Origin: Shewanella phaeophyticola | GTDB taxonomy: Bacteria; Pseudomonadota; Gammaproteobacteria; Enterobacterales; Shewanellaceae | Length of the DNA stretch: 64,000 bases | Assembly: GCF_025398315.1 (NCBI RefSeq) | Contig: NZ_JAODOQ010000001.1 | Span: forward strand, 3,596,001-3,660,000 | Direction of reading: 5' to 3' | Shown: positions 1-64,000 of the stretch, piece by piece | How the letters are laid out: every line of letters starts with the position of its first letter | Position numbering within the stretch: position 1 is the first letter of the stretch | Made by a program: the position numbers and the translations under genes | Notes under the pieces: model-generated | Told to the model about the DNA's origin: nothing | Databases searched by the model: none | Seen by the model: the letters and a program-made list of their open reading frames with translations, nothing else

Positions 1-2992
1 TATCTGCGGTATCAACGCCAAAGCTAAAATCTTTCATTAACGTCGAATACATCTGTAATGCACTTGGATTGTCATCCACCACCAAGGTCGTAAGATTATT
101 TAATTGCTCTGGCACCACTAATGGTTCAATAACCTGTTCTTCAGCAATTTCAAAACTGATGATAAAGCTAAACGTACTGCCGACATTCATTTCTGACTCG
201 ACCTGCATGGTGCCGCCCATCATTGACACCAAATGCTTACTGATTGATAACCCTAACCCTGTGCCGCCATATTTGCGAGTGGTGGAACCGTCGGCTTGTG
301 AAAATGCATCAAATAACATGGCTTGCTGATCTTTACTGATCCCAATACCGGTATCACGCACCCAAAACTTCATGGTAATACGGTTATCGCGTTTGGCGAT
401 GTCTTCACAGCCCAGTTCAACTTCACCGTTTTGAGTAAATTTAACGGCATTAGACAATAAGTTAACCAATACCTGACCTAAACGCAGTGGGTCGCCATTT
501 AAAATAAGCCCTGCTGTTACCGGGGCATAAAGTAATAGTTCAACGCCCTTTTCTTGTGCTTTTATCGCATTGATATCAATAACATGGTCGAGAACTTCAT
601 CAAGTGGGAACGCCACACGTTCTAACTCTAATTTACCGGCTTCAATCTTCGAGAAGTCTAAAATGTCGTTAATAATTCGCAGCAATGACTGCGCCGAGAA
701 TCCAGCTTTATTAAGATAATCTTGTTGTTGAGGGGTCAAATTTGTACGCTGCGCTAATTGCACCATACCAATAATGGCATTCATTGGCGTACGAATTTCA
801 TGACTCATATTCGCCAAGAATTCACTCTTATACATGTTGGCTAATTCAGCATCTTGCTTGGCCTCTAACAGAGCGACTTCGTTACTTTTTTGTTTAGTAA
901 TGTCTTTGTGAGTACCCAACATACGCTTACTGCGGCCACTATCTGTAAACTCGACCGCACGACCTCGTGATAACACCCAATAATATTGTTTATTTTTACC
1001 CAGCATTCTGAATTCAATTTCGTATGTACCTTTTGGGTATTCGACATATTCATTACGGTATTGCTGCACCCGTTCACGATCGTCTGGGTGAAATAACTGA
1101 TCGATGGAGGCTAATAAAGGCGGAAACTCATTCGCTTGGTAGCCAAGCATCGAATAAAACGCGGGGTTACAAATAATTTGCTCTGAATCGATATACCAAT
1201 CCCACAGTCCGTCTTCTACCGCGTCCATCGCTAAATGATAACGTTGCTCTGACATCCGCAGTTGCTCTGCGGCATCGTATTCTTTGGTAATGTCACGCCA
1301 TACTGAAATTAACCCCAGTAAATCGCCACGGCGGTTGTAAAACGGTAACTTAAAGGTGTCGAGTAATACCGGTTTGCCTTCAATATTTACCCGCTCCTGG
1401 TAACGTAATGAGTGTTGCTGAGCGAGCACTTTTTTGTCTTCTTCACCAATACGTTCGCCCTGTTCAGGGCTCACGACTTCAGATGAGGTTAAGCCAATAA
1501 TTTCGTTTTCGCTGTAACCCAGCATGCGCTCTGCTGATTTATTGCAACCTAAGTATTTACCTTCTTTATCTTTAAACACAATGGCTTCTGGGATCGAGTC
1601 AATGAGGGAACGCAGTAAAGCATATTCACGTTCACGTCGCTCAGTGGTTTCACGTAAACGTTGAGTACGCCTCGCAACTAAGTTATCTAAGCGTTTGTTT
1701 TGCTCAGCTAAGTGGTGCGTGTATTGGCGGTTTTCTTCAAAAATACGGCTTACCAGAGCAAACCAGGGCTCCCAGCCGTGGGTGATTTTTTCAGGTGGGC
1801 GGATGGGCTCTTGCGAACAGGCTTCAAGGTGAGTTAATAATCGCGATGCTGGGCTCACAAACGCACGGCGTGTTTGCCAATGCACAATGGTTACCAGCAA
1901 CGATAATGCTAATACCACCAGTAAAAAGCTCAGTTGTAACTTGTCCCATGAATCTTTAAACAAGTCGTCTTCATCTTGTAGATACAATAAACGCCATGGG
2001 GCATTATGTAAGGCAACAGAGTGAATGTAGTAACCATTACGAATGATCCCTTCGTGGGCATCAAACAGTTCAGATTCAGACAAGGAGTGCAGCGCAGCGG
2101 GAATACGCTGGCTAATGTGGAACACCTTGTTCATTTGATTAGAATCAAAATCACTGTGCGACAAAATATTGTTTTGTTAGTCCAGCAAAATAACCGTACC
2201 AGGCATTTTAAAATAGGTGCGGATTTGCTTATCTAATGACGACAAGGTCATGTCGAGGTTAATTGAACCTAAAAAATCATCTTGTAAATATACCGGTAAA
2301 CCTAAGGTGGTAATTAACCCTTGGTGAGCCGAGTCAATGTAAGCTTCGCTCCAAAACACGCTGCGCTGTGGATTCATCGAAGGTGTAGAAAGTTGAAATT
2401 GTTTTTTGTTGAGTAGCTCATCTCTAAAGCGCAGGTCATTATTTTCCCAAGGGTAAAATGACATCATCCGCCGTTTTGAAATATAATAAATTGATGAGGC
2501 TTTTGGGGCGGCTTCTTTCGCTACCGGAAACGATAACGACAGTTCAAACAACATTTCAAGTTCTTGATAAAAACTCTCGGAGCGATCATTAAGCGAGCCT
2601 GCACCGGTAATTCGGCCCATATTGGTAAAAGGCACATCACTTTTGCCATAGTTTGGCTCTAGGGTAAAAAATTGGCCATCTTCGTTGAATTTTTCATATT
2701 GTGGCAGCCTGTCTTTACGCACAAACTCCCCAAGCCGAAGGTGGTCAACCGCCACATCTCGCAAACTCTTAACCGCTCGAATACTCGACTCAAGTAATAA
2801 GTCTATTTGCAATACATGCCGAGCAACTTGTTCTTCTCGTTGATAAATTTGTTGTTCTTTTTGGCGTTCAAACATCATTCCGGCCGACAACAAGGCCATG
2901 ACAATCACCCCAATATAGGTGTAAAACACCGCTTGGTTATAATTGCGTTGAATGGGAGATTTTAGTTGTAAATCTGGCTCAGTCGGTTTCAT
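1..2992 (-). pseudogene. Hybrid sensor histidine kinase, 3' end outside window, one in-frame stop
   Basis: This is a membrane sensor kinase read leftward and cut by the window edge. The start at 2992 (Met-Lys-Pro-Thr) has an AAGGG ribosome-binding site. Order of parts: one membrane segment near residues 20-40, a periplasmic cache-like region to about 330, a second membrane segment, a PAS domain near 455-580 with a PAC tail, a second PAS near 585-700, a HisKA box SHEIRTPMNAIIG with the phospho-His near 731, an HATPase with NLLSNAVKFT, DTGIGIS and GGTGLGLS, then the start of a receiver (VVDDNPSA). A TAA at 2177-2179 interrupts it at codon 272, and the same frame continues without further stops. 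The stop may be a real nonsense mutation or a base error. The ligand is unknown; the family relays signals by phosphotransfer. Confidence 0.85.
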
Positions 2993-3171
2993 TAACAACC
3001 CTTGATACAGCGGAAAATAACGCGCTGGCGAACGAATAACACCAAAAAATAGGCAATACAAAAACGAATGATGATGATATCAGGAAGATAAGCTCAAGCA
3101 CATGTAATAATGATCTATTAGTGACTTGTCCAACCTCAAAACAGCACTGTAATCATAGAATAAAATACAGA

Positions 3172-3206
3172 TATAAAAAATAAGGTCACCTAGGCAACCT
3201 TATTTG
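3172..3206 (-). terminator. Rho-independent terminator after the PhoH-like gene
   Basis: Read leftward, AAATAAGGT pairs with ACCTTATTT across a ten-base loop and is followed by a T-rich run. It lies just downstream of the PhoH-like gene. Confidence 0.6.
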
Positions 3207-3241
3207 TTTACAGTTCAATGAATAAACCAAGGCAAAGTAGA

Positions 3242-4637
3242 TTATAAATGCTCTTCAGCAAACTCCGCTAAGCGTGAACGTACCACGCCATTTAAGTAAA
3301 TATTAGCACTGCCCTCAAAGTCTTTAAAACGCTCCACCATGTAAGTTAACCCCGAGGTCACAGCGGTTAGATAGGTCGAGTCTATTTGTGCTAAGTTACC
3401 GCTACAAATCAGCTTAGTCCCTTCGCCCATGCGGGTTATCATGGTTTTAATTTGTGAGGCCGTCAGGTTTTGACACTCATCTAAAATAACCACGGAATTT
3501 TGAATCGAACGCCCACGCATAAAGTTAATCGACTTAAACTGAATGTTGGCTTTTTCCATAATGTAATTAACGCTGCCAGTGGGATTAACATCGTTTTTAT
3601 GGAGCACTTCAAGCGTGTCAGTAATCGCCGCTAGCCAAGGCGCCATTTTTTCTTCTTCGGTGCCGGGTAAAAAACCAATGGACTCAGCAATTTCTGGGGT
3701 ATTACGTGTGACAATCACCTTGTCGTACATTTTACGTTCAACCACTAATTCTAATGCGGCCGCCATGGCGAGTAAGGTTTTACCACATCCCGCAGGCTCC
3801 AGTTAAAATAATCAACTCAATGTCAGGGTCGAGCAGCGCATCAAGCGCCATTCCCTGATATATGTTTTTAGGTTTAACGCCCCATGCTTCATGATGCATT
3901 AAACGATCACGGCCACGGTCTATGATCTCAAGATGCTTGGTGGTTTTGCTGGCCACTCTGGCGCAAAAGTCAGAACCGTCATCAATTAAATACTCATTAA
4001 GGTAAAAGTTTTCACCACCTAAGTGATCAATCGGCACCTGATGAACAGTATGCCTGCCCTTACGGTCTGTCGACACTTTGTCGACATTTTGCCAAAAGTC
4101 CCCTGGAAACTGATAAAAGCCTTTGGTTAAAAAACGAATATCATCAATAAGTTGATCGGTTCGATAATCTTCAACGAGCTCAATACCAGCGCCTTTAGCC
4201 TTTAAGCGCATATTAATGTCTTTAGTGACAAGGACTACGGTGCGTGGAGAATGAATTTTTTGTAAGTGCAGTGCGGTATTGATAATGCGGTTATCGTTAT
4301 TGTCACCGGGAAGTGAGCCGATAATAAATTCAATTTGATGGTCAGGAAATATGGATAAATGGCCAGAGACTTCTGTGTGTTCTTCGCGGGTGGGTAATGC
4401 AACGCCTTTTAAAATTTGCTCCGGGGTCGTCTAGCCGCCAAGAATATCCTCCAATGCTCGTATGGCGACTCGAGCATCGCGACTCACATCGCGCTTTCGA
4501 TCCTTAATACTGTCAAGTTCCTCTAATACAGTCATCGGAATAATTACGTCATGTTCTTTAAACGAATATATCGCTAAAGGTTCATGCAGTAACACGTTGG
4601 TATCCAGTACAAACAACTTTTTGTCGTTTAGTTCCAT
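3242..4637 (-). pseudogene. PhoH-family ATPase with PIN domain, stop plus frameshift
   Basis: This is a two-domain PhoH2/YlaK-type protein, an N-terminal PIN nuclease (KLFVLDTNVLLHEP, DRKRDVSRDARVA) fused to a C-terminal PhoH helicase-like ATPase. The family is linked to RNA unwinding and cleavage. The ATPase half has VVILDECQNLT (Walker B) and LICSGNLAQID. Two lesions are seen: an in-frame TAG at 4431-4433 after LEDILGG, and a one-base insertion at 3795-3800 inside the Walker A loop. Replacing GGAGCC by GGGCC (reading strand) restores LTGPAGCGKT. The pieces are 68, about 143 and 174 residues, and together about 464 residues, a normal length for the family. The start at 4637 is the only good ATG. 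Both lesions may be assembly errors. Confidence 0.85.
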
Positions 4638-4988
4638 GGCGCCTCCAGTGTGCTCTCAATCAATTGATTTCAATGTATCGACTTAAACGCTTAACATAAA
4701 AGGATAATTTACTTCATTATTGAAAACAGGCAGTCATCTTTAGCATTCGACTCACCTAAAATCACTATGACATTGGCTGCCCAATAACTCAATAAAATAT
4801 TCACGCCTTATTACCCATAAAAGGTTAGCAGCCCCTAAACACTATGACGTCAATGTGACACTGAAATGTCAACTTGCACTAAAAACAACCAACTGGTAGA
4901 TAAATCAATGCTAGAATTTCAATCTGGATGGGATTGGTTTAACATACGCCCCCTTTTTGTTTCCCCCGCTTCAAATAGAGAATAAAAG
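4638..4988. other. Intergenic region between divergent PhoH-like gene and rapA
   Basis: About 350 bases between divergently read genes. It must hold both promoters, but I cannot assign -35/-10 boxes with confidence. No open frame, RNA gene or repeat was recognised. Confidence 0.4.
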
Positions 4989-7896
4989 ATGCCTTTTGCT
5001 TTAGGTCAACGCTGGATTAGTGATACCGAGTCAGAGCTCGGATTAGGAACCGTCGTTCAAATTGAAGGCCGCATGGTTACGCTGCTGTTCCCTGCCACTG
5101 GAGAAAACCGGATGTTTTCTCGCAGTGAAGCTCCCTTAACTCGGGTTATTTTTAATCCTGGTGACACCGTTGAAAGTGGTGAAGGCTGGAGTATCACCAT
5201 TAACGAGGTTGAAGAAAAAAACCAACTGGTGATTTACCACGGTATTCACAGTGACACTCAAGAAAACGTTAGCCTGCGCGAAACAATGCTCAGCCATAAT
5301 ATTCGTTTTAACAAGCCACAAGACCGCCTGTTTGCTGGGCAAATTGATCGCTTAGAACGCTTTGGTGTACGTTACCAATGCCAATTATTGCGCCATAAAT
5401 TAGCCACATCTGATTTATTGGGACAACAAGGCTCACGTGTTGGTTTGATTGCCCACCAACAGTGGATTGCCCACGAAGTCGGTCGTCGTTATGCACCGCG
5501 CGTATTACTTGCCGATGAAGTCGGTTTAGGTAAAACCATTGAAGCGGGTTTGATTATTCATCAGCAGTTACTCACTGGTCGTGCTGAGCGTATTTTAGTC
5601 ATTGTGCCAGACACACTGCGCCATCAATGGTTAGTTGAAATGCTGCGTCGTTTTAACCTGCGCTTTTCAGTATTTGATGAAGACCGCTGCGTTGAAGCCT
5701 ATGCCGACAATGACAACCCATTCTATACCGAACAGTTAATCATTTGCTCACTTGACCTACTTCGCAAGAAAAAGCGCCTAGAACAAGCCTTAGATGCAGA
5801 TTGGGACTTAATGGTAGTCGACGAAGCACATCACTTAGAATGGTCTGAAGACGCACCAAGCCGTGCTTATCAAATCGTTGAAGCCTTAAGTGAAGTGGTA
5901 CCAGGCGTATTGTTATTAACCGCAACGCCAGATCAGCTCGGCCATCAAAGCCACTTTGCGCGTTTGCGCTTGCTTGATCCCGATCGTTTTTACGATTACG
6001 ACGCATTTTTAGCTGAAGAGTCAAGCTATAAAGACGTCGCCGAAGCGGCCGAAGCATTAAGTAAAGACAGCAAATTGCCCGACACCGCCATCAACAGCTT
6101 AACCGAATTGCTCAGCGAAAAAGACATTGAGCCAAGCATTCGCCTAATCCAGGCAAAAGACGTTGATAGCGAGCTACAACAAGCTGCGCGCCAAGACTTA
6201 TTACAAGAATTGTTAGACCGTCACGGTACGGAGCCGCGTGCTTTACCGTAACAGCCGAGCCTCAGTAAAGGGTTTCCCTAAACGTTTCTTTAATGCCTAC
6301 CCGCAAGAAATGCCAGAGCAATACGTTACCGCCGAGCGGGTTAATGCCATGATGGGCAGCGCGAAAACAGCTCAGGCTAAAGCAATACAAGCCCTTAGCC
6401 CTGAAAAGCTTTACCAAGCCTTTGAAAACGACAGTGCCAGTTGGTGGAAATTTGATCCTCGAGTAGATTGGCTCATCGATTTCTTAAAAAATCATCGCAG
6501 CAAAAAAGTGCTGATTATTGCCAGCCAAGCAGAAACAGCATTAAGCCTTGAAGAAGCTCTGCGTACCCGTGAAGGTATCCAGGCCACCGTATTCCATGAA
6601 GGAATGTCAATCATCGAGCGCGACAAAGCCGGTGCTTACTTTGCCCAAGAAGAAGGCGGTGCACAGGCATTAATTTGCTCTGAAATCGGCTCTGAAGGAC
6701 GTAACTTCCAGTTTGCGAGCCACCTTGTGTTGTTCGACTTACCACTCAACCCTGACTTACTTGAGCAACGTATCGGCCGTTTAGACCGTATTGGTCAGCT
6801 TAATGATATTCAAATACATTTGCCGTATTTAAGTGACACTGCACAAGAGCGTTTAATGCGTTGGTATCACGAAGGTCTTAATGCGTTTGAGTTAACTTGC
6901 CCCAGTGGTCACGTGCTATTTGGCGAATTTGCCGACGAACTTATTGACGTACTCAGCAACGATGACGAAGATGCCATGGTGCAATTACTTAACCATACTC
7001 AACATCGTTATAAAGAACTCAAGCATGCCATGGAGCAAGGCCGCGATAAGCTACTCGAAATCAACTCTCATGGTGGCGAGCGTGCTAATGCGTTAATTCA
7101 ACGTTTGTCAGACAGCGACAACGACACCCATTTAATTGGTTCGGTTATTCGCTTATGGGACATTATTGGTGTTGATCAAGAAGATCGCGGTGAAAACTCG
7201 ATTATTTTGCGCCCAAGTGAGCACATGATGTTCCCGACATATCCAGGTTTACATGAAGATGGTGTCACAGTGACGTTTGACCGTAACACCGCCTTGTCGC
7301 GTGACGATATTGCGTTTATTTCGCAAGAACATCCGTTAGTGCAAACCGGCTTAGATTTAATTACAGGCTCAGAAACTGGTACCACTAGCGTAGCCATTCT
7401 TAAAAACAAAGCGCTACCAGCAGGCACATTGTTTTTAGAATTGATTTACATGGCAGATGCATCAGCTCCTAAATCTACTCAGCTTTACCGTTATTTACCG
7501 CCTACGCCTATCCGTATATTGCTAGACAAAAATGGCTTAAACATGTCCGATAAAGTCGACTATGCTAGCTTTGATAAACAGCTCAGTGCGGTTAACCGAC
7601 ACATTGCCAGTAAGTTGGTCAATGCATCACAGCCTATTTTGCACCCGTTATTTGCTAAAGGTGAAGAGCATGCTAAGCAAGCGCTTAACGATTTAGTCAC
7701 GGATGCAAGGACTAAAATGACCCTACAATTAACCGGTGAGCTTGAACGACTTGAAGCCCTAAAAGCCGTTAACCCGAACATTCGCGAAGATGAGCTAGAC
7801 TATATTCGCAATCAAATGGTCGAGTTAACAGATTACATGGACAACAGCCAGTTACAGCTTGATGCAATTCGCATGGTGTTAGTGAGTCACGTTTAA
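4989..7896 (+). pseudogene. rapA: RNA polymerase recycling ATPase RapA, one frameshift
   Basis: RapA is a SWI2/SNF2 ATPase that binds RNA polymerase and promotes its recycling. The N-terminal Tudor-like domains start [15 protein letters not shown]. Motif I is [14 protein letters not shown], the Walker B box is [10 protein letters not shown], and TATP follows. The helicase C-terminal lobe contains [28 protein letters not shown] and [11 protein letters not shown] single base is inserted at 6230-6235: reading GGAGCC as GGGCC gives HGTGRVLYRNS, matching the E. coli HGTSRVLFRN segment. The repaired gene encodes 968 residues, the same length I recall for E. coli RapA. Rightward, single gene, with a terminator directly downstream. 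Function is certain from similarity; the break is probably not biological. Confidence 0.95.
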
Positions 7897-7931
7897 TCCC
7901 GGTTGCCACAGGGAAAACATATAGTACTTTG

Positions 7932-7964
7932 ATAATGCCCTGTTTTCAGGGCATTATTGTTTTT
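7932..7964 (+). terminator. Terminator after rapA
   Basis: An 11-bp stem, ATAATGCCCTG paired with CAGGGCATTAT around a four-T loop, is followed by TGTTTTT. It sits 36 bases past the rapA stop. Confidence 0.9.
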
Positions 7965-7999
7965 AGATTCTCTTTAGATTGTTTGCTGGTGAGGTTTTT

Positions 8000-8872
8000 G
8001 TGCAAGTAAGACATGTTTGCCACATATTAATTATCGCAGTTGGGCTGTGGGCACTGATCCCTAACGCAAGTGCGCAGCAAAAGTATGCCCACTTAAACCC
8101 CAATGAAATTAAATTTGTCACTATCGACGGCAAAAAAACCGAAATATTAGTCCGTTCATGGGAAAGTAAAAAGCAATTTGGCTCAATGGTCATTATTGGA
8201 GCCGTCTGATACCGATGCTGATGCCAACGGCCTGGTTAATTACTTACGACCCACATCAATACTCGCGGCTGGGCAAGTATTACTCTAACCCCAGCCAAAG
8301 GGCTTTATCGTCCTAATTATGCCACCAAACCTGAAGATATTAGCGAAGCCGGAGATGAGCAAATGACTCTAGGCACCAATAAAAGCACCCCAAAATACAC
8401 TTCAGAGCAATTACTTGAGCTGCGTAATTTTCAACAAGCGGCACTCAGCGAAACCATTAATCAGCTTGGCTCAACGTTAGGTTTATTTCCTGGTGCCAAT
8501 ATTTTAATTGCCATTGATGACAGTGCAGGCATGGTGACTAATTTGTTGTATGACAAAAAGATCCCCAATCCAGATGTGTTTGTAGTCGTTAATCCATATC
8601 GTGAATTTGAGTATTTGATTGATCCGCAAAGTCAGCGAAAGTCTATTGCAGAACAATTAGTGACCATGTCATTACCCATTCTAGATCTTCAATCAGGCGA
8701 TGCACATCCAATTTCAATTGCAGAGGCTTCAACTAGGCTCAACTACAACCAGGTCAAACCGCCACGTTATTACCGTCAATATCAAATGAGCTTAGATTTT
8801 AGCAACCAAAGCGGCTGGGAAGAGGCGCTCAATCAAATTGAAGGCTTCTCAAGAACGGCTATTGGCCGCTAA
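8000..8872 (+). pseudogene. DUF3530-like exported protein, two frameshifts
   Basis: This is a predicted exported protein of the DUF3530 type (alpha/beta-hydrolase-like, function unknown). I prefer the GTG start at 8000, which has GAGG five bases upstream and opens a signal peptide ending near NASAQQ. Two indels break it. At 8198-8203 GGAGCC read as GGGCC continues into GPSDTDADANGL. Near 8250 a missing C in a C-run restores YLRPHINTRGWASITLTP, which then joins the long final segment ending at 8872. Repaired length is about 290 residues. The middle contains the region NILIAIDDSAGMVTN. It stands alone between the rapA terminator and the oppositely read crotonase gene. The family assignment rests on recollection of the N-terminal pattern and is moderate. 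Confidence 0.7.
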
Positions 8873-8911
8873 CACTGGCCTCACTTTCCTTTATTAATCA
8901 CGGCAAAAGCA

Positions 8912-9718
8912 TTACCACCAAGGTTGTCTTGATTGATAAGCTTTGTCTGGCTTTTTAGCTTGTCTTATCGCAGCGATAACGCGATTTTTCCCCATTAATA
9001 AGCGAATTTGACTCAAAGATTCACGCGCCAATAAGCTCCTCACTGTGCCAGTCCAACTTTGGTTAATACTGCGCTTAATTGCAGCGTTGGCATCTGGCGA
9101 GGTCTGCATTATTTTTTGTGCTAAAGCGAGTGCTGTCTCAAAGGGAGTTTCACTGATTTCACTAATCAGTCCAAGTTCTAGGGCTTGTGGCGCGGTCAGT
9201 ATATCAGCGGTGTAAGTGAGCATTAGCGCTTTGTCTTTGGCGATAATTTGGCGTAAAGCAACAAGCCCAGCCATATCAGGAACCAAGCCCCACTTAGCCT
9301 CCATAATCGACAACTTACATTCTGGGCTGGCAATACGAACATCTGCCCCTAAGGCTATTTGAGTGCCACCGCCATAACAACACCCTTGCAATACTGCAAT
9401 CACAGGAATGGGCAAACGCTGCCAACCAATAGACACTCGCTGGGCTAAATTGGCGTTACCCGGTAGCCATTTAAACAGTAATTTTGCTGCTTTACTTGGC
9501 GAACTCGCCACACTTTTAACATCTAACCCAGAACAGAAATTACCTTCAGCACCCGACAAAATAACCGCATTGACGCGTTTATCTTTAGCCAGTTGTTTAA
9601 TGACTTTATCTATCGCGTTAAACATCTCATAACTGAGTGCATTAATTTTACTGGGGCGGTTTAAGCAAACATGGGCAATGCCTTGCTCAATATTGAGCGT
9701 GACTAAATCCGTTTCCAT
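8912..9718 (-). CDS. Enoyl-CoA hydratase/isomerase family protein (crotonase)
   Basis: A 268-residue crotonase-fold protein. The N-terminal part VCLNRPSKINALSYEMF and the oxyanion-hole segments ILSGAEGNFCSGLDVKS and LQGCCYGGGTQIALGADVR are typical. Members hydrate or isomerise acyl-CoA thioesters in the cytoplasm. The segment IMEAKWGLVPDMAG carries a Glu where hydratases often have a catalytic acid, and an Asp follows soon after, so a hydratase or isomerase is possible. The substrate cannot be read from the sequence. It is a single leftward gene facing the DUF3530 gene, with no beta-oxidation partners nearby. Confidence 0.9.
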   Translation of the reverse strand: METDLVTLNIEQGIAHVCLNRPSKINALSYEMFNAIDKVIKQLAKDKRVNAVILSGAEGNFCSGLDVKSVASSPSKAAKLLFKWLPGNANLAQRVSIGWQRLPIPVIAVLQGCCYGGGTQIALGADVRIASPECKLSIMEAKWGLVPDMAGLVALRQIIAKDKALMLTYTADILTAPQALELGLISEISETPFETALALAQKIMQTSPDANAAIKRSINQSWTGTVRSLLARESLSQIRLLMGKNRVIAAIRQAKKPDKAYQSRQPWW

Positions 9719-10130
9719 AAATAGTTTCCGTTTATCTGGTCTGTCCAGTTTTTAGATTACCATATAAGACATTGCGCCTAGTAGGAATAATATTTATTGT
9801 CAAAATAGTTACATTGGTCAAATTATTGCCACAGTTTTACAGTGAAATGATATTGTTTATGCAGAAATGATTTAGAATGACATTCGGTACAAGCTGTTGT
9901 TGCGGTTGCTAATCAGCTTTTTGATAAACCAGAATGAGAGAAAACACATATTTTATGTTACATAATTGTTTTTAATTATCCTTGATCGCCATTTTTGTTA
10001 ACAATTGAGTATAATAAACAATTAAACACAAAGTACTGTAAAACAGTCTTATAATAAAGATACGTCTCGTGTCGCTCACAGTTGATTTGATGAGTGTTTC
10101 CAAAAGGCGAATTAAGGAACCCTTGGCACA
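9719..10130. other. Intergenic region upstream of the CheC-like regulator
   Basis: About 410 AT-rich bases between divergent genes. The end nearest 10131 carries AAGGAAC as a ribosome-binding site. No RNA gene, repeat or convincing operator was recognised. Confidence 0.4.
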
Positions 10131-11126
10131 ATGACCATACCGATATTGATATGTGATGATTCAGCATTAGCCAGAAAACAAATGGCACGCACCCTTCCCA
10201 AAGATTGGGATGTAGAAATCAGCTACGCTGCAAATGGTGCCGAAGGCCTCGAAGTAATCCGCGCAGGCAAAGGTGAAATTGTCTTCCTCGACCTTAACAT
10301 GCCCGTCATGGACGGTTATGAAGTGCTCCAAGCTGTTCAACAACAAGACTTACCTGCATTAATTATTGTGGTCTCGGGCGACATTCAAATTAAAGCCCAC
10401 GAGCGAGTCAAAGCCCTAGGTGCACTCGACTTTATTCAAAAGCCCGTCAGTGCTGATGCAATCAGCAATATTCTCCAAGAGTACGGTATCCTCACCCTGA
10501 CCCAAGGCCAGCAAGCCGATGACACCCCAATGGTAAAAGTAGACATGCGCGATGCATGTCAAGAAATTGCCAACGTTGCCATGGGGCGCGCAGCAGACTT
10601 ACTCGCCAAGCTTCTTGATGTGTTTGTATTACTCCCCATCCCTAATGTCAACGTGTTAGAAGTCAGTGAGCTCACCATGGCATTAAAAGCCACCGAGCGT
10701 AGCTCTACAGTCTCAGGGTTATGCCAGGGTTTTATTGGCGCGGGCATTGCCGGTGAAGCGTTATTGCTCTTCCATGATTCGAGTTTTGAAGACATGGCCA
10801 AGCTCATGGGGTTAGAAAACCCAGATGACATCAATACCGAAATTGAAGTCATGATGGACACGGGCAACGTGCTAATTGGCGCTTTTTTAAATGGTATTTC
10901 AGAACAACTTGATATGAAATTCAGTCAGGCGCATCCAGTGGTGCTTGGCAGGCATTGTAGTGTCAATGAGTTGATCCACGACAATTCAGAAAAGTGGCAG
11001 CGCACACTTGCGATGGAAATTAACTATCGCATTGAAGATTACAACATTCAGTGCGACTTGTTACTGCTGTTTACTGAAGACTCAATCCCTACGCTTAACT
11101 ACAAGCTTGGCTACCTACTCGACTAA
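10131..11126 (+). CDS. Response regulator with CheC-like phosphatase domain
   Basis: A 331-residue protein with a receiver at residues 1-120 (ILICDDSALARKQM, phospho-acceptor in VFLDLNMPVMDGYE, switch Ser in VVSGD, Lys in IQKPVS). It is followed by a CheC/CheX-type domain with two signature helices, ACQEIANVAMGRAAD and MMDTGNVLIGAFLNGI, each followed by a Pro at about the usual spacing. CheC-family proteins dephosphorylate phospho-CheY or related receivers. The fusion suggests a regulator that removes phosphate from itself or from a partner. The diguanylate cyclase gene begins 15 bases downstream, so the two probably form an operon linking phospho-signalling to cyclic-di-GMP. Confidence 0.85.
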   Translation: MTIPILICDDSALARKQMARTLPKDWDVEISYAANGAEGLEVIRAGKGEIVFLDLNMPVMDGYEVLQAVQQQDLPALIIVVSGDIQIKAHERVKALGALDFIQKPVSADAISNILQEYGILTLTQGQQADDTPMVKVDMRDACQEIANVAMGRAADLLAKLLDVFVLLPIPNVNVLEVSELTMALKATERSSTVSGLCQGFIGAGIAGEALLLFHDSSFEDMAKLMGLENPDDINTEIEVMMDTGNVLIGAFLNGISEQLDMKFSQAHPVVLGRHCSVNELIHDNSEKWQRTLAMEINYRIEDYNIQCDLLLLFTEDSIPTLNYKLGYLLD

Positions 11127-11141
11127 CGCTGGATAAAAATT

Positions 11142-12099
11142 ATGTCTAATGACCAAAGTGCGATGAATGAACTTCACTGGCTAATTGATATGGTACAAAC
11201 CATTGAAGTGGGCGCTAGTAGTGCTTGATCGCGATTATAATATTCAGCTGTGGAACGGGTTTATGGAAAACCACAGTGGCGTGTCACCTAACTCAATTAA
11301 AGGCGCCAACCTGTTCGAAAAATTTCTAGATTTACCTAGTGATTGGCTTAAACAAAAATGGAATCGGTATTTTTATTAAAAAACCGAATCCTTTATCAGC
11401 TGGGAACAGCGGCCATACGTGTTTAAATTTAAAAACTATCGTCCGGTGACGGGTCGTGCAGACTTTATGTTTCAAAACGTTACGTTATTGCCGTTGGCAT
11501 CGTTAACCGGAGAAATTACCCATATCAGTATTATTGTTTATGACGTGACCGACATTGCCATCAATAAATTGCAATTAAAGTCAGCCAACGAGCAATTAGA
11601 AGAGCTGAGCCAAACTGACGGCTTAACCCAACTACACAACCGCCGTTATTGGCAAATTTGCATGGAAAAAGAGTTTGAACGTCATTCGCGCTATGGTGAC
11701 ACTTCCACCTTGGTGATGATTGATATCGACCACTTTAAGCAAGTTAATGACAAATACGGCCACCCAGCAGGCGACAAAGTCATTCAGCACATTGCATATT
11801 TGTTAAAACAGTCTCTACGTGAAACCGATTGCGCCGGGCGTTATGGTGGTGAAGAATTTGCCGTCGTGCTCTCTAAAACCAACGCAGAAGAAGCTTTGCA
11901 CTTTACTGAGCGGTTAAGAAAACGCATTGAAGAGTCAGAAATTGCGTTTGAAAATCGTTTAATCAAAGTCACTGTAAGCTTAGGCATTAACGATTTAAGT
12001 GAGCAACTCGACAACAGTTCAAACTGGTTATCGGGAGCCGATAAAGCACTCTATATCGCCAAACAACAAGGGCGTAATAAGAGCATTGTATTCAAATAG
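11142..12099 (+). pseudogene. PAS-GGDEF diguanylate cyclase, frameshifted
   Basis: A sensor diguanylate cyclase that would make cyclic-di-GMP from two GTP. An N-terminal PAS-like part (VVLDRDYNIQLWNGFMENHS) is followed by a GGDEF domain: LTQLHNRRYW, DIDHFKQVNDKYGH, and the active-site loop RYGGEEFAVVL (GGEEF variant, usually active). Three lesions are proposed: an insertion at 11210-11215 (restoring VGLVVLDRDY), a missing A in the A-run at 11354-11358, and an extra base near 11387-11392. The middle segment in its own frame reads MESVFLLKNR, which fits the PAS family. The repaired product is about 318 residues. The start ATG at 11142 follows the CheC-like regulator by 15 bases. Confidence 0.85.
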
Positions 12100-12120
12100 T
12101 TTTACATTGTTGGACATAAT

Positions 12121-12151
12121 AAAAAACGCTCATCATTGATGAGCGTTTTTT
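12121..12151. terminator. Bidirectional terminator between cyclase gene and rraB
   Basis: GCTCATC and GATGAGC flank a three-base loop, bordered by A-run and T-run on the two sides. It can serve both convergent genes. Confidence 0.9.
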
Positions 12152-12173
12152 ATTAGTGCGTTAACGGTATCGA

Positions 12174-12584
12174 TTAATGAAACGACTCTGCGCTATCTTC
12201 ATCATCTTCTTCGTCATCCATATCAGCATCGTCGCCGACGAAATAAGTGCCCCAACCGTCATAATCAACTTTTTGCTTCACGGCAAGCTGTATCAACTGC
12301 TCACAGGCTTTATCAAGTAGTGGCGTTTCCAATTTGTGATAAGCAATCGCATCAAAACAGAAAATAACTGAACCATCTTCAAGTTCCATTTCTTCTGCAT
12401 CGTTAACTTCAAAACCAAGCTTAAATGCATCAACAGCGGCTTTTTCTAAACGATCAAAGTTGGTCGCAGAAAAATGATGTTCAATTGTATATTCCGCATC
12501 AGGCTCTGAACCATCAGCAAGTAAGGCATCAACAATTTCGCGGTTTTCTGCAAATTGCTCTTTTAACTGACGCTCGACAGACAT
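12174..12584 (-). CDS. rraB: Ribonuclease E inhibitor RraB
   Basis: A 136-residue acidic protein of the RraB family, which binds RNase E and changes the composition of the RNA degradosome, so altering mRNA turnover. Recognisable features are the N-terminal [21 protein letters not shown], the central [14 protein letters not shown] and the segment [16 protein letters not shown] strongly acidic tail rich in Asp and Glu closes the protein, as in known members. The start at 12584 follows a purine-rich stretch. It reads leftward and converges with the diguanylate cyclase across a shared terminator. Length and domain order match the family. Confidence 0.93.
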
Positions 12585-12653
12585 GGATTACTCCGTTAAT
12601 AAACACAAAAATATTGGCCAATTATACTCAAACTCAACTGAGTTGCGAACTTA

Positions 12654-13412
12654 TCACTCAGGTTTAGTCGTGACTTTTTGATTTAACGCTAGCGCTTCTT
12701 CGTTTATCTCAGCCAACTTAGCCGACATGGCTTGATGCACTTTCGCACTGAAGGCTTTTACATCACTTTTAGTCAAGCCTTCTGTCGGTATCGGCTCCAT
12801 CATCTCAACAATCACCACGCCGTTATTCCAGCGATTTAACTTAATGTGATTTTGACAAGACGCCAATACGGGAACCACAGGCACCTGTGCACTAATGGCT
12901 GTATGAAACGCTCCCACTTTAAAAGGTAATAAACCACGACCTCGTGAGCGAGTGCCCTCTGGGAAAATCCATACAGATAACAGCTTGGTTTTCATTTTCT
13001 CAACGGTTTTGGCCATAGTGTCAAAAGCACTGTGACGATTTTTACGGTCAATCAGGATATTACCTGACAGCCAATAAATTTGACCAAACAATGGCATCCA
13101 CGCCAAACTTTTCTTGCCCAGGCTGACTGTTCCCTTTGGCACTGCTGAAGTATGGGTAAATAAATCAAAGTTATTTTGATGATTAGCTAAATAGATACAT
13201 GGCTGTTGTGTGTCATTTGCCGGGTTAGTTCGGGTGATCACTTTAATGCCAAGTACAGGGGCAACAGAGGCAAAAATCTTAGCGATCACATGTACGTTGT
13301 CGCGATGCATTGGTCTAATAAGACAAAAAACAATTGCAAATACAAAGGCTAAAAACAATAACACGGCGAGAATAATTGAACGAGCGATAAGCAGCACAGC
13401 ATACTCCTGCAA
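12654..13412 (-). CDS. plsC: 1-acyl-sn-glycerol-3-phosphate acyltransferase
   Basis: A 252-residue membrane acyltransferase converting lysophosphatidic acid to phosphatidic acid in phospholipid synthesis. One hydrophobic segment lies near residues 8-32. The acyltransferase signature NHQNNFDLFT (HX4D) is near residue 78, followed by LAWMPLFGQIYWLSGNI and the phosphate-binding motif FPEGTRSRGRGLLPFK. The C-terminal third holds PVVPVLAS. Length is normal for PlsC. It reads leftward and starts about 70 bases upstream of rraB, so the two may be cotranscribed. Confidence 0.93.
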   Translation of the reverse strand: MQEYAVLLIARSIILAVLLFLAFVFAIVFCLIRPMHRDNVHVIAKIFASVAPVLGIKVITRTNPANDTQQPCIYLANHQNNFDLFTHTSAVPKGTVSLGKKSLAWMPLFGQIYWLSGNILIDRKNRHSAFDTMAKTVEKMKTKLLSVWIFPEGTRSRGRGLLPFKVGAFHTAISAQVPVVPVLASCQNHIKLNRWNNGVVIVEMMEPIPTEGLTKSDVKAFSAKVHQAMSAKLAEINEEALALNQKVTTKPE

Positions 13413-13595
13413 AATAATTGGCGACAGTATAACGATGCAGGTCTAGGGACTCAATTATTTTGTTTACATATGTACGCTGAAATACTCTGCCCTGCAATAC
13501 AGGGCAGAATAACACGATTTATGTGACAGCTATGCGACAACCTCAAAACAACCCTTGACCAGTCTAGTCGTTGATGTCATAGCAAAACTGACAGG

Positions 13596-14363
13596 TTAAG
13601 CGGTGGTAGAACGAAATTTAATTAACTGTCTAAACATTAAAGCACTGACGGCTAAGGTTGCCACAATGGCAGCACCACTGGGCAAATCGTAAGTTGCAGA
13701 CAACAACAATCCTGCAATATAACCGATTATGCCGACAACATATGCCCAAGCGAGCTTAGATTTACCCGTATATTTATTTAACGCCAATGCCGGTAATATT
13801 AATGTGCTAAACACTAAATACACTCCAACCAGCTCTACCGACAAGGTAATGACGATGGCAAATAAAAAGTAAAAACTCGCACCATCAAGGAGCTTTGGCC
13901 TAAACGTAATTAGCGCTAAAATAACGGCGGACACCACTGCAGGTAACACAAGTTGCGACCAACTTACCCACAAAATCTGCCCTGACATTAATTGCTTTAA
14001 CAGCTCAGCGCCATGAGGATCATTCGCCAGCAATAGCATGGCTGCCACAGCGCTAAGCACATAAAAGCAGCCAATCATCGCTTCCAACTCACCGGTTAAC
14101 CTTTTTGCCATCCATGCAATCACGCCGGCACCTGCTAGCGCAAATAATGCCGGCATCCACATATGTACAAAAGGAATATCCTCAACACTATGATCCATGT
14201 GTGAGACTATTGCCCCTAGTGCTGCAACCTGAGCAATGGCTAAGTCGATAAAAATAATACCGCGCTTAAGCACTTGCTGCCCTAACAACACATGAGTCGA
14301 TAACACCAGCAAACCAGCCACTAGCGCGGGCAGCAATATCGACAATAGCTCAGCATCAAACAT
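13596..14363 (-). CDS. Metal ABC transporter permease, ZnuB type
   Basis: A 255-residue inner-membrane permease of the ABC-3 family, which imports zinc or manganese. It has about seven to eight hydrophobic segments. The segment RGIIFIDLAIAQVAALGAIV is typical of the family, and STLILPALALNKYTGKSK matches the cytoplasmic coupling region that contacts the ATPase. The start follows the binding-protein stop by four bases, so the two are translationally linked. No ATPase gene lies beside it in either direction. Zinc is the likelier metal because of the histidine-rich partners upstream. Confidence 0.88.
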   Translation of the reverse strand: MFDAELLSILLPALVAGLLVLSTHVLLGQQVLKRGIIFIDLAIAQVAALGAIVSHMDHSVEDIPFVHMWMPALFALAGAGVIAWMAKRLTGELEAMIGCFYVLSAVAAMLLLANDPHGAELLKQLMSGQILWVSWSQLVLPAVVSAVILALITFRPKLLDGASFYFLFAIVITLSVELVGVYLVFSTLILPALALNKYTGKSKLAWAYVVGIIGYIAGLLLSATYDLPSGAAIVATLAVSALMFRQLIKFRSTTA

Positions 14364-14367
14364 AAGA

Positions 14368-15273
14368 TTATTTCACCCCGTTAAGTAGAGCGAATAAACT
14401 GTCATATAAGCTAAATAAGTCTTTGCTTTGATCATTGCCACCCACGGACATAGGTAACATCAATACCGGTAAGTTAGCACGTTCACCTAACCATTTGGCA
14501 CCACGTTCATCTTGATAAGACGCCACAATCACCGCCATAACATCACCTTGCTCAGCACGAGTCAGTAAGCTTGCTAGGTGACTACTTGTTGGCGCTAAAC
14601 CTGGTTTTGGCTCAAGATCAGCCACTTGTTCAATCCCAGCCCAGTTAAATAAATAACGGAAACTCGAATGATAAGCGATGACCTTTTTACCGGCTAATCC
14701 TTTAGCTTGCTCTTGCCACTGAGGAATTTTGGCCTGCCAGCGTTGGCTAAAATCAGCGAGTGATTGCTGATATTCGCTACTGTTTTGCGGATCGAGTTCG
14801 ATCATTTTTGCACTAAGAGCCTGAGCAATGGTCAGCATACGCTCTGGGTCTAAGTGTAAATGCGGGTTGCCTTTAGCGTGTACGTCCCCCATTGAACGCT
14901 CAACACTCGCCAATTTATCCAAAGTCTCAACTTGATCTGCTGCAAAAAACAACCCTTCATCGGTTGATTTAACCTTAGGGTTAGATGCTTTCATCTGCAG
15001 CATAGGCAGCCAGCCGATTTCTAAATCGGCGCCCGCACATACGACTAAATCAGCTTGGCGCATTTTAGCGATTAAGCTTGGACGCGCTTGCACTTGATGT
15101 GGATCTTGCATAGCCGTTGTTGCCGAGTATATGTCGGCCGAAGGGGCTAAAGTTTTGGCTAAAGAAGCATATTCAGCCTCACACGCAAACACGTTAAGTT
15201 CCGCTTTTGCTGTCGCGGTAAACAGCAGTGGCATTACTGCCACTGCTAAAAGCAATTTAGAATTGATGCGCAC
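14368..15273 (-). CDS. Zinc/manganese ABC transporter substrate-binding protein, ZnuA type
   Basis: A 301-residue periplasmic binding protein of the cluster A-I metal family, with a signal peptide ending TATAKAE. Candidate metal ligands are the histidines in AMQDPHQVQARPS, GNPHLHLDPERM and AYHSSFRYLF, with an acidic group in the C-terminal lobe. Known ZnuA proteins bind zinc with three histidines and an acid at these places. The short, not strongly charged loop after PHQ lacks the long histidine stretch of E. coli ZnuA. It overlaps the upstream outer-membrane gene by 17 bases and is followed at once by the permease. Confidence 0.88.
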   Translation of the reverse strand: MRINSKLLLAVAVMPLLFTATAKAELNVFACEAEYASLAKTLAPSADIYSATTAMQDPHQVQARPSLIAKMRQADLVVCAGADLEIGWLPMLQMKASNPKVKSTDEGLFFAADQVETLDKLASVERSMGDVHAKGNPHLHLDPERMLTIAQALSAKMIELDPQNSSEYQQSLADFSQRWQAKIPQWQEQAKGLAGKKVIAYHSSFRYLFNWAGIEQVADLEPKPGLAPTSSHLASLLTRAEQGDVMAVIVASYQDERGAKWLGERANLPVLMLPMSVGGNDQSKDLFSLYDSLFALLNGVK

Positions 15274-16454
15274 CGTGAGCTCCTAATGTCATTACGTACT
15301 GTAGAGTAAATACATTGTCATCTTCAACACCATCAAAGTTAGTGCCTTCTTGATGGGTAAACTGAAAACGAACTGCCGTGAAATGACTGCTATGCCAAGC
15401 AAGGCTGACTTCGGTTTCTTTCAGCTTTTGTGGATCTAAATGATCTTCATGGATTTCATAAGTATCCACTTCGCCATAACGCACACCGGCGGATACAGCT
15501 TGGAGAGAACTGATAAACGCTGCTTAAATACCAACCTTCATGGTAATCATCATCACTGATTTCATGATCATCTAGACCATCATCAATATGACCAGGCTCT
15601 TCACCAAAAATATCAGTCACTCTGAAGTATTCACCACTGAGGGTTAAGTTCTGATATTTGTAGTTACCATTTGGCGCCCACTTATAAACAAAGTCAGCAA
15701 TGTAAGTGTTTTCACCGGTATAAGACGCACTGTGGCTATGCTCATGCTCATCAGCGACTTCCTCTTCTTCATCTTCATGCTCTTCGGCATAGGCTAAGCC
15801 ATTTTCATTACGTAAATAACTTAAGCCTAGCTGCCATGAGCTCTCAACCCCAATATCACCACCAATTTTGGTTAGTGCAGTAAAGACACCGACATCGTCA
15901 AAATCGCGGTCGCCATGTTCATCAGCAGCGCGTAAGCTATCACCAGAAAAAGCTTCAACACCCATGGTCCAATACAGATCAGTTGGTGCAACATAACTTA
16001 AGCGAATACCATCGTCATAATAATGGTTACCTAAAAATGCACGGTATGCTGCTGGGCGCTCAGTGAACGAATCGGTATGCTTATGTTGATTATTTAAATA
16101 ACCAATATCAGATAAAAAACGACCTGCACGAGCAGAAAGGCCACTTGGCAGTGCCAGTGTTTGGATAAAAGCTTCTTCCAAGTTTAATTCAGTTTCGCCA
16201 TCAGCCGACTCAATAACGGTAGTGATTTTACCGTAAAAGTTGTCATCAATATTGGCACTTAACGCTAACTCAGTTTCGCCGAGCCCAAAGCCCTCTTCTC
16301 GCTCAGCCAAAGGGCGATCACCCGTTTGGTAATAACCATCTAAAACAGCACTAATATTAGGGTTAGTTAAGCTTGAATCTTCAGCCATTACCGAATAAGA
16401 ACTAAACGCACATGCTAGTGCTAATAAAGAAACGCGAGTGTTTAACGCAGACAT
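15257..16454 (-). pseudogene. Outer-membrane protein of the metal-uptake operon, one frameshift
   Basis: A predicted outer-membrane beta-barrel of about 400 residues. The start at 16454 has GGAG seven bases upstream, and the signal peptide ends near SYSVMAED. The barrel contains alternating aromatic strands and a surface loop very rich in His, Asp and Glu (EEHEDEEEEVADEHEHSHS), which suggests metal binding. The frame breaks near 15486-15497: an extra base between PSC and VRYGEVDTYEI, after which the final 75 residues continue to a C-terminal strand ending in Phe, as expected for a barrel. It is the first large gene of a leftward operon with the ZnuA/ZnuB-type genes. I infer passage or capture of zinc at the outer membrane. 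Confidence 0.75.
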
Positions 16455-16541
16455 AATATCTCCAAAATACAACAAGTAGCCGCCATCTGGGTTTTCATAA
16501 ACCGGTAAATAACGGAAAAAATAATTAATTATAGTGTTGGA

Positions 16542-16832
16542 CTAACGAGATACAGGAGGGGCACGGCTTTGGTAGTAAGCTTGAAATGCGCTAACAAGAC
16601 AAGGCAATATGAATTGCAGACGTTCAAAAGTTTGCTTAGTTGCTATAAAAACAAGTTCGCTGCTGTGAATAGTTTTATTAAGCTGATGTTGATGAAAACA
16701 TAAGGTACAGTGATTTTGCACCCCATCATCAAGATGGCGAACTGAGTGCGCAGACGCAGCAATAGACAACACGATCAAAATGGCACTAAGCCAGATCGCA
16801 ACGGTTTGTCTAATGTGAATGCGTGAACTCAA
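16542..16832 (-). CDS. Small exported protein with His/Cys motif
   Basis: A 96-residue protein with an N-terminal hydrophobic segment (IWLSAILIVLSIAASAHS) and a metal-ligand-like motif HCTLCFHQHQ near residue 42. This resembles the DUF2946-like small proteins found near metal-uptake genes, but I cannot name it firmly. It is the promoter-proximal gene of the leftward metal-uptake block, 87 bases ahead of the outer-membrane protein. A role in metal handling is an inference from context and the Cys/His cluster. Confidence 0.6.
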   Translation of the reverse strand: MSSRIHIRQTVAIWLSAILIVLSIAASAHSVRHLDDGVQNHCTLCFHQHQLNKTIHSSELVFIATKQTFERLQFILPCLVSAFQAYYQSRAPPVSR

Positions 16833-16923
16833 AGTCTGTCATCCATTAAGTTAATAAAATTAAGTGCAATTGTAAAATAGCGGTGCTGAAAAGCAACAGG
16901 TAGATTGTGACAAATCATGACGA

Positions 16924-16938
16924 TGATTATCATTTTCA
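16924..16938. promoter_or_regulatory. Fur-type box upstream of the metal-uptake operon
   Basis: TGATTATCATTTTCA matches the 7-1-7 Fur consensus at 12 of 14 positions. It lies about 90 bases upstream of the leftward metal operon. A Zur site could look similar, so the regulator is uncertain. Confidence 0.55.
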
Positions 16939-17071
16939 TTTATAAACTATTATAAAGTGGTTGATATTTGATCAATCAAAGCAATTTTAAGATACCCTTA
17001 AGCTGTGGCTCATAACATAACGACTGACATTGTAGATAAGCATAAGTAAACAAGTATAAAGGACTCATTCC

Positions 17072-17197
17072 ATGGCACAATTTATTCGCGAAAACATTGG
17101 CATTATCTTAATCATGGTTATTGTTGGTATCGTCGTACTTGGCGGAATTTACTATGTTGAGACGTCTTTAGAGAGCCAAGTGATTGTGGTCGATTAA
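17072..17197 (+). CDS. 41-residue single-span membrane protein
   Basis: A small open frame with a good ribosome-binding site (AAAGGACT). It encodes a 41-residue peptide with a short charged head (MAQFIREN), about 20 hydrophobic residues and an acidic tail ending in Asp. One transmembrane segment is clear. The function is unknown and no family was recognised. It reads rightward from the region that also serves the divergent metal operon, then converges with the zinc-ribbon gene 11 bases later. Coding status rests on the ribosome-binding site and hydrophobic pattern. Confidence 0.55.
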   Translation: MAQFIRENIGIILIMVIVGIVVLGGIYYVETSLESQVIVVD

Positions 17198-17208
17198 ACA
17201 CTCATTGA

Positions 17209-17535
17209 TTATGGCTTGTTAGCAACGCTGGCATCATCTGCTGGCGCTTCAACCATCTTTAAATGATCCATAATGTGCGACAAGCCGACGACAATCACAG
17301 CTAAAATAACCAGAGGTGTAGTTATCGTAGCGGTGCCATCAACAAAATAGCCTACTGCAGCCGCAATAACCCCACCATAAAACCCTGCTATTTTAGCCAC
17401 AGCCAACGACTTATTATGCCCAAGCCATGCAGCACAATGTGGGCACTGCACTTCAACCGAAAGTCCTTTACCGCGGCTTTCAGTCACTTTAGCAATCGAA
17501 AAATGTTTATAGCAATGAGCACATTGCAGAGCCAT
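17209..17535 (-). CDS. Zinc-ribbon membrane protein, function unknown
   Basis: A 108-residue protein. It opens with a zinc-ribbon-like set of cysteines, CAHC near residue 5 and CPHC near residue 32. Two hydrophobic segments follow (about 46-62 and 72-90). The tail is polar. No specific family was recognised. It reads leftward, alone, with CATG start context at 17535. Confidence 0.7.
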   Translation of the reverse strand: MALQCAHCYKHFSIAKVTESRGKGLSVEVQCPHCAAWLGHNKSLAVAKIAGFYGGVIAAAVGYFVDGTATITTPLVILAVIVVGLSHIMDHLKMVEAPADDASVANKP

Positions 17536-17660
17536 GTTGAATATCCTAAATCAATAATGCGTGCAAGTTTATCAAATTAGCCCCCGAATAGCAGCGCCAA
17601 CATAGCTACAGTTACGGTTTTCTATTATCATATTTGCAACTTAGCCTCAAAGGACGATCT

Positions 17661-17693
17661 TATACCATTTCCATTAATTATGTGACCAATCAG
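17661..17693. repeat. Solo terminal repeat of the window's MITE family
   Basis: This 33-base stretch is identical, in reverse orientation, to the right end of the element at 22485-22746. No matching left end is found nearby, so it looks like a remnant or a single-ended fragment. Confidence 0.75.
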
Positions 17694-17704
17694 CTGCAAC
17701 TAAA

Positions 17705-17738
17705 CAAAAAAGCTCAAGTCAGTGACTTGAGCTTTTTG
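17705..17738. terminator. Bidirectional terminator downstream of the MaoC gene
   Basis: A near-perfect palindrome, AGCTCAAGTCA and its complement, is flanked by A-run and T-run. It ends the leftward MaoC gene. Confidence 0.88.
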
Positions 17739-17753
17739 TTGTATTAGCAAAGG

Positions 17754-18620
17754 CTAAAGGTAAGTCACGCTACCGTGTAAATGCGGCCTGCGACCTTTCG
17801 CATCACGCATTTCAAAGCTTTTGCCATTATCGATACTTTCAAAGGCAAAGGTCACTTCCGATGGCATAAATACCGGCAATTTAAATTCAACATCAACCTG
17901 AAAAGCGCGTTCGCCAATGTGCGGCATCAATTGCGATAACGCCCGAGCTTTTGACCACATACCATGAGCGAGTACCCGTTCAAAACCAAAGCGTTTAGAC
18001 AATAATGGATGCAAATGTATCAAATTATAATCACCCGATGCTTTAGCATAACGGCGGCCTAAGTCTTCGGTTAAACGCCATTGCTGAACGTTTTCCCAAG
18101 CCATTGCTGATGCCTTAGGTGGGCGAGTACGTCGACCCGTTGATTCAATACGATATAAATAGGTCGACAATGCTTGCCACACTAACTCATCAGCAACAAA
18201 CACCTTAGACACTAAGTCAAACTCAAGCCCCGAATCAGTATGACGACTGTCGGTGAGTTCACATTGTACGGTTAAGGTTTCATCTGCACGCACCGGACGA
18301 AACGCACTAATGCTGTTTTTTAAATGGATCATCCCCAACAATGGGAAAGTTACCGCTTTATGCGTAAAAATAGTCGCATGTAACCGAAAAGCCCACACAT
18401 ATAAATAGGTGGGTGGCAGTATTGAACCATCAAAGTCAAAACCACACACTTCAGCATATTGACGAATTTTCTCTGGCGACGCTATCACGTTCGACGCTTG
18501 CACATAAATGTTAGGCAATGGCTTTTGATCCCAACCGGGTTTACGTCCGAACAAGATTTTGCGATACAGAGACAAAAGCGAAGGCATCGCTTTTAATTCA
18601 ATAGCATAGTCGTGACTCAC
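17754..18620 (-). CDS. MaoC-family hotdog-fold dehydratase-like protein
   Basis: A 288-residue protein with a MaoC-like C-terminal domain. The segment GDYNLIHLHPLLSKRFGF carries the D-x4-H hydratase motif, and LAHGMWSKARALSQL follows, as in (R)-specific enoyl-CoA hydratases. The N-terminal half is likely a second hotdog domain without the catalytic pair. Such two-domain proteins act on acyl-CoA or acyl-carrier substrates in the cytoplasm. The exact substrate is unknown. It is a single leftward gene divergent from cmoM. Confidence 0.85.
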   Translation of the reverse strand: MSHDYAIELKAMPSLLSLYRKILFGRKPGWDQKPLPNIYVQASNVIASPEKIRQYAEVCGFDFDGSILPPTYLYVWAFRLHATIFTHKAVTFPLLGMIHLKNSISAFRPVRADETLTVQCELTDSRHTDSGLEFDLVSKVFVADELVWQALSTYLYRIESTGRRTRPPKASAMAWENVQQWRLTEDLGRRYAKASGDYNLIHLHPLLSKRFGFERVLAHGMWSKARALSQLMPHIGERAFQVDVEFKLPVFMPSEVTFAFESIDNGKSFEMRDAKGRRPHLHGSVTYL

Positions 18621-18873
18621 AATGATTTACCTTAACTAGGCAGCCCAAACTGATGCGCTGCAAAAAAGTGAATCGTTTATTATACCTTACAGAGTCTTAG
18701 TTACTAAACTGCTAATTGATTATTACGTTTAAATCTTAGTATGGCTAATCGTTATTTTGATGTAATCGACAAATTTCATTTACCTTATTAATACAATTAC
18801 TGATTTTTCTTTACCTTTTTTCAGCCACAATGAGACAATTACTCTTTCAACCTGACGACAATTGTATTCCACA

Positions 18874-19653
18874 GTGCAAGATAAAAACTTCGATAAACTT
18901 AGCCTCAAATTTGCGAAAAACATATACGGCACCACTAAAGGTGAAATTCGCGCAGCAGTATTATGGCGTGACTTAGCGCCTGCATTAACAAGCCTTGAAC
19001 AACCTCGTCTGCGCATATTAGATGCTGGCGGCGGCTTTGGTTTCTTAAGTCAAAAACTCGCAGCATTAGGCCATGATGTGGTGCTTTGTGATATTTCAGA
19101 GCAAATGCTCGCGTTAGCTAAACAGCAAATTGCCGAGTCTGACACCCCCTTATCGATTGAATTAGTCCATAGCCCTATTCAAGCATTAACTGTTGAACAG
19201 TATGGGCAATTTGACGTTATTTTATGCCATGCGGTTGCCGAATGGCTTATCGATGCGAAATCCACCTTGCAAGGGTTGTTGAAATTGCTAAAGCCTTGCG
19301 GCTTATTTTCATTGATGTTTTATAATAAAGAAGCACTGCGTTTTCACAGTTTAGTGTCGGGTAATTTTGATTATGTACAGCGTGATCTTGTGGTTAAAAA
19401 GAAGATTGGCTTAACCCCTACTCACCCTTTATACATCGAAGATGTGCGCCAATGGTTTAACGAATGGCAAATACACATCCAGACTCAATCTGGAGTAAGA
19501 GTTATAAACGATTATCTAAAACAGCATTTGCCGCCTCATTTTGACACTCAGCAGCTAATTGAAATGGAATTAGCCTATTCACAACGCGAGCCATATTTAT
19601 CACTCGGTCGTTATGTACATTTTTTAGGACAATCATCAGTCACGTCAACGTAA
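18874..19653 (+). CDS. cmoM: tRNA uridine-5-oxyacetate methyltransferase CmoM
   Basis: A SAM-dependent methyltransferase that methylates the carboxyl group of 5-carboxymethoxyuridine at tRNA position 34. I choose the GTG at 18874 because the product then begins MQDKNFDKLSLKFAKNIYG, closely matching the E. coli start MQDRNFDDI, while a stop codon lies just upstream in frame. The SAM-binding motif ILDAGGGFGFLSQKLA is near residue 48, ILCDISEQML analogues follow, and the family segment FYNKEALRFHSLVSGNFDYV is present. The end, EPYLSLGRYVHF, also matches. About 259 residues, normal for the family. Confidence 0.93.
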   Translation: MQDKNFDKLSLKFAKNIYGTTKGEIRAAVLWRDLAPALTSLEQPRLRILDAGGGFGFLSQKLAALGHDVVLCDISEQMLALAKQQIAESDTPLSIELVHSPIQALTVEQYGQFDVILCHAVAEWLIDAKSTLQGLLKLLKPCGLFSLMFYNKEALRFHSLVSGNFDYVQRDLVVKKKIGLTPTHPLYIEDVRQWFNEWQIHIQTQSGVRVINDYLKQHLPPHFDTQQLIEMELAYSQREPYLSLGRYVHFLGQSSVTST

Positions 19654-19672
19654 TAATTGCCACTTTTTGAGA

Positions 19673-20581
19673 CTAGCATTGTAGTAAGGTGCAGCGCGTT
19701 ACGGTGGCACCTTGTTGCCTCAACAGTTCAGGAATAGCTTGTTGACCAACAATATGCCCCGCACCTACCACAATAAATAATTGATCTTGCGCCTTAGCTT
19801 GTAACAGTCTGATAATTTTTTGGCTCATGGTGTGATTACGTTTCCAGAGTAATTTGTCTAAAAACTCATCCGACTCTCCGGCCTGCGACTCCATAATAGT
19901 GGCCAGCGCATCGACATCGCCTTGACGCCAAGCATGAATTAAATCGAGCATTTCTGCATCACTGGCATTAATGGCTTCATCGAGCATTTCCAGTTGAGTT
20001 TTATGTGAAAACGATGAAATCAGGTCAAATTGAAACTCAATACTTTCAAGCTCAATCAACGCTTTACCATTACGGTTTTCAGTAAAATAAGCATCAACGC
20101 CTTGCTCTGTACTATAACCTAGCTCAGCAAAGCGGCTGACGCTGATTTGAGTTGATTGAAGCCAAGGGGCATACGGTGCTAACGCTTGACACATCGCCTG
20201 ATGACTTAAGCAATATTGCTGGCGCGTGGCATCAACCTCTGCGGCAATATCGGCAGACAAGGCACCATATTGTTGCAATAATGCCCCCGTATCACCTTGG
20301 GACACATCAGCCTCAATAGCCAAAGCATCTGACTGCTTAAAAGCCGACTCAATGTGTTGGCCTAATGGGTAAAAATCTGCACGCCCAATATGGATAGAGC
20401 CTAACAAGTATGCCTGCTGATCTTGATAATTAATTTTATAAAATACCGGCGAGTCTAATGCCGCTGCTGGCCATACCACGGCACATAAAAGCAAGGCGAT
20501 AACACGACTACAATGTTGCAGTAAACGGCGATGAATCAAGCGGACATTCAAATTAAACCGACTTTTCCTTGTTGCCTGCAT
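19673..20581 (-). CDS. TraB/GumN-family protein
   Basis: A 302-residue protein with an N-terminal hydrophobic segment (IALLLCAVVWPAAA) that likely acts as a signal or anchor. The family core is visible: YLLGSIHIGRADFYPLG near residue 58, an internal GYSTEQGVDAYFTENRNGK near 155, and VVGAGHIVGQQAIPELL near the end. TraB/GumN proteins resemble Tiki-type metalloproteases, the GSIHIG and GAGHI histidines being candidate metal ligands. A substrate is not known. It converges with cmoM, 19 bases from its stop. Confidence 0.88.
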   Translation of the reverse strand: MQATRKSRFNLNVRLIHRRLLQHCSRVIALLLCAVVWPAAALDSPVFYKINYQDQQAYLLGSIHIGRADFYPLGQHIESAFKQSDALAIEADVSQGDTGALLQQYGALSADIAAEVDATRQQYCLSHQAMCQALAPYAPWLQSTQISVSRFAELGYSTEQGVDAYFTENRNGKALIELESIEFQFDLISSFSHKTQLEMLDEAINASDAEMLDLIHAWRQGDVDALATIMESQAGESDEFLDKLLWKRNHTMSQKIIRLLQAKAQDQLFIVVGAGHIVGQQAIPELLRQQGATVTRCTLLQC

Positions 20582-20633
20582 GGCAGCTCCTTATAATTAG
20601 TCATATTCTTTGCACAAGCACCATGGGGCAATT

Positions 20634-20942
20634 ATGCCGTACACCAATGTTTTTCTACAGATAAAAGAAAACCTGCAAATAGCCTACCGACAAGCGATTG
20701 ATTCTGACGCTCGTCTTGATGAATTACGTAAAGCCGGTCACGGTAAATTTGTCGCTATATTTACAGAAGATCAAGGTTTTACTGAAAGCAGCAATCGCTT
20801 TCTACCTTATGTTCAAGAACTGGTTGCCGAATTTGATGCCATGCAAAATAGCACTCATGTCACACCAGAAAAACTCGAGGCATTCGTTAAAAAGCTTGCC
20901 ACTCTTCTGCAAACGCTACAAGTGTTTAAGCTCTCAAAATAA
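20634..20942 (+). CDS. Conserved hypothetical protein, helical, about 102 residues
   Basis: A small cytoplasmic protein. The preferred start at 20634 (MPYTNVFLQIKENLQ) has GGGG seven bases upstream. The sequence is rich in charged helix, and the end is LQTLQVFKLSK. It is not a recognised family. It lies between the TraB/GumN gene and the cyclic-di-GMP gene, with about 240 bases before the latter. Confidence 0.6.
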   Translation: MPYTNVFLQIKENLQIAYRQAIDSDARLDELRKAGHGKFVAIFTEDQGFTESSNRFLPYVQELVAEFDAMQNSTHVTPEKLEAFVKKLATLLQTLQVFKLSK

Positions 20943-21181
20943 AGACCAACAAGAATACTAACCGCTGAAGTGCTCATCACTCATTGCGTTTATGATGTCA
21001 TCATTGGGGCTGTTCCCTTCACTGAGGGGAACACTTATCACGTTTCACGTATTGCCGATCGATCCCACCGTAACTGAAATCTTTTTGTCATAATTTCGCC
21101 ATAATATTGCCTACTTCAGTAATACTGTCGTGCACAAAGCTGCACGAAATTCAACATTGGCAATGCTAAGAGGCCTTAATC

Positions 21182-23168
21182 ATGATCGCACCACACCTTG
21201 CCAAAGCGCTTGAAGACATTATTGAACAACAGTCGATCGAGGCAGTATTTCAACCCATCTTTAATGTATCAACCAACCAACTTCATGGCTTTGAAGCACT
21301 CAGTCGCGGACTAAAAGACACTGAATTACATTCGCCTTTTGCATTATTTTCAACCGCAGAAAAGCAAGGGAAACTAAGTGAACTTGAAACCTTATGCCGC
21401 AATATTTCAATACATGCGTTTGATGCGAGACAACTTAACGGTAAATTATTCATTAATATTTCACCTAAGGCATTATTAGATCCAAACCATCCTAAAGGCA
21501 TCACATTACAGTTAATCAAACAACTCGGCATAGCCCCTAACAATGTAGTGATTGAACTGTCTGAGCAATATCCCGCAGACGACATTGATTTACTTAAATC
21601 ATGCTTAAATCATTATCGTAATCAAGGTTTTTTAACAGCGATTGACGACCTTGGCGCCGGTTATTCTGGCCTACGTTTATGGTCCGAACTCGCACCTGAT
21701 TATGTCAAAATTGATCGTCACTTTATTCATCAAATCGACATGACAGCGGTAAAACAAGAATTTGTACGCTCCATTGTCGAACTTTGTCAAAATCTAACAT
21801 GTAAAGTGATTGCCGAAGGCATAGAAACCAATGAAGAACTCACAACCTTAAAACAATTAGGTGTGACCTATGGTCAAGGTTACTTTTTAGGCAAACCTGC
21901 TATTCAGCCTCAACAGCACTTTACCCATACCGAACCCAATTTGATTTATCAGCCACATACGCGATACTGCGACACAGCAGAAAGTTTATGCATAAATGCA
22001 GTAACCGCTTCATCAAATACTCGGCTAAAAAAGCTCAGCTTACAATTTTCAGAGCAACCCGCATTGCAGTCCATTGTAATTGTTGATAACGACCTTGTGC
22101 TAGGCCTTATCAATCGCAGTGCATTATTAGAATTGTTTAGCACCCCATATGGCCGCTCACTTCACGAAAATCACCCAGCTCATATCGTCATGGATACTGA
22201 AGTATTACAAATTGATGCTAATGAACCATTAATCAATGTCAGCCAATTACTGACGTCAGATAGCGTTAACAACGTCGCACAACAATTTATTATTTTGCGT
22301 CACCAAAAACTTATCGGCATAGGTCACACAAAAGACTTGTTACAGCGGATAACAGAACACAGAATAAAGATGGCACGGCATGCAAACCCACTCACAAACT
22401 TGCCTGGTAATGTCCCCATACAGGAAGAACTTAAACGCCTAAAACTGCAAAATAAATCGTATTATTTAGCCTATTTAGATTTAATACCAATTCCACTAAT
22501 TATCTGGTCATTCAGCGGGAATTCTGTACCTTCTAAGCAAGTAATAGGATTGTAGGCATAGTTGCTCTACGTCAAAATACTATTAAGCAGCATAGAAGGT
22601 ACAGAAACCCGCCTTGCAGGAGACGCTCAGACAGTCCATTTCTTTGTTGCATTGCCTTAGAAGGGAATAACCATTATTTCAACAATGCGCCTCAAACTGA
22701 ACAGTCTGAGCGACTCTGATTGGTCACATAATTAATGGAAATGGTATAAGCCACTTTAAACCCTATAACGATGTTTATGGATTTTTTCGTGGAGATGAAG
22801 TCATTCAACTATTGGCTCATTTATTACTTCCACATCAAAGCGATCAATGCTTTGTAGGCCATATTGGTGGCGATGATTTTGTAATGATAAGCATGCAAGA
22901 TGATACGTTATTAACATGCCAAAGTATTATTGAACAATTTGAACAACATAAAATAAGTTTTTACCAGCACACTCATTGGCAGGCTCAATCCATGTCAGCT
23001 CATGACCGTCAAGGTCTTCCTTTTCAATATCCTTTGGTCTCATTATCTATTGGGGTGTTACCGCCCCAAATTACTCAGCATGCTACCGAGTATGAAATAT
23101 CAACGCTCAGTGCTCAAGCTAAAAAACTTGCCAAAAGCGCTAGCAATGGACTTTATCTATATGAATAA
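21182..23168 (+). pseudogene. EAL-CBS-GGDEF cyclic-di-GMP protein, split by a MITE
   Basis: The intact gene encoded an EAL phosphodiesterase domain (residues 1-250: FEALSRG, VIELSEQ, AIDDLGAGYSGLRLW, KIDRHFIHQI, EGIET, QGYFLGKP), a CBS pair near 260-400, and a GGDEF domain. The GGDEF domain is split: its start HANPLTNLPGNVPIQEEL and YLDL lie before the element, and HFKPYNDVYGFFRGDEVI and GHIGGDDFVMIS lie after it. Removing the element and one copy of the 3-bp target restores DLSHFKPYND in frame. The first 430 or so residues, with all EAL motifs, could still be made as a truncated protein of 457 residues with a MITE-encoded tail. The catalytic sites look complete, so the truncated form may keep phosphodiesterase activity. 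Confidence 0.9.
22485..22746 (+). mobile_element. MITE, 262 bp, inserted in the EAL-GGDEF gene
   Basis: The ends form imperfect 31-bp inverted repeats beginning TACCA, with 25 of 31 positions matching. A 3-bp duplication TAA flanks the element (22482-22484 and 22747-22749). An inner pair, CTGTACCTTCT at 22524-22534 and its exact complement at 22594-22604, makes a long hairpin. No transposase is encoded, so it is non-autonomous. A relative sits at 36176-36621. The 3-bp TNA-type duplication would suit an IS5-family transposase, but no autonomous partner is in the window. Confidence 0.85.
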
Positions 23169-23218
23169 AAGGCAGGGTCTATCTAAAGTAAACATTGCCT
23201 AAAAAGAGTAACCATTGG

Positions 23219-23743
23219 TTATAATTTAGGTTCAACGCTCTTTTTCAACCAATCGGTAAACAAGGTCGTTTCATATTGGAATGGCCTGTCGTTTAAACGG
23301 TGCGAGTTAAACATAAAGCTCATGTCGGTAATCTTCTCATCACCAGCAAGAATCACCTTATCGCCCTCATTAACGGTGTAACTAAACGTCGCTCTTGGTG
23401 GGTATAAATCCTTTACAATACGTAAATCGCCAGGCGTCGCACCAAAAGTTGGCCGCATATCACCGGCTAAATCTAGGTTCGTCACTTGCATATGCAAGGT
23501 TTGCCCAGGCTTAAGTGATTTTTCAGCTTGTTTGTTAATGTTTTTAGTAAGGGTGTCAAATAGGCGAGTCTCAAAACGAGATTGGCGTTCGGTTGACGTT
23601 TTTATATCACGAAAATCCTTTGGACTTTGCCATTCAATTTTTACTACGCCAGCTTCAGTTATAGGATTAGGCTCAATGGCATCTTCAGCCATTGCGACTG
23701 GAGCCACAAATGCAGACGCTAACAGTAAATATTTTATATTCAT
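23219..23743 (-). CDS. DUF3016 exported protein
   Basis: A 174-residue periplasmic protein. The start at 23743 has GGAG eight bases upstream, and the signal peptide ends VAPVAMAED. The body contains WQSPKDFRDIKTSTERQS and PPRATFSYTV, typical of DUF3016, whose function is unknown. It reads leftward and is not clearly linked to its neighbours. Confidence 0.82.
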   Translation of the reverse strand: MNIKYLLLASAFVAPVAMAEDAIEPNPITEAGVVKIEWQSPKDFRDIKTSTERQSRFETRLFDTLTKNINKQAEKSLKPGQTLHMQVTNLDLAGDMRPTFGATPGDLRIVKDLYPPRATFSYTVNEGDKVILAGDEKITDMSFMFNSHRLNDRPFQYETTLFTDWLKKSVEPKL

Positions 23744-23893
23744 AATTGATCTCCAATATGCCAACACGTTATCTCTATCAATGCCAATGCCGTAAATAGT
23801 GAAGTTGAAAAGCGATAGAATAACCTTGATATATCCACTTTAACGCCAACAAGCTGAACCAAGCCTTAACAGAATGGGGATTAAATGTGACAC

Positions 23894-24403
23894 TTAAAAT
23901 GGAAATCGATCGCTCAATAAAGGATAGGTTTGGCGCATTATTTTAGGTTTAGTACTGAATTTTTTACCCGCTGGAGTGTGTTGGCCTGACGGCACAAAAG
24001 GCAACTCTTGCCCTGTTCTGTCCTCATATATTTGCCCTGCGATAAGATCATAATCTTCCACAAAAGGATAGGCGTAATCGTCAACAAGAGGCCATAGGTC
24101 GAGTTCGCCCAAAATGTCAGGATTATCTACTATTTTATCGTACCATTGCTGCCCTAACGACAATAAAAAACATCTAAATTCAGCAAAACCATAATCCGAA
24201 TCGCACCCAGTAATAATGTAGGCTGCGCCCCAAACCGACCACAAATAGCTGCGACGTAATTGTTGTCCCATCATTTTATCAAACGCGTTAAGTGACTCAT
24301 CATCTAAAAGTTGTAATTTATCGCGTAATTGCTGTGCCACTTCATCAGAAGATAAGCTTGGTTGTTCGCGCGTTACCAGCGCCCAAAAATCGGTTTCTGT
24401 CAT
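23894..24403 (-). CDS. DUF4240 domain protein
   Basis: A 169-residue cytoplasmic protein. The start at 24403 (MTETDFWALV) fits the usual DUF4240 opening, and an upstream extension in the same frame is unlikely to be real. The domain segments SYLWSVWGAAYIITGCDSD and FAEFRCFLLSLGQQWYD near residues 53-95 match the family pattern of WGAAY and DGF-type strings. The function of the family is unknown; some members sit with WGR-domain or immunity proteins. No partner toxin is seen here. It is leftward and divergent from the small membrane protein. Confidence 0.78.
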   Translation of the reverse strand: MTETDFWALVTREQPSLSSDEVAQQLRDKLQLLDDESLNAFDKMMGQQLRRSYLWSVWGAAYIITGCDSDYGFAEFRCFLLSLGQQWYDKIVDNPDILGELDLWPLVDDYAYPFVEDYDLIAGQIYEDRTGQELPFVPSGQHTPAGKKFSTKPKIMRQTYPLLSDRFPF

Positions 24404-24460
24404 CAAAATATACCCACATAGTGTATTTGTGCGATATTCTACCTGAAATTTTCTACCCAG

Positions 24461-24873
24461 ATGACCAATATGAACCAGATTGCGCAATCCACTATGCCAT
24501 TACGAGTTAAAGCCTTGGTATGTTTGTATATTTTACTCACTCTTATCGCCTTGTGGCGCATGACCACCTTTTACGCGTTTGACTTACTCACGCTAGGTGT
24601 ATTACCGCTGTTATTTGGTGTTCTTACCCGCGCGCCTTGGATCAAAGTTGTTCTGTTTGTGTATCTTGGTTTGCAAACGATGGCCTCGTCGCCATGAGCA
24701 CCACCGCCATTATTGCTTACAAAATTACACCTGATGACGTCAATTTGATGTTCCAAGGTTACAACATTCCGTTAATTCCACTATGGTTAGTATTGGTATC
24801 GTTAATCGGCTTTCAATGGTGGGTGGGGCTATCTAAGGTCATGACGCAATATTTGAGCTCAAAAAACAGATAA
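24461..24873 (+). pseudogene. Small integral membrane protein, one frameshift
   Basis: About 138 residues once repaired, with at least four hydrophobic segments. The first part ends ...VYLGLQTM and a missing base at 24682-24685 breaks the frame. Reading GGCC as GGGCC gives QTMGLVAMSTTAIIAYKITP and joins the second part, which ends in QYLSSKNR. The family is not certain. The start could be 24461, 24470 or 24494, since none has a strong ribosome-binding site. It lies just before the double-receiver gene, with the hexanucleotide repeat between. Confidence 0.65.
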
Positions 24874-24882
24874 CTGTTACCC

Positions 24883-24930
24883 GAAATAGAAATAGAAATA
24901 GAAATAGAAATAGAAATGGAAATAGAAATG
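24883..24930 (+). repeat. Hexanucleotide microsatellite, eight copies
   Basis: Eight tandem copies of GAAATA, two of them ending in G, sit 19 bases upstream of the double-receiver gene. Repeats of this sort can change length by slippage. Here they lie outside coding frames. Confidence 0.9.
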
Positions 24931-24949
24931 TCAAAACGGAAATCAATCT

Positions 24950-25747
24950 ATGCCAAGTTTGTCACCTAATGAGTTGTCGATATTATTGCTTGAACCATCT
25001 GATACACAACGTAAAATTATTATGTCCCACTTGCAACAAGAAGGGGTAAGCAGCATCCAAACTGCGACAAGTATCGGTGAAGCTAAAGCAATGATTTCAC
25101 GCCACAAACCTGACTTGATAGCCAGCGCACTTCACTTTACTGACGGCGAAGCGTCTGATTTATTGCAGTACATTAACAACACTCCAGCACTCAATGATAT
25201 TCAATTTATGTTGGTATCAAGCGAATGCCGTCGTGAACAATTAGAGATTTATAGGCAATCTGGTGTCGTGGCTATTTTACCGAAACCCTTTAATGCAGAG
25301 CATTTAGTCACCGCGCTCCATTCAACCATTGATTTTTTGAGTCACGACGAGCTCGATTTAAGCCATTTTGATGTGCACAATATTAGAGTACTGGTGGTCG
25401 ACGACAGCCGTATGGCTCGTAACATCATTAAACGTACTATTACCAATTTAGGCATGCACTTTATCACCGAAGCAGAAGACGGCGCACAAGCCATTAAACT
25501 GATGCAAGGCACAATGTTTGATTTGGTCATCACCGACTACAATATGCCCTCTGTTGATGGTTTAGCGCTTACCCAATATATTCGCAACCAAAGTCAGCAG
25601 TCACACATACCGATCCTCATGGTGTCATCAGAAGCGAACGACACACACTTAAGTAATGTGTTTAGTGCAGGCGTCAATGCCCTTTGCGACAAGCCATTTG
25701 AGCCACAACTGGTCAAGAAAATCCTTTACCAACTGCTCGAAGAGTAA
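24950..25747 (+). CDS. Double-receiver response regulator
   Basis: A 265-residue protein made of two CheY-like receivers and no DNA-binding output. Receiver 1 (about 8-125) looks degenerate: the usual phospho-acceptor Asp position reads DLIASALHF. The first acidic pair is ILLLEPSDT in place of DD, while the KP near the end (LPKPF) is kept. Receiver 2 (about 144-262) is complete: VLVVDDSRMARN, acceptor in LVITDYNMPSVDG, switch Ser in MVSSEA, Lys in CDKPFEP. The second domain resembles CheY. The ribosome-binding site is weak and lies just after the microsatellite. Likely a signalling adaptor; the partner kinase is unknown. Confidence 0.85.
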   Translation: MPSLSPNELSILLLEPSDTQRKIIMSHLQQEGVSSIQTATSIGEAKAMISRHKPDLIASALHFTDGEASDLLQYINNTPALNDIQFMLVSSECRREQLEIYRQSGVVAILPKPFNAEHLVTALHSTIDFLSHDELDLSHFDVHNIRVLVVDDSRMARNIIKRTITNLGMHFITEAEDGAQAIKLMQGTMFDLVITDYNMPSVDGLALTQYIRNQSQQSHIPILMVSSEANDTHLSNVFSAGVNALCDKPFEPQLVKKILYQLLEE

Positions 25748-25902
25748 ATACGCTTACTTTTGCGGCATAATTTAGGCTTATTTTGCCCTAAAACCACTAC
25801 AGATACTGAATTTATAGGATAAAGTGCTTTTAAACCGCCATAGCTTGTGGCATGTTAATGATGTTTTAAAAAACACTTCTATGGAAAGCAGAGAATATCA
25901 AT

Positions 25903-26175
25903 ATGAACAAAAGTGAATTAATTGCAAAAATCGCTGAAAATGCTGAACTAACTAAAGCTGAAGCTGGCCGCGCACTAAAATCTTTCGAAGAAGCGGTAAC
26001 TGAAGCCATGAAAAATGGTGATAAAATTTCTATCGTTGGTTTTGGTTCATTTGAAACCACTCAACGTGCTGCACGTACTGGTCGCAATCCACAAACTGGC
26101 AAAGAAATTCAAATCGCAGCAGCGACAGTGCCTAAGTTTAAAGCCGGTAAAACATTAAAAGACAGCGTTAATTAA
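25903..26175 (+). CDS. hup: DNA-binding protein HU
   Basis: A 90-residue HU/IHF-family nucleoid protein that bends and compacts DNA. The start [20 protein letters not shown], the core [11 protein letters not shown] and the DNA-binding arm [19 protein letters not shown] are standard. Length is exactly typical. The ending [11 protein letters not shown] is nearer to HU-alpha than to HU-beta, but I do not assign the subtype firmly. A terminator follows at once, so it is a single-gene unit. Confidence 0.95.
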
Positions 26176-26197
26176 TTTTCGCTTATGTCCTTTGACG

Positions 26198-26222
26198 AAA
26201 ACCTCCTTATGGAGGTTTTTTT
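26198..26222 (+). terminator. Terminator after the HU gene
   Basis: AAAACCTCC pairs with GGAGGTTTT around TTAT and is followed by more T. Confidence 0.92.
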
Positions 26223-26500
26223 ATGCGTAAAATTTAACGAATGGCAGAAATCAATTCAGTTTATGGTTTAATCTCAAGTCAATACCACAGATCTACAATT
26301 GCACAAAAAAAGTGCAATCCTGCATCATTAAGCAGCAAGCGGGTTGCTACAAAATGTGGCATCGCAAATTAAGATATTGATTAATATCAAATAATAAAAG
26401 TGGCATGCGATTAGCTAATTTATCATCAGACAAACCGACATTGAGTATGTTTAAACCATAAATAAATGGCTCAGTGACAATAAAACATTAAGGGATGAAG
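26223..26500. other. Intergenic region upstream of the porin gene
   Basis: About 280 bases between the HU terminator and the porin start. It must carry the porin promoter. Only AAGGG just before 26501 can be pointed to as the ribosome-binding site. No repeat or RNA gene was recognised. Confidence 0.4.
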
Positions 26501-27187
26501 ATGAAAAAATCACTATACCAAGCAATTGCATTATCAACAGGTTTACTATTGAGCGGCAGCGCCCTTGCTGAAGTCACTGGCAATATTGGCGCGACGTCAA
26601 ACTACTTATGGCGCGGTACCACTCAAACCAGTAACGAAGCGGCTATTCAAGGTGGTCTTGATTACGCACACGATTCAGGCTTCTATGCCGGTACTTGGGC
26701 GTCTAATGTCGATTTTGGTGATGAAACAAGCTACGAGTTGGACTTTTATGGTGGTTACGGTGGTAACTTCACTGAAGATTTAACTTACGATGTAAGCTAC
26801 CTTTATTATGCTTACCCAGATGCAGGAGCCAGCATTGATTTCGGTGAAATAGCAATTGCTCTTGGTTGGAAATGGTTAGACGTAGGTTACTCTCAAGTGG
26901 TTAATGCTGATTCAGATGTGTCTGGCGCATCAGACGAAAAAGATTGGAGCTACATCCAAGCTAATGCAAGCTTCCCGTTAACAGAAAAGCTTAGCCTTGC
27001 ATTACACTACGGTTATTCACAAGGTGATGTTGTTGAAGATTTATTTGGCGACACTTACGCTGACTACAACGTGACATTAAGCGCAGAAACAGACATGGGT
27101 ACAGTGTCGTTTATGGCTTCAGACACTGACTTACCAGACAGCGATGTTAAAATTGTTTTAGGCTACTCTTACGGCTTCACACTTTAA
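26501..27187 (+). CDS. TorF-family putative outer-membrane porin
   Basis: A 228-residue outer-membrane beta-barrel. The start at 26501 (MKKSLYQ) is spaced better from AAGGG than the ATG two codons upstream. The signal peptide ends SGSALAEVTG. The body opens NIGATSNYLWRGTTQTSNEA, matching the TIGR02001/TorF family, and continues with alternating aromatic and glycine-rich strands (YELDFYGGYGG, YIQANASFPL) to a final strand VLGYSYGFTL. The family is described as an uncharacterised porin-like protein. It stands alone with a terminator downstream. Confidence 0.85.
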   Translation: MKKSLYQAIALSTGLLLSGSALAEVTGNIGATSNYLWRGTTQTSNEAAIQGGLDYAHDSGFYAGTWASNVDFGDETSYELDFYGGYGGNFTEDLTYDVSYLYYAYPDAGASIDFGEIAIALGWKWLDVGYSQVVNADSDVSGASDEKDWSYIQANASFPLTEKLSLALHYGYSQGDVVEDLFGDTYADYNVTLSAETDMGTVSFMASDTDLPDSDVKIVLGYSYGFTL

Positions 27188-27211
27188 GCTATCACACTCT
27201 TTTTAATGAAT

Positions 27212-27243
27212 AAAATGCCACTGTTTAATTCAGTGGCATTTTT
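27212..27243 (+). terminator. Terminator after the porin gene
   Basis: AAATGCCACTG pairs with CAGTGGCATTT around TTTAATT, followed by T. Confidence 0.9.
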
Positions 27244-27445
27244 GTATCTGTAGGAAAATTAGATCCATAACACAATTTTTGTTTAAGTCTGTAGCAAGAA
27301 AAAATTTTGCTGCTAAGCTCAAATTGAAAGGTAAAAATAGTTGTCCATATCAGACAAAAACTTTTACTTTTCTATTGGTATTTTTTAGTTAGAAAGTGCT
27401 CATTGAATTTGTTTTCGTTTTCCCATTCAACTTGAGGGTTTCGTT

Positions 27446-27622
27446 ATGGCTAATCTTACAGATCGAGTGCCAGATGATACAGAAATTGACGCGATGACAA
27501 CACCTAGAGGTGCTAAGTCAGCGGAGTCATTACAGCATAAGCGTCAAATTAAACGCAGATTAGAGGATTTTCTCGAACAAGCACAATTACGCAAAGCAAT
27601 AGGTGATGACGACTTTTTCTAG
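27446..27622 (+). CDS. PA3496-family small protein
   Basis: A 58-residue protein with a GAGGG ribosome-binding site eight bases before the ATG. The second half, KRQIKRRLEDFLEQAQLRK, is the RR-x-E-D-x-L/E signature of the PA3496 family, named as a putative envelope integrity protein. It is highly charged with no membrane segment, and the end is DDDFF. A shared terminator lies two bases after the stop. Confidence 0.75.
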   Translation: MANLTDRVPDDTEIDAMTTPRGAKSAESLQHKRQIKRRLEDFLEQAQLRKAIGDDDFF

Positions 27623-27623
27623 C

Positions 27624-27655
27624 AAAAAGGGATAAACAACTGTTTATCCCTTTTT
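27624..27655. terminator. Bidirectional terminator
   Basis: AAAAAGGGATAAAC and its complement flank an AACT loop with A and T tracts, between convergent genes. Confidence 0.92.
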
Positions 27656-27662
27656 AATTGAA

Positions 27663-28640
27663 TTAAACGATGTGTTTGCCTGTTTTACTGCCGCTTCTGT
27701 TTGTCTGAGTCTGGGTTAGCAGCAGCTCAGCTTTAGCACCTAAATAGACATACACACCTAACCCTACCAATAATCCAACCACTGCGAGCATCATCAAGAT
27801 TGCAGGCTCTATATAGTGCTTTTCGCCTAATGATGCTTTAAACATGGTCAGCAGAGCCTCAATTGAAATCGCAATCAAAATCGTCGAGATAAATCGCGTG
27901 ATCGTCCTGCGAGTCGAGCTATGCCTAAAAATATCTTTATGCATTAGCACTTCTTCTTCCAAAATGGTCTTACCCAAGTCAAAAATGGCCAGCGCCAAGG
28001 TTAAAAAAATGATAATCCCAAAAGGCTGCAAAGGATCATGTCTCGCTGAGGCTTGGCTAAAAAGATCATAAATATCCAAGGTCACCGTCCACATCAGTAC
28101 ACTCACTAACACAAACAAACATAAAACAATGGCCGCATAGATACTCTTAAAAAAAGGCGACATTTTGCGTCTTGCACTATCACCCATCATAAATTCAATT
28201 AAGCGGGTCAGATTTACGTCAATCACCACAATGCCGGTTTTCCCCTCCGACGACCTAAGAATTTGAGACGCCGACAAACACAAGCCGCCACCCGCATTAG
28301 ACAAATATGGCCGCGTAATGTGTGCCGTATTTGCTTCAGAAAGCTGAGTAAAATACGGTCGCTGACTCCGATCGGCTTTTTTGCCATTATTTAACAGTTT
28401 AACTTGTTGATTAACGACACTGATATTGGGGCTAACTTGAATACCTTGCTCATCGAGCAAGTAGATAAGTTCAACAAACGGGTAGCTCACCGCCATATCT
28501 TCAAAGACTTTGGCTGATACCGGTTTATCAAATAAATTAACGTCACCCACCCCCACTAAAATAGACTCCAATAGTTCGTGCACTAGGTTTTCATATTCAT
28601 GATAACGCTCTATCACGCTCAAATAGCTCATTGCTGCCAT
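27663..28640 (-). CDS. Cache (PDC) sensor-domain membrane protein without output domain
   Basis: About 325 residues. The start at 28640 (MAAMSYLSV) has AAAGGAAA upstream. The N-terminal half is a PDC/dCache-like sensor (FVELIYLLDEQGIQVS, RSQRPYFTQL, TGIVVIDVNL). It is followed by four to five hydrophobic segments from about residue 165 to 315 (AAIVLCLFVLVSVLMW, IIIFLTLALAIF, FISTILIAISIEALL, ILMMLAVVGLLVGLG) and a short polar tail. There is no kinase, GGDEF or methyl-accepting domain, so it would need a partner to signal. The sensor is at the N terminus without an obvious preceding membrane span, which is unusual. Confidence 0.75.
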   Translation of the reverse strand: MAAMSYLSVIERYHEYENLVHELLESILVGVGDVNLFDKPVSAKVFEDMAVSYPFVELIYLLDEQGIQVSPNISVVNQQVKLLNNGKKADRSQRPYFTQLSEANTAHITRPYLSNAGGGLCLSASQILRSSEGKTGIVVIDVNLTRLIEFMMGDSARRKMSPFFKSIYAAIVLCLFVLVSVLMWTVTLDIYDLFSQASARHDPLQPFGIIIFLTLALAIFDLGKTILEEEVLMHKDIFRHSSTRRTITRFISTILIAISIEALLTMFKASLGEKHYIEPAILMMLAVVGLLVGLGVYVYLGAKAELLLTQTQTNRSGSKTGKHIV

Positions 28641-28866
28641 ATGCTTTCCTTTTAATAGACACGACAATTAAACAAAGCAGTTTTAGTGCCAAAACAATAA
28701 ATATTTATTTTCAGTAAGTTAACTTAAATTCTTAGCCATTTTTTGCGCCCCAAATATCCAATTTGCACCATACTGGGGCTAAGTGGCTTGCGTTTATTTC
28801 ATTGCGTTTTTGTGAGTAACCTCTGCTAATATAAGTCAAACATCATGATTCAGGTTTTCTAAGACA

Positions 28867-30219
28867 ATGTCTGATTCTTTATTGCGTTATCAGCAAGATA
28901 TTCGTCGTTTTTCTGATGAATTAATTCGCATCCAAGCACCGATTAAAATTTTAGATTCAATAAAATGGCTCAAGCAAATCGAAGATGATTTTCTAGCAAA
29001 ACAAACTAAACAACTGCCTAATATCAGTAATGATTTTTACCAAACTATTCCGTTAACATTTAACGCTGCACAAACTCAAACCGACTTACAGGGTTTAAAA
29101 AATGCCATTGAGCGTGGTCTAGGTAAACATGACAAACTCGGTAAGATTTTATTAGCCAATATCGATCAATATCGAATCGTCATCGACATGCTGCACAACC
29201 GCGGCAACCCTACGTTTGGTAAACTCAGCCAAGAACTCTATGGCAGTGCAAGTCATAAATTGCATGGCGATCGACACACTCTTCGCCAACTGGGCGATCG
29301 TTTAAGCCATATATTTTCATTACCCGCAGCGCGTCATATGAGCCAACGCCACCCTAAAATTGTCAGCGCACCTGAAGCGGTAGAGATATTAAGCGAACGC
29401 TTGGTTAAATATTTTCATCATGATGAAATCCACGTTAAATTAAGCGACGGTATTGCCTCAGATGCTGCGGTAGGTGGTGATACCGTTAAGCTTAATACCC
29501 GAGCCATGTTCAGTGAGTCTGATTTAAATGTCTATGAAGTCCACGAAGGTTGGGTGCATGTTGGCACGACTCTCAATGGTCGCGCTCAACCTCACGCCAC
29601 ATGGTTAAGTGTGGGCTCACCACGGGTAACCGCATCGCAAGAAGGCTTAGCGGTATTAATGGAAATGCTCACATTAAGCTCTAATCCAGGGCGTGCTCGT
29701 CGTATTAGCGATAGGGTTTCTGCGGTTGATATGGCCGAGCAAGGAGCCGATTTTATTGAAGTCTATCGCTACTTTAGAAACCTTAATTTAAGTTCAAAAG
29801 ACAGTTATCGAGTCACTCAACGTGTATTTCGTGGTGGCATGGTTGGCGGCGGCAGCTTTTTGACCAAAGATATCTCCTATGTGCGCGGTTATGTTGAAAA
29901 CATTAACTTTATCCGCAGTGCTATCAGCAGCGGCTTGCCTGAACTCATCCCTATGTTATTTTTGGGTAAATTGGCCATTGAAGACATTCCAGTTCTGTAC
30001 CAAGCCTACCAAGAAGGGGTGATTGCTCAGCCCAAGTATTTACCGCCAATGTTTACCGATATTAGTGGTCTTTATGCTTGGTTTGGCTTTGCTTCTGGCA
30101 TAGGTAACATTGACCTAAAAGGAGTTCAGCGTTATTTTGCCAACCAATTTAAGCATGTTATTCCAACCTCTGCGGTCGACTTATTTGAAGACTCAGAATT
30201 TGATAACAACTTCGAATAA
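28867..30219 (+). CDS. Flavohemoglobin expression-modulating QEGLA-motif protein
   Basis: A 450-residue protein of the DUF1704/TIGR02421 family. The signature QEGLAVLMEML near residue 258 and the preceding VHEGWVHVGTTLNG string hold the H-x3-H and E residues of a probable zinc-dependent peptidase-like fold. The name comes from an observed effect of a homologue on flavohemoglobin expression. It reads rightward and ends about 85 bases before the exporter operon. The substrate is unknown. Confidence 0.85.
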   Translation: MSDSLLRYQQDIRRFSDELIRIQAPIKILDSIKWLKQIEDDFLAKQTKQLPNISNDFYQTIPLTFNAAQTQTDLQGLKNAIERGLGKHDKLGKILLANIDQYRIVIDMLHNRGNPTFGKLSQELYGSASHKLHGDRHTLRQLGDRLSHIFSLPAARHMSQRHPKIVSAPEAVEILSERLVKYFHHDEIHVKLSDGIASDAAVGGDTVKLNTRAMFSESDLNVYEVHEGWVHVGTTLNGRAQPHATWLSVGSPRVTASQEGLAVLMEMLTLSSNPGRARRISDRVSAVDMAEQGADFIEVYRYFRNLNLSSKDSYRVTQRVFRGGMVGGGSFLTKDISYVRGYVENINFIRSAISSGLPELIPMLFLGKLAIEDIPVLYQAYQEGVIAQPKYLPPMFTDISGLYAWFGFASGIGNIDLKGVQRYFANQFKHVIPTSAVDLFEDSEFDNNFE

Positions 30220-30304
30220 CTGACATTGCTAAGTGTGGCATTGGTCACACTTAGCGCAGTAAACAAGTGCAATAGTGTTTGTATGTCTATGTTTGAGACC
30301 CACC

Positions 30305-31258
30305 ATGAAGCACTTACTCAGTTCAGCATTACTCTGCAGTTTTATCCTCATAAGTGGTTGCACACCCGCGCCCCCAGACCAAGCGTTGGGCACCTTAGAG
30401 CGCGACCGGGTTTTATTACGCTCAACTGCGGCTGAAATCATTACCGCTCAACCAATTAGAAAAGGCATGCAAGTAAATGCAGGTGATTTACTTGTGCAAT
30501 TTGATACCCATAAACAAGCTGCGCGCCTTGCGGTAATGCAAGCGGATGTCGTTAAAGCCGAAGCTTACCTGCTTAAACTCACCAATGGTGAACGCCCAGA
30601 GGATATTGCCAGTGCCAGCTCGGCGCTAAAAATTGCTAATGCAGCAAAAATTGAGGCACAAAAGTCGTATCAACGTAGTGCCAGTTTGCTTACTAAACGT
30701 TTAGTGAGTGAAGCTGAACTCGACCACGCTCTAGCGCTTAGGGATCAAGCCAATGCCGAATATGATGCTGCCAATGATTTACTTACAAAAATGGTTAAAG
30801 GGGTTCGCCAAGAAGATATTTTTCAAGCTCAAGCTGCGCTTGATGCCGCTAATGCCAATTTACGTTATGAACAACAGGTGTATAGCGACCTCAGCATCCG
30901 GGCAACCCGCGCAGGTAAGCTAGATAACTTGCCCTATAACGTTGGAGAACGCGTGCCACTGGGCGCTGTTGTTGCGGTAATTCAAGCTGATGAGACGCCC
31001 TATGCCCGGGTATATATACCAGAACCTTACGCCGCCAAATTACAAATAGGCCAAACGCTTAAGGTGAGTGTTGATGGTATCGACACTCACTATAATGGCA
31101 CATTACGCTGGTTCAGCAGTGAGCCCGCTTTCACGCCCTACTATGCCCTTAACCAAGCTGACCGCTCAAGGCTGGCGTTTTTAGCCGAGTTCACACTGGA
31201 CAGTTCGGCCAATGCATTACCGACAGGCATACCTGTTCAAGTAATATTAGCGGAGTAA
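30305..31258 (+). CDS. HlyD-family periplasmic adaptor lipoprotein
   Basis: A 317-residue membrane-fusion protein of an ABC exporter. I place the start at 30305 because MKHLLSSALLCSFILISGC gives a lipoprotein signal with lipobox ISGC. The body has a biotinyl-lipoyl-like segment (VNAGDLLVQFDTHKQAARL), a helical coiled hairpin (about residues 60-195, rich in Ala), and a beta-barrel part (SIRATRAGKLDNLPYNVGE). It is the first of three tightly packed genes and is followed after two bases by the ATPase gene. Such trios export drugs or toxic compounds. Confidence 0.88.
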   Translation: MKHLLSSALLCSFILISGCTPAPPDQALGTLERDRVLLRSTAAEIITAQPIRKGMQVNAGDLLVQFDTHKQAARLAVMQADVVKAEAYLLKLTNGERPEDIASASSALKIANAAKIEAQKSYQRSASLLTKRLVSEAELDHALALRDQANAEYDAANDLLTKMVKGVRQEDIFQAQAALDAANANLRYEQQVYSDLSIRATRAGKLDNLPYNVGERVPLGAVVAVIQADETPYARVYIPEPYAAKLQIGQTLKVSVDGIDTHYNGTLRWFSSEPAFTPYYALNQADRSRLAFLAEFTLDSSANALPTGIPVQVILAE

Positions 31259-31260
31259 CA

Positions 31261-32235
31261 ATGAGCGCGTTTAGCGACCCGCAATGGGTTATTCAAGCAC
31301 AAGGGATTAGCAAACAATTTGGCGATTTTACTGCAGTAAACCAAATCGACCTTAATATCCCTAAAGGCCATATATACGGTTTTTTAGGCTCAAATGGTTG
31401 TGGTAAATCCACAACAATACGAATGTTAACCGGACTGCTAACCCCAACAACTGGCGACATTAATGTGTTGGGGTTAACCATTCCTAAACAAGCTGAAGCA
31501 TTGCGCCAACACATTGGTTATATGACCCAAAAGTTTTCGCTATATGACGACTTAACCGTTAAAGAAAACCTGCAATTTATTGCGCGTATTTACGGCATGA
31601 AACGCGACCTATCACGCGCCCGAATCGATCAACTACAAAGTACCTATAAACTCAGCCAATACCAGCATCAATTAACAGCCACCCTCAGTGGCGGACAACG
31701 CCAACGACTTGCCCTTGCCTGTGCCTGTTTAAACCAGCCCAAATTATTGTTTTTAGACGAGCCAACTTCAGCCGTTGACCCACAAAATCGCCGCGACTTT
31801 TGGGAACAATTATTCGACTTATCAGAGCAAGGCACCAGCATTTTAGTGTCAACCCATTATATGGATGAAGCCGAGCGCTGCCATAAAATTGCCATTATGG
31901 AAAAAGGCACAATCAAAGCAGATGACACACCTAAAGCATTAATGGATAACATCAATGCTCATGTTATTGAAATTAACGCATCAGAGTTAAGACCGCTAAA
32001 ACAGGCATTAATTACTCACGCAGAAGTGAGTTCAGCAGCACAATTAGGCCATCGTTTACGGGTGTTAATTGATAAACAAATTGCCGATCCTATTGCCTGG
32101 GTGTTACAACAATGTCAGCAATATCAACGCCAAATCAATCCGCAAGATATTGCAATTGTGAGTGCTAATCTTGAAGATGTGTTTGTAAGCCATACCGGCA
32201 AAATGAGCACACCACCCGATACGGCTAAGGCGTAA
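31261..32235 (+). CDS. ABC exporter ATP-binding protein
   Basis: A 324-residue ATPase of the ABC-2 exporter class. Walker A is FLGSNGCGKSTTIRML, the signature is LSGGQRQRLALA, Walker B is LLFLDEPTSAVDP, and the switch His is in LVSTHYMDEAERC. The C-terminal extension beyond the ATPase resembles YbhF-like subunits. The gene lies between the adaptor and the permease with spacings of two and four bases, so the three are one operon. Confidence 0.93.
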   Translation: MSAFSDPQWVIQAQGISKQFGDFTAVNQIDLNIPKGHIYGFLGSNGCGKSTTIRMLTGLLTPTTGDINVLGLTIPKQAEALRQHIGYMTQKFSLYDDLTVKENLQFIARIYGMKRDLSRARIDQLQSTYKLSQYQHQLTATLSGGQRQRLALACACLNQPKLLFLDEPTSAVDPQNRRDFWEQLFDLSEQGTSILVSTHYMDEAERCHKIAIMEKGTIKADDTPKALMDNINAHVIEINASELRPLKQALITHAEVSSAAQLGHRLRVLIDKQIADPIAWVLQQCQQYQRQINPQDIAIVSANLEDVFVSHTGKMSTPPDTAKA

Positions 32236-32239
32236 CGCT

Positions 32240-33349
32240 ATGATGCACTCAATTAGCAACAGTTTAATGCGCGTATACGCCATCACCACCAAAGAAATCA
32301 AACAGCTCAGCCGTGATCGAATTACCTTTGCGATGGTGATTATGATCCCGCTAATCCAGCTATTACTATTTGGCTATGCCATTAATACCGATGTACGCCA
32401 AATACCCGTGGCAATAGTGGACCAAAGCGACTCAGCTGCAGGCCGCTGGATAGTTGAAGCAATAAAAGTCACCCAAGTGGTTGATGTTAAAATGCACTTA
32501 ACCACAGCCAAACAAGCCCAAGAGGCGATTCGGCGCGGCGACATAAAAGCCGCCTTAATTTTACCGCCCACATTGACGCAAAAAATCACCCATGACGAGC
32601 CGATAGGCCAATGGATTGTTGACGGTTCAGATACCATGATTGCCGGGGCAATCAAACAACTGCAAAACCTGTCGCTAAATGATGTACTGCCAGAGCCAAC
32701 CAGCAGCCAGTCATTATTTGAGGTCAGCTTGTTTTATAACCCAGAGCAGCGCTCTGCGGTGAATATCGTCCCCGGTTTAATCGCGGTCATTCTCACCATG
32801 ACCATGGTGCTTTTTACCTCATCGGCTATTGTGCGTGAGCGTGAGCGAGGCAACCTTGAATTACTCATTACTACGCCGATTAAATCCCTTGAACTGATGA
32901 TAGGTAAAATTCTACCGTACATCGTTATCGGTTTAGTGCAAATGGCCATTATTTTGGGTTTGGGTCATGTTATTTTTGCCGTACCCATTGATGGCACCAT
33001 CAGCCATTTGCTCATAGCAACCTTACTGTTTATTACCGCTAGCCTCACCCTAGGTTTAATTATTTCAACCATTGCCCAAACTCAACTTCAAGCCATGCAA
33101 ATGACCATTTTTATTTTACTGCCCACGATATTACTGTCAGGGTTTATCACTCCATTAGAAGCCATGCCAAACGCAGCGCAGTGGATAGCAGAAATGTTAC
33201 CCGGCACTCACTTTATGCGAGTCATTAGAGCTATTGTGTTAAAAGGTGCGACCTTAATGGAGCTCATTGACGATATTATCTGGCTCATTGGATTTACGTT
33301 GATAGGGCTAGGGGTGGCCGCCAAACGCTTTAACAAACGATTAGATTAA
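32240..33349 (+). CDS. ABC-2 type exporter permease
   Basis: A 369-residue inner-membrane permease. It has one N-terminal membrane span (FAMVIMIPLIQLLLFGYAIN), a large periplasmic loop to about residue 175 (VDQSDSAAGRWIVEAIK), and five spans in the C-terminal half, as in YbhS/YbhR. The conserved string RERERGNLELLITTPIKSLE precedes the third span. It completes the adaptor-ATPase-permease exporter. Only one permease gene is present, whereas YbhFSR has two, so the transporter would be a homodimer. Confidence 0.9.
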   Translation: MMHSISNSLMRVYAITTKEIKQLSRDRITFAMVIMIPLIQLLLFGYAINTDVRQIPVAIVDQSDSAAGRWIVEAIKVTQVVDVKMHLTTAKQAQEAIRRGDIKAALILPPTLTQKITHDEPIGQWIVDGSDTMIAGAIKQLQNLSLNDVLPEPTSSQSLFEVSLFYNPEQRSAVNIVPGLIAVILTMTMVLFTSSAIVRERERGNLELLITTPIKSLELMIGKILPYIVIGLVQMAIILGLGHVIFAVPIDGTISHLLIATLLFITASLTLGLIISTIAQTQLQAMQMTIFILLPTILLSGFITPLEAMPNAAQWIAEMLPGTHFMRVIRAIVLKGATLMELIDDIIWLIGFTLIGLGVAAKRFNKRLD

Positions 33350-33417
33350 CCTCCTAATATATTGATGTGTAAGAGGTTAACAAAGTAAAACAATGATTGA
33401 GTTTAGAAAGGGGTTAT

Positions 33418-33816
33418 TTAAAAATCTCTATTAACAAAATAAGCATCGCCGTTACATTCTATATAAACGTTACAAGAAAAATCTGAAAGGCGGCCGCATT
33501 GCTTCACCACGATGCCATTACCGCCACGCTGCAACACTTGTAATTTGAGCGTTTTAACCATCGATGACAAACTGGGTAAATGATCTAACTTAGCTGGGTC
33601 TAATGAGTTTTCACAATAAGATGTTGTCACATCACCTAAGAATTGAGCTCTCAATCGCGACAACTCTTCTAAAGTATATGTGTCCACTTTACCCGCTTTG
33701 ACACTATCCAATGCAACCTCGCCAGCATTGGTTTTAATAGACAAATTAGCGCAACCAGATACAAGTAAAACCGCTAACACTGATGTACCTAAGGCGGTTA
33801 AAAAACCCTTATTCAT
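33418..33816 (-). CDS. Putative lipoprotein, RcsF-like or DUF4156-like
   Basis: A 132-residue protein with a lipoprotein signal (VLAVLLVSGCANL). The C-terminal half, LQRGGNGIVVKQCGR then SDFSCNVYIECNGDAYFV, keeps a three-cysteine pattern that recalls RcsF and DUF4156 envelope lipoproteins. An additional Cys occurs in SYCENS. The identity is uncertain. It is leftward, just after the exporter operon in opposite direction. Confidence 0.65.
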   Translation of the reverse strand: MNKGFLTALGTSVLAVLLVSGCANLSIKTNAGEVALDSVKAGKVDTYTLEELSRLRAQFLGDVTTSYCENSLDPAKLDHLPSLSSMVKTLKLQVLQRGGNGIVVKQCGRLSDFSCNVYIECNGDAYFVNRDF

Positions 33817-33828
33817 GTTAAATCCTTT

Positions 33829-33864
33829 TAAAAAAGCATGCTCATCACTGTAATGAACATGCTT
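33829..33864 (-). terminator. Terminator after the AGCS symporter
   Basis: AAGCATG and CATGCTT close a hairpin with an inner TCAT/ATGA pair; read leftward it is followed by six T. Confidence 0.7.
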
Positions 33865-33941
33865 AACACTTACATCGAGCCTGTTGATGTTTTAAGATGC
33901 GTTTCACCTTTATAAGTTTAACAGGCTCTAGCCTCTTAAAA

Positions 33942-35306
33942 TTAGCTTTGTGCTTTTAATGCCCGCTGCTTAATAAAGTACTCACGGGTTAAGCCAAATA
34001 CTACAGGGCTAAGTAATACCAGCGCGATTAAGTTTGGAATCGCCATCATTGCATTTAATGTATCGGCCAATAACCAAATAAACTCTAACGAGCTCACTGC
34101 GCCAATAGGCACAACTAAGGTAAAAACAAGACGAAATGGTTTAATGGCTTTATCGCCAAATAAGTACTGAATACATTTTTCACTGTAAAAGCTCCAACCT
34201 AATATCGTGGTAAACGCAAATACAGCTAAAGCAATGGCAACAATGTAGTTACCCATGGGCAGTGCATGCGAAAAGGCAAAGGATGTTAATGCCGCGCCGT
34301 TTTCACCAGAGGTCCAAGAGCCGGTAACCACAATAGCTAAACCGGTAATAGAACATACAATTAAAGTATCAATAAATGTACCTAGCATTGCCACCAGGCT
34401 ATGCTTAACTGGATTATTAGTTTGCGCTGCGGCATGTGCAATCGGTGCACTCCCTAAACCCGCTTCATTTGAAAACACACCACGTGCAACACCAAAACGA
34501 ATTGCAGCCCATACCGCTGCACCGGCAAAACCACCTTGAGCAGCAACAGGGTTAAAGGCACTTTCAACAATTAGCATAAACGCTGCTGGTACATCAGCGG
34601 CGTATACCACTAATACCGATATACCGGCAGTGATATAAAATACCGTCATTAATGGCACCAGTTTGCCAGCAACTTCAGCAATACGTTTAATGCCGCCCAT
34701 CAGTACCGCGCCCACAAGCACCATTAACACCACGCCAGTGACCCAACTCGGTATATCAAAATTGCTGCTCATAGCATCAGCTACAGAGTTAGCCTGTACC
34801 GTATTACCAATACCAAAACCGGCAATCGATCCAAAAATCGCAAAGGCCGTACCTAACCAGGCCACTTGCTGCCTAAGCCATTTTTAATGTAATACATCGG
34901 TCCGCCAACATGGTTACCATTGGCATCAGTTTCACGATATTTAACTGCTAATACCGCCTCTGAAAACTTGGTCGCCATACCCACAAGAGCAGTGCACCAC
35001 ATCCAAAAAAGTGCACCAGAGTCACCAATAAAGATAGCTGTTGCAACCCCGGCAATATTACCCGTACCAATGGTGGCTGATAGCGATGTCATCAATGCAT
35101 TGAAGGGGCTCACATCGCCTTTTTCACTGTCGTCATCGACCTGACGGCTCAGACCATAATAATTTAAATCCTCTTCCTAATTTTAAAATCGGCATTAATT
35201 TAAGGCCAATAGACAGGAATAACCCTACCCCTAAAATCATCACCAGCATGGGGACACCCCAAACAATGCTGTTGACTGTATTAATAAAACTTGTGATTGC
35301 TTCCAT
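33942..35306 (-). pseudogene. Sodium:alanine/glycine symporter (AGCS family), two frameshifts
   Basis: An inner-membrane secondary transporter that couples amino-acid uptake (alanine or glycine) to sodium. The start at 35306 (MEAITSFINTV) has GAGG upstream. Conserved AGCS strings are [30 protein letters not shown] and GVFSNEAGLGSAPIAHAAA. Two lesions split it. At 35146-35151 the sequence reads TGAGCC, and GGCC there restores [17 protein letters not shown]. At 34860-34863 GGCC read as GGGCC restores [13 protein letters not shown]. The repaired protein has about 455 residues with roughly ten to eleven spans, a normal size. No nearby gene points to a specific substrate. Confidence 0.9.
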
Positions 35307-35511
35307 GTAAAACCTCATAATGAGTAAAGACGTCAGTCGAAAATTATTTTTTATTAGTATTATTGTTTTATTAGCTATTGTTATTATGGTTTCAACGGCT
35401 CAAACCCGTCACCATTATGATGTAATTTTTTAGGTTACCCTGATTACGCCAACCAAGGCAACCTAAGAAAAGATACGATGAATCATCTTCACAATAAAAT
35501 CGCTTTTTCAG

Positions 35512-36048
35512 TTATTCTTTTTCGAGTATCACTTTTAAAGTCTCTAAACCTTGCTGTAAGTCATCGCCAATTATGGTTTCAAAATCAACAAATAAAAACA
35601 TGAGGTTCATTGGGTAATTTAAATGGCCATTGAAGCCCCAATCCACTTTAGTTTGATGAGTATTTACAGCCTCGGTTGTCATAAAAGCTGGTTCTGTGGC
35701 TTCAAATGGCGACATAAAACGTAACTCGAAGTCGATACGTTTACCTTCGTCAATAGCGATGATCTCCTGCTCGCCAACCCCAACATCAGGGTTTTCACTG
35801 GCTACAAGCCGACACAAAACCGACAGTAGCATCGGTGCCACGATAGGTTTTATCCATATCAGGGTTCATTTGTGCCCACTTACTAAAGTTATCTTGGTTT
35901 TTAAGCTGCTTAACATAGTCAAACACCTCAGAGATGGGTTTATTGATGGTGACCGAGCGAATGACCGAATAATCGGATTGAATAAAAAGTGCAGCAACAA
36001 ATGGAATTGCGGTGATAACAGCAAGCCCTAGGAGAATTTTTTTAACAT
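35512..36048 (-). pseudogene. SRPBCC-family protein, one frameshift
   Basis: A START/SRPBCC-type ligand-binding protein of about 178 residues with an N-terminal hydrophobic segment (ILLGLAVITAIPFVAALFI). Internal landmarks are VTINKPISEVFDYVKQLKN, the typical polyketide-cyclase-like opening, and WGFNGHLNYPMNLMFL near the end. At 35800-35805 the sequence reads GTAGCC in the coding sense; writing GGGCC gives FVSAWASENPDVGVGEQE and joins the two parts. The start ATG at 36048 sits near GGATAATAA. The role is unknown. It is isolated, between the symporter and the MITE. Confidence 0.75.
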
Positions 36049-36175
36049 TATTATTATCCTCAGTGATACAAAGCGTTACCTAAGTATACTAACTAACAGC
36101 AGGCTAACAATAAAGATTAACATTGCGATAACAAAAACACCGTTATGCCAAGCGAGTTAACCGCTGCGAGTATAA

Positions 36176-36621
36176 TACCAATTCCATTAATTATCTGGTC
36201 ATTCAGCGGGAGTTCTGTGTCTTCTAGGCAAGGAATAGAATTGTAGGCATAGTTGTTCTCGGCAACTGCTCCTGCGTTGCTCTACCTCCTGCGTCCATGC
36301 AGTCGTCGGCAACTGCTCCTGCGTTGCTCTACCTCCTGCGTCCATGCAGTCGTCGGCAACTGCTCCTGCGTTGCTCTACATCCTGCGTCCATGCAGTCGT
36401 CGGCAACTGCTCCTGCGTTGCTCTACATCCTGCATCCATGCAGTTGTACGTCAAAATGCTATTAAACAGCATAGAAAGCACAAAAAACCGCCTTGCAGGA
36501 GATAATCAGACCGTTCATTTCTTTGTTGCATTGCCTTAAAAGGAAATATTATTTCAACAATGCGCGTCAAACTGAACAATCTGAGTGACTCTGAATGGTC
36601 ACATAATTAATGGAATGGGTA
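36176..36621 (+). mobile_element. MITE, 446 bp, with internal tandem array
   Basis: Same family as the element at 22485. Its 31-bp end repeats match at 27 of 31 positions and it is flanked by TAA on both sides (36173-36175 and 36622-36624). It lies between the SRPBCC and CWC genes, so no gene is split. The extra length compared with the 262-bp copy is explained by the 47-bp tandem array. There is no transposase. The open frame seen across the array comes only from the repeats. Confidence 0.88.
36260..36447. repeat. Four tandem copies of a 47-bp unit inside a MITE
   Basis: Four units of 47 bases each (36260-36306, 36307-36353, 36354-36400, 36401-36447) that differ at only a few bases. A part of the unit is present once in the other MITE. 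There are no spacers, so it is not a CRISPR array. The length can change by recombination. Confidence 0.93.
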
Positions 36622-36635
36622 TAACTAACGGTTAA

Positions 36636-36899
36636 TCAATGGTCATCAGGCCTGTATTGCTGCACGTCATTAATGCTCATTGCTGTCAGGATTTTTTCAA
36701 TGCATTGTTGGCAGATGCATTGGTTATCAGGCAAATCAGCCATAAGATTTGCTGTATTAAGTTGTTTAATGACAGATGGCTTGTCTAAGGTTTGTTTTGC
36801 ACACCAACACGCATTGATGTCTAACCCTTGCGCAATGGCACAAGCATTAGCGTGTTGGCACAATGGGCAAATTTGTGTGGAAGAGAGTAATGATGTCAT
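36636..36899 (-). CDS. Cysteine-rich CWC-family protein
   Basis: An 87-residue protein with CPLCQHANACAIA near the N terminus, the CWC tripeptide in INACWCAKQ, and CICQQCIEKIL near the end, the usual pattern of the CWC family. The cysteines probably bind zinc. The function is unknown. It is leftward and lies just outside the MITE. Confidence 0.8.
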   Translation of the reverse strand: MTSLLSSTQICPLCQHANACAIAQGLDINACWCAKQTLDKPSVIKQLNTANLMADLPDNQCICQQCIEKILTAMSINDVQQYRPDDH

Positions 36900-37119
36900 A
36901 GCTCGGCCTTATAGGAATGTCGTAAATATGAGTCAATATCGTCAAGATATATATGCTCATTAAGGGATGAAGGAGCAAAGACAGCATTCACATTTAGTGC
37001 ATATGGAGTTTTTATCGTATTGATTTAGCAAATTACGTTAAATCAAAATAACGTTAAAAATGCCCATCAAGCCTAAACTTAATGGACAATATTTATCGTG
37101 TATTTTTATAGAGAAAAAA

Positions 37120-38242
37120 TCACTGCTTATCACTCTTTTTAAGTGGGAAAACCGGATAAGACTCAGAACCTAAAATAGGGTTACCCGTAACTGACTGTCC
37201 ATAATACCCTTGATGTTGATGATAAGTTTCTTTTGTTTCACTGACATCACCTTTAAAACGAGGATCTTGTGGGCGCTCAAACGAATTAATGTATGCCGCC
37301 ACATCCCAAGCTTGCTGAACCGTAAGCTGGATACTTTTACCTAAAGGCATATTTTCATAGATAAAATCAGTAGCAGTATTCACTCTGTGCATACCAGCCC
37401 CCCAATTAAAACTTTGTGGCCCCCATAGTGGGGGAAGTGCAGCAATACCGGCAATCATTTGTCCTTGGCCATCTTCACCATGACACACTTGACAATGCGC
37501 TTTGTACACAGTCATACCGCGAGACAGGTGAATAGGCTAGCTCAGGTTGTGGCGTTTTAGGAAAACCTCGTCCAGGTAGTTGGCTTAGTGCTGCGATATC
37601 TAGATGATCACTGATGCCCTTAGGCATAGGGAAATCATCCCGCTTAGCACCTTTGACTAACTCAAGATCTGACAGTTCAGGCACTGTGCCCGCCACATTA
37701 TATTGCGCCATTAATCCACTCATGCCCAACCAATATGAATAGGCAGATATTGCCACTAATTCTGGTGCCCCTGATACAGGTGCTTTGCCGTTCATCGAAT
37801 AGCTAAAGCAGCCCTGGATCCTTTCTTGGAAAGAATTAACTTTATCGTTTTTCTTGCGATAAGCAGGATAAGCAAAATAAGCTGCCCAAAGTGGCGATGC
37901 ATTGGCTTTTATTCCGGCATTCATATGGCAATTAACGCAGTTAAGCTCATTACCAACATACTTATTCCTAAGTTGTTGAGTATTTACAAACAGTTGATAT
38001 CCCAAACGTACCTTGTCGCCAAACGCCCCTGTAGGAATATCGGCTAATGGTGCCGGCTGTAAATATTCATCAGTCGCTTTTTTCTCGACAGCGGGCAATG
38101 CTGCTTGACGATCGAGCAGTGTCGTTAAAGGATCTGATGATGTTGCAGTCGTAGCATTAGGCGCAAGTTCTGTTAATAATTCATTGGCTTGCAAAGGCAA
38201 ACTAAATAGGACACCCATGCACAATATCGATAATAATTTCAT
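37120..38242 (-). pseudogene. tsdA: TsdA-like thiosulfate dehydrogenase (diheme cytochrome c), one frameshift
   Basis: A periplasmic diheme cytochrome that interconverts thiosulfate and tetrathionate. The signal peptide is MKLLSILCMGVLFSLPLQAN. Heme 1 is at CVNCH (about residue 102). It is followed by PLWAAYFAYPAYRKKNDKVN and ERIQGCFSYSMNG, which hold the Cys near residue 145 that in this family is the sixth ligand of heme 1. Heme 2 is at CQVCH. The frame breaks at 37535-37540: CTAGCC read as CGGCC gives PERPIHLSRGMTVYKAHC, joining both parts to about 374 residues. It lies ten bases after the TsdB-like gene, so the two form an operon. Confidence 0.85.
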
Positions 38243-38252
38243 AGCGATATCC

Positions 38253-38888
38253 TTATTTTATATTGGCAAAAAATTCAGATAAACCATCAATTTCAGCAGC
38301 CGTTAATTTCACAGCTATATTGCCCATCATATTATCTACGTCGCCTTTACGAGTCCCATTTTGCCATGATAGTAATTGCGTTTTAAGGTAACTAACCTCT
38401 TGACCAGCTAAACGAGGAAATTGACCTCCACCCACTCCAGATGAATCATGACAACTAGTACAAGCAGGAATGACTCGCGACCAATCACCTTGAAAAGCGA
38501 GTGCTTCAAAAGGATCACTAATGACAACCTTATCTCCACGGAATTGTAGCGGAATATCAGCAACAGGTTGTTGGCTAAAATATTCTGATACCACGGCAAT
38601 ATTATCTCCTTGCACCGTAGCTGCCATCGCTAACATCGTTGGGTTTTGACGTTTACCAGTTTGGAATAACGTGAGTTGATTATTTATATACTCGGCTGAT
38701 AATCCTGCTAAACGCGGATCGATAACCCCCATACCTTGGCCTTGAGCACCATGGCAAGATGTACACAGTTGCGCGGCTGCTGGGATAGCCTGTTGTGAAG
38801 AAGTCTCTGCAGCATTGACAAGCATAACATTGCACATTGGTAGACTAAGCAAAATGCCGAACAGATAAAAGGATGTTTTCATCATCAC
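38253..38888 (-). CDS. Diheme cytochrome c, TsdB-like electron partner
   Basis: A 211-residue periplasmic cytochrome with signal peptide (LFGILLSLPMCNVMLVNA). It has two heme sites, CTSCHG near residue 42 and CTSCHD near residue 140, with GGGQFPRLAGQEVSYLKTQL around the second, as in cytochrome c4 and TsdB. It precedes the TsdA-like gene by ten bases, and in known clusters TsdB is the electron acceptor of TsdA. The order tsdB-tsdA matches. It could also serve other reductases. Methionine ligands are likely but not certain. Confidence 0.85.
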   Translation of the reverse strand: MMMKTSFYLFGILLSLPMCNVMLVNAAETSSQQAIPAAAQLCTSCHGAQGQGMGVIDPRLAGLSAEYINNQLTLFQTGKRQNPTMLAMAATVQGDNIAVVSEYFSQQPVADIPLQFRGDKVVISDPFEALAFQGDWSRVIPACTSCHDSSGVGGGQFPRLAGQEVSYLKTQLLSWQNGTRKGDVDNMMGNIAVKLTAAEIDGLSEFFANIK

Positions 38889-39086
38889 ACCTCTTTATTG
38901 AGCAATTATTGTTCTGTCACCATAAACCTAAAATGTTATAAAAAGAATACTAAAAAGGTCAAATATTAAAACAAAAACACCATTAACAATGTATTAATGA
39001 TGTTAGGGACAATGACTTATTTGAGGTGTCTGTAAAAAAATAAATGTAAATAATCAACGCTAGGGCATTAGCGTTAAGTCATTTTT

Positions 39087-40019
<933 letters not shown>

Positions 40020-40049
40020 TTAACTTCACTATATTAACTTGAACTATTT

Positions 40050-40073
40050 AGCCGTTTGGACGTCTATATGTCC
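40050..40073. promoter_or_regulatory. MetJ operator upstream of metF
   Basis: Three consecutive 8-mers, AGCCGTTT, GGACGTCT and ATATGTCC, of which the second and third resemble the MetJ consensus AGACGTCT. The weaker first one recurs in the same position at the metB-metJ region. Repression by MetJ with S-adenosylmethionine is the expected control. Confidence 0.75.
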
Positions 40074-40223
40074 ATATACTAGTTTAACTGCATCTTAAGT
40101 CAAGCTAAAAAAACAGCAATAGAACAAATTAACTTAGCGCATAGTGTTACGGCTAAAAAGTCTTTAAAAATGGCAACAGTGTTTAAGGTTATCAATCGGC
40201 CAATCGAATTTTGCAACACAGAC

Positions 40224-40247
40224 AAAAAAAGCGACCCTGGGTCGCTT
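40224..40247 (-). terminator. Terminator after the VOC gene
   Basis: Read leftward, AGCGAC and its complement pair around CCAGG and are followed by seven T. Confidence 0.8.
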
Positions 40248-40274
40248 ATAAACGCTACAAATAAGATTTTGATA

Positions 40275-40763
40275 TTACTCGTAATCTGAAGCGTAAGTTT
40301 CTTCATAAGTATGCGAGTAAAACTCAAATAAGTTTCCAAATGGATCTTCTAGGTACACCATTTTTGCAGGCTTGTTATCATCTTCTGGGTGGTAGCGCAT
40401 AATGTCCATACGCACCTTGCCGCCATACTGTTCAGTGCGTGCAATGGCCCCTTCAAAGTCATCTGTTTGCAAACAAAAGTGGAAGATACCAAGACGCGTA
40501 AAGTCAACGTTGTGTCGTTCTTGACGATCGATCATTTCAAATAATTCAACACCAATACCGTCTGTTGTCACTAAATGCGCAATGTTAAAGCCTTTAAAAC
40601 CTTCACCAAACACGGCAACACACATTTTACCAATGGCCGTTTTGCGCTCTTCTAGCACCTTGGTATTACCCATGACCACTCGCAACCCTAGCGCTTTGGT
40701 ATAAAACTCAACGGCTTTATCCATATCGCCAACCATCAAACCTACGTGATTCATTTTCATCAT
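40275..40763 (-). CDS. VOC-family (glyoxalase/bleomycin-resistance type) protein
   Basis: A 162-residue vicinal-oxygen-chelate protein. The first motif is NHVGLMVGDMDKAVEFYTKA, the second is GIFHFCLQTDDFEGAI, and the end is VYLEDPFGNLFEFYSH. The histidines at NHV and FHF with the acidic GVELFEM and LFEFY residues form a candidate metal site. Members include lyases and dioxygenases; the substrate is not known. It is leftward with its own terminator. Confidence 0.85.
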   Translation of the reverse strand: MMKMNHVGLMVGDMDKAVEFYTKALGLRVVMGNTKVLEERKTAIGKMCVAVFGEGFKGFNIAHLVTTDGIGVELFEMIDRQERHNVDFTRLGIFHFCLQTDDFEGAIARTEQYGGKVRMDIMRYHPEDDNKPAKMVYLEDPFGNLFEFYSHTYEETYASDYE

Positions 40764-40977
40764 TCGCTCCTAAAAAACATTAGTGATTAATTCGTCATTT
40801 GTTTCGATGGAATAATCTTACGGCGAACAAGTTATCAATAAAAATTATCAAATTTTATTGTATTAATAACTATGGGTTATTATTGAGCTTTATTCTGCTG
40901 CTAAGCTCAGCAATAAAGAGAGAATGTGAACGACAATAAAGCGTACACAAGCTATTAAGTGGTGACGTGTGGAAAGG

Positions 40978-41568
40978 TTATTCATGACTCCGTCTTTCAA
41001 TGTCGAGCTCAATTAATAATGCACAATGAGCGTCATTTGCCGCATACTTTTTCTGGTGATCATGTAGAGGGAATATTGACCAATTTGATTGTTGTGCACT
41101 TTTAGATAGCCGTTGATTAAAAAACATCGCGACCGCAACTCTAGCGCCAACACGTTGCTTAACTTGGGCAAAACGCATCACTTTTGACGAAAGCTCCTCT
41201 GTATTAACTAACGTAATACCAAATTTTCTCAAGAGTATTTTTCTATCTTCTTTTAAACCAAAGCCCACCTTTTTTATCATAGGATCCGATAGTATTTGAG
41301 CAATGTCAGTAAAGTGTTCATAAAACTGAGTAGGAAATAAAAACACTTTGGATTGAGTGGCGATTTGAATTAAATGAGGTCCATTACTGACCTCACCTTT
41401 TATAAAACAGGGTTTGCTCTCGGTATCAAAGCCTAAACAGGAGTGCTTTTTTAACTCAGCTATGGCACTAATTGCGTCAGCTTTGTTTGTAATAACGATG
41501 ATATTCTCAAGCGCAATACCGTCATAAAGCGGTAAATCTCGAATTTGCGCCTTTGTTGGCCGTTGCAT
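40978..41568 (-). CDS. 3'-5' exonuclease domain protein
   Basis: A 196-residue RNase D/WRN-type 3'-5' exonuclease. Motif I is LGFDTESKP, motif II is near VGFGLKEDRKILLRKFG, and motif III is YAANDAHCALLIEL, giving the DEDDy residues. No HRDC or helicase domain is present. Likely a DNA or RNA exonuclease. It is a single leftward gene, downstream of metL after the terminator. Confidence 0.85.
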   Translation of the reverse strand: MQRPTKAQIRDLPLYDGIALENIIVITNKADAISAIAELKKHSCLGFDTESKPCFIKGEVSNGPHLIQIATQSKVFLFPTQFYEHFTDIAQILSDPMIKKVGFGLKEDRKILLRKFGITLVNTEELSSKVMRFAQVKQRVGARVAVAMFFNQRLSKSAQQSNWSIFPLHDHQKKYAANDAHCALLIELDIERRSHE

Positions 41569-41611
41569 TGGATATCCTTTAAATACAAAACTGCACTAAT
41601 AATAAAAGACA

Positions 41612-41640
41612 AAAAAAAGACCATGTAACATGGTCTTTTC
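41612..41640 (-). terminator. Terminator after metL
   Basis: AAAAGACCATG and its complement pair around TAA; read leftward it is followed by a T-run. Confidence 0.9.
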
Positions 41641-41647
41641 AGTCAAC

Positions 41648-44041
41648 TTACTCTTGCAGTAAGTCTTTACAAATATGCACTAGGTCAGACTGAACCGCTG
41701 CTGCGGTCACCTCACGTCCAGCACCTGGACCGCGAATAATCAACGGGTTACCTTGATAAAACGCGCTGCGAATAACAAACACATTATCGCCTGGCGTTAA
41801 ATTGGCATAAGGATGATTATTGTCTACCCATTGTAACCCGACTTCGGCTTGCAGTTTACCCTCAACGTTGTCTAACGAGGCGACGTAACGCAGCACCTTA
41901 TCTTGTTCAGCGGCGGCAGTAAATTGCTGTAATAAATCATCATCTAATTCACTGATACGCCCTAAAAAGTCATTTAACGACAACTCTGCTAACGCTTTAG
42001 GCACCAATGAATTAAGCGCAATGTCATCTAACTCAACGGCTAGGCCAATTTCACGGGCTAAAATAAGCAACTTACGTTGCATATCACGGCCAGATAAATC
42101 ATCACGAGGATCGGGTTCTGTAATCCCTAATCCACGCGCTTCAAGCACTAATTCAGAAAACGGTTTAGTGCCATCATAGTTTTCAAATAACCAACATAAG
42201 GTGCCAGAAAAAATCCCGCCCACAGCTTCAATGGTATCACCGCTGTTACGTAAATCGTTTAATGCATGTTGAATCGGCAAGCCTGCACCGCAGCTGGCAT
42301 TATAACGCCAAAATAGCCGACGGTTACTCAGCTGCTGCTTTAACTCTCGGTAAAATGGCAATGGTCAGAGCCTGCTAGTTTATTGGCGCTCACTACATGA
42401 ATACCGCGGGCAAATAACTCAGGGTACTGCAAAGTTAAGCTGGCACTAGCACTAATATCTAACGCCACTATTTCATCGCAAGCTAACAGGGCTAGTTGTT
42501 CAAATAACGACTCATAATCCCAAGCAGTGGCATGTGATTGATAATCTTGCTGCCAGTTATTGAGGTCGATACCATCGTTGGCAATCAGGGCTTTTTGCGA
42601 GCCGACCACCCCAATAAGCTCAACTGATGCTTCTAATTCACGGTCAAGTGTTGGGCTTGCACGTTTAAATAAATCTATCCATGCTTCGCCAATATTGCCC
42701 GCCCCCAATAACAACACGCCAATGCGCATTCTTGGACTCAGCACAACGGCGATGCACCTTTTGCGTTAATAAACTGACTTGGGCTTGTGGCACTAATGTC
42801 ACTAAGCTAAGAGAATCTTGATAAACCGGTTTAGCATCGCGACTTAATAACCGTGCAAAACTGCGTCTAAAATGATGCGCATCAGCACTGACTAACGCCA
42901 CTAACCCCAAATCAGATTGTATGGTTAATTCTTCGATTGCCCATTCATCGCGATATTGATTTAACACCGCTTGAACCTGCTTTTGGCTTTCTAAAGTAAA
43001 GGCCAGCTCAACTTTATGTTGAGCAAGTTCCCAATATGCCAATGGGGTTAAACCTGCCGCACGTAATACCTCAAATAGTGGCGCTATGTTGCTGTTCATT
43101 TTAAAGCTAAATAGCAGCACTTCATTTAAGTTGGTCACTACTGGCGCACTGGCAGATGAGCTCAAAGGCGCAATCAAGGTAAAGTCGGTGTGTGATGCAT
43201 AGCTTGAACGCACCGCCAGACTGACTTCGGTATTAAACAAAGGCTGTAAAGTACGAGAGTGCAAAACAGGTGAACCTAAACGCGCAAGACGATCGGCTTC
43301 AGCTAAAGACATGCTTTTAAGTAATTTGGCGTCATTGATTTTATTAGGGTCGGCGTTAAATACCCCTTCAACATCGGTCCAAATCGTAACGCGATCAATG
43401 TCGGCTAGGCTAGCGATTAAAGTGGCACTAAAGTCAGAGCCATTACGGCCTAACAATAAGGTATCACCATGACGGTTAGCGCAAATAAATCCTGTTATCA
43501 CTAAACGCTCTTGTGGGTGAAGCGCCAGTATAGCTTGCACTTTCTCGCGCGACTCTGGCACTAAAATATTCGGAACTGCGCCCTCTTCGGCAACTAAAAT
43601 AGAACAGGCATCGACATGAGATGCCGCTACGCCTGTTTCACGCAATAGCGCGGCCATTAAACGTGCTGACCAACGTTCACCAAAACTCACAACCTGATTT
43701 AATTGATATTCGTTGTGGTGTTGTAACGACAATAAGCTGACTAATTGAGAGCGATCTGTCGACAAACGCTCACGTAAATCACGCGCTTGCTCATTCGACA
43801 ATAACTGCTCAATCAGGGTTTGCTGGTAACTAATTAATACTTGCAGTTCTTCCTGCCAAAGTTGGCCGCTGTCACGCAAACTGAGTAATTTATATAAGAA
43901 GTTAGTGGTTTTACCGGCAGCCGACACCACCACAAGATCATCACTGTTACCGTGGGTCAATAAAATATGGGCAACACGGCGATAACAATCAGCATCCGCT
44001 AAACTAGAACCACCAAACTTATGTAAATGACCTCGCGCCAT
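41648..44041 (-). pseudogene. metL: Bifunctional aspartokinase/homoserine dehydrogenase II, two frameshifts
   Basis: A two-domain enzyme that phosphorylates aspartate and reduces aspartate semialdehyde to homoserine, on the way to methionine. The kinase part has HKFGGSSLADADCYRR and GRNGSDFSATLIASL. The dehydrogenase part has IGVLLLGAGNIGEAWIDLF, ISGIFSGTLCWLFENYDG-like text (GGIFSGTLCWLF here) and EPDPRDDLSGRDMQRKL. Two lesions divide it: near 42722-42732 (after CAESKN) and at 42363-42366, where GACC read as GGGCC restores LAGSGPLPFYRELKQQL. The repaired protein has about 797 residues, close to the 810 of E. coli. It follows metB by about 105 bases in the same direction. Confidence 0.94.
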
Positions 44042-44146
44042 TACGCACTCCTTAAAACAACTACGACTTTTTTGCGGCTGCTATTTTACTTTATTTAACG
44101 AAAACTACAGCTAACATAAACGTAAATTAAGCTAATTAAACCCAGA

Positions 44147-45316
44147 TTAAGATGATTTAATTGCTGCTACTGCGGCTAAACCTGCTTTAATATCAGTAAC
44201 TAAATCATCAGCATCTTCAATACCGACAGATAGTCTCAATAAAGTGTCTTTAATACCAGCCTCTTGGCGTGCTTTAGCATCCATTGCTCTGTGAGTCATG
44301 GTGGCCGGAACGGCGACTAAACTTTCCACTCCGCCTAAACTTTCAGCAACACTGAATAAAGACAAGGCTTGTAAAAATGCCACAACTTCAGCCTCGCCGC
44401 CTTTTAACTCAAAACTTAACATAGCGCCAAAGCCTTGTTGCTGTTTTGCAGCGATTTCGTGACCTGGATGGTCTTTTAAACCTGGGTAATACACTTTGGC
44501 CACTAGGTCGCTAGTGTTAAGTAACTCAACGATTTTTTGTGCATTACGTTGATGTTCACGGATGCGTACAGCCAGGGTGCGTAAACCACGCAAGGTTAAA
44601 TAGCTGTCAAATGCCGAACCAGTTAATCCAAGGGTGTTTGACCACCAATGTAATAGTTCACCTAATTCAGGGTCTTTAGCCACCACCGCACCACCTACCA
44701 CATCACTATGGCCGTTAATGTATTTGGTGGTTGAATGAATAACGATATCAGCACCTAACAATAAAGGTTGCTGTAAAATTGGCGATAAAAAGGTGTTATC
44801 AACTGTCACTAGCGCACCAGCAGCTTGGCAAGCACGGCTCACGGCTTCAATATCAACCACGCGTAATAACGGATTAGAGGGTGTCTCTAACCACACCATT
44901 TTGGGCTTTTGCGCAATGGCTTTATTTAAAGCCTCTGCATCTGTTTGATCGACAACCAATAATTTAAATTGGCCTTTTTTGGCTAAATTGGTAAATAAAC
45001 GGTAACTGCCGCCGTAACAATCGTGCGGCACAACCAATAAATCATCAGGCCCAAGTAAACTGGTCGCCAGTGTAATGGCAGCCATACCCGTGCATGTCAC
45101 CACACCAGTGGTACCTTGTTCTAGCTGAGACAGCGCGTCACCTAAAATGTTACGTGTAGGATTACCCGAACGGCTATAGTCAAATTCACGCGGATTTTTA
45201 TGGCCATCAAATGAATAATTGGTTGATAAATAAATCGGTGGTACCACAGCTCCGTGTTGTGTGTCTGATTCAATACCTTGGCGAACGGCCAATGTGGCGC
45301 TTTGATGCTTAGTCAT
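44147..45316 (-). CDS. metB: Cystathionine gamma-synthase
   Basis: A 389-residue PLP enzyme that condenses O-succinylhomoserine with cysteine in methionine synthesis. The start has AGGAGT-type spacing. Family strings: YDYSRSGNPTRN-like (FDYSRSGNPTRNIL), CTGMAAI, YGGSYRLF, VDNTFLSP, and the PLP lysine in HSTTKYINGHSDVVGG. Length is normal. Only the metB/metL order and MetJ sites decide metB over metC. It is divergent from metJ with the operator between. Confidence 0.94.
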   Translation of the reverse strand: MTKHQSATLAVRQGIESDTQHGAVVPPIYLSTNYSFDGHKNPREFDYSRSGNPTRNILGDALSQLEQGTTGVVTCTGMAAITLATSLLGPDDLLVVPHDCYGGSYRLFTNLAKKGQFKLLVVDQTDAEALNKAIAQKPKMVWLETPSNPLLRVVDIEAVSRACQAAGALVTVDNTFLSPILQQPLLLGADIVIHSTTKYINGHSDVVGGAVVAKDPELGELLHWWSNTLGLTGSAFDSYLTLRGLRTLAVRIREHQRNAQKIVELLNTSDLVAKVYYPGLKDHPGHEIAAKQQQGFGAMLSFELKGGEAEVVAFLQALSLFSVAESLGGVESLVAVPATMTHRAMDAKARQEAGIKDTLLRLSVGIEDADDLVTDIKAGLAAVAAIKSS

Positions 45317-45351
45317 AATGACTCCTAAAAAATTTCACAAACACACAAAGT

Positions 45352-45421
45352 AGATGTCTAGACGTCCAAATTTACCTAAGACACTGGCATTCGTCAACCA
45401 ATATCAGCCGTTTAGACGTCT
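45352..45421. promoter_or_regulatory. MetJ operator between metB and metJ
   Basis: AGATGTCT and AGACGTCC are adjacent at 45352-45367, and AGCCGTTT followed by a perfect AGACGTCT lies at 45406-45421. MetJ binds tandem 8-mers of this type. Both divergent genes are expected to be repressed by MetJ with S-adenosylmethionine. Confidence 0.85.
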
Positions 45422-45528
45422 AAACATAAAGAAATCTATTTGCATTCATCACTAAATAGTAGCAATAATTTGACTAGAGATTGTAAGGGGTTAAAATCTG
45501 CCCCGTATTTATCGTTAAGGGTAAGTTA

Positions 45529-45843
45529 ATGACTGAGTGGAATGGCGAATATATTAGCCCATATGCCGAGCATGGCAAAAAAAATGAGCAAGTAAAAAAG
45601 ATTACGGTTTCTATCCCTTTAAAAGTATTAAAAGTACTAACCGATGAGCGCACTCGTCGTCAGATAAACAATCTGCGACATGCAACTAACAGTGAACTGC
45701 TATGCGAAGCTTTTTTGCATGCATACACAGGACAACCATTACCTAATGACGGCGACTTATCAAAAGATGAGCCTGACAGCATTCCAAGTGAAGCGAAAAA
45801 GTTAATGGATGAAATGGGTATCGAGTGGGAAGACATGGAATAA
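45529..45843 (+). CDS. metJ: Methionine regulon repressor MetJ
   Basis: A 104-residue ribbon-helix-helix repressor that binds MET boxes with S-adenosylmethionine. The start [20 protein letters not shown] and the DNA-contacting strand [19 protein letters not shown] are almost standard, and the [20 protein letters not shown] segment is typical. Length matches E. coli MetJ. It is divergent from metB, with operator sites between. Confidence 0.97.
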
Positions 45844-45912
45844 CTCACTGGCTTAATCAATAGACTTTGAAACGACCCTTTTAAGAAGTCGTGATGTTTT
45901 TATAGAGAAATT

Positions 45913-46653
45913 ATGATGTCACTTATCGATCCATCTACTTTGATATTGGCATCAGTTATCGTGTTTTTTGGCGCGCTAACCCAAAGCTTAATTGGCTTTG
46001 GGTTAGCCGTTGTTGCCAGCCCCCTTCTGTATATCGTTAGCCCCCAACTTGTGCCTGTTCCTATTGTGGTGATGGGTTTTGTTATTTCAGCCATGACGTT
46101 GTTTAGAGAACGCGGTCATCTGCAATTTAATGGTTTGCAATATGCGTTACTCGGACGGATCCCTGGTGGATTTGTAGGTGCGGGGTTATTAGTGTTTGCC
46201 CCGCAAGCCGTACTTGGATTGATAATCGCGGCGATTGTATATATTGCTGTTATCCTCAGCGTTTACAAAATTACCGCTCCCATTAACCGCATCAGCTTAT
46301 TTATTGCCGGCATATTTTCCGGTATTTTTGGTAATATCGCTGCGATTGGTGGTGCACCAATGGCCATTTTACTCGCCGGACAAGATGTCAATCAATTTAG
46401 GGCGGCATTGTCAGCCTTCTTTTTAATTAGTTCACTGATTGCTTTAGCTATTTTGGCGATTTTCGGTTTGGTTGAAGCACAACACCTATGGTTATCACTG
46501 ATGCTAATCCCGTCGATTGTTGGCGGCTATCTTGTATCAAGTTTGTTAATTAATCATATTGATAAAAATAAAACCCGCATTATTACTTTAGTGCTATGCA
46601 GCGTGAGCGCAACAGTCCTAGTGATAAAATCGTTGATGGCATTAATAAGTTAA
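45913..46653 (+). CDS. TauE/SafE-family sulfite or anion exporter
   Basis: A 246-residue inner-membrane protein with about eight hydrophobic segments. The first conserved string is FGALTQSLIGFGLAVVASPL and the second, repeated in the second half, is FGNIAAIGGAPMAILLAG, as in the two-repeat TauE/SafE fold. Members export sulfite, sulfoacetate or take up similar anions. Its place 70 bases after metJ and before the sulfur-cytochrome cluster makes a sulfur anion plausible, but this is inference. Confidence 0.85.
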   Translation: MMSLIDPSTLILASVIVFFGALTQSLIGFGLAVVASPLLYIVSPQLVPVPIVVMGFVISAMTLFRERGHLQFNGLQYALLGRIPGGFVGAGLLVFAPQAVLGLIIAAIVYIAVILSVYKITAPINRISLFIAGIFSGIFGNIAAIGGAPMAILLAGQDVNQFRAALSAFFLISSLIALAILAIFGLVEAQHLWLSLMLIPSIVGGYLVSSLLINHIDKNKTRIITLVLCSVSATVLVIKSLMALIS

Positions 46654-47119
46654 CCCCAAATTCATCTCTTTTTACACCTCAAAAAATATACGTTATACCT
46701 CTCTTACTGTTGTTGGTTGCTTTTTCATCAATCAATATGGCTCATTTGAAGCCGATTTGGTAGAGAGGGTGCATTCCATTAATCAGGATAAATAAGTGAT
46801 CAGAAATTGCAGCAAGCTAGTTGTTCTGCCTTCAAAATTTCTAATGACGTTATAAGCGATTTTAGCCAATAAGAATGATCACATTCTTGTGCTGATTGGT
46901 ATTAATCCGACCTATCAAGTATTCAGCCCGATTTGCAATAGATCTGTGTCACACAAGTTCATTAGATTTTTTCAATTAACTTTTTTTCAATTAGATTTTT
47001 CTCATGAATATGATCTACTTCAAGTTAACACTACCTACTTTTAGGTAACATTATTTACAGCAAAGACATAACTCCATATTGCTAAAGCACTACCTATAAA
47101 AAGCCCATAGAGGATAAAC
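46654..47119. other. Intergenic region upstream of the cytochrome cluster
   Basis: About 465 AT-rich bases. It must contain the promoter of the cytochrome-DUF3373-octaheme cluster. A short TGTGTCACA palindrome at about 46945 recalls part of a CRP site but lacks the normal spacing, so I do not call it. No RNA gene or open frame is supported. Confidence 0.4.
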
Positions 47120-47449
47120 ATGATGAAGACATATACAAAAGTTGGTATCGCAATCGCCATCGCATTATCTTTCGGTAGCCAGGCCATGGCAGCCGATGGT
47201 GGTAACCCGAAAAAAGGTAAACACCTATATAAAAAAGAATGTAAAGCCTGCCACAGTGCCGATAGTGAAGGTCCTGAACTGACTCCAATGGCAAAAACCA
47301 TGAGCCAATGGGATCGTTTCTTCTCTCGTGACAAGCACAAAGCCAAACCAGCCATTTTTGAGGCGCTGTCAGAACAAGAATTGAAAGACATTCAACAATT
47401 TTTGTATGACCACGCAGCCGATTCTGACCAGCCAGCCACCTGCGGCTAA
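47120..47449 (+). CDS. Small monoheme cytochrome c
   Basis: A 109-residue exported cytochrome. The signal peptide ends near SQAMAADGG. The single heme site is CKACH near residue 40, with HLYKKECKACHSADSEGPEL around it. The C-terminal FYDHAADS-type helix ends in CG. In Shewanella a similar monoheme cytochrome sits next to the octaheme tetrathionate reductase gene. It is the first gene of the cluster. Confidence 0.9.
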   Translation: MMKTYTKVGIAIAIALSFGSQAMAADGGNPKKGKHLYKKECKACHSADSEGPELTPMAKTMSQWDRFFSRDKHKAKPAIFEALSEQELKDIQQFLYDHAADSDQPATCG

Positions 47450-47598
47450 GTCAGTCAAACTGATCAACGTTTCGTCGTAAACGCCAGCATCAGCCAATAA
47501 TCAATGAAAAAAAACCAATGGGGCTTAGCCTCAGGGGATCTGACAACAAAAATTTGCCAAATTGATGATTTTTTTGGCAAATATGGGGGAGAAAAACC

Positions 47599-49310
47599 AT
47601 GAGAACACTTATCTCAATTCTCGTTGCCAACGCACTCTTTATGAGTGGTGCGAGTTTAGCTGCAGATAGCGATGTGCAAAAAATTGCCGAATTAGAAAAA
47701 CAGCTTGCCGAAATTACAGATGATTTAGATTACTTAAACTCACGAGTAGACAAAACCGAACGTCATAGCGCATTAGACCGAATCGAAATTACCGGTGACT
47801 TTAGAACCAAAATGCATTCATTGCATTATCAAAACGTCACCTGGAACCCAGCAATGAACGTTAACTTTAGCGACTTTGCCAGCAAAGCAATGGCCGGTGA
47901 CTTTGGTGACCCAAGCAGCGCAAGCTCACCTTTAGGGCAAATGATGGCCGCAAATCCTGACTTAGCCACAGCATTTCAAAGCGGCATGCTTCAAGGCGTA
48001 ATGCCAATGGTGCTCGCACCAAAAACGCAACAAGATATCGATAATGATATTTTTTATACCACTCGCCTTCGCTTAAACATCAACGCAAAAGTATGGGACA
48101 ACGTCAGCTTTGCAGGACGCTTAACCATGTTTAAAAGCTGGGGAGACTCTACCGGCGTTAAAGTTTTTGACTCTTGGAACTCGTTCACCATGGACGGTAC
48201 CAGCAGCGGAAGCACCAGTGGTGACGAACTCAAAGTTGAGCGCGCCTACTTTAACTGGAAAGACATCAACGGCAGCGGCGCTTATCTTTCTATCGGTCGT
48301 CGCCCATCAACCTACGGCCTACCAAGCCATTACCGTGAAAACGAACTCCGTGGCGGCACCCCATCAGGCCACTTAGTTAACTTTAACTTCGACGGTGCAA
48401 CTTTAGGTTACAACCTAAGCGACATCACAGGTATTGAAGGCCAAACCGTTCGTTTTTGTTACGGTCAAGGCTTTGAATCACAATACGGCAATGGCGAATT
48501 GTTTGGTGATATTGTCACCAAGGACACTCACTTAGGTGGATTTAACATCGACGTATTGAACGACGGTAACCACTTTGTGCAGTTAACGTTATTTGGTGCT
48601 AAAGATGTCAATGATGGGTTTACTGGCACCATGGCATTCCCATCACAGTTGGCAGGTATTTTTGCCCCAACCATGTACCAGGATATGCAAAAGTTTGACA
48701 ACTTTAACTTTGTCACCAGAGTCCAACCTAGTGATGTGATTGGTGACATGTATTTAGGCGGTTTAGGTTATGCCTATGAATCTGACGAAGACATGAAGTT
48801 TTTGCTTCTTTAGGTTGGACCCGTGCAGAGCCAAGCGGTAATGCAGGTATGTTTGGGGGTATGTTAAGCGATGCAGTGTTTGAAGCCGAGCTTAACAGCA
48901 CAGGAACTGAAATCATGATGGTTGCAGCTGAGGCAACCGACACGGATACCAAAGACGGTTACGGCGTGTATGTTGGAATGCAAATTCCAGCACCCTACGG
49001 CAAATTTGGTTTGGAATATAACTATGGTTCTAAATACTGGAGCCCGTTCACCCAAGCACAAGATGACCCAATCGGCAGTAAGTTAGCCACCCGCGGCCAT
49101 GTTGCCGAGGCGTACTACATCTTTGACATTAACCCAAGAATGTTCATCAAGTTAGCCGGTTTATATTACGACTATGAATACACAGGCAGTGGCTCACCCG
49201 TAGGTGCCCCGCAAAAAGTAGATGACGTAATGGCTGGCACTGCATACTCAATGTTGCCCGTAATCGACACCGCCTACGACCTTAATGCTTCATTGACTAT
49301 TAACTTCTAA
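47599..49310 (+). pseudogene. DUF3373 outer-membrane protein, one frameshift
   Basis: A large outer-membrane beta-barrel of about 570 residues. The signal peptide ends GASLAADSD, then a short coiled segment (LEKQLAEITDDLDYLNSRVDKTE) precedes the barrel. The family occurs with multiheme cytochromes in Shewanella and other metal- or sulfur-respiring bacteria. The frame breaks at 48799-48803: one T is missing from a T-run, and six T give DMKFFASLGWTRAEPSG and join the second part, which ends with the Phe-terminal strand LNASLTINF. It lies between the monoheme cytochrome and the octaheme gene. A role as an outer-membrane sleeve or porin for the neighbours is inference. Confidence 0.88.
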
Positions 49311-49353
49311 ACTTGGTCCCCCTGAGTGCAAGCTCAGGGGTAAGGACACTGAT

Positions 49354-50748
49354 AATGAGAATATTAACCTCAATGGCGGTATTACTGTTGTTAAGCAGTA
49401 GCGCACAAGCCGCCTTTAATCACAAAGACGTGTTGCAAGTGCCATTTGAAAATGGCCAGAAGTCACCACTCAATGTTTAACCTGCCATAAAGAACACGCC
49501 GAAGACTTTATGAAATCATCTCACTGGACATGGGAGCTAGAACAAGAATTACCCGGCCGTACCGTTAAGCGTGGTAAAAAGAACAGTATTAATAACTTTT
49601 GCGTGTCGATATCGGGTAACGAACCACGCTGTACCAGTTGTCATGCTGGCTACGGTTGGAAAGACTCAAATTTTGACTTTAACGACATGACCAAAGTGGA
49701 CTGCCTAGTGTGCCACGACACCACAGGGACATATGTTAAAGATCCTGGTGGCGCGGGGGAAGTGTTTGGAAAGGTCAACTTGCTCAGAGTGGCACAAAAT
49801 GTTGGAAGCCCCGTACGCGATAACTGCGGCAGTTGCCATTTTTACGGCGGCGGCGGTGATGCGGTTAAACATGGCGACTTAGACTCGTCAATGTCTTACC
49901 CTGATCGCGAAACCGATGTACACATGGACACCGACGGCAATGATTTTCAGTGCCAAGATTGCCACGTGACTGAAAAACATCAAATTAGCGGTAATGCCAT
50001 GGGCGTCTCACCAGGAGGCGAAACCAAAATTGGTTGTGTAAATTGTCATGACGGCGCACCGCATCAAAACAAAAAGCTCAACACCCATACCGCCACAGTG
50101 GCATGTCAAACGTGTCATATTCCATCATTTGCAAAAGTGGAACCCACCAAAATGCATTGGGACTGGTCGGCAGCAGGTCAAGACCTTGAAGATACTACTG
50201 ATGAAAATGGCAAGCACACCTTTAACAAAAAGAAAGGCAGCTTTGTATGGCAAAAGGATGTTCCACCACAATATGCCTGGTTTAATGGTAACGCCGATGC
50301 CTACATGGCAGGCGATAAAATTGACCCAACTAAAACGGTAAAACTGGCTTACCCATTAGGCGACATTAACGACCCTAAAGCCAAGATTTATCCTTTTAAA
50401 GTGCATACTGGTAAGCAAATTTACGACTCAGAGTTGAATATTTTACTGACACCAAAAACTTATGGTGAAGGTGGATATTGGGATAAATTTGACTGGGACC
50501 TAGCTGCCAGATTAGGGATGGAAGCCAACCCAACTATGGTAGAAAAAGGCCTTAAATACAGCGGTAAACATGGCTTTGTTTCTACTGAAATGTGGTGGCG
50601 TATCAACCATATGGTTACGCCAAAAGACAAAGCATTACAATGTAATGACTGTCATAACAAAGGCGAGCGCTTAGACTGGAAAGCCCTAGGTTACGATGGC
50701 GACCCCATGAAAAACCGCAAAGGAGCTAAACACGCTAAAGCTGAGTAA
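49354..50748 (+). pseudogene. Octaheme tetrathionate reductase-type cytochrome c, one frameshift
   Basis: A periplasmic octaheme cytochrome. The start at 49354 follows AAGGACACT, and the signal peptide ends SSSAQAAFN. Eight CXXCH sites are present: CLTCH, CTSCH, CLVCH, CGSCH, CQDCH, CVNCH, CQTCH and CNDCH, the first near residue 39 and the last near 445. The Shewanella enzyme reduces tetrathionate, and in vitro nitrite and hydroxylamine. At 49454-49457 GGCC read as GGGCC gives FENGPEVTTQCLTCHKEH and joins the two frames. Length about 464 residues, normal. The DUF3373 gene ends 43 bases upstream, so the three genes form one unit, and a terminator follows. Confidence 0.93.
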
Positions 50749-50775
50749 CTGATAAAATAGCGATTATTAGAAACC

Positions 50776-50809
50776 AAACCGCCATCGACTTATCGATGGC
50801 GGTTTTTTT
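50776..50809 (+). terminator. Terminator after the octaheme gene
   Basis: AAACCGCCATCGA and its complement pair around CTTA, followed by seven T. Confidence 0.93.
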
Positions 50810-50824
50810 GTACATATATCGCGT

Positions 50825-51838
50825 TTAACTCATGGCCAGTAAATCTAATCCCTGGCACTCAACATCTTGTTCAATGCCTGAAATCGGATCACAAAACCGT
50901 AAACGTTTAGCCAATAACTGTAAAGGTTTGTCAAAGTTATCAGGTCCTTTAGGCTGCAATGTAGGGTAAAAACGATCATGTAATATTGGCATACCTAAAC
51001 TTTGCATGTGCACACGCAATTGATGCGTTTTTCCCGTAATAGGGCTTAACTCAAACAAGCCAACACCATTATTGACCGCCACTAAACTAATTTCAGAATG
51101 GCTATTTGCCTCGCCCTCAACCACCAGCATCGTAAAACTAGGTTTGCCTGCCTCAATACGATTTTTAACCGTCCAGCTAAGGGGTAACTCGCAAGTGTTA
51201 TTGGCTAATTGCGTCAATATCTCAGGCGTTACTTTGGCAATAGCTTGATAATCTTTGCGGATATTGTCGTCTAAAAAAAGTTGATGATAAGCATGACGCG
51301 TTTGCGGATTGATGGTCATTAACATCACCCCTGCGGTATCTTTATCGAGCCGATGAGCCGGAGCCACTGTGTCTATTTGGGTGGCAATGCGTAACCGATG
51401 CACTAAACATTCGTTTACGTAGTTTCCGCCTGGGGTAACCGGTAAAAAATGCGGTTTGTAGACAATAATCGTGTCATTGTCTTGATGGAGTATCTGCTCA
51501 TTAAACGGCACTTTGGTTTCAGCCTGCACCTCACGATAGTAATACACGCGCGCGGTGGCTTGGTAAGCGGTGTCAGCGTTAACCAGTTCGCCATTTTGCC
51601 AATGCACTTTGCCATCGTTAATCCGTTGCTGCCAAACACTAGCATCGATTTGCTTAAAATGATCCACCAAAAACGCCAACACAGTCGGGTATGGCTTACC
51701 TGCTAATTCGCTGTCACGGGGTAGCACAATATAGGAAGGCTGCGCCGCAATGGCAGAGGTGGAATGTGAAGCTGAATCGTTTGGGGCTAGATTTGACATA
51801 AAATAGACTATATACAAACATAGGAAAAGATTAATCAC
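50825..51838 (-). CDS. RluA-family pseudouridine synthase
   Basis: A 337-residue enzyme that isomerises uridine in rRNA or tRNA. The catalytic motif is VAPAHRLDKDTAGVMLMTI near residue 165 (with Asp in RLDKDT). It follows HQDNDTIIVYKPHFLPVTP, and the C-terminal segment is GKTHQLRVHMQSLGMPILHDRFYP. There is a short N-terminal extension; a start at 51799 (MSNLAPNDS) is equally possible because neither site has a strong ribosome-binding site. The exact target base is not determined. Leftward, single gene. Confidence 0.92.
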   Translation of the reverse strand: MINLFLCLYIVYFMSNLAPNDSASHSTSAIAAQPSYIVLPRDSELAGKPYPTVLAFLVDHFKQIDASVWQQRINDGKVHWQNGELVNADTAYQATARVYYYREVQAETKVPFNEQILHQDNDTIIVYKPHFLPVTPGGNYVNECLVHRLRIATQIDTVAPAHRLDKDTAGVMLMTINPQTRHAYHQLFLDDNIRKDYQAIAKVTPEILTQLANNTCELPLSWTVKNRIEAGKPSFTMLVVEGEANSHSEISLVAVNNGVGLFELSPITGKTHQLRVHMQSLGMPILHDRFYPTLQPKGPDNFDKPLQLLAKRLRFCDPISGIEQDVECQGLDLLAMS

Positions 51839-51873
51839 ACTATGTTATCAGTGTATCGCCCATGATGCACCGC

Positions 51874-52452
51874 TTACACATCAACATGAGACTTAAGCAA
51901 CTGCAACACGAAGTCCATGGTTTTATGGCAATTGGGCTGCTCAACTAACACTAACTTATCGCGGTTATACATAGGTAACACTTCAAGCCAGCGCTGGCTT
52001 ACCCATGTGGCATCTTCTAAATGCACCTGCGAATACAGTTCAAGCAAGTCAGGATTCACCTGATAAAACTGCTCTAGCGCCGCGCTGATAATCTCAAATT
52101 CACCCGCGATTGGCTCTTGAATCCAATTTTGGCAAGGTAATGCACGGGCAATCCAACTACCGTCACGTTGTTGTGCTGCCGATAAGATTTTCACCCGTTG
52201 CGATCCTTCAATGACGATACTTAAGGTGTTGTCGGCCAATTGATTAAAATCGATGATATTACAACGAGTTGCTGTTATGTAACACGGCAAATCACTGCCC
52301 GCTTTTTGCGCGGCAAAGGCAAGCTGGTAATGGCCTTTCAACACTTCAGCGATCATACGCAGATCGCAAGGCGACGCGATACGAATTTCGAGTCTGCCAC
52401 CCGGCAATAACACCGCATCTTGAATTAATAATGCCATCTCTTGTGTTTTCAT
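51874..52452 (-). CDS. LON substrate-binding-domain protein
   Basis: A 192-residue protein with only the N-terminal substrate-binding domain of Lon proteases and no AAA or protease part. The start at 52452 (MKTQEMALLIQ) has GGAGG seven bases upstream. Typical strings are VLLPGGRLEIRIASPCDLRMI and TLSIVIEGSQRVKIL. The function of such stand-alone domains is not known. It is leftward, upstream of the pseudouridine synthase. Confidence 0.85.
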   Translation of the reverse strand: MKTQEMALLIQDAVLLPGGRLEIRIASPCDLRMIAEVLKGHYQLAFAAQKAGSDLPCYITATRCNIIDFNQLADNTLSIVIEGSQRVKILSAAQQRDGSWIARALPCQNWIQEPIAGEFEIISAALEQFYQVNPDLLELYSQVHLEDATWVSQRWLEVLPMYNRDKLVLVEQPNCHKTMDFVLQLLKSHVDV

Positions 52453-52680
52453 AACCGCCTCCCACACCAAAGGTGAAGTTACTGAACCAAAATCAAAGTC
52501 AGTATAATAAGTGTAGCAGCGGTCAATTTTTCAACAACATAAGCACTGTAAATAATGCTTACTAACGACATCGACCACGATTATTTGCTACTTTATTTAT
52601 ACCCACACAACTTAATAAGACCTGATCCAGTACGGCTATATTTCATACCTACCACAAAAATGAACATATTTTAATCAGCG

Positions 52681-53736
52681 TTATAAACGCTCAATGCGAT
52701 CCATAATGTTGCCTTTTGCGACAATCTCAGCAAATTCATCAGCTAACATTTGGCTTTGTTGCACACTTTGCTGCCAATAAGCAATGCGCGTATCACTATC
52801 TAGGTGTTTAAAGTCTTCCCTGTCTGGAATTTTAGCAAATGGTAAACTGGCAATAAATTGCTTACTCGGTGCCAAAATCAATCCATTGTGGTAGTTCGCT
52901 TTGGCTTTACGCCATAATAACGATTTATCAAACCAGCCTGGGCTCATATAAGGATAAAAATGTGGGTATAAACTTAATCCTGTTGCTGCTGGTAGCGGCA
53001 TATCAAAATGGTAATCAGTAATCCCCCCATCGTAATAATGGCCTTTAGGCGATCCTTGCAGATCTTTAACCGGATCGAGCAATAAAGGAATGGATCCCGT
53101 GGCTAATAATCCATGACGTATATTATTTTCAGTCAGCTCAACATGTTTTGTCGGTAAATCTTTTAAGCGTCGAAAAGGTGATGCATCGTCTTTATGACTT
53201 AAAATCACTCGCTCAAAATGCCAACCTAAACTTTTGCGGTTAACAATATTACTCACTGCCGCCATCGACAAACCCACCATTAAGCCAAATTTGGCATGGA
53301 TACGGTTTAAATGGCGAGCCCGACACGCCACCATATGATGACGAATAAGTGGATTAGCAAGAATATCTGTGCCGTGTTGTTCACCCAAAATACCGTCAAC
53401 AATGTTAAGCACTTGCGCGCTCACTTGTTCACGATTTGGCTTTTGCTCGTAGCGCTGATTAATATAGAAATGTTCAAAGCGCTCATAAGCGGCTAACGGG
53501 TTTTGTTGTGCCATACAGGCTAAACGCCAGGCACCAGATGAGGCTCCCATGGTATAAAGTGGGTCTTGGCGATCTTTAAAAAATTCACTGAATAAGTACT
53601 TATCCAACCCTGCTACAGCAATCCACTTAGGCTCACCAGATGCAGCAAACAATTGTGTAAATAATGATTGTTCTAAGCCATTCGCCTCTATTTGTTCATA
53701 AGCGGTTGGTCCAGCAAGTAAACGTAATGCAGGCAA
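52681..53736 (-). CDS. Patatin-like phospholipase family protein
   Basis: A 351-residue patatin-fold lipase or esterase. The nucleophile elbow is TMGASSGAWRLACM near residue 63 (GASSG) and the oxyanion-hole glycine string lies before it (IAVAGLDKYL). The acid residue is in HYYDGGITDYHFDMPL near 228 (DGG). Substrates are likely membrane or storage lipids. There is no signal peptide, so it acts in the cytoplasm. It is leftward and divergent from the YhcH gene. Confidence 0.85.
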   Translation of the reverse strand: MPALRLLAGPTAYEQIEANGLEQSLFTQLFAASGEPKWIAVAGLDKYLFSEFFKDRQDPLYTMGASSGAWRLACMAQQNPLAAYERFEHFYINQRYEQKPNREQVSAQVLNIVDGILGEQHGTDILANPLIRHHMVACRARHLNRIHAKFGLMVGLSMAAVSNIVNRKSLGWHFERVILSHKDDASPFRRLKDLPTKHVELTENNIRHGLLATGSIPLLLDPVKDLQGSPKGHYYDGGITDYHFDMPLPAATGLSLYPHFYPYMSPGWFDKSLLWRKAKANYHNGLILAPSKQFIASLPFAKIPDREDFKHLDSDTRIAYWQQSVQQSQMLADEFAEIVAKGNIMDRIERL

Positions 53737-53840
53737 TATACAATCCTTCTTAATTTGTAATGCTGATATCTCTTTAACACTGTAAGCTTTTGCGTTATCA
53801 AGCTATCATGTTTTTATCGTTTATATCTTACGGAATTTTT

Positions 53841-54302
53841 ATGATTGTCGATACCTTAGTAAATCGTCACCTTTATACTCAGCTTAATCCTCGTTTAGCC
53901 ACAGCACTTGCCCACCTTGCAGACACTGATTTTAGCCAACTCGAAATCGGTAACTACCCGCTAGAGGGCAAAGATATTTTTGTTATCGTACATGACTATC
54001 AAACAGTGCCTAAACATACTGCACCCTTTGAAGTGCATCAACAATACATTGATGTGCAATATGTAGTGAGTGGTGAAGAAGAGTTTGGCTATTTACCTTT
54101 GGCAGATCAAACACCGTCGAAGGCATATTTTGCAGACCATGACTATGCCAATTACGATTATGAGTCTAACAAGCAAGACGCTGCGTTTATTCCGTTAAAA
54201 GCCGGCATGTTTGCACTGTTTTTCCCGGGAGACATTCACATGCCGGGTACCAGTGATACTCCGCAACAAGTGCGTAAAGTGGTCATTAAAGTCAGAGTAT
54301 AA
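53841..54302 (+). CDS. YhcH/YjgK/YiaL-family protein
   Basis: A 153-residue cupin-like protein. The start at 53841 (MIVDTLVNRHLYTQL) fits the family better than the longer form beginning upstream. Key strings are ENNA-like VIVHDYQTVP, FEVHQQYIDVQYVVSGEE and FFPGDIHMPG, with the histidines and Glu of a metal site. Members act in sialic-acid or sugar metabolism, or as toxin-linked proteins, but none of that context is present. It is alone. Confidence 0.85.
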   Translation: MIVDTLVNRHLYTQLNPRLATALAHLADTDFSQLEIGNYPLEGKDIFVIVHDYQTVPKHTAPFEVHQQYIDVQYVVSGEEEFGYLPLADQTPSKAYFADHDYANYDYESNKQDAAFIPLKAGMFALFFPGDIHMPGTSDTPQQVRKVVIKVRV

Positions 54303-54631
54303 GTGTTTATCGCGTTTTTTACTTGCGCAACAGTAACTCAACATCTGGTCTGACTCCTTTATCGCTAAAACTCTGCTACACTGATTTTAACGATGTGAGC
54401 AAGGTTAACATTTCGCTAACTTCTTTTGACTGAATGATTTTAGCGACATAAATTGTTATCAAAATAATATCGAACAAGCACAAATATCCTGAGTAACATT
54501 AAAGAAGGCCCGAGACTCTCCGCTTGGGGCTTTTTTTATGGTTTTTATCGAATAACCGCAAGTGGTATTTTTTAATGCGATGACCTTTAAACCTTGTTAA
54601 AATCAGTACAACTTTATAGGAGAGTCTTTCA
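54303..54631. other. Intergenic region with one hairpin before ppaC
   Basis: About 330 bases. A hairpin-like stretch at 54505-54537 (AAGGCCC ... GGGGCTT then T-run) resembles a terminator, about 95 bases before ppaC. The rest shows no recognisable element. Confidence 0.45.
54505..54537 (+). terminator. Terminator-like hairpin upstream of ppaC
   Basis: AAGGCCC can pair, with one mismatch, with GGGGCTT across a 15-base loop that itself is GC-rich, followed by seven T. It may end a transcript of the region or act as an attenuator for ppaC. Confidence 0.5.
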
Positions 54632-55555
54632 ATGGCAATGTATGTAGTGGGTCACAAGATCCCTGATTCTGATTCAATTTGTGGTGCTATCGCATTAGCA
54701 TATTTAAAAAACCAAATCGACGAGCCAGCTATTGCGGCACGTTTAGGTGAATTATCACCAGAAACCGCTTTTATTTTAGACAAGTTTGGTTTTGAAGCCC
54801 CAGAATACAAAACCAGCTATGCTGGCGAAGATGTGTATATTGTCGACCACTCAGAAATTACCCAAGCACCAGACGATATTGCTCAAGCTACTATCGTCGG
54901 TATTGTTGATCACCATAAATTGGGCGACTTAACCACTTCTACTCCACTAGAATGTTGGATCCGTCCAGTAGGTTGTAGTAACACCGTCATTAAAATGATG
55001 TACGATTTTTATCAGGTAGAAATCCCAGCTAACATCGCAGGCATCATGATGTGCGCTATTTTAAGCGACACGGTTATTTTCAAATCACCTACTTGTACCA
55101 CTGCTGATATTCGTTGCGTTGAAGCCTTAGCTGAAATCGCCGGTATTGAAGACTTTAAAGCCGTTGGAATGGAAATGTTTAAAGTAAAATCAGCCGTTGA
55201 AGGCACGCCAGCGCGTGACCTTGTAATGCGTGATTTTAAAGACTTCAACATGAACGGTAACCTAGTGGGAATTGGTCAATTAGAAGTCATCGACTTATCT
55301 GTATTTGACGACATTAAAGCTGAGCTAGAAGCTGACATCGCCAAATTAAAAGTCGAAGGTAACCGTCACAGCGTATTATTACTGCTTACCGACATCATGA
55401 AAGAAGGTTCAGAAATGTTAGTGGTTTCTGACTCAGCTGATTTAACTGAACGAGCCTATGGCAAACCAACGGTTGATGGCCGTGTATGGTTAGATGGCGT
55501 GCTAAGTCGTAAAAAACAGGTCGTGCCTGCACTGCAAGACGCATTTGCAAGCTAA
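54632..55555 (+). CDS. ppaC: Manganese-dependent inorganic pyrophosphatase
   Basis: A 307-residue family II pyrophosphatase of the DHH superfamily that hydrolyses pyrophosphate to phosphate. Motifs include YVVGHKIPDSDSICGAIA (metal ligands His and Asp), YIVDHSEI, IVGIVDHHKLGD (DHH) and MMCAILSDTVIFKSPT. The DHHA2 end carries SRKKQVVPAL, with a phosphate-binding Arg-Lys-Lys. The start at 54632 has GGAGAG upstream. Single gene with a terminator downstream. Confidence 0.96.
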   Translation: MAMYVVGHKIPDSDSICGAIALAYLKNQIDEPAIAARLGELSPETAFILDKFGFEAPEYKTSYAGEDVYIVDHSEITQAPDDIAQATIVGIVDHHKLGDLTTSTPLECWIRPVGCSNTVIKMMYDFYQVEIPANIAGIMMCAILSDTVIFKSPTCTTADIRCVEALAEIAGIEDFKAVGMEMFKVKSAVEGTPARDLVMRDFKDFNMNGNLVGIGQLEVIDLSVFDDIKAELEADIAKLKVEGNRHSVLLLLTDIMKEGSEMLVVSDSADLTERAYGKPTVDGRVWLDGVLSRKKQVVPALQDAFAS

Positions 55556-55601
55556 GTCGCGCAAGATTAACTGCGTGTTAATCTATCCCGTGATGAAAAA
55601 C

Positions 55602-55633
55602 AAAAAGCTGAATCAATTGATTCAGCTTTTTTA
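55602..55633. terminator. Bidirectional terminator after ppaC
   Basis: A perfect 28-bp palindrome at 55603-55630 with A and T tracts, between convergent genes. Confidence 0.93.
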
Positions 55634-55667
55634 TGTGTCACTTATCGGCTCTTAATAGCCCAAAGGC

Positions 55668-56072
55668 CTAATTGGGAATATCACATGCCCACAACTCTAT
55701 CGACGGCTGCGCGGTGGTTGGCTCGCCCACCCAGTAACTCATTGGCTGACACTGTTGGCTCATACCAGATGATGATACACACAACTGATAATCTCCCGCT
55801 TCTGGCGTGCGCCCCAGCTTCAGCATAGGCAGCACTGGCAACTTTGGCTTATATTGCCAACTGCCGTTAACCAACACAGCATCTGCGGGGATTTCCATCC
55901 CTGCACCACTGCCCTTCACTCTGGCTTGCTCAAGAATAAACCCTTCAGGCAAAATGCGATAATCTTCTGCCCAACGAATTTTCTCAATAGTATGAGTCCA
56001 CGACAAGGTCATTTGCTCAGCAGGCACCTGTGCCCAAATGCTGCCTGCTAACCCCAAACATAGCCCTAGCAT
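55668..56072 (-). CDS. DUF1850 protein of the TAXI-TRAP operon
   Basis: A 134-residue exported protein with a signal-like start (MLGLCLGLAGSIWA). The DUF1850 body has LSWTHTIEKIRWAEDY, the typical HSVEK-like opening of the family. It starts one base into the TRAP permease stop (TAATG) and is always found with TAXI-type TRAP transporters, but its role is unknown. It is the last gene of the leftward operon. Confidence 0.85.
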   Translation of the reverse strand: MLGLCLGLAGSIWAQVPAEQMTLSWTHTIEKIRWAEDYRILPEGFILEQARVKGSGAGMEIPADAVLVNGSWQYKPKLPVLPMLKLGRTPEAGDYQLCVSSSGMSQQCQPMSYWVGEPTTAQPSIELWACDIPN

Positions 56073-58129
56073 TAATCTTCCTGCGCCAAACGCTTTAACT
56101 TACGAGCACGCCATGTATGCTGCAAAATAAATACTAATGCTAAGCCAAAGCCAATTTCATCACTTAATGGCGTGGCTAAAATTAAGCAGCCACCTGCGAT
56201 AAAGCCTAAAACTCGCTCCCACATATGCAGTTTTTGTAATAAGAAGCCGGTAAACACCACGCCCCAAATACCAATGGCAACCGCGGCTTTTAACACGATA
56301 AATATAGTAGCAAGCACGCCGCCACCTTGAAGCATTAATGCAGGGTCATACACCGCCATAAACGGAATAATAAACCCGGCAATGGCAATACGAATAGCCC
56401 ATAAACTGATTTTTAAGCCTTTCTCTTTGGCGATGGGCGCTGCGGCAAAACAGGCCAATGCCACTGGCGGAGTTAAATCGGACATGATGCCAAAATAAAA
56501 CACAAACATGTGCGACACAATTAACGGCACGCCTAAATCTAATAATGCAGGTGCGGCAATTGAACTGGTAATAATGTAGTTAGGAATAGAGGGAATACCC
56601 ATACCTAACACCAAACACGTTACCATGGTTAACACTAACGACAAGAATAAATTGTCCTGTCCCACAGCCAATATATAGCCAGCAAAGGTCGACGCAATAC
56701 CGGTTAACGACACAATACCAATAATCACCCCAACGAGCGCACAGGCAATACCCACTGGTACCGAGTGACGCGCACCTTCAACTAATGCATGCACACATAA
56801 TGAGAGGGTTTCTTTACCCCCTTTAACAAACCAGCTCACCGCAACCAATAAACCAATAACACAAAACACCACGCCTATACCTAATTGAAAAAAGCCAGCG
56901 CACAACACACCTAAGGCTATCCAAAAAACAATGCGCATAACCTTTGATGACACATTTAAAATAATCGCTGAACCTAAAATCACAATCGCGGTTAACGCCA
57001 AACCCACCATGCCAGAAAACAATGGTGTACGGCCCGAAAACAGCAAACCAATTAAAATAAACAACGGGATTAATAAGTACCAACGCAGTTTAATTGCCGC
57101 CCAGGGATCAGGACATTGATCTTTTGGTAAGCCCGACAGTTTTGCGCGCTTAGCTTCTAAATGCACCATCCAAAACACTGAAGAGAAATACAATACAGCA
57201 GGGATCATCGCCGCTTTAGCGATTTCAATAAACGGCACGTTAATGGTTTCAGCCATAATAAACGCCACCGCCCCCATAATAGGCGGCATAATTTGACTGC
57301 CCATACTGGACGTGGCTTCAACTCCCCCAGCAAAAGCAGGGCGATAACCAAAGCGCTTCATTAACGGAATGGTAAATTGCCCAGTTGTCACAACGTTGGC
57401 CACCCCAGAACCGGTAATGGTGCCCATTAATGCTGACGACACCACCGACACTTTTGCCGACCCGCCAACTTTATGACCAAATAATCCCATGGCAAAGTCG
57501 GTAAATAAGCGGATCATCCCAGCTTGTTCTAAAAATGCACCAAATAAAATAAATAAGAAAATATACGTTGCCGACACATAGGTAGGTGTGCCATATAAGC
57601 CTTCTGTACCAAAAGATAATTGGTTAATAATTTGGTCAACGCCATACCCCCGGTGCATTAAGTCTCCGGGCAAAAATTCCCCAAATAAACCATAGGCCAA
57701 AAATAAACCACAAATAATAGGTAAGGCTATCCCCATCACACGTCTTGCAGCTTCAAACACCAATACCACCAGTAAGGTACCAATAATCATATCGGCCTGA
57801 GTTAAATCACCAGATCGTTGAATTAAGTCAGCCTCAAACACCCACTGATAAGCTGCGGTTGCCATACCCGCTAAACCTAATACCCAGGCTAAAGGTTGCC
57901 ATGGTTTGCTTTTACCCCACCCTGGATAACTGATAAACACCACTAATAATAAAAAGCCCACGTGCACAGCACGCAATACTTGTGTTGAAACAGGATGAAA
58001 CGCCGCGGTGGTTATTTGAAAAATGGAAAAAACCAATGCCACAAAAAATAAGGCTTTTGGCCAATCACGAGTGTTGGCACTTAAGCCTTGCTCAGACGCC
58101 GTACCTGGGTTAATGGATGGATCGCTCAT
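56072..58129 (-). CDS. TRAP transporter permease, fused 4TM/12TM type
   Basis: A 685-residue inner-membrane protein uniting the small and large TRAP subunits. About 16-18 hydrophobic segments are visible. DctM-type strings are GTITGSGVANVVTTGQFTIP, EATSSMGSQIMPPIMGAVAF, and VLGMGIPSIPNYIITSSIAAP, the last two being signature loops. It would import an organic solute with sodium. The substrate-binding gene ends upstream with about 105 bases between, and DUF1850 follows. Substrate unknown. Confidence 0.93.
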   Translation of the reverse strand: MSDPSINPGTASEQGLSANTRDWPKALFFVALVFSIFQITTAAFHPVSTQVLRAVHVGFLLLVVFISYPGWGKSKPWQPLAWVLGLAGMATAAYQWVFEADLIQRSGDLTQADMIIGTLLVVLVFEAARRVMGIALPIICGLFLAYGLFGEFLPGDLMHRGYGVDQIINQLSFGTEGLYGTPTYVSATYIFLFILFGAFLEQAGMIRLFTDFAMGLFGHKVGGSAKVSVVSSALMGTITGSGVANVVTTGQFTIPLMKRFGYRPAFAGGVEATSSMGSQIMPPIMGAVAFIMAETINVPFIEIAKAAMIPAVLYFSSVFWMVHLEAKRAKLSGLPKDQCPDPWAAIKLRWYLLIPLFILIGLLFSGRTPLFSGMVGLALTAIVILGSAIILNVSSKVMRIVFWIALGVLCAGFFQLGIGVVFCVIGLLVAVSWFVKGGKETLSLCVHALVEGARHSVPVGIACALVGVIIGIVSLTGIASTFAGYILAVGQDNLFLSLVLTMVTCLVLGMGIPSIPNYIITSSIAAPALLDLGVPLIVSHMFVFYFGIMSDLTPPVALACFAAAPIAKEKGLKISLWAIRIAIAGFIIPFMAVYDPALMLQGGGVLATIFIVLKAAVAIGIWGVVFTGFLLQKLHMWERVLGFIAGGCLILATPLSDEIGFGLALVFILQHTWRARKLKRLAQED

Positions 58130-58234
58130 GATATGCCTCTATACAGATTACAGCTAAAAATCGGTATGTCTAAAAAACAACTTAGCGCTTGCAGGGTCTT
58201 AATCCAAACAAGCGCTAATAAAGTGAACTAGGCG

Positions 58235-59188
58235 TTATAGCGCATTCACTTCTTTGTAGTAGCGCTCAGCACCTGGGTGCATCGGAATCGGTAAGTTTTT
58301 AGTGGCTTTGTCTAAACTGATGTCTTTTGCTGCAGAGTGTGCATTGCCTAAGCGTTCAAGGTTGTCGAACATTAACTTAGTCATTTGATATGCCACGTCA
58401 TCAGACACTTTACTGTGGCTTACCAGTAAGTTTTGAATCGCAACCGTACTCACATCTTCAGTTTGACCTTCGTAAGTGTTAGCCGTGATCACCCCAACTT
58501 GATAAGCCGGGTTATTGATTTTAGCCACAACCGCTTCAGGGATAGCGACAAAGTTGATATCCATGGTCGCTGCTAAGTCACGAATAGCGGCCATACCTAG
58601 ACCAGATGATTGAAGCGTGGCATCAAGTTGGCGGTTTTTAATTAGCTCAACAGATTCAGCATAAGGTAAGAATTCCACTTTCCCCATGTCGTCATAACTC
58701 AAGCCTGCGGCAGCAAAAATAGCGCGGGCATTAAGCTCTGTACCTGATTTAGGTGCGCCAACAGAAATACGTTTTCCTTTTAAATCTTCTAACGACTTGA
58801 TGCCAGCATCTTTATTGGCAACGATTTGAATAAAGTTTGGATATGTTGCAGCAATGACACGTAGCTTCTTCAAAGGTGCTTTAAAGCCAGCCTCAGTATC
58901 GCCTTCCCAAGCAGCAGAAACTGAATCACCCAGTGCGAGCGCTAATTCACCACGGCCAGCTTGCAATAAGTTTAGGTTTTCTACTGAGGCTTTAGTGGCT
59001 TGTACTGAAGTTTTAGAGCCCTCAATGCCATTGCTATAAAGCTGAGACAGTGCAACACCGATAGGATAATAAACCCCGCTGGTACCACCGGTGAGAATGT
59101 TAATAAAAGTAGGGACCGCCATGACCGCAGTACTGATTGATAGCGCAGCCGCAGCGCCGATCATACAAAAGCGTTTGGTTAGTTTCAT
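58235..59188 (-). CDS. TAXI-family TRAP transporter solute-binding protein
   Basis: A 317-residue periplasmic receptor. The start at 59188 (MKLTKRFCM) has AAGGA eight bases upstream. The signal peptide ends STAVMAVPTF. TAXI hallmarks are ILTGGTSGVYYPIGVALSQLY and SVENLNLLQAGRGELALALGDS, plus KRISVGAPKSGTELNARAIF. It pairs with the fused permease. Unlike DctP receptors the ligand class is poorly known (for some, glutamate or dicarboxylates). Confidence 0.92.
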   Translation of the reverse strand: MKLTKRFCMIGAAAALSISTAVMAVPTFINILTGGTSGVYYPIGVALSQLYSNGIEGSKTSVQATKASVENLNLLQAGRGELALALGDSVSAAWEGDTEAGFKAPLKKLRVIAATYPNFIQIVANKDAGIKSLEDLKGKRISVGAPKSGTELNARAIFAAAGLSYDDMGKVEFLPYAESVELIKNRQLDATLQSSGLGMAAIRDLAATMDINFVAIPEAVVAKINNPAYQVGVITANTYEGQTEDVSTVAIQNLLVSHSKVSDDVAYQMTKLMFDNLERLGNAHSAAKDISLDKATKNLPIPMHPGAERYYKEVNAL

Positions 59189-59194
59189 CTGCAA

Positions 59195-59526
59195 TATCCT
59201 TATTTCTTATATGGTTATGTATATTATTGTGCTGATACCGTAACACCGACCCTAAACGTGATCTATATAGACTAAAGGCTAACACCATAATCGTTGATAT
59301 TATTTATTTCACAATTTCAGTGACTTCGCTAACAATTTAGAAAACATCAATGAGTGAAAGCAGCTCGAAAGCCTGTTTTTTATTCAATTTGACCAGCGAA
59401 AAATGGCCGAATATTGAGTATAGTCGGCTTATTAAAAAGCAATAAAAAAGGTGCCAACAAAATGGGCACCTTGTTAACTGTAAACCCGCAAGCTAAACCG
59501 GTTTTATAAAAGACCATCGCGTGTCA
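59195..59526. other. Intergenic region between TAXI receptor and glycerophosphodiesterase
   Basis: About 330 bases. It contains the terminator of the glycerophosphodiesterase gene and the promoter region of the TAXI operon. Nothing else was recognised. Confidence 0.4.
59443..59472 (-). terminator. Terminator after the glycerophosphodiesterase gene
   Basis: Read leftward, AAGGTGCC pairs with GGCACCTT around a short loop, followed by six T. Confidence 0.85.
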
Positions 59527-60805
59527 TTACATGCCCATACAATTCGCGTAGTAAGTGACCGTTGCAGGCCAATCTGAAAATATCCCGATAACCCCAACAT
59601 CTTTGGCCAACACATCAACTAACTCATACGTGTCACCTTCATTATCAATTGCATCTGCAATACTTTGATAATACCAACCACCGTTACCTTCGCTGAGTAA
59701 TCCAGATCGCTCCAGCGACCATGCGATAATTTTTAGTCCTGCGGCATTAGCGGCATTGGCGTATTCAGACGGTACAATGGCGTTATTGTCATCTAAGGTG
59801 ACTAACATCCACAATGGCGGTGCAATAATCTTCACGCCATCGGCGACCAGCGCGTCCATGCTCGGAGTCCAAGTCGCACTGTTTTGTGGGTCAAAACCTG
59901 CCATATCATAGCGATCGTCTAAGTATACGGATTGTTCGGCAAACTCTGGTGCATTGGCTATCCAGTACTTCACATCATCTAAATTAAATGATTGTGGGAA
60001 AACCTGCGATGCATCAACACCCGCAGCGGTGTATTCATCAAGCATTTTTTGCGCATAGTCTTGTTGGCTAAAACCATCAAACGGCATGCTTACACTGGCA
60101 GACTTAAGCTCTGGGGTCATTTTTACGCCAGCAGATTTAAATAATTCGATACTTTCAGCATGAGTCATTAAAGTGCCGGTACCTGCATATAAGTCCGTGC
60201 GCCAACTTGGGGTGCCATCCATAAACTCAGCCACTGTAGTCGCATTAGAATTAAAGCCATCCATCTTGCCCTTTAAGGTTTTAAATTCTGCAAGGCTAAT
60301 ATCGCTGGTACAACAGGTCGCGGTTGCACTAACACCGTTTGCAACATCGGCTGGCGTAAATGGCACCGAGCACTTATTGGCAAGTTCTGGTATTGCTAAA
60401 ATATTAGTGGTGGTAGCTAAGTCGCATTGTGAATGACGACACACTAAGGCTTTGTCATTGGTAAAGGTCACATCACATTCAACAATCCCCGCGCCAGAAT
60501 CAATGGCAGCTTGATACGCTTCTTTAGTGTGCTCAGGAAACTGCATTGAGGCACCACGATGACCAATAGAAAAGTCGCTACGATAAAATGGTGCATGACT
60601 CGCATTGCGCTAATTGGGTTTTAAGCTCACCCTCTTGCATCTGATCAATTAAAAACAGCGGTCTAGTGCCCACTTGTGCGCTGACACTTTTATCAACATC
60701 GGTTGTTGATGTGTTATCACTGTCGTTGCTGTTACACGCTGACAAACACACTACACTACTCAATATTGCCAACGCGCCCAATGCCGTCTTGTTATTCCTT
60801 GTCAT
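59527..60805 (-). pseudogene. Glycerophosphodiester phosphodiesterase lipoprotein, one frameshift
   Basis: A GDPD-family enzyme that releases an alcohol from glycerophosphodiesters. The start at 60805 opens a lipoprotein signal (ILSSVVCLSACNSND). The active-site opening is [19 protein letters not shown], with [20 protein letters not shown], and near the end [16 protein letters not shown]. The frame breaks at 60590-60595: TGCACC read as GGGCC gives [18 protein letters not shown] and joins the parts to about 425 residues. It is longer than the short E. coli UgpQ, as in other lipoprotein GDPDs. The metal-binding histidines and acids are kept. Single leftward gene. Confidence 0.88.
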
Positions 60806-60975
60806 TTCATCACTCCTTTACTGTACTCGTTAATCTAACGTTACTGACGATGTGTTGCATCACTTATATCTAACCACTTATTTGAATGGCATAGATGGTT
60901 GAGATGGCTTAGTCTATTGATTAGATGTTAATGAATTAATGAAGTTATATGACAATTAATACTCTTGAGGTCACC

Positions 60976-61608
60976 ATGGCTAAAGCAACACTGTATTATG
61001 TTCACGACCCTATGTGTAGTTGGTGCTGGGGGTATCGCCCTGCATGGGATCCCCTGCAACAACAACTGCAACAAGAGTTTGCTGAGCAACTTGATGTTAC
61101 CTATCTTGTTGGCGGCTTAGCGCCTGACTCATCAGAGCCAATGCCTGAGTCGATGCAGCAAATGCTTGAACAAACCTGGCGTAATATCAACGAAAAACTA
61201 TCTACTGAATTTAATCACGATTTTTGGCGCAACGGTAAGCCACGGCGCTCAACCTACCCCGCTTGCCGTGCCACTCTGGTCGCGCGCCAATACGGTCAAG
61301 AGCAAGCCATGGTCAATGCCATACAACATGCTTATTATCTGCACGCCCAAAATCCATCAGATGTTGAGGTGTTATCGACATTAGCAGCATCATTAGGTAT
61401 CAATGCAGAGCAATTTAAACTGCAATTATTAAGTGAGCAAACTGAACAACAACTGCAAAAAGAGATTCATTTTGCCCGCCAATTACCCATCCAGGGGTTC
61501 CCCTCTTTAGTGCTCGTCGCCAACAATCATGCTTATCCCATAAAGCTTGATTATCAGCACTGGCAAACCAGTTTCGCAGACATTCAAGCCGTGTTGGCTA
61601 AGGTTTAG
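60976..61608 (+). CDS. DsbA-family thioredoxin-like protein
   Basis: A 210-residue FrnE/DsbA-like cytoplasmic protein. The start at 60976 (MAKATLYYVHDPMCSWC) has GAGGTCACC upstream. The redox motif is CSWCWGYRP near residue 14. An all-helical insert follows, and the cis-Pro loop is GFPSLVLV. No signal peptide is present. It could be a thiol-disulfide or glutathione-related oxidoreductase; the partner is unknown. It is a single gene divergent from the glycerophosphodiesterase. Confidence 0.87.
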   Translation: MAKATLYYVHDPMCSWCWGYRPAWDPLQQQLQQEFAEQLDVTYLVGGLAPDSSEPMPESMQQMLEQTWRNINEKLSTEFNHDFWRNGKPRRSTYPACRATLVARQYGQEQAMVNAIQHAYYLHAQNPSDVEVLSTLAASLGINAEQFKLQLLSEQTEQQLQKEIHFARQLPIQGFPSLVLVANNHAYPIKLDYQHWQTSFADIQAVLAKV

Positions 61609-61784
61609 GTGATGCTAGAGGGATTAGATTCTAGAGGTTGGGTATGGGATTCTAGGTGTTAGAGTCTTAGTGCTAGGCCTAAACTTGTGCAGGCGTTTCG
61701 TTTTAATTTGTGATATCCGCTACTGTTGCGCATTAAAGGCAACGATTAAAGTTAACATGAGGTAATGAATGGCAAATCGTAAGC

Positions 61785-62447
61785 GTGGTTTTTTGGGATG
61801 AATCATGGTATGTAATGTGGCGATTATTGCTGTTGATGACGCTATTGTTACTGTTGCTCAGGTTTGTCCCGCCGCCGACAACGTCATTTATGTTACAAAG
61901 CGACTACCCTGTGTCACAACATTGGGTCAATATTGATGAACTACCAGTGCACATTCCACTTGCCATGGTCGCCTCTGAAGATCAGCTTTTCCCTGAGCAC
62001 TTTGGTGTGGACTTTAGCGCTATCAGTAAGGCTCTTCAACAGTACGATGACGGTCAGAGCCTGCGCGGTGCCAGCACGATTACTCAACAAACAGCCAAAA
62101 ACCTCTTATTATGGCCAGGGCAAAGCTTTGTGCGCAAAGGATTAGAAGCCGTGTTAGCGTTAGGCCTTGAAGCCATTTGGGGTAAAAAACGTATTTTAGA
62201 AGTGTACGTAAACGTGGCTGAATTTGGCAAAGGTATTTATGGCGTAGAAGCTGCCAGCCAGCATTATTTTAATAAGTCTGCCAAATACCTTAGCAACAAA
62301 GAAGCGGCAAAGCTGGCGGTATTATTACCCAGTCCGCGCAATCGTAACCCAAACCATTTAACCCCGTATCTTAGCCAACGTGTGGTATGGGTTGAGCGGC
62401 AAATGAAACAATTAGGCACCGCTTATTTAACCCCTATTCTTCAATAG
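61785..62447 (+). CDS. mtgA: Monofunctional peptidoglycan transglycosylase
   Basis: A GT51 enzyme that polymerises lipid II into glycan chains at the inner membrane. One membrane span lies at MWRLLLLMTLLLLLLRFV. Catalytic strings are MVASEDQLFPEHFGVD (catalytic Glu), RGASTITQQTAKNLLLW and KRILEVYVNVAEFGKGIYG. The present start is a GTG at 61785. I suspect that the true start is the ATG at 61769 with GAGG upstream, the T-run at 61789-61794 having gained one T, which would give MANRKRGFWDESWYVM. The catalytic part is intact. Confidence 0.92.
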   Translation: MVFWDESWYVMWRLLLLMTLLLLLLRFVPPPTTSFMLQSDYPVSQHWVNIDELPVHIPLAMVASEDQLFPEHFGVDFSAISKALQQYDDGQSLRGASTITQQTAKNLLLWPGQSFVRKGLEAVLALGLEAIWGKKRILEVYVNVAEFGKGIYGVEAASQHYFNKSAKYLSNKEAAKLAVLLPSPRNRNPNHLTPYLSQRVVWVERQMKQLGTAYLTPILQ

Positions 62448-62674
62448 CCTGAGCTTAGAGAGCTTCCTATTAAAAAATGGAAAGAGAGCAGCATATTACT
62501 CATCATTATGGTCCTAGCCGTAAACTGCGCAATATTTTGCACAAAAGGCACGGTTCTTCCGAGTCGCTAACGCTGCAGACCATTCAAGATGAAAGCCTTA
62601 ATTAACAGGATTTGAGCCATATTTGCTGCTAGAATGCAGCCTTATTTCTGTAGGCTTTACGATAAAGGCAGGCT

Positions 62675-64000
62675 ATGACCGTTCTTCTGATGACCCCTCC
62701 AATGACCCAATTGAATACGCCCTATCCGGCAACGGCGTATTTAACGGGTTTTTTACGCTCACGCGGCTATGAGGCGGTACAACGAGATCCTGCCATTGAG
62801 TTGTTTCTTGAAATGATGACTGCGCCTGCATTGGAGGTGATCCGTCAACATGTAGAAGAAAACTTTGAGCAATTTGAAGACGATGAATTGCCAGATGTTA
62901 TTTTTAATTTTTTAGCCGAATTTGATCGTTACCACCTCACCGTTGAGCCTGCTATTCGCTTTTTGCAAGGCAAAGACCCAAGCCTAGCCATGCGCATTAA
63001 CACCCGTCGTTTTTTACCCGAAGGCTACAGCCTTTGACGCCATAGCACAAATGGAAGCCGTGTCGGGCGACGTACTGCAAGCCGCTTTTGGTAACCTTGG
63101 CGTGCAAGATAAAGCTAAATACTTGGCAACGTTATTTATTAACGATCTGTCGAACGTGATCACCCAAGGTGTCGACCCTTACTTTGAGGTCAGCCGTTAT
63201 GGTGAGCGCCTCGCCGCAGCTAACCCAACATTTGACGACCTTTACAACACCTTAACGGGTGAACCAAGCTTTAGTTCGGATATTTTAGAGCAACTCGTTG
63301 AGCAATATTTAGAAGAAACCCAGCCAAGTGTGGTCGCCTTAACCGTGCCTTTCCCTGGTAATATGCTTGGCGCATTACGCATTGCGCAAACCTGTAAAGC
63401 CATTAATCCTGAGCTGCCTGTGGTAATGGGTGGCGGCTTTGTTAATACTGAGCTTCGGGCATTAAAAGACCCACGCATATTCGAATTTGTCGACTTTATT
63501 TGTTTAGACGACGGCGAACGCCCATTAATTACCTTACTAGAATACTTTGAGGGCAAGCGCGGTATCGAAGAGCTAGTACGTACTTACTTTTTAGCAGAAG
63601 ATGAAAACGGCGAGCCTTACGTTCATCTTAATCAAAATACTGAGCTACACGACATTCCACAATCTGAGGTCGGTGCACCAATATACGATGGCCTGCCATT
63701 AACCGAATACTTGTCGTTATGCGAAATGCTCAACCCAATGCACCGCATATGGAGTGACGGTCGCTGGAACAAATTAACCATCGCCCATGGTTGCTACTGG
63801 CGTAAATGCAGCTTTTGCGATGTCAGCCTAGATTATATCGACCGCTACGATACCGCAGGCGCAGATGTTCTAGTCGACCGCATCGAGGCCTTGATTGCTG
63901 AAACCGGACAAACTGGTTTTCATTTTGTTGATGAAGCCTTGCCACCCAAAACCTTATTTGCTTTTGCAAAACGATTAATTGAACGCAACGTAGTGATCAG
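62675..64000 (+). pseudogene. B12-binding-domain radical SAM protein, 3' end outside window, one frameshift
   Basis: The N-terminal B12-binding-like part begins MTVLLMTPPMTQLNTPYPATAYL. The radical SAM motif is CYWRKCSFCDV near 63793-63823 (CX4CX2C spacing, unlike the classic CX3CX2C), followed by IDRYD. The frame breaks at 63023-63028: GGCTAC read as GGCCC gives FLPEGPAFDAIAQMEAVSG and joins both frames. The gene runs past the right edge. The product of the reaction is not known. Start ATG at 62675 has GGCAGG upstream. Alone, downstream of mtgA by about 230 bases. Confidence 0.85.

Follow-up and report, generated by a model that had tools for sequence, protein, structure and literature searches.

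An EAL-CBS-GGDEF gene in the window (the whole 64,000-nucleotide stretch of DNA analysed here, contig C1:3596001-3660000 of a 4.79-Mb genome) is interrupted by a MITE that inserted by transposition at a TNA target, in this case TAA, and whose most likely mover, acting in trans, is a DDE transposase of the IS630 type that recognises TACCA-type ends. We put the probability of this reading at about 0.88. The gene insertion is ordinary in kind; of more interest is a 47-bp unit that lies nested in sibling copies of the same MITE.

The insertion and its empty site

The interruption at 22482-22749 consists of a TAA, a 262-bp MITE and a second TAA, and the preliminary description, which had proposed a 262-bp element splitting the gene with a 3-bp TAA duplication, was right both in its coordinates and in taking this for a real insertion. 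The element, which we call MITE-A, occupies 22485-22746 on the forward strand, and the two copies of the target-site duplication, which have no strand, lie at 22482-22484 and 22747-22749. Its ends, TACCAATTCCACTAATTA and TACCATTTCCATTAATTA, are imperfect inverted repeats, with the left terminal repeat TACCAATTCCACTAATTATCTGGTCA at 22485-22510 on the + strand and the right terminal repeat, TACCATTTCCATTAATTATGTGACCA on the - strand, at 22721-22746. Between them lie two predicted hairpins, one at 22522-22606 (arms 22522-22538 and 22590-22606, 94% complementary) and one at 22620-22716 (arms 22620-22641 and 22695-22716, 82% complementary), and the element as a whole folds at -54.5 kcal/mol with DNA parameters, far more stably than its shuffles (z = -9.08). 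The list of open reading frames holds none of at least 60 aa wholly within the element. Terminal inverted repeats, the lack of coding capacity, a target-site duplication, copy number and an empty site are thus all found together, as is characteristic of a MITE.

Excision of the element together with one TAA restores ...YLAYLDLSHFKPYND... within a 573-residue frame, so that the in-frame rebuild described earlier holds. The earlier reading had been made to depend on two points, that relatives have the site empty and that the element's ends turn up elsewhere, and both proved true. All 42 related loci retrieved, which were picked by similarity to residues 1-433 only and are all labelled Shewanella, are uninterrupted, with the equivalent stretch ending FKPYND, and the end patterns match at 118 places in the own genome (60 + 58, with at most two mismatches) as against none for a reversed-pattern control. 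The comparison genomes are other Shewanella species rather than a second strain of the window species, and the nearest empty site is that of S. inventionis (L113), at 98.7% identity over 385 nt of joined flanks.

This close match belongs to a larger block. Compared in 250-base steps, about 3.3 kb of the window, from roughly 20950 to 24215, is 93-99% identical to the S. inventionis locus; outside the block the identity is only 62-84%, the block edges are sharp, and the same steps taken against two further loci (L114 and L115) give no identity peak. Judging from these identities, the block covering the EAL gene was probably exchanged recently between the two species. The S. inventionis copy of the block lacks the MITE insertion.

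The truncated gene and its product

The open reading frame that remains upstream (21182-22555, + strand) encodes 457 aa, of which 434 are native, comprising by the ORF list and Pfam the EAL domain, a weakly scoring CBS region and the beginning of the GGDEF domain, and 23 are encoded by the element. The stranded 3' part of the gene (22750-23168, + strand) carries the rest of the GGDEF domain with a GGDDF motif, as judged by Pfam (GGDEF, 3.1e-08) and by frame continuity with relatives. The whole Pfam EAL domain is present in the truncated product (residues 9-239, 7.1e-54), and in this the preliminary description, which took the EAL part to be intact, is confirmed. Its naming of the domains stands for EAL and GGDEF, the latter being detectable in the S. 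inventionis protein (Pfam, 6.8e-13), and is less secure for CBS, whose score is 23.4 bits in the window protein (cut-off 24) and 21.7 in a full-length relative. Relatives of the protein with solved structures are EAL and GGDEF domains, and among the best 25 of 26 NCBIfam matches no equivalog reached its cut-off for the gene's protein.

Active diguanylate cyclases carry the motif GG[DE]EF, with E at the fourth position, and an RxxD inhibitory site upstream. The window GGDEF sequence has neither the E at this position nor the upstream RxxD, and the motif reads GGDDF in 42 of 42 relatives, which argues against a standard cyclase and makes the earlier suggestion of a bifunctional protein doubtful. 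With GGDDF and no RxxD, a regulatory, GTP-sensing GGDEF domain would be at least as likely as a cyclase.

Compared with S. inventionis, the 433 codons upstream of the insertion show 18 synonymous and 12 non-synonymous differences, and the 141 codons downstream show base differences of which 7 are synonymous and 2 non-synonymous. By these counts the lesion looks either young or harmless, with no sign of decay yet in the downstream part. The cell would keep an EAL domain minus its C-terminal GGDEF domain, in a protein predicted to end 23 residues into the element, and the effect could be either an unregulated phosphodiesterase or loss of function. The second outcome, in which the insertion destroyed the gene by making the truncated protein unstable or inactive, so that the locus is a young pseudogene, has close to an even chance. 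It would follow readily from the splitting of the GGDEF domain and the gain of a foreign 23-residue tail. Moreover, the window copy is the sole one of 53 MITE-A copies in a frame open for at least 60 codons on both sides (the runner-up reaches 40, in a test blind to genes broken by sequencing indels), as would be expected if genic insertions were usually harmful or short-lived. What speaks against a pseudogene is that the EAL domain is complete and that there is no clear decay, although a very recent insertion might not yet show any.

The MITE-A family and its likely transposase

A 268-bp query returned 51 matching pieces in the own genome, and 53 copies were delimited from fetched loci, a set that does not include the second copy in the window. 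Equal 3-bp flanks border 51 of the 53 (TAA 35, TTA 10, TGA 4, TCA 2) and unequal flanks the other 2. All but one of the copies measure 174-638 bp; the exception is L099, a hybrid of MITE and insertion sequence. The second window copy, at 36176-36621 on the + strand, is flanked by TAA at 36173-36175 and 36622-36624 and holds four 47-bp units, and a solitary right end of about 33 bp at 17660-17692 is apparently a remnant. At two other places (L302 and L306; G000:C1:625000-626100 and 1224000-1224900) a MITE-A has inserted into a copy of MITE-B, a different MITE, in an instance of nested transposition.

With one genome taken per species, MITE-A matches were found in 27 of 60 genomes, the own genome included, and in 4 of 25 genera; among the matches listed, identity is mostly close to 70% and many cover the element in full. 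No match was found in the plasmid and phage collections, and the literature searched held no description of the element. Eight unit-free copies in S. inventionis are 97-99% identical to the window copy despite far more diverged host DNA, so that the MITE has either passed between species or multiplied very recently in each of them. None of 17 S. inventionis loci examined for an insertion site common to the two genomes had both of its flanks matched by those of a single own copy, in a weak test that covers 17 loci out of 42 matches between genomes 62-84% alike around the block; in flank checks, one own flank was unmatched in S. inventionis and one S. inventionis flank was 81% identical in the own genome. 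Three neighbourhoods are common to both Shewanella genomes with the MITE on opposite sides of the shared DNA (L184/L017, L182/L038 and L171/L032).

A link to a transposase is provided by the hybrid copy. Here, pieces of an IS630-type transposase (HTH_33 and HTH_32, with DDE_3 below its cut-off) lie between TAA-flanked ends TACCAATTACATTA.../TACCATTTACATTAATTA..., in an insertion sequence that adjoins the left half of a MITE-A and whose right end equals the MITE-A right end at 17 of 18 bases. At 2135-2206 of the same locus, an IS630-type right end (2135-2152) is followed by three head-to-tail copies of the 18-bp terminal repeat. Relatives of the 159-residue N-terminal transposase piece occur in 15 of 36 genomes, the own genome included, where a search with this piece found one transposase match, a gene in pieces, and no intact partner. 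We scanned 31 transposase loci (30 from the search with the N-terminal piece and L099) for ends, detecting those that start with TACC only. Equal flanks were found at 4 loci, which represent 3 places, L099 and L205 being one and the same, with a left end there that belongs to the MITE; 3 loci had unequal flanks and 24 gave nothing. At transposase loci L210 and L211, TACC ends are bordered by equal flanks, TAA or TTA.

IS630 elements duplicate TA and not TNA. The MITE-A duplications depart from this rule, being TNA, with TGA or TCA in 6 of 53 copies, and several insertion-sequence groups give 3-bp, TNA-like duplications where classical IS630 gives TA. It could therefore be that a transposase of another family, one that makes 3-bp duplications, moved MITE-A and that the resemblance to IS630-type ends is secondary, a reading to which the finding of a single partner gene, in pieces, in the own genome also lends itself. 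We consider it improbable, because the right end of the hybrid's insertion sequence is one base off that of MITE-A in 18 and because at L210 and L211 transposases of this type go together with TACC ends and equal flanks of TAA or TTA. On the basis of these ends, mobilisation by an IS630-type enzyme is favoured despite the TNA duplication: an IS630-type DDE transposase with TACCA-type end recognition, its identity inferred, would act on MITE-A in trans.

A 47-bp unit nested in MITE-A and elsewhere

Sibling copies of MITE-A carry between 0 and 8 units of 47 bp at a single junction, TAGTTGCTCT^ACGTC. In the window copy, which holds no unit, this junction is empty and falls at 22568^22569, where siblings hold 1-8 units. 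The length is exactly 262 + 47n in 41 of the 53 copies; the other 12 include lengths of 308, 313, 381, 452 and 471 bp, with small indels or decayed units, short copies of 174 and 180 bp, and the hybrid. With up to six mismatches allowed, a threshold that misses decayed units, 15 copies have no unit (among them L032 and L099, which have no readable junction), 25 have one, 6 have two, 3 have three, 2 have four, and one copy each has six and eight. The array of four in the second window copy lies at 36260-36447 on the - strand, on which its loops read NGGA. Among 43 junction-spanning MITE-A loci from other genomes (50 given), 32 are unit-free, a single unit is present in 10, and part of a unit in 1. 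Since the relatives that have diverged most lack the unit, its insertion is probably the derived state, and by this comparison the empty junction of the window copy is probably ancestral. On this reading a separate 47-bp twin-hairpin element further invaded many siblings at one fixed place.

The unit is not confined to MITE-A. It occurs 109 times in the own genome with at most three mismatches, and among the matches listed 16 sites lie outside delimited MITE-A copies, 14 of them starting with the MITE-B left part TACCAATCCGCATTAGAAT..., one in a diverged MITE-A and one in another context. It was also found in another family of the same bacterial order (G047), where it lies within a MITE, in MITE-like elements that large Pseudoalteromonas plasmids carry, and in DNA matching annotated IS91-family transposases (L186), a relative of which (L347) lacks exactly those 47 bp at ACCCT^. 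In a further case a 48-nt unit is nested within another unit at GTTGCTCT^ACC (L328), and L330 is probably similar. One locus of the own genome (L316; G000:C1:4714900-4715800) is a chimera in which the left half of a MITE-B and an end of a MITE-A are joined via a unit array, which suggests that the unit can act as a recombination point. On the Moellerella plasmid pW18-2-a (L297), a partial unit lies in frame in a BREX pglX gene, where it is read as DCMDAGGRATQ and the frame is open in the stretch seen; among the matches listed, a match of this type is also present in one Salmonella plasmid and in 2 of 5426 E. coli genomes. No phage record matched the unit, and a phage feature was rejected on this ground; three viral contigs matched it exactly. 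In the literature searched, no description of the unit's letters was found.

On either strand the unit folds as two hairpins. For a set of 29 distinct 41-mers, drawn from fetched loci by a mismatch pattern that takes no account of structure, we counted 11 compensatory double changes (against a null mean of 0.19, with none of 10000 as high), which fall on three pairs and are not independent events, as well as 7 wobble and 9 breaking changes. Counts from a second alignment, A1, are partly circular, its rows having been chosen for having stems and partly selected by loop letters, so that the invariance of its loops is biased. A covariance model based on A1 matched 55 of 143 genomes of the class at E <= 0.001 and 31 at E <= 1e-10, the 31 including the own genome and 7 that supplied rows to the model. 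In a draw of 120 genomes from the phylum it matched 46 and 9 at the same thresholds, figures that include five genomes outside the class (G429, G465, G468, G491 and G519); isolated weak hits, in either draw, probably arose by chance. More distant two-hairpin relatives with the same or similar loop letters and different stems were seen at four loci (L238, L263, L123 and L307). Six unit loci gave no Rfam match at gathering score, and L238 at a relaxed threshold gave three weak matches, all below gathering scores; a known RNA family was rejected for the loci tested.

How the unit could move

Unit insertions leave no target duplication. At 38 sites, partly homologous to one another and not independent, the four bases that precede the junction are Y (33), Y (34), C (31) and T (35). 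The absence of a duplication, the short pyrimidine target, the hairpins near both ends and the self-nesting would together fit an HUH/Y1 single-strand mechanism, and tandem growth in 47-bp steps may occur by slippage or recombination. We tentatively suggest, at somewhat less than even odds, that the 47-bp unit is an independent transposable element and one of the smallest known, which inserts in single-stranded form and without trace 3' of YYCT, is carried along by unrelated MITEs and by insertion sequences throughout Pseudomonadota, depends on an enzyme other than a resident RAYT, and has an architecture unlike that of REPs or REPINs. Insertion into hairpin loops was discarded as a general rule, since the base pairs that span an empty junction number 8.5 on average, as against 8.45 in the control (p = 0.66, 38 sites); a loop-like insertion context was seen only in some MITE contexts.

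The part of PMC8266576 on which we draw describes TnpA_REP as cutting at CT and requiring GTAG. In most A1 rows the reverse-complement strand of the unit has GGTAGA before hairpin 1, the others having ATAG, TTAG, GTCG or something more different, and CT is found beside the unit (C at -2 in 31 of 38 sites, T at -1 in 35 of 38) on the strand opposite the GTAG. A Y1_Tnp match is present in 13 of 15 carrier genomes, and in the own genome there is one partial match, to family positions 33-118 of 121. None of 30 Y1 loci scanned holds a cognate RAYT flanked by the unit; the sole unit-like match among them lies within a separate MITE downstream of the gene (L278), and a REP mobilised by a resident RAYT partner is accordingly not supported. 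Because CT and GTAG are on opposite strands and none of the 30 Y1 loci is flanked by the unit, we do not file it as a REP. At one locus (L338), a gene that appears RAYT-like by eye, for which no ORF of at least 100 aa is listed, starts about 420 bp from a unit, and the unrelated sequence between them resembles, also by eye, the start of RNase P RNA.

Instead of being mobile DNA, the unit might be a conserved RNA part, such as a CsrA decoy with GGA hairpins, whose spread was due to ordinary recombination alone. The CsrA/RsmE consensus resembles the ANGGATG of the unit's second hairpin, which is kept in A1 with N variable (loop letters having partly guided the choice of A1 rows); NGGA is the loop sequence of both hairpins on one strand, the stems covary, and the L316 chimera joins two MITEs at units. 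Ordinary recombination fits poorly with insertions that have matching empty sites in unrelated DNA, namely MITE-A, the IS91-type transposase DNA and the unit itself, and we regard such an RNA part as quite unlikely.

Discussion

An assembly artefact, in which a repeat and the gene were joined as a chimera, is scarcely credible: the element is highly repeated and the estimated completeness of the genome is only 90.97%, but a 3-bp duplication of the same kind is found in 50 other copies, the frame is restored perfectly, and a single 4.76-Mb contig carries both gene halves. As a genuine insertion, the window copy adds one more MITE in a signalling gene, notable mainly as the sole long-frame copy of 53. 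The MITE-A family, on the other hand, allows dozens of filled sites to be set against matching empty ones within one genome, over a range of 0 to 8 unit copies. The spread of REP-like hairpin repeats is called poorly understood in the part of PMC8266576 cited here, and at the MITE-A sites it could be tested with precisely placed junctions, a consensus for the target and a probable ancestral state. If the unit does move independently, very small DNA hairpins would jump between unrelated transposons and bacterial families, and could serve as recombination points at which new chimeric MITEs are made.

MITE-A resembles the IS630-derived MITEs of bacteria in being short, noncoding and mostly intergenic, with imperfect inverted IS630-like ends, many copies and a short duplication; it differs from them in its 3-bp TNA duplication, as opposed to TA, and in the nested 47-bp unit or array present in many copies. 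The interrupted gene is likewise comparable to those for EAL/GGDEF proteins with a degenerate GGDEF, in which an EAL domain stands beside a non-canonical GGDEF domain, but its domain order is EAL-CBS-GGDEF.

The 47-bp unit shares with the GTAG/CGTC-tagged REPs and their RAYTs, as presented in the parts of PMC3733652 and PMC8266576 used here, small covarying hairpins, many copies and a CT edge; in most units, though not in all, one strand has GTAG beside a hairpin, and some REPs of PMC3733652 are described there as lying inside palindromes. Whereas the REPs of these accounts are one palindrome or an inverted pair, the unit consists of two different hairpins in fixed order. It also departs from them in forming head-to-tail arrays, in being near-identical across families, in having its CT edge and GTAG on opposite strands, and in having a single partial Y1 match in its own genome. 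BrickBuilt, a P. gingivalis element, is, like MITE-A, a MITE with a variable tandem array inside; its repeat is 23 nt long and, in the portion of PMC4596501 referred to here, always intergenic. The 47-bp twin-hairpin unit, in contrast, is also found outside MITE-A, in other MITEs and in many genera.
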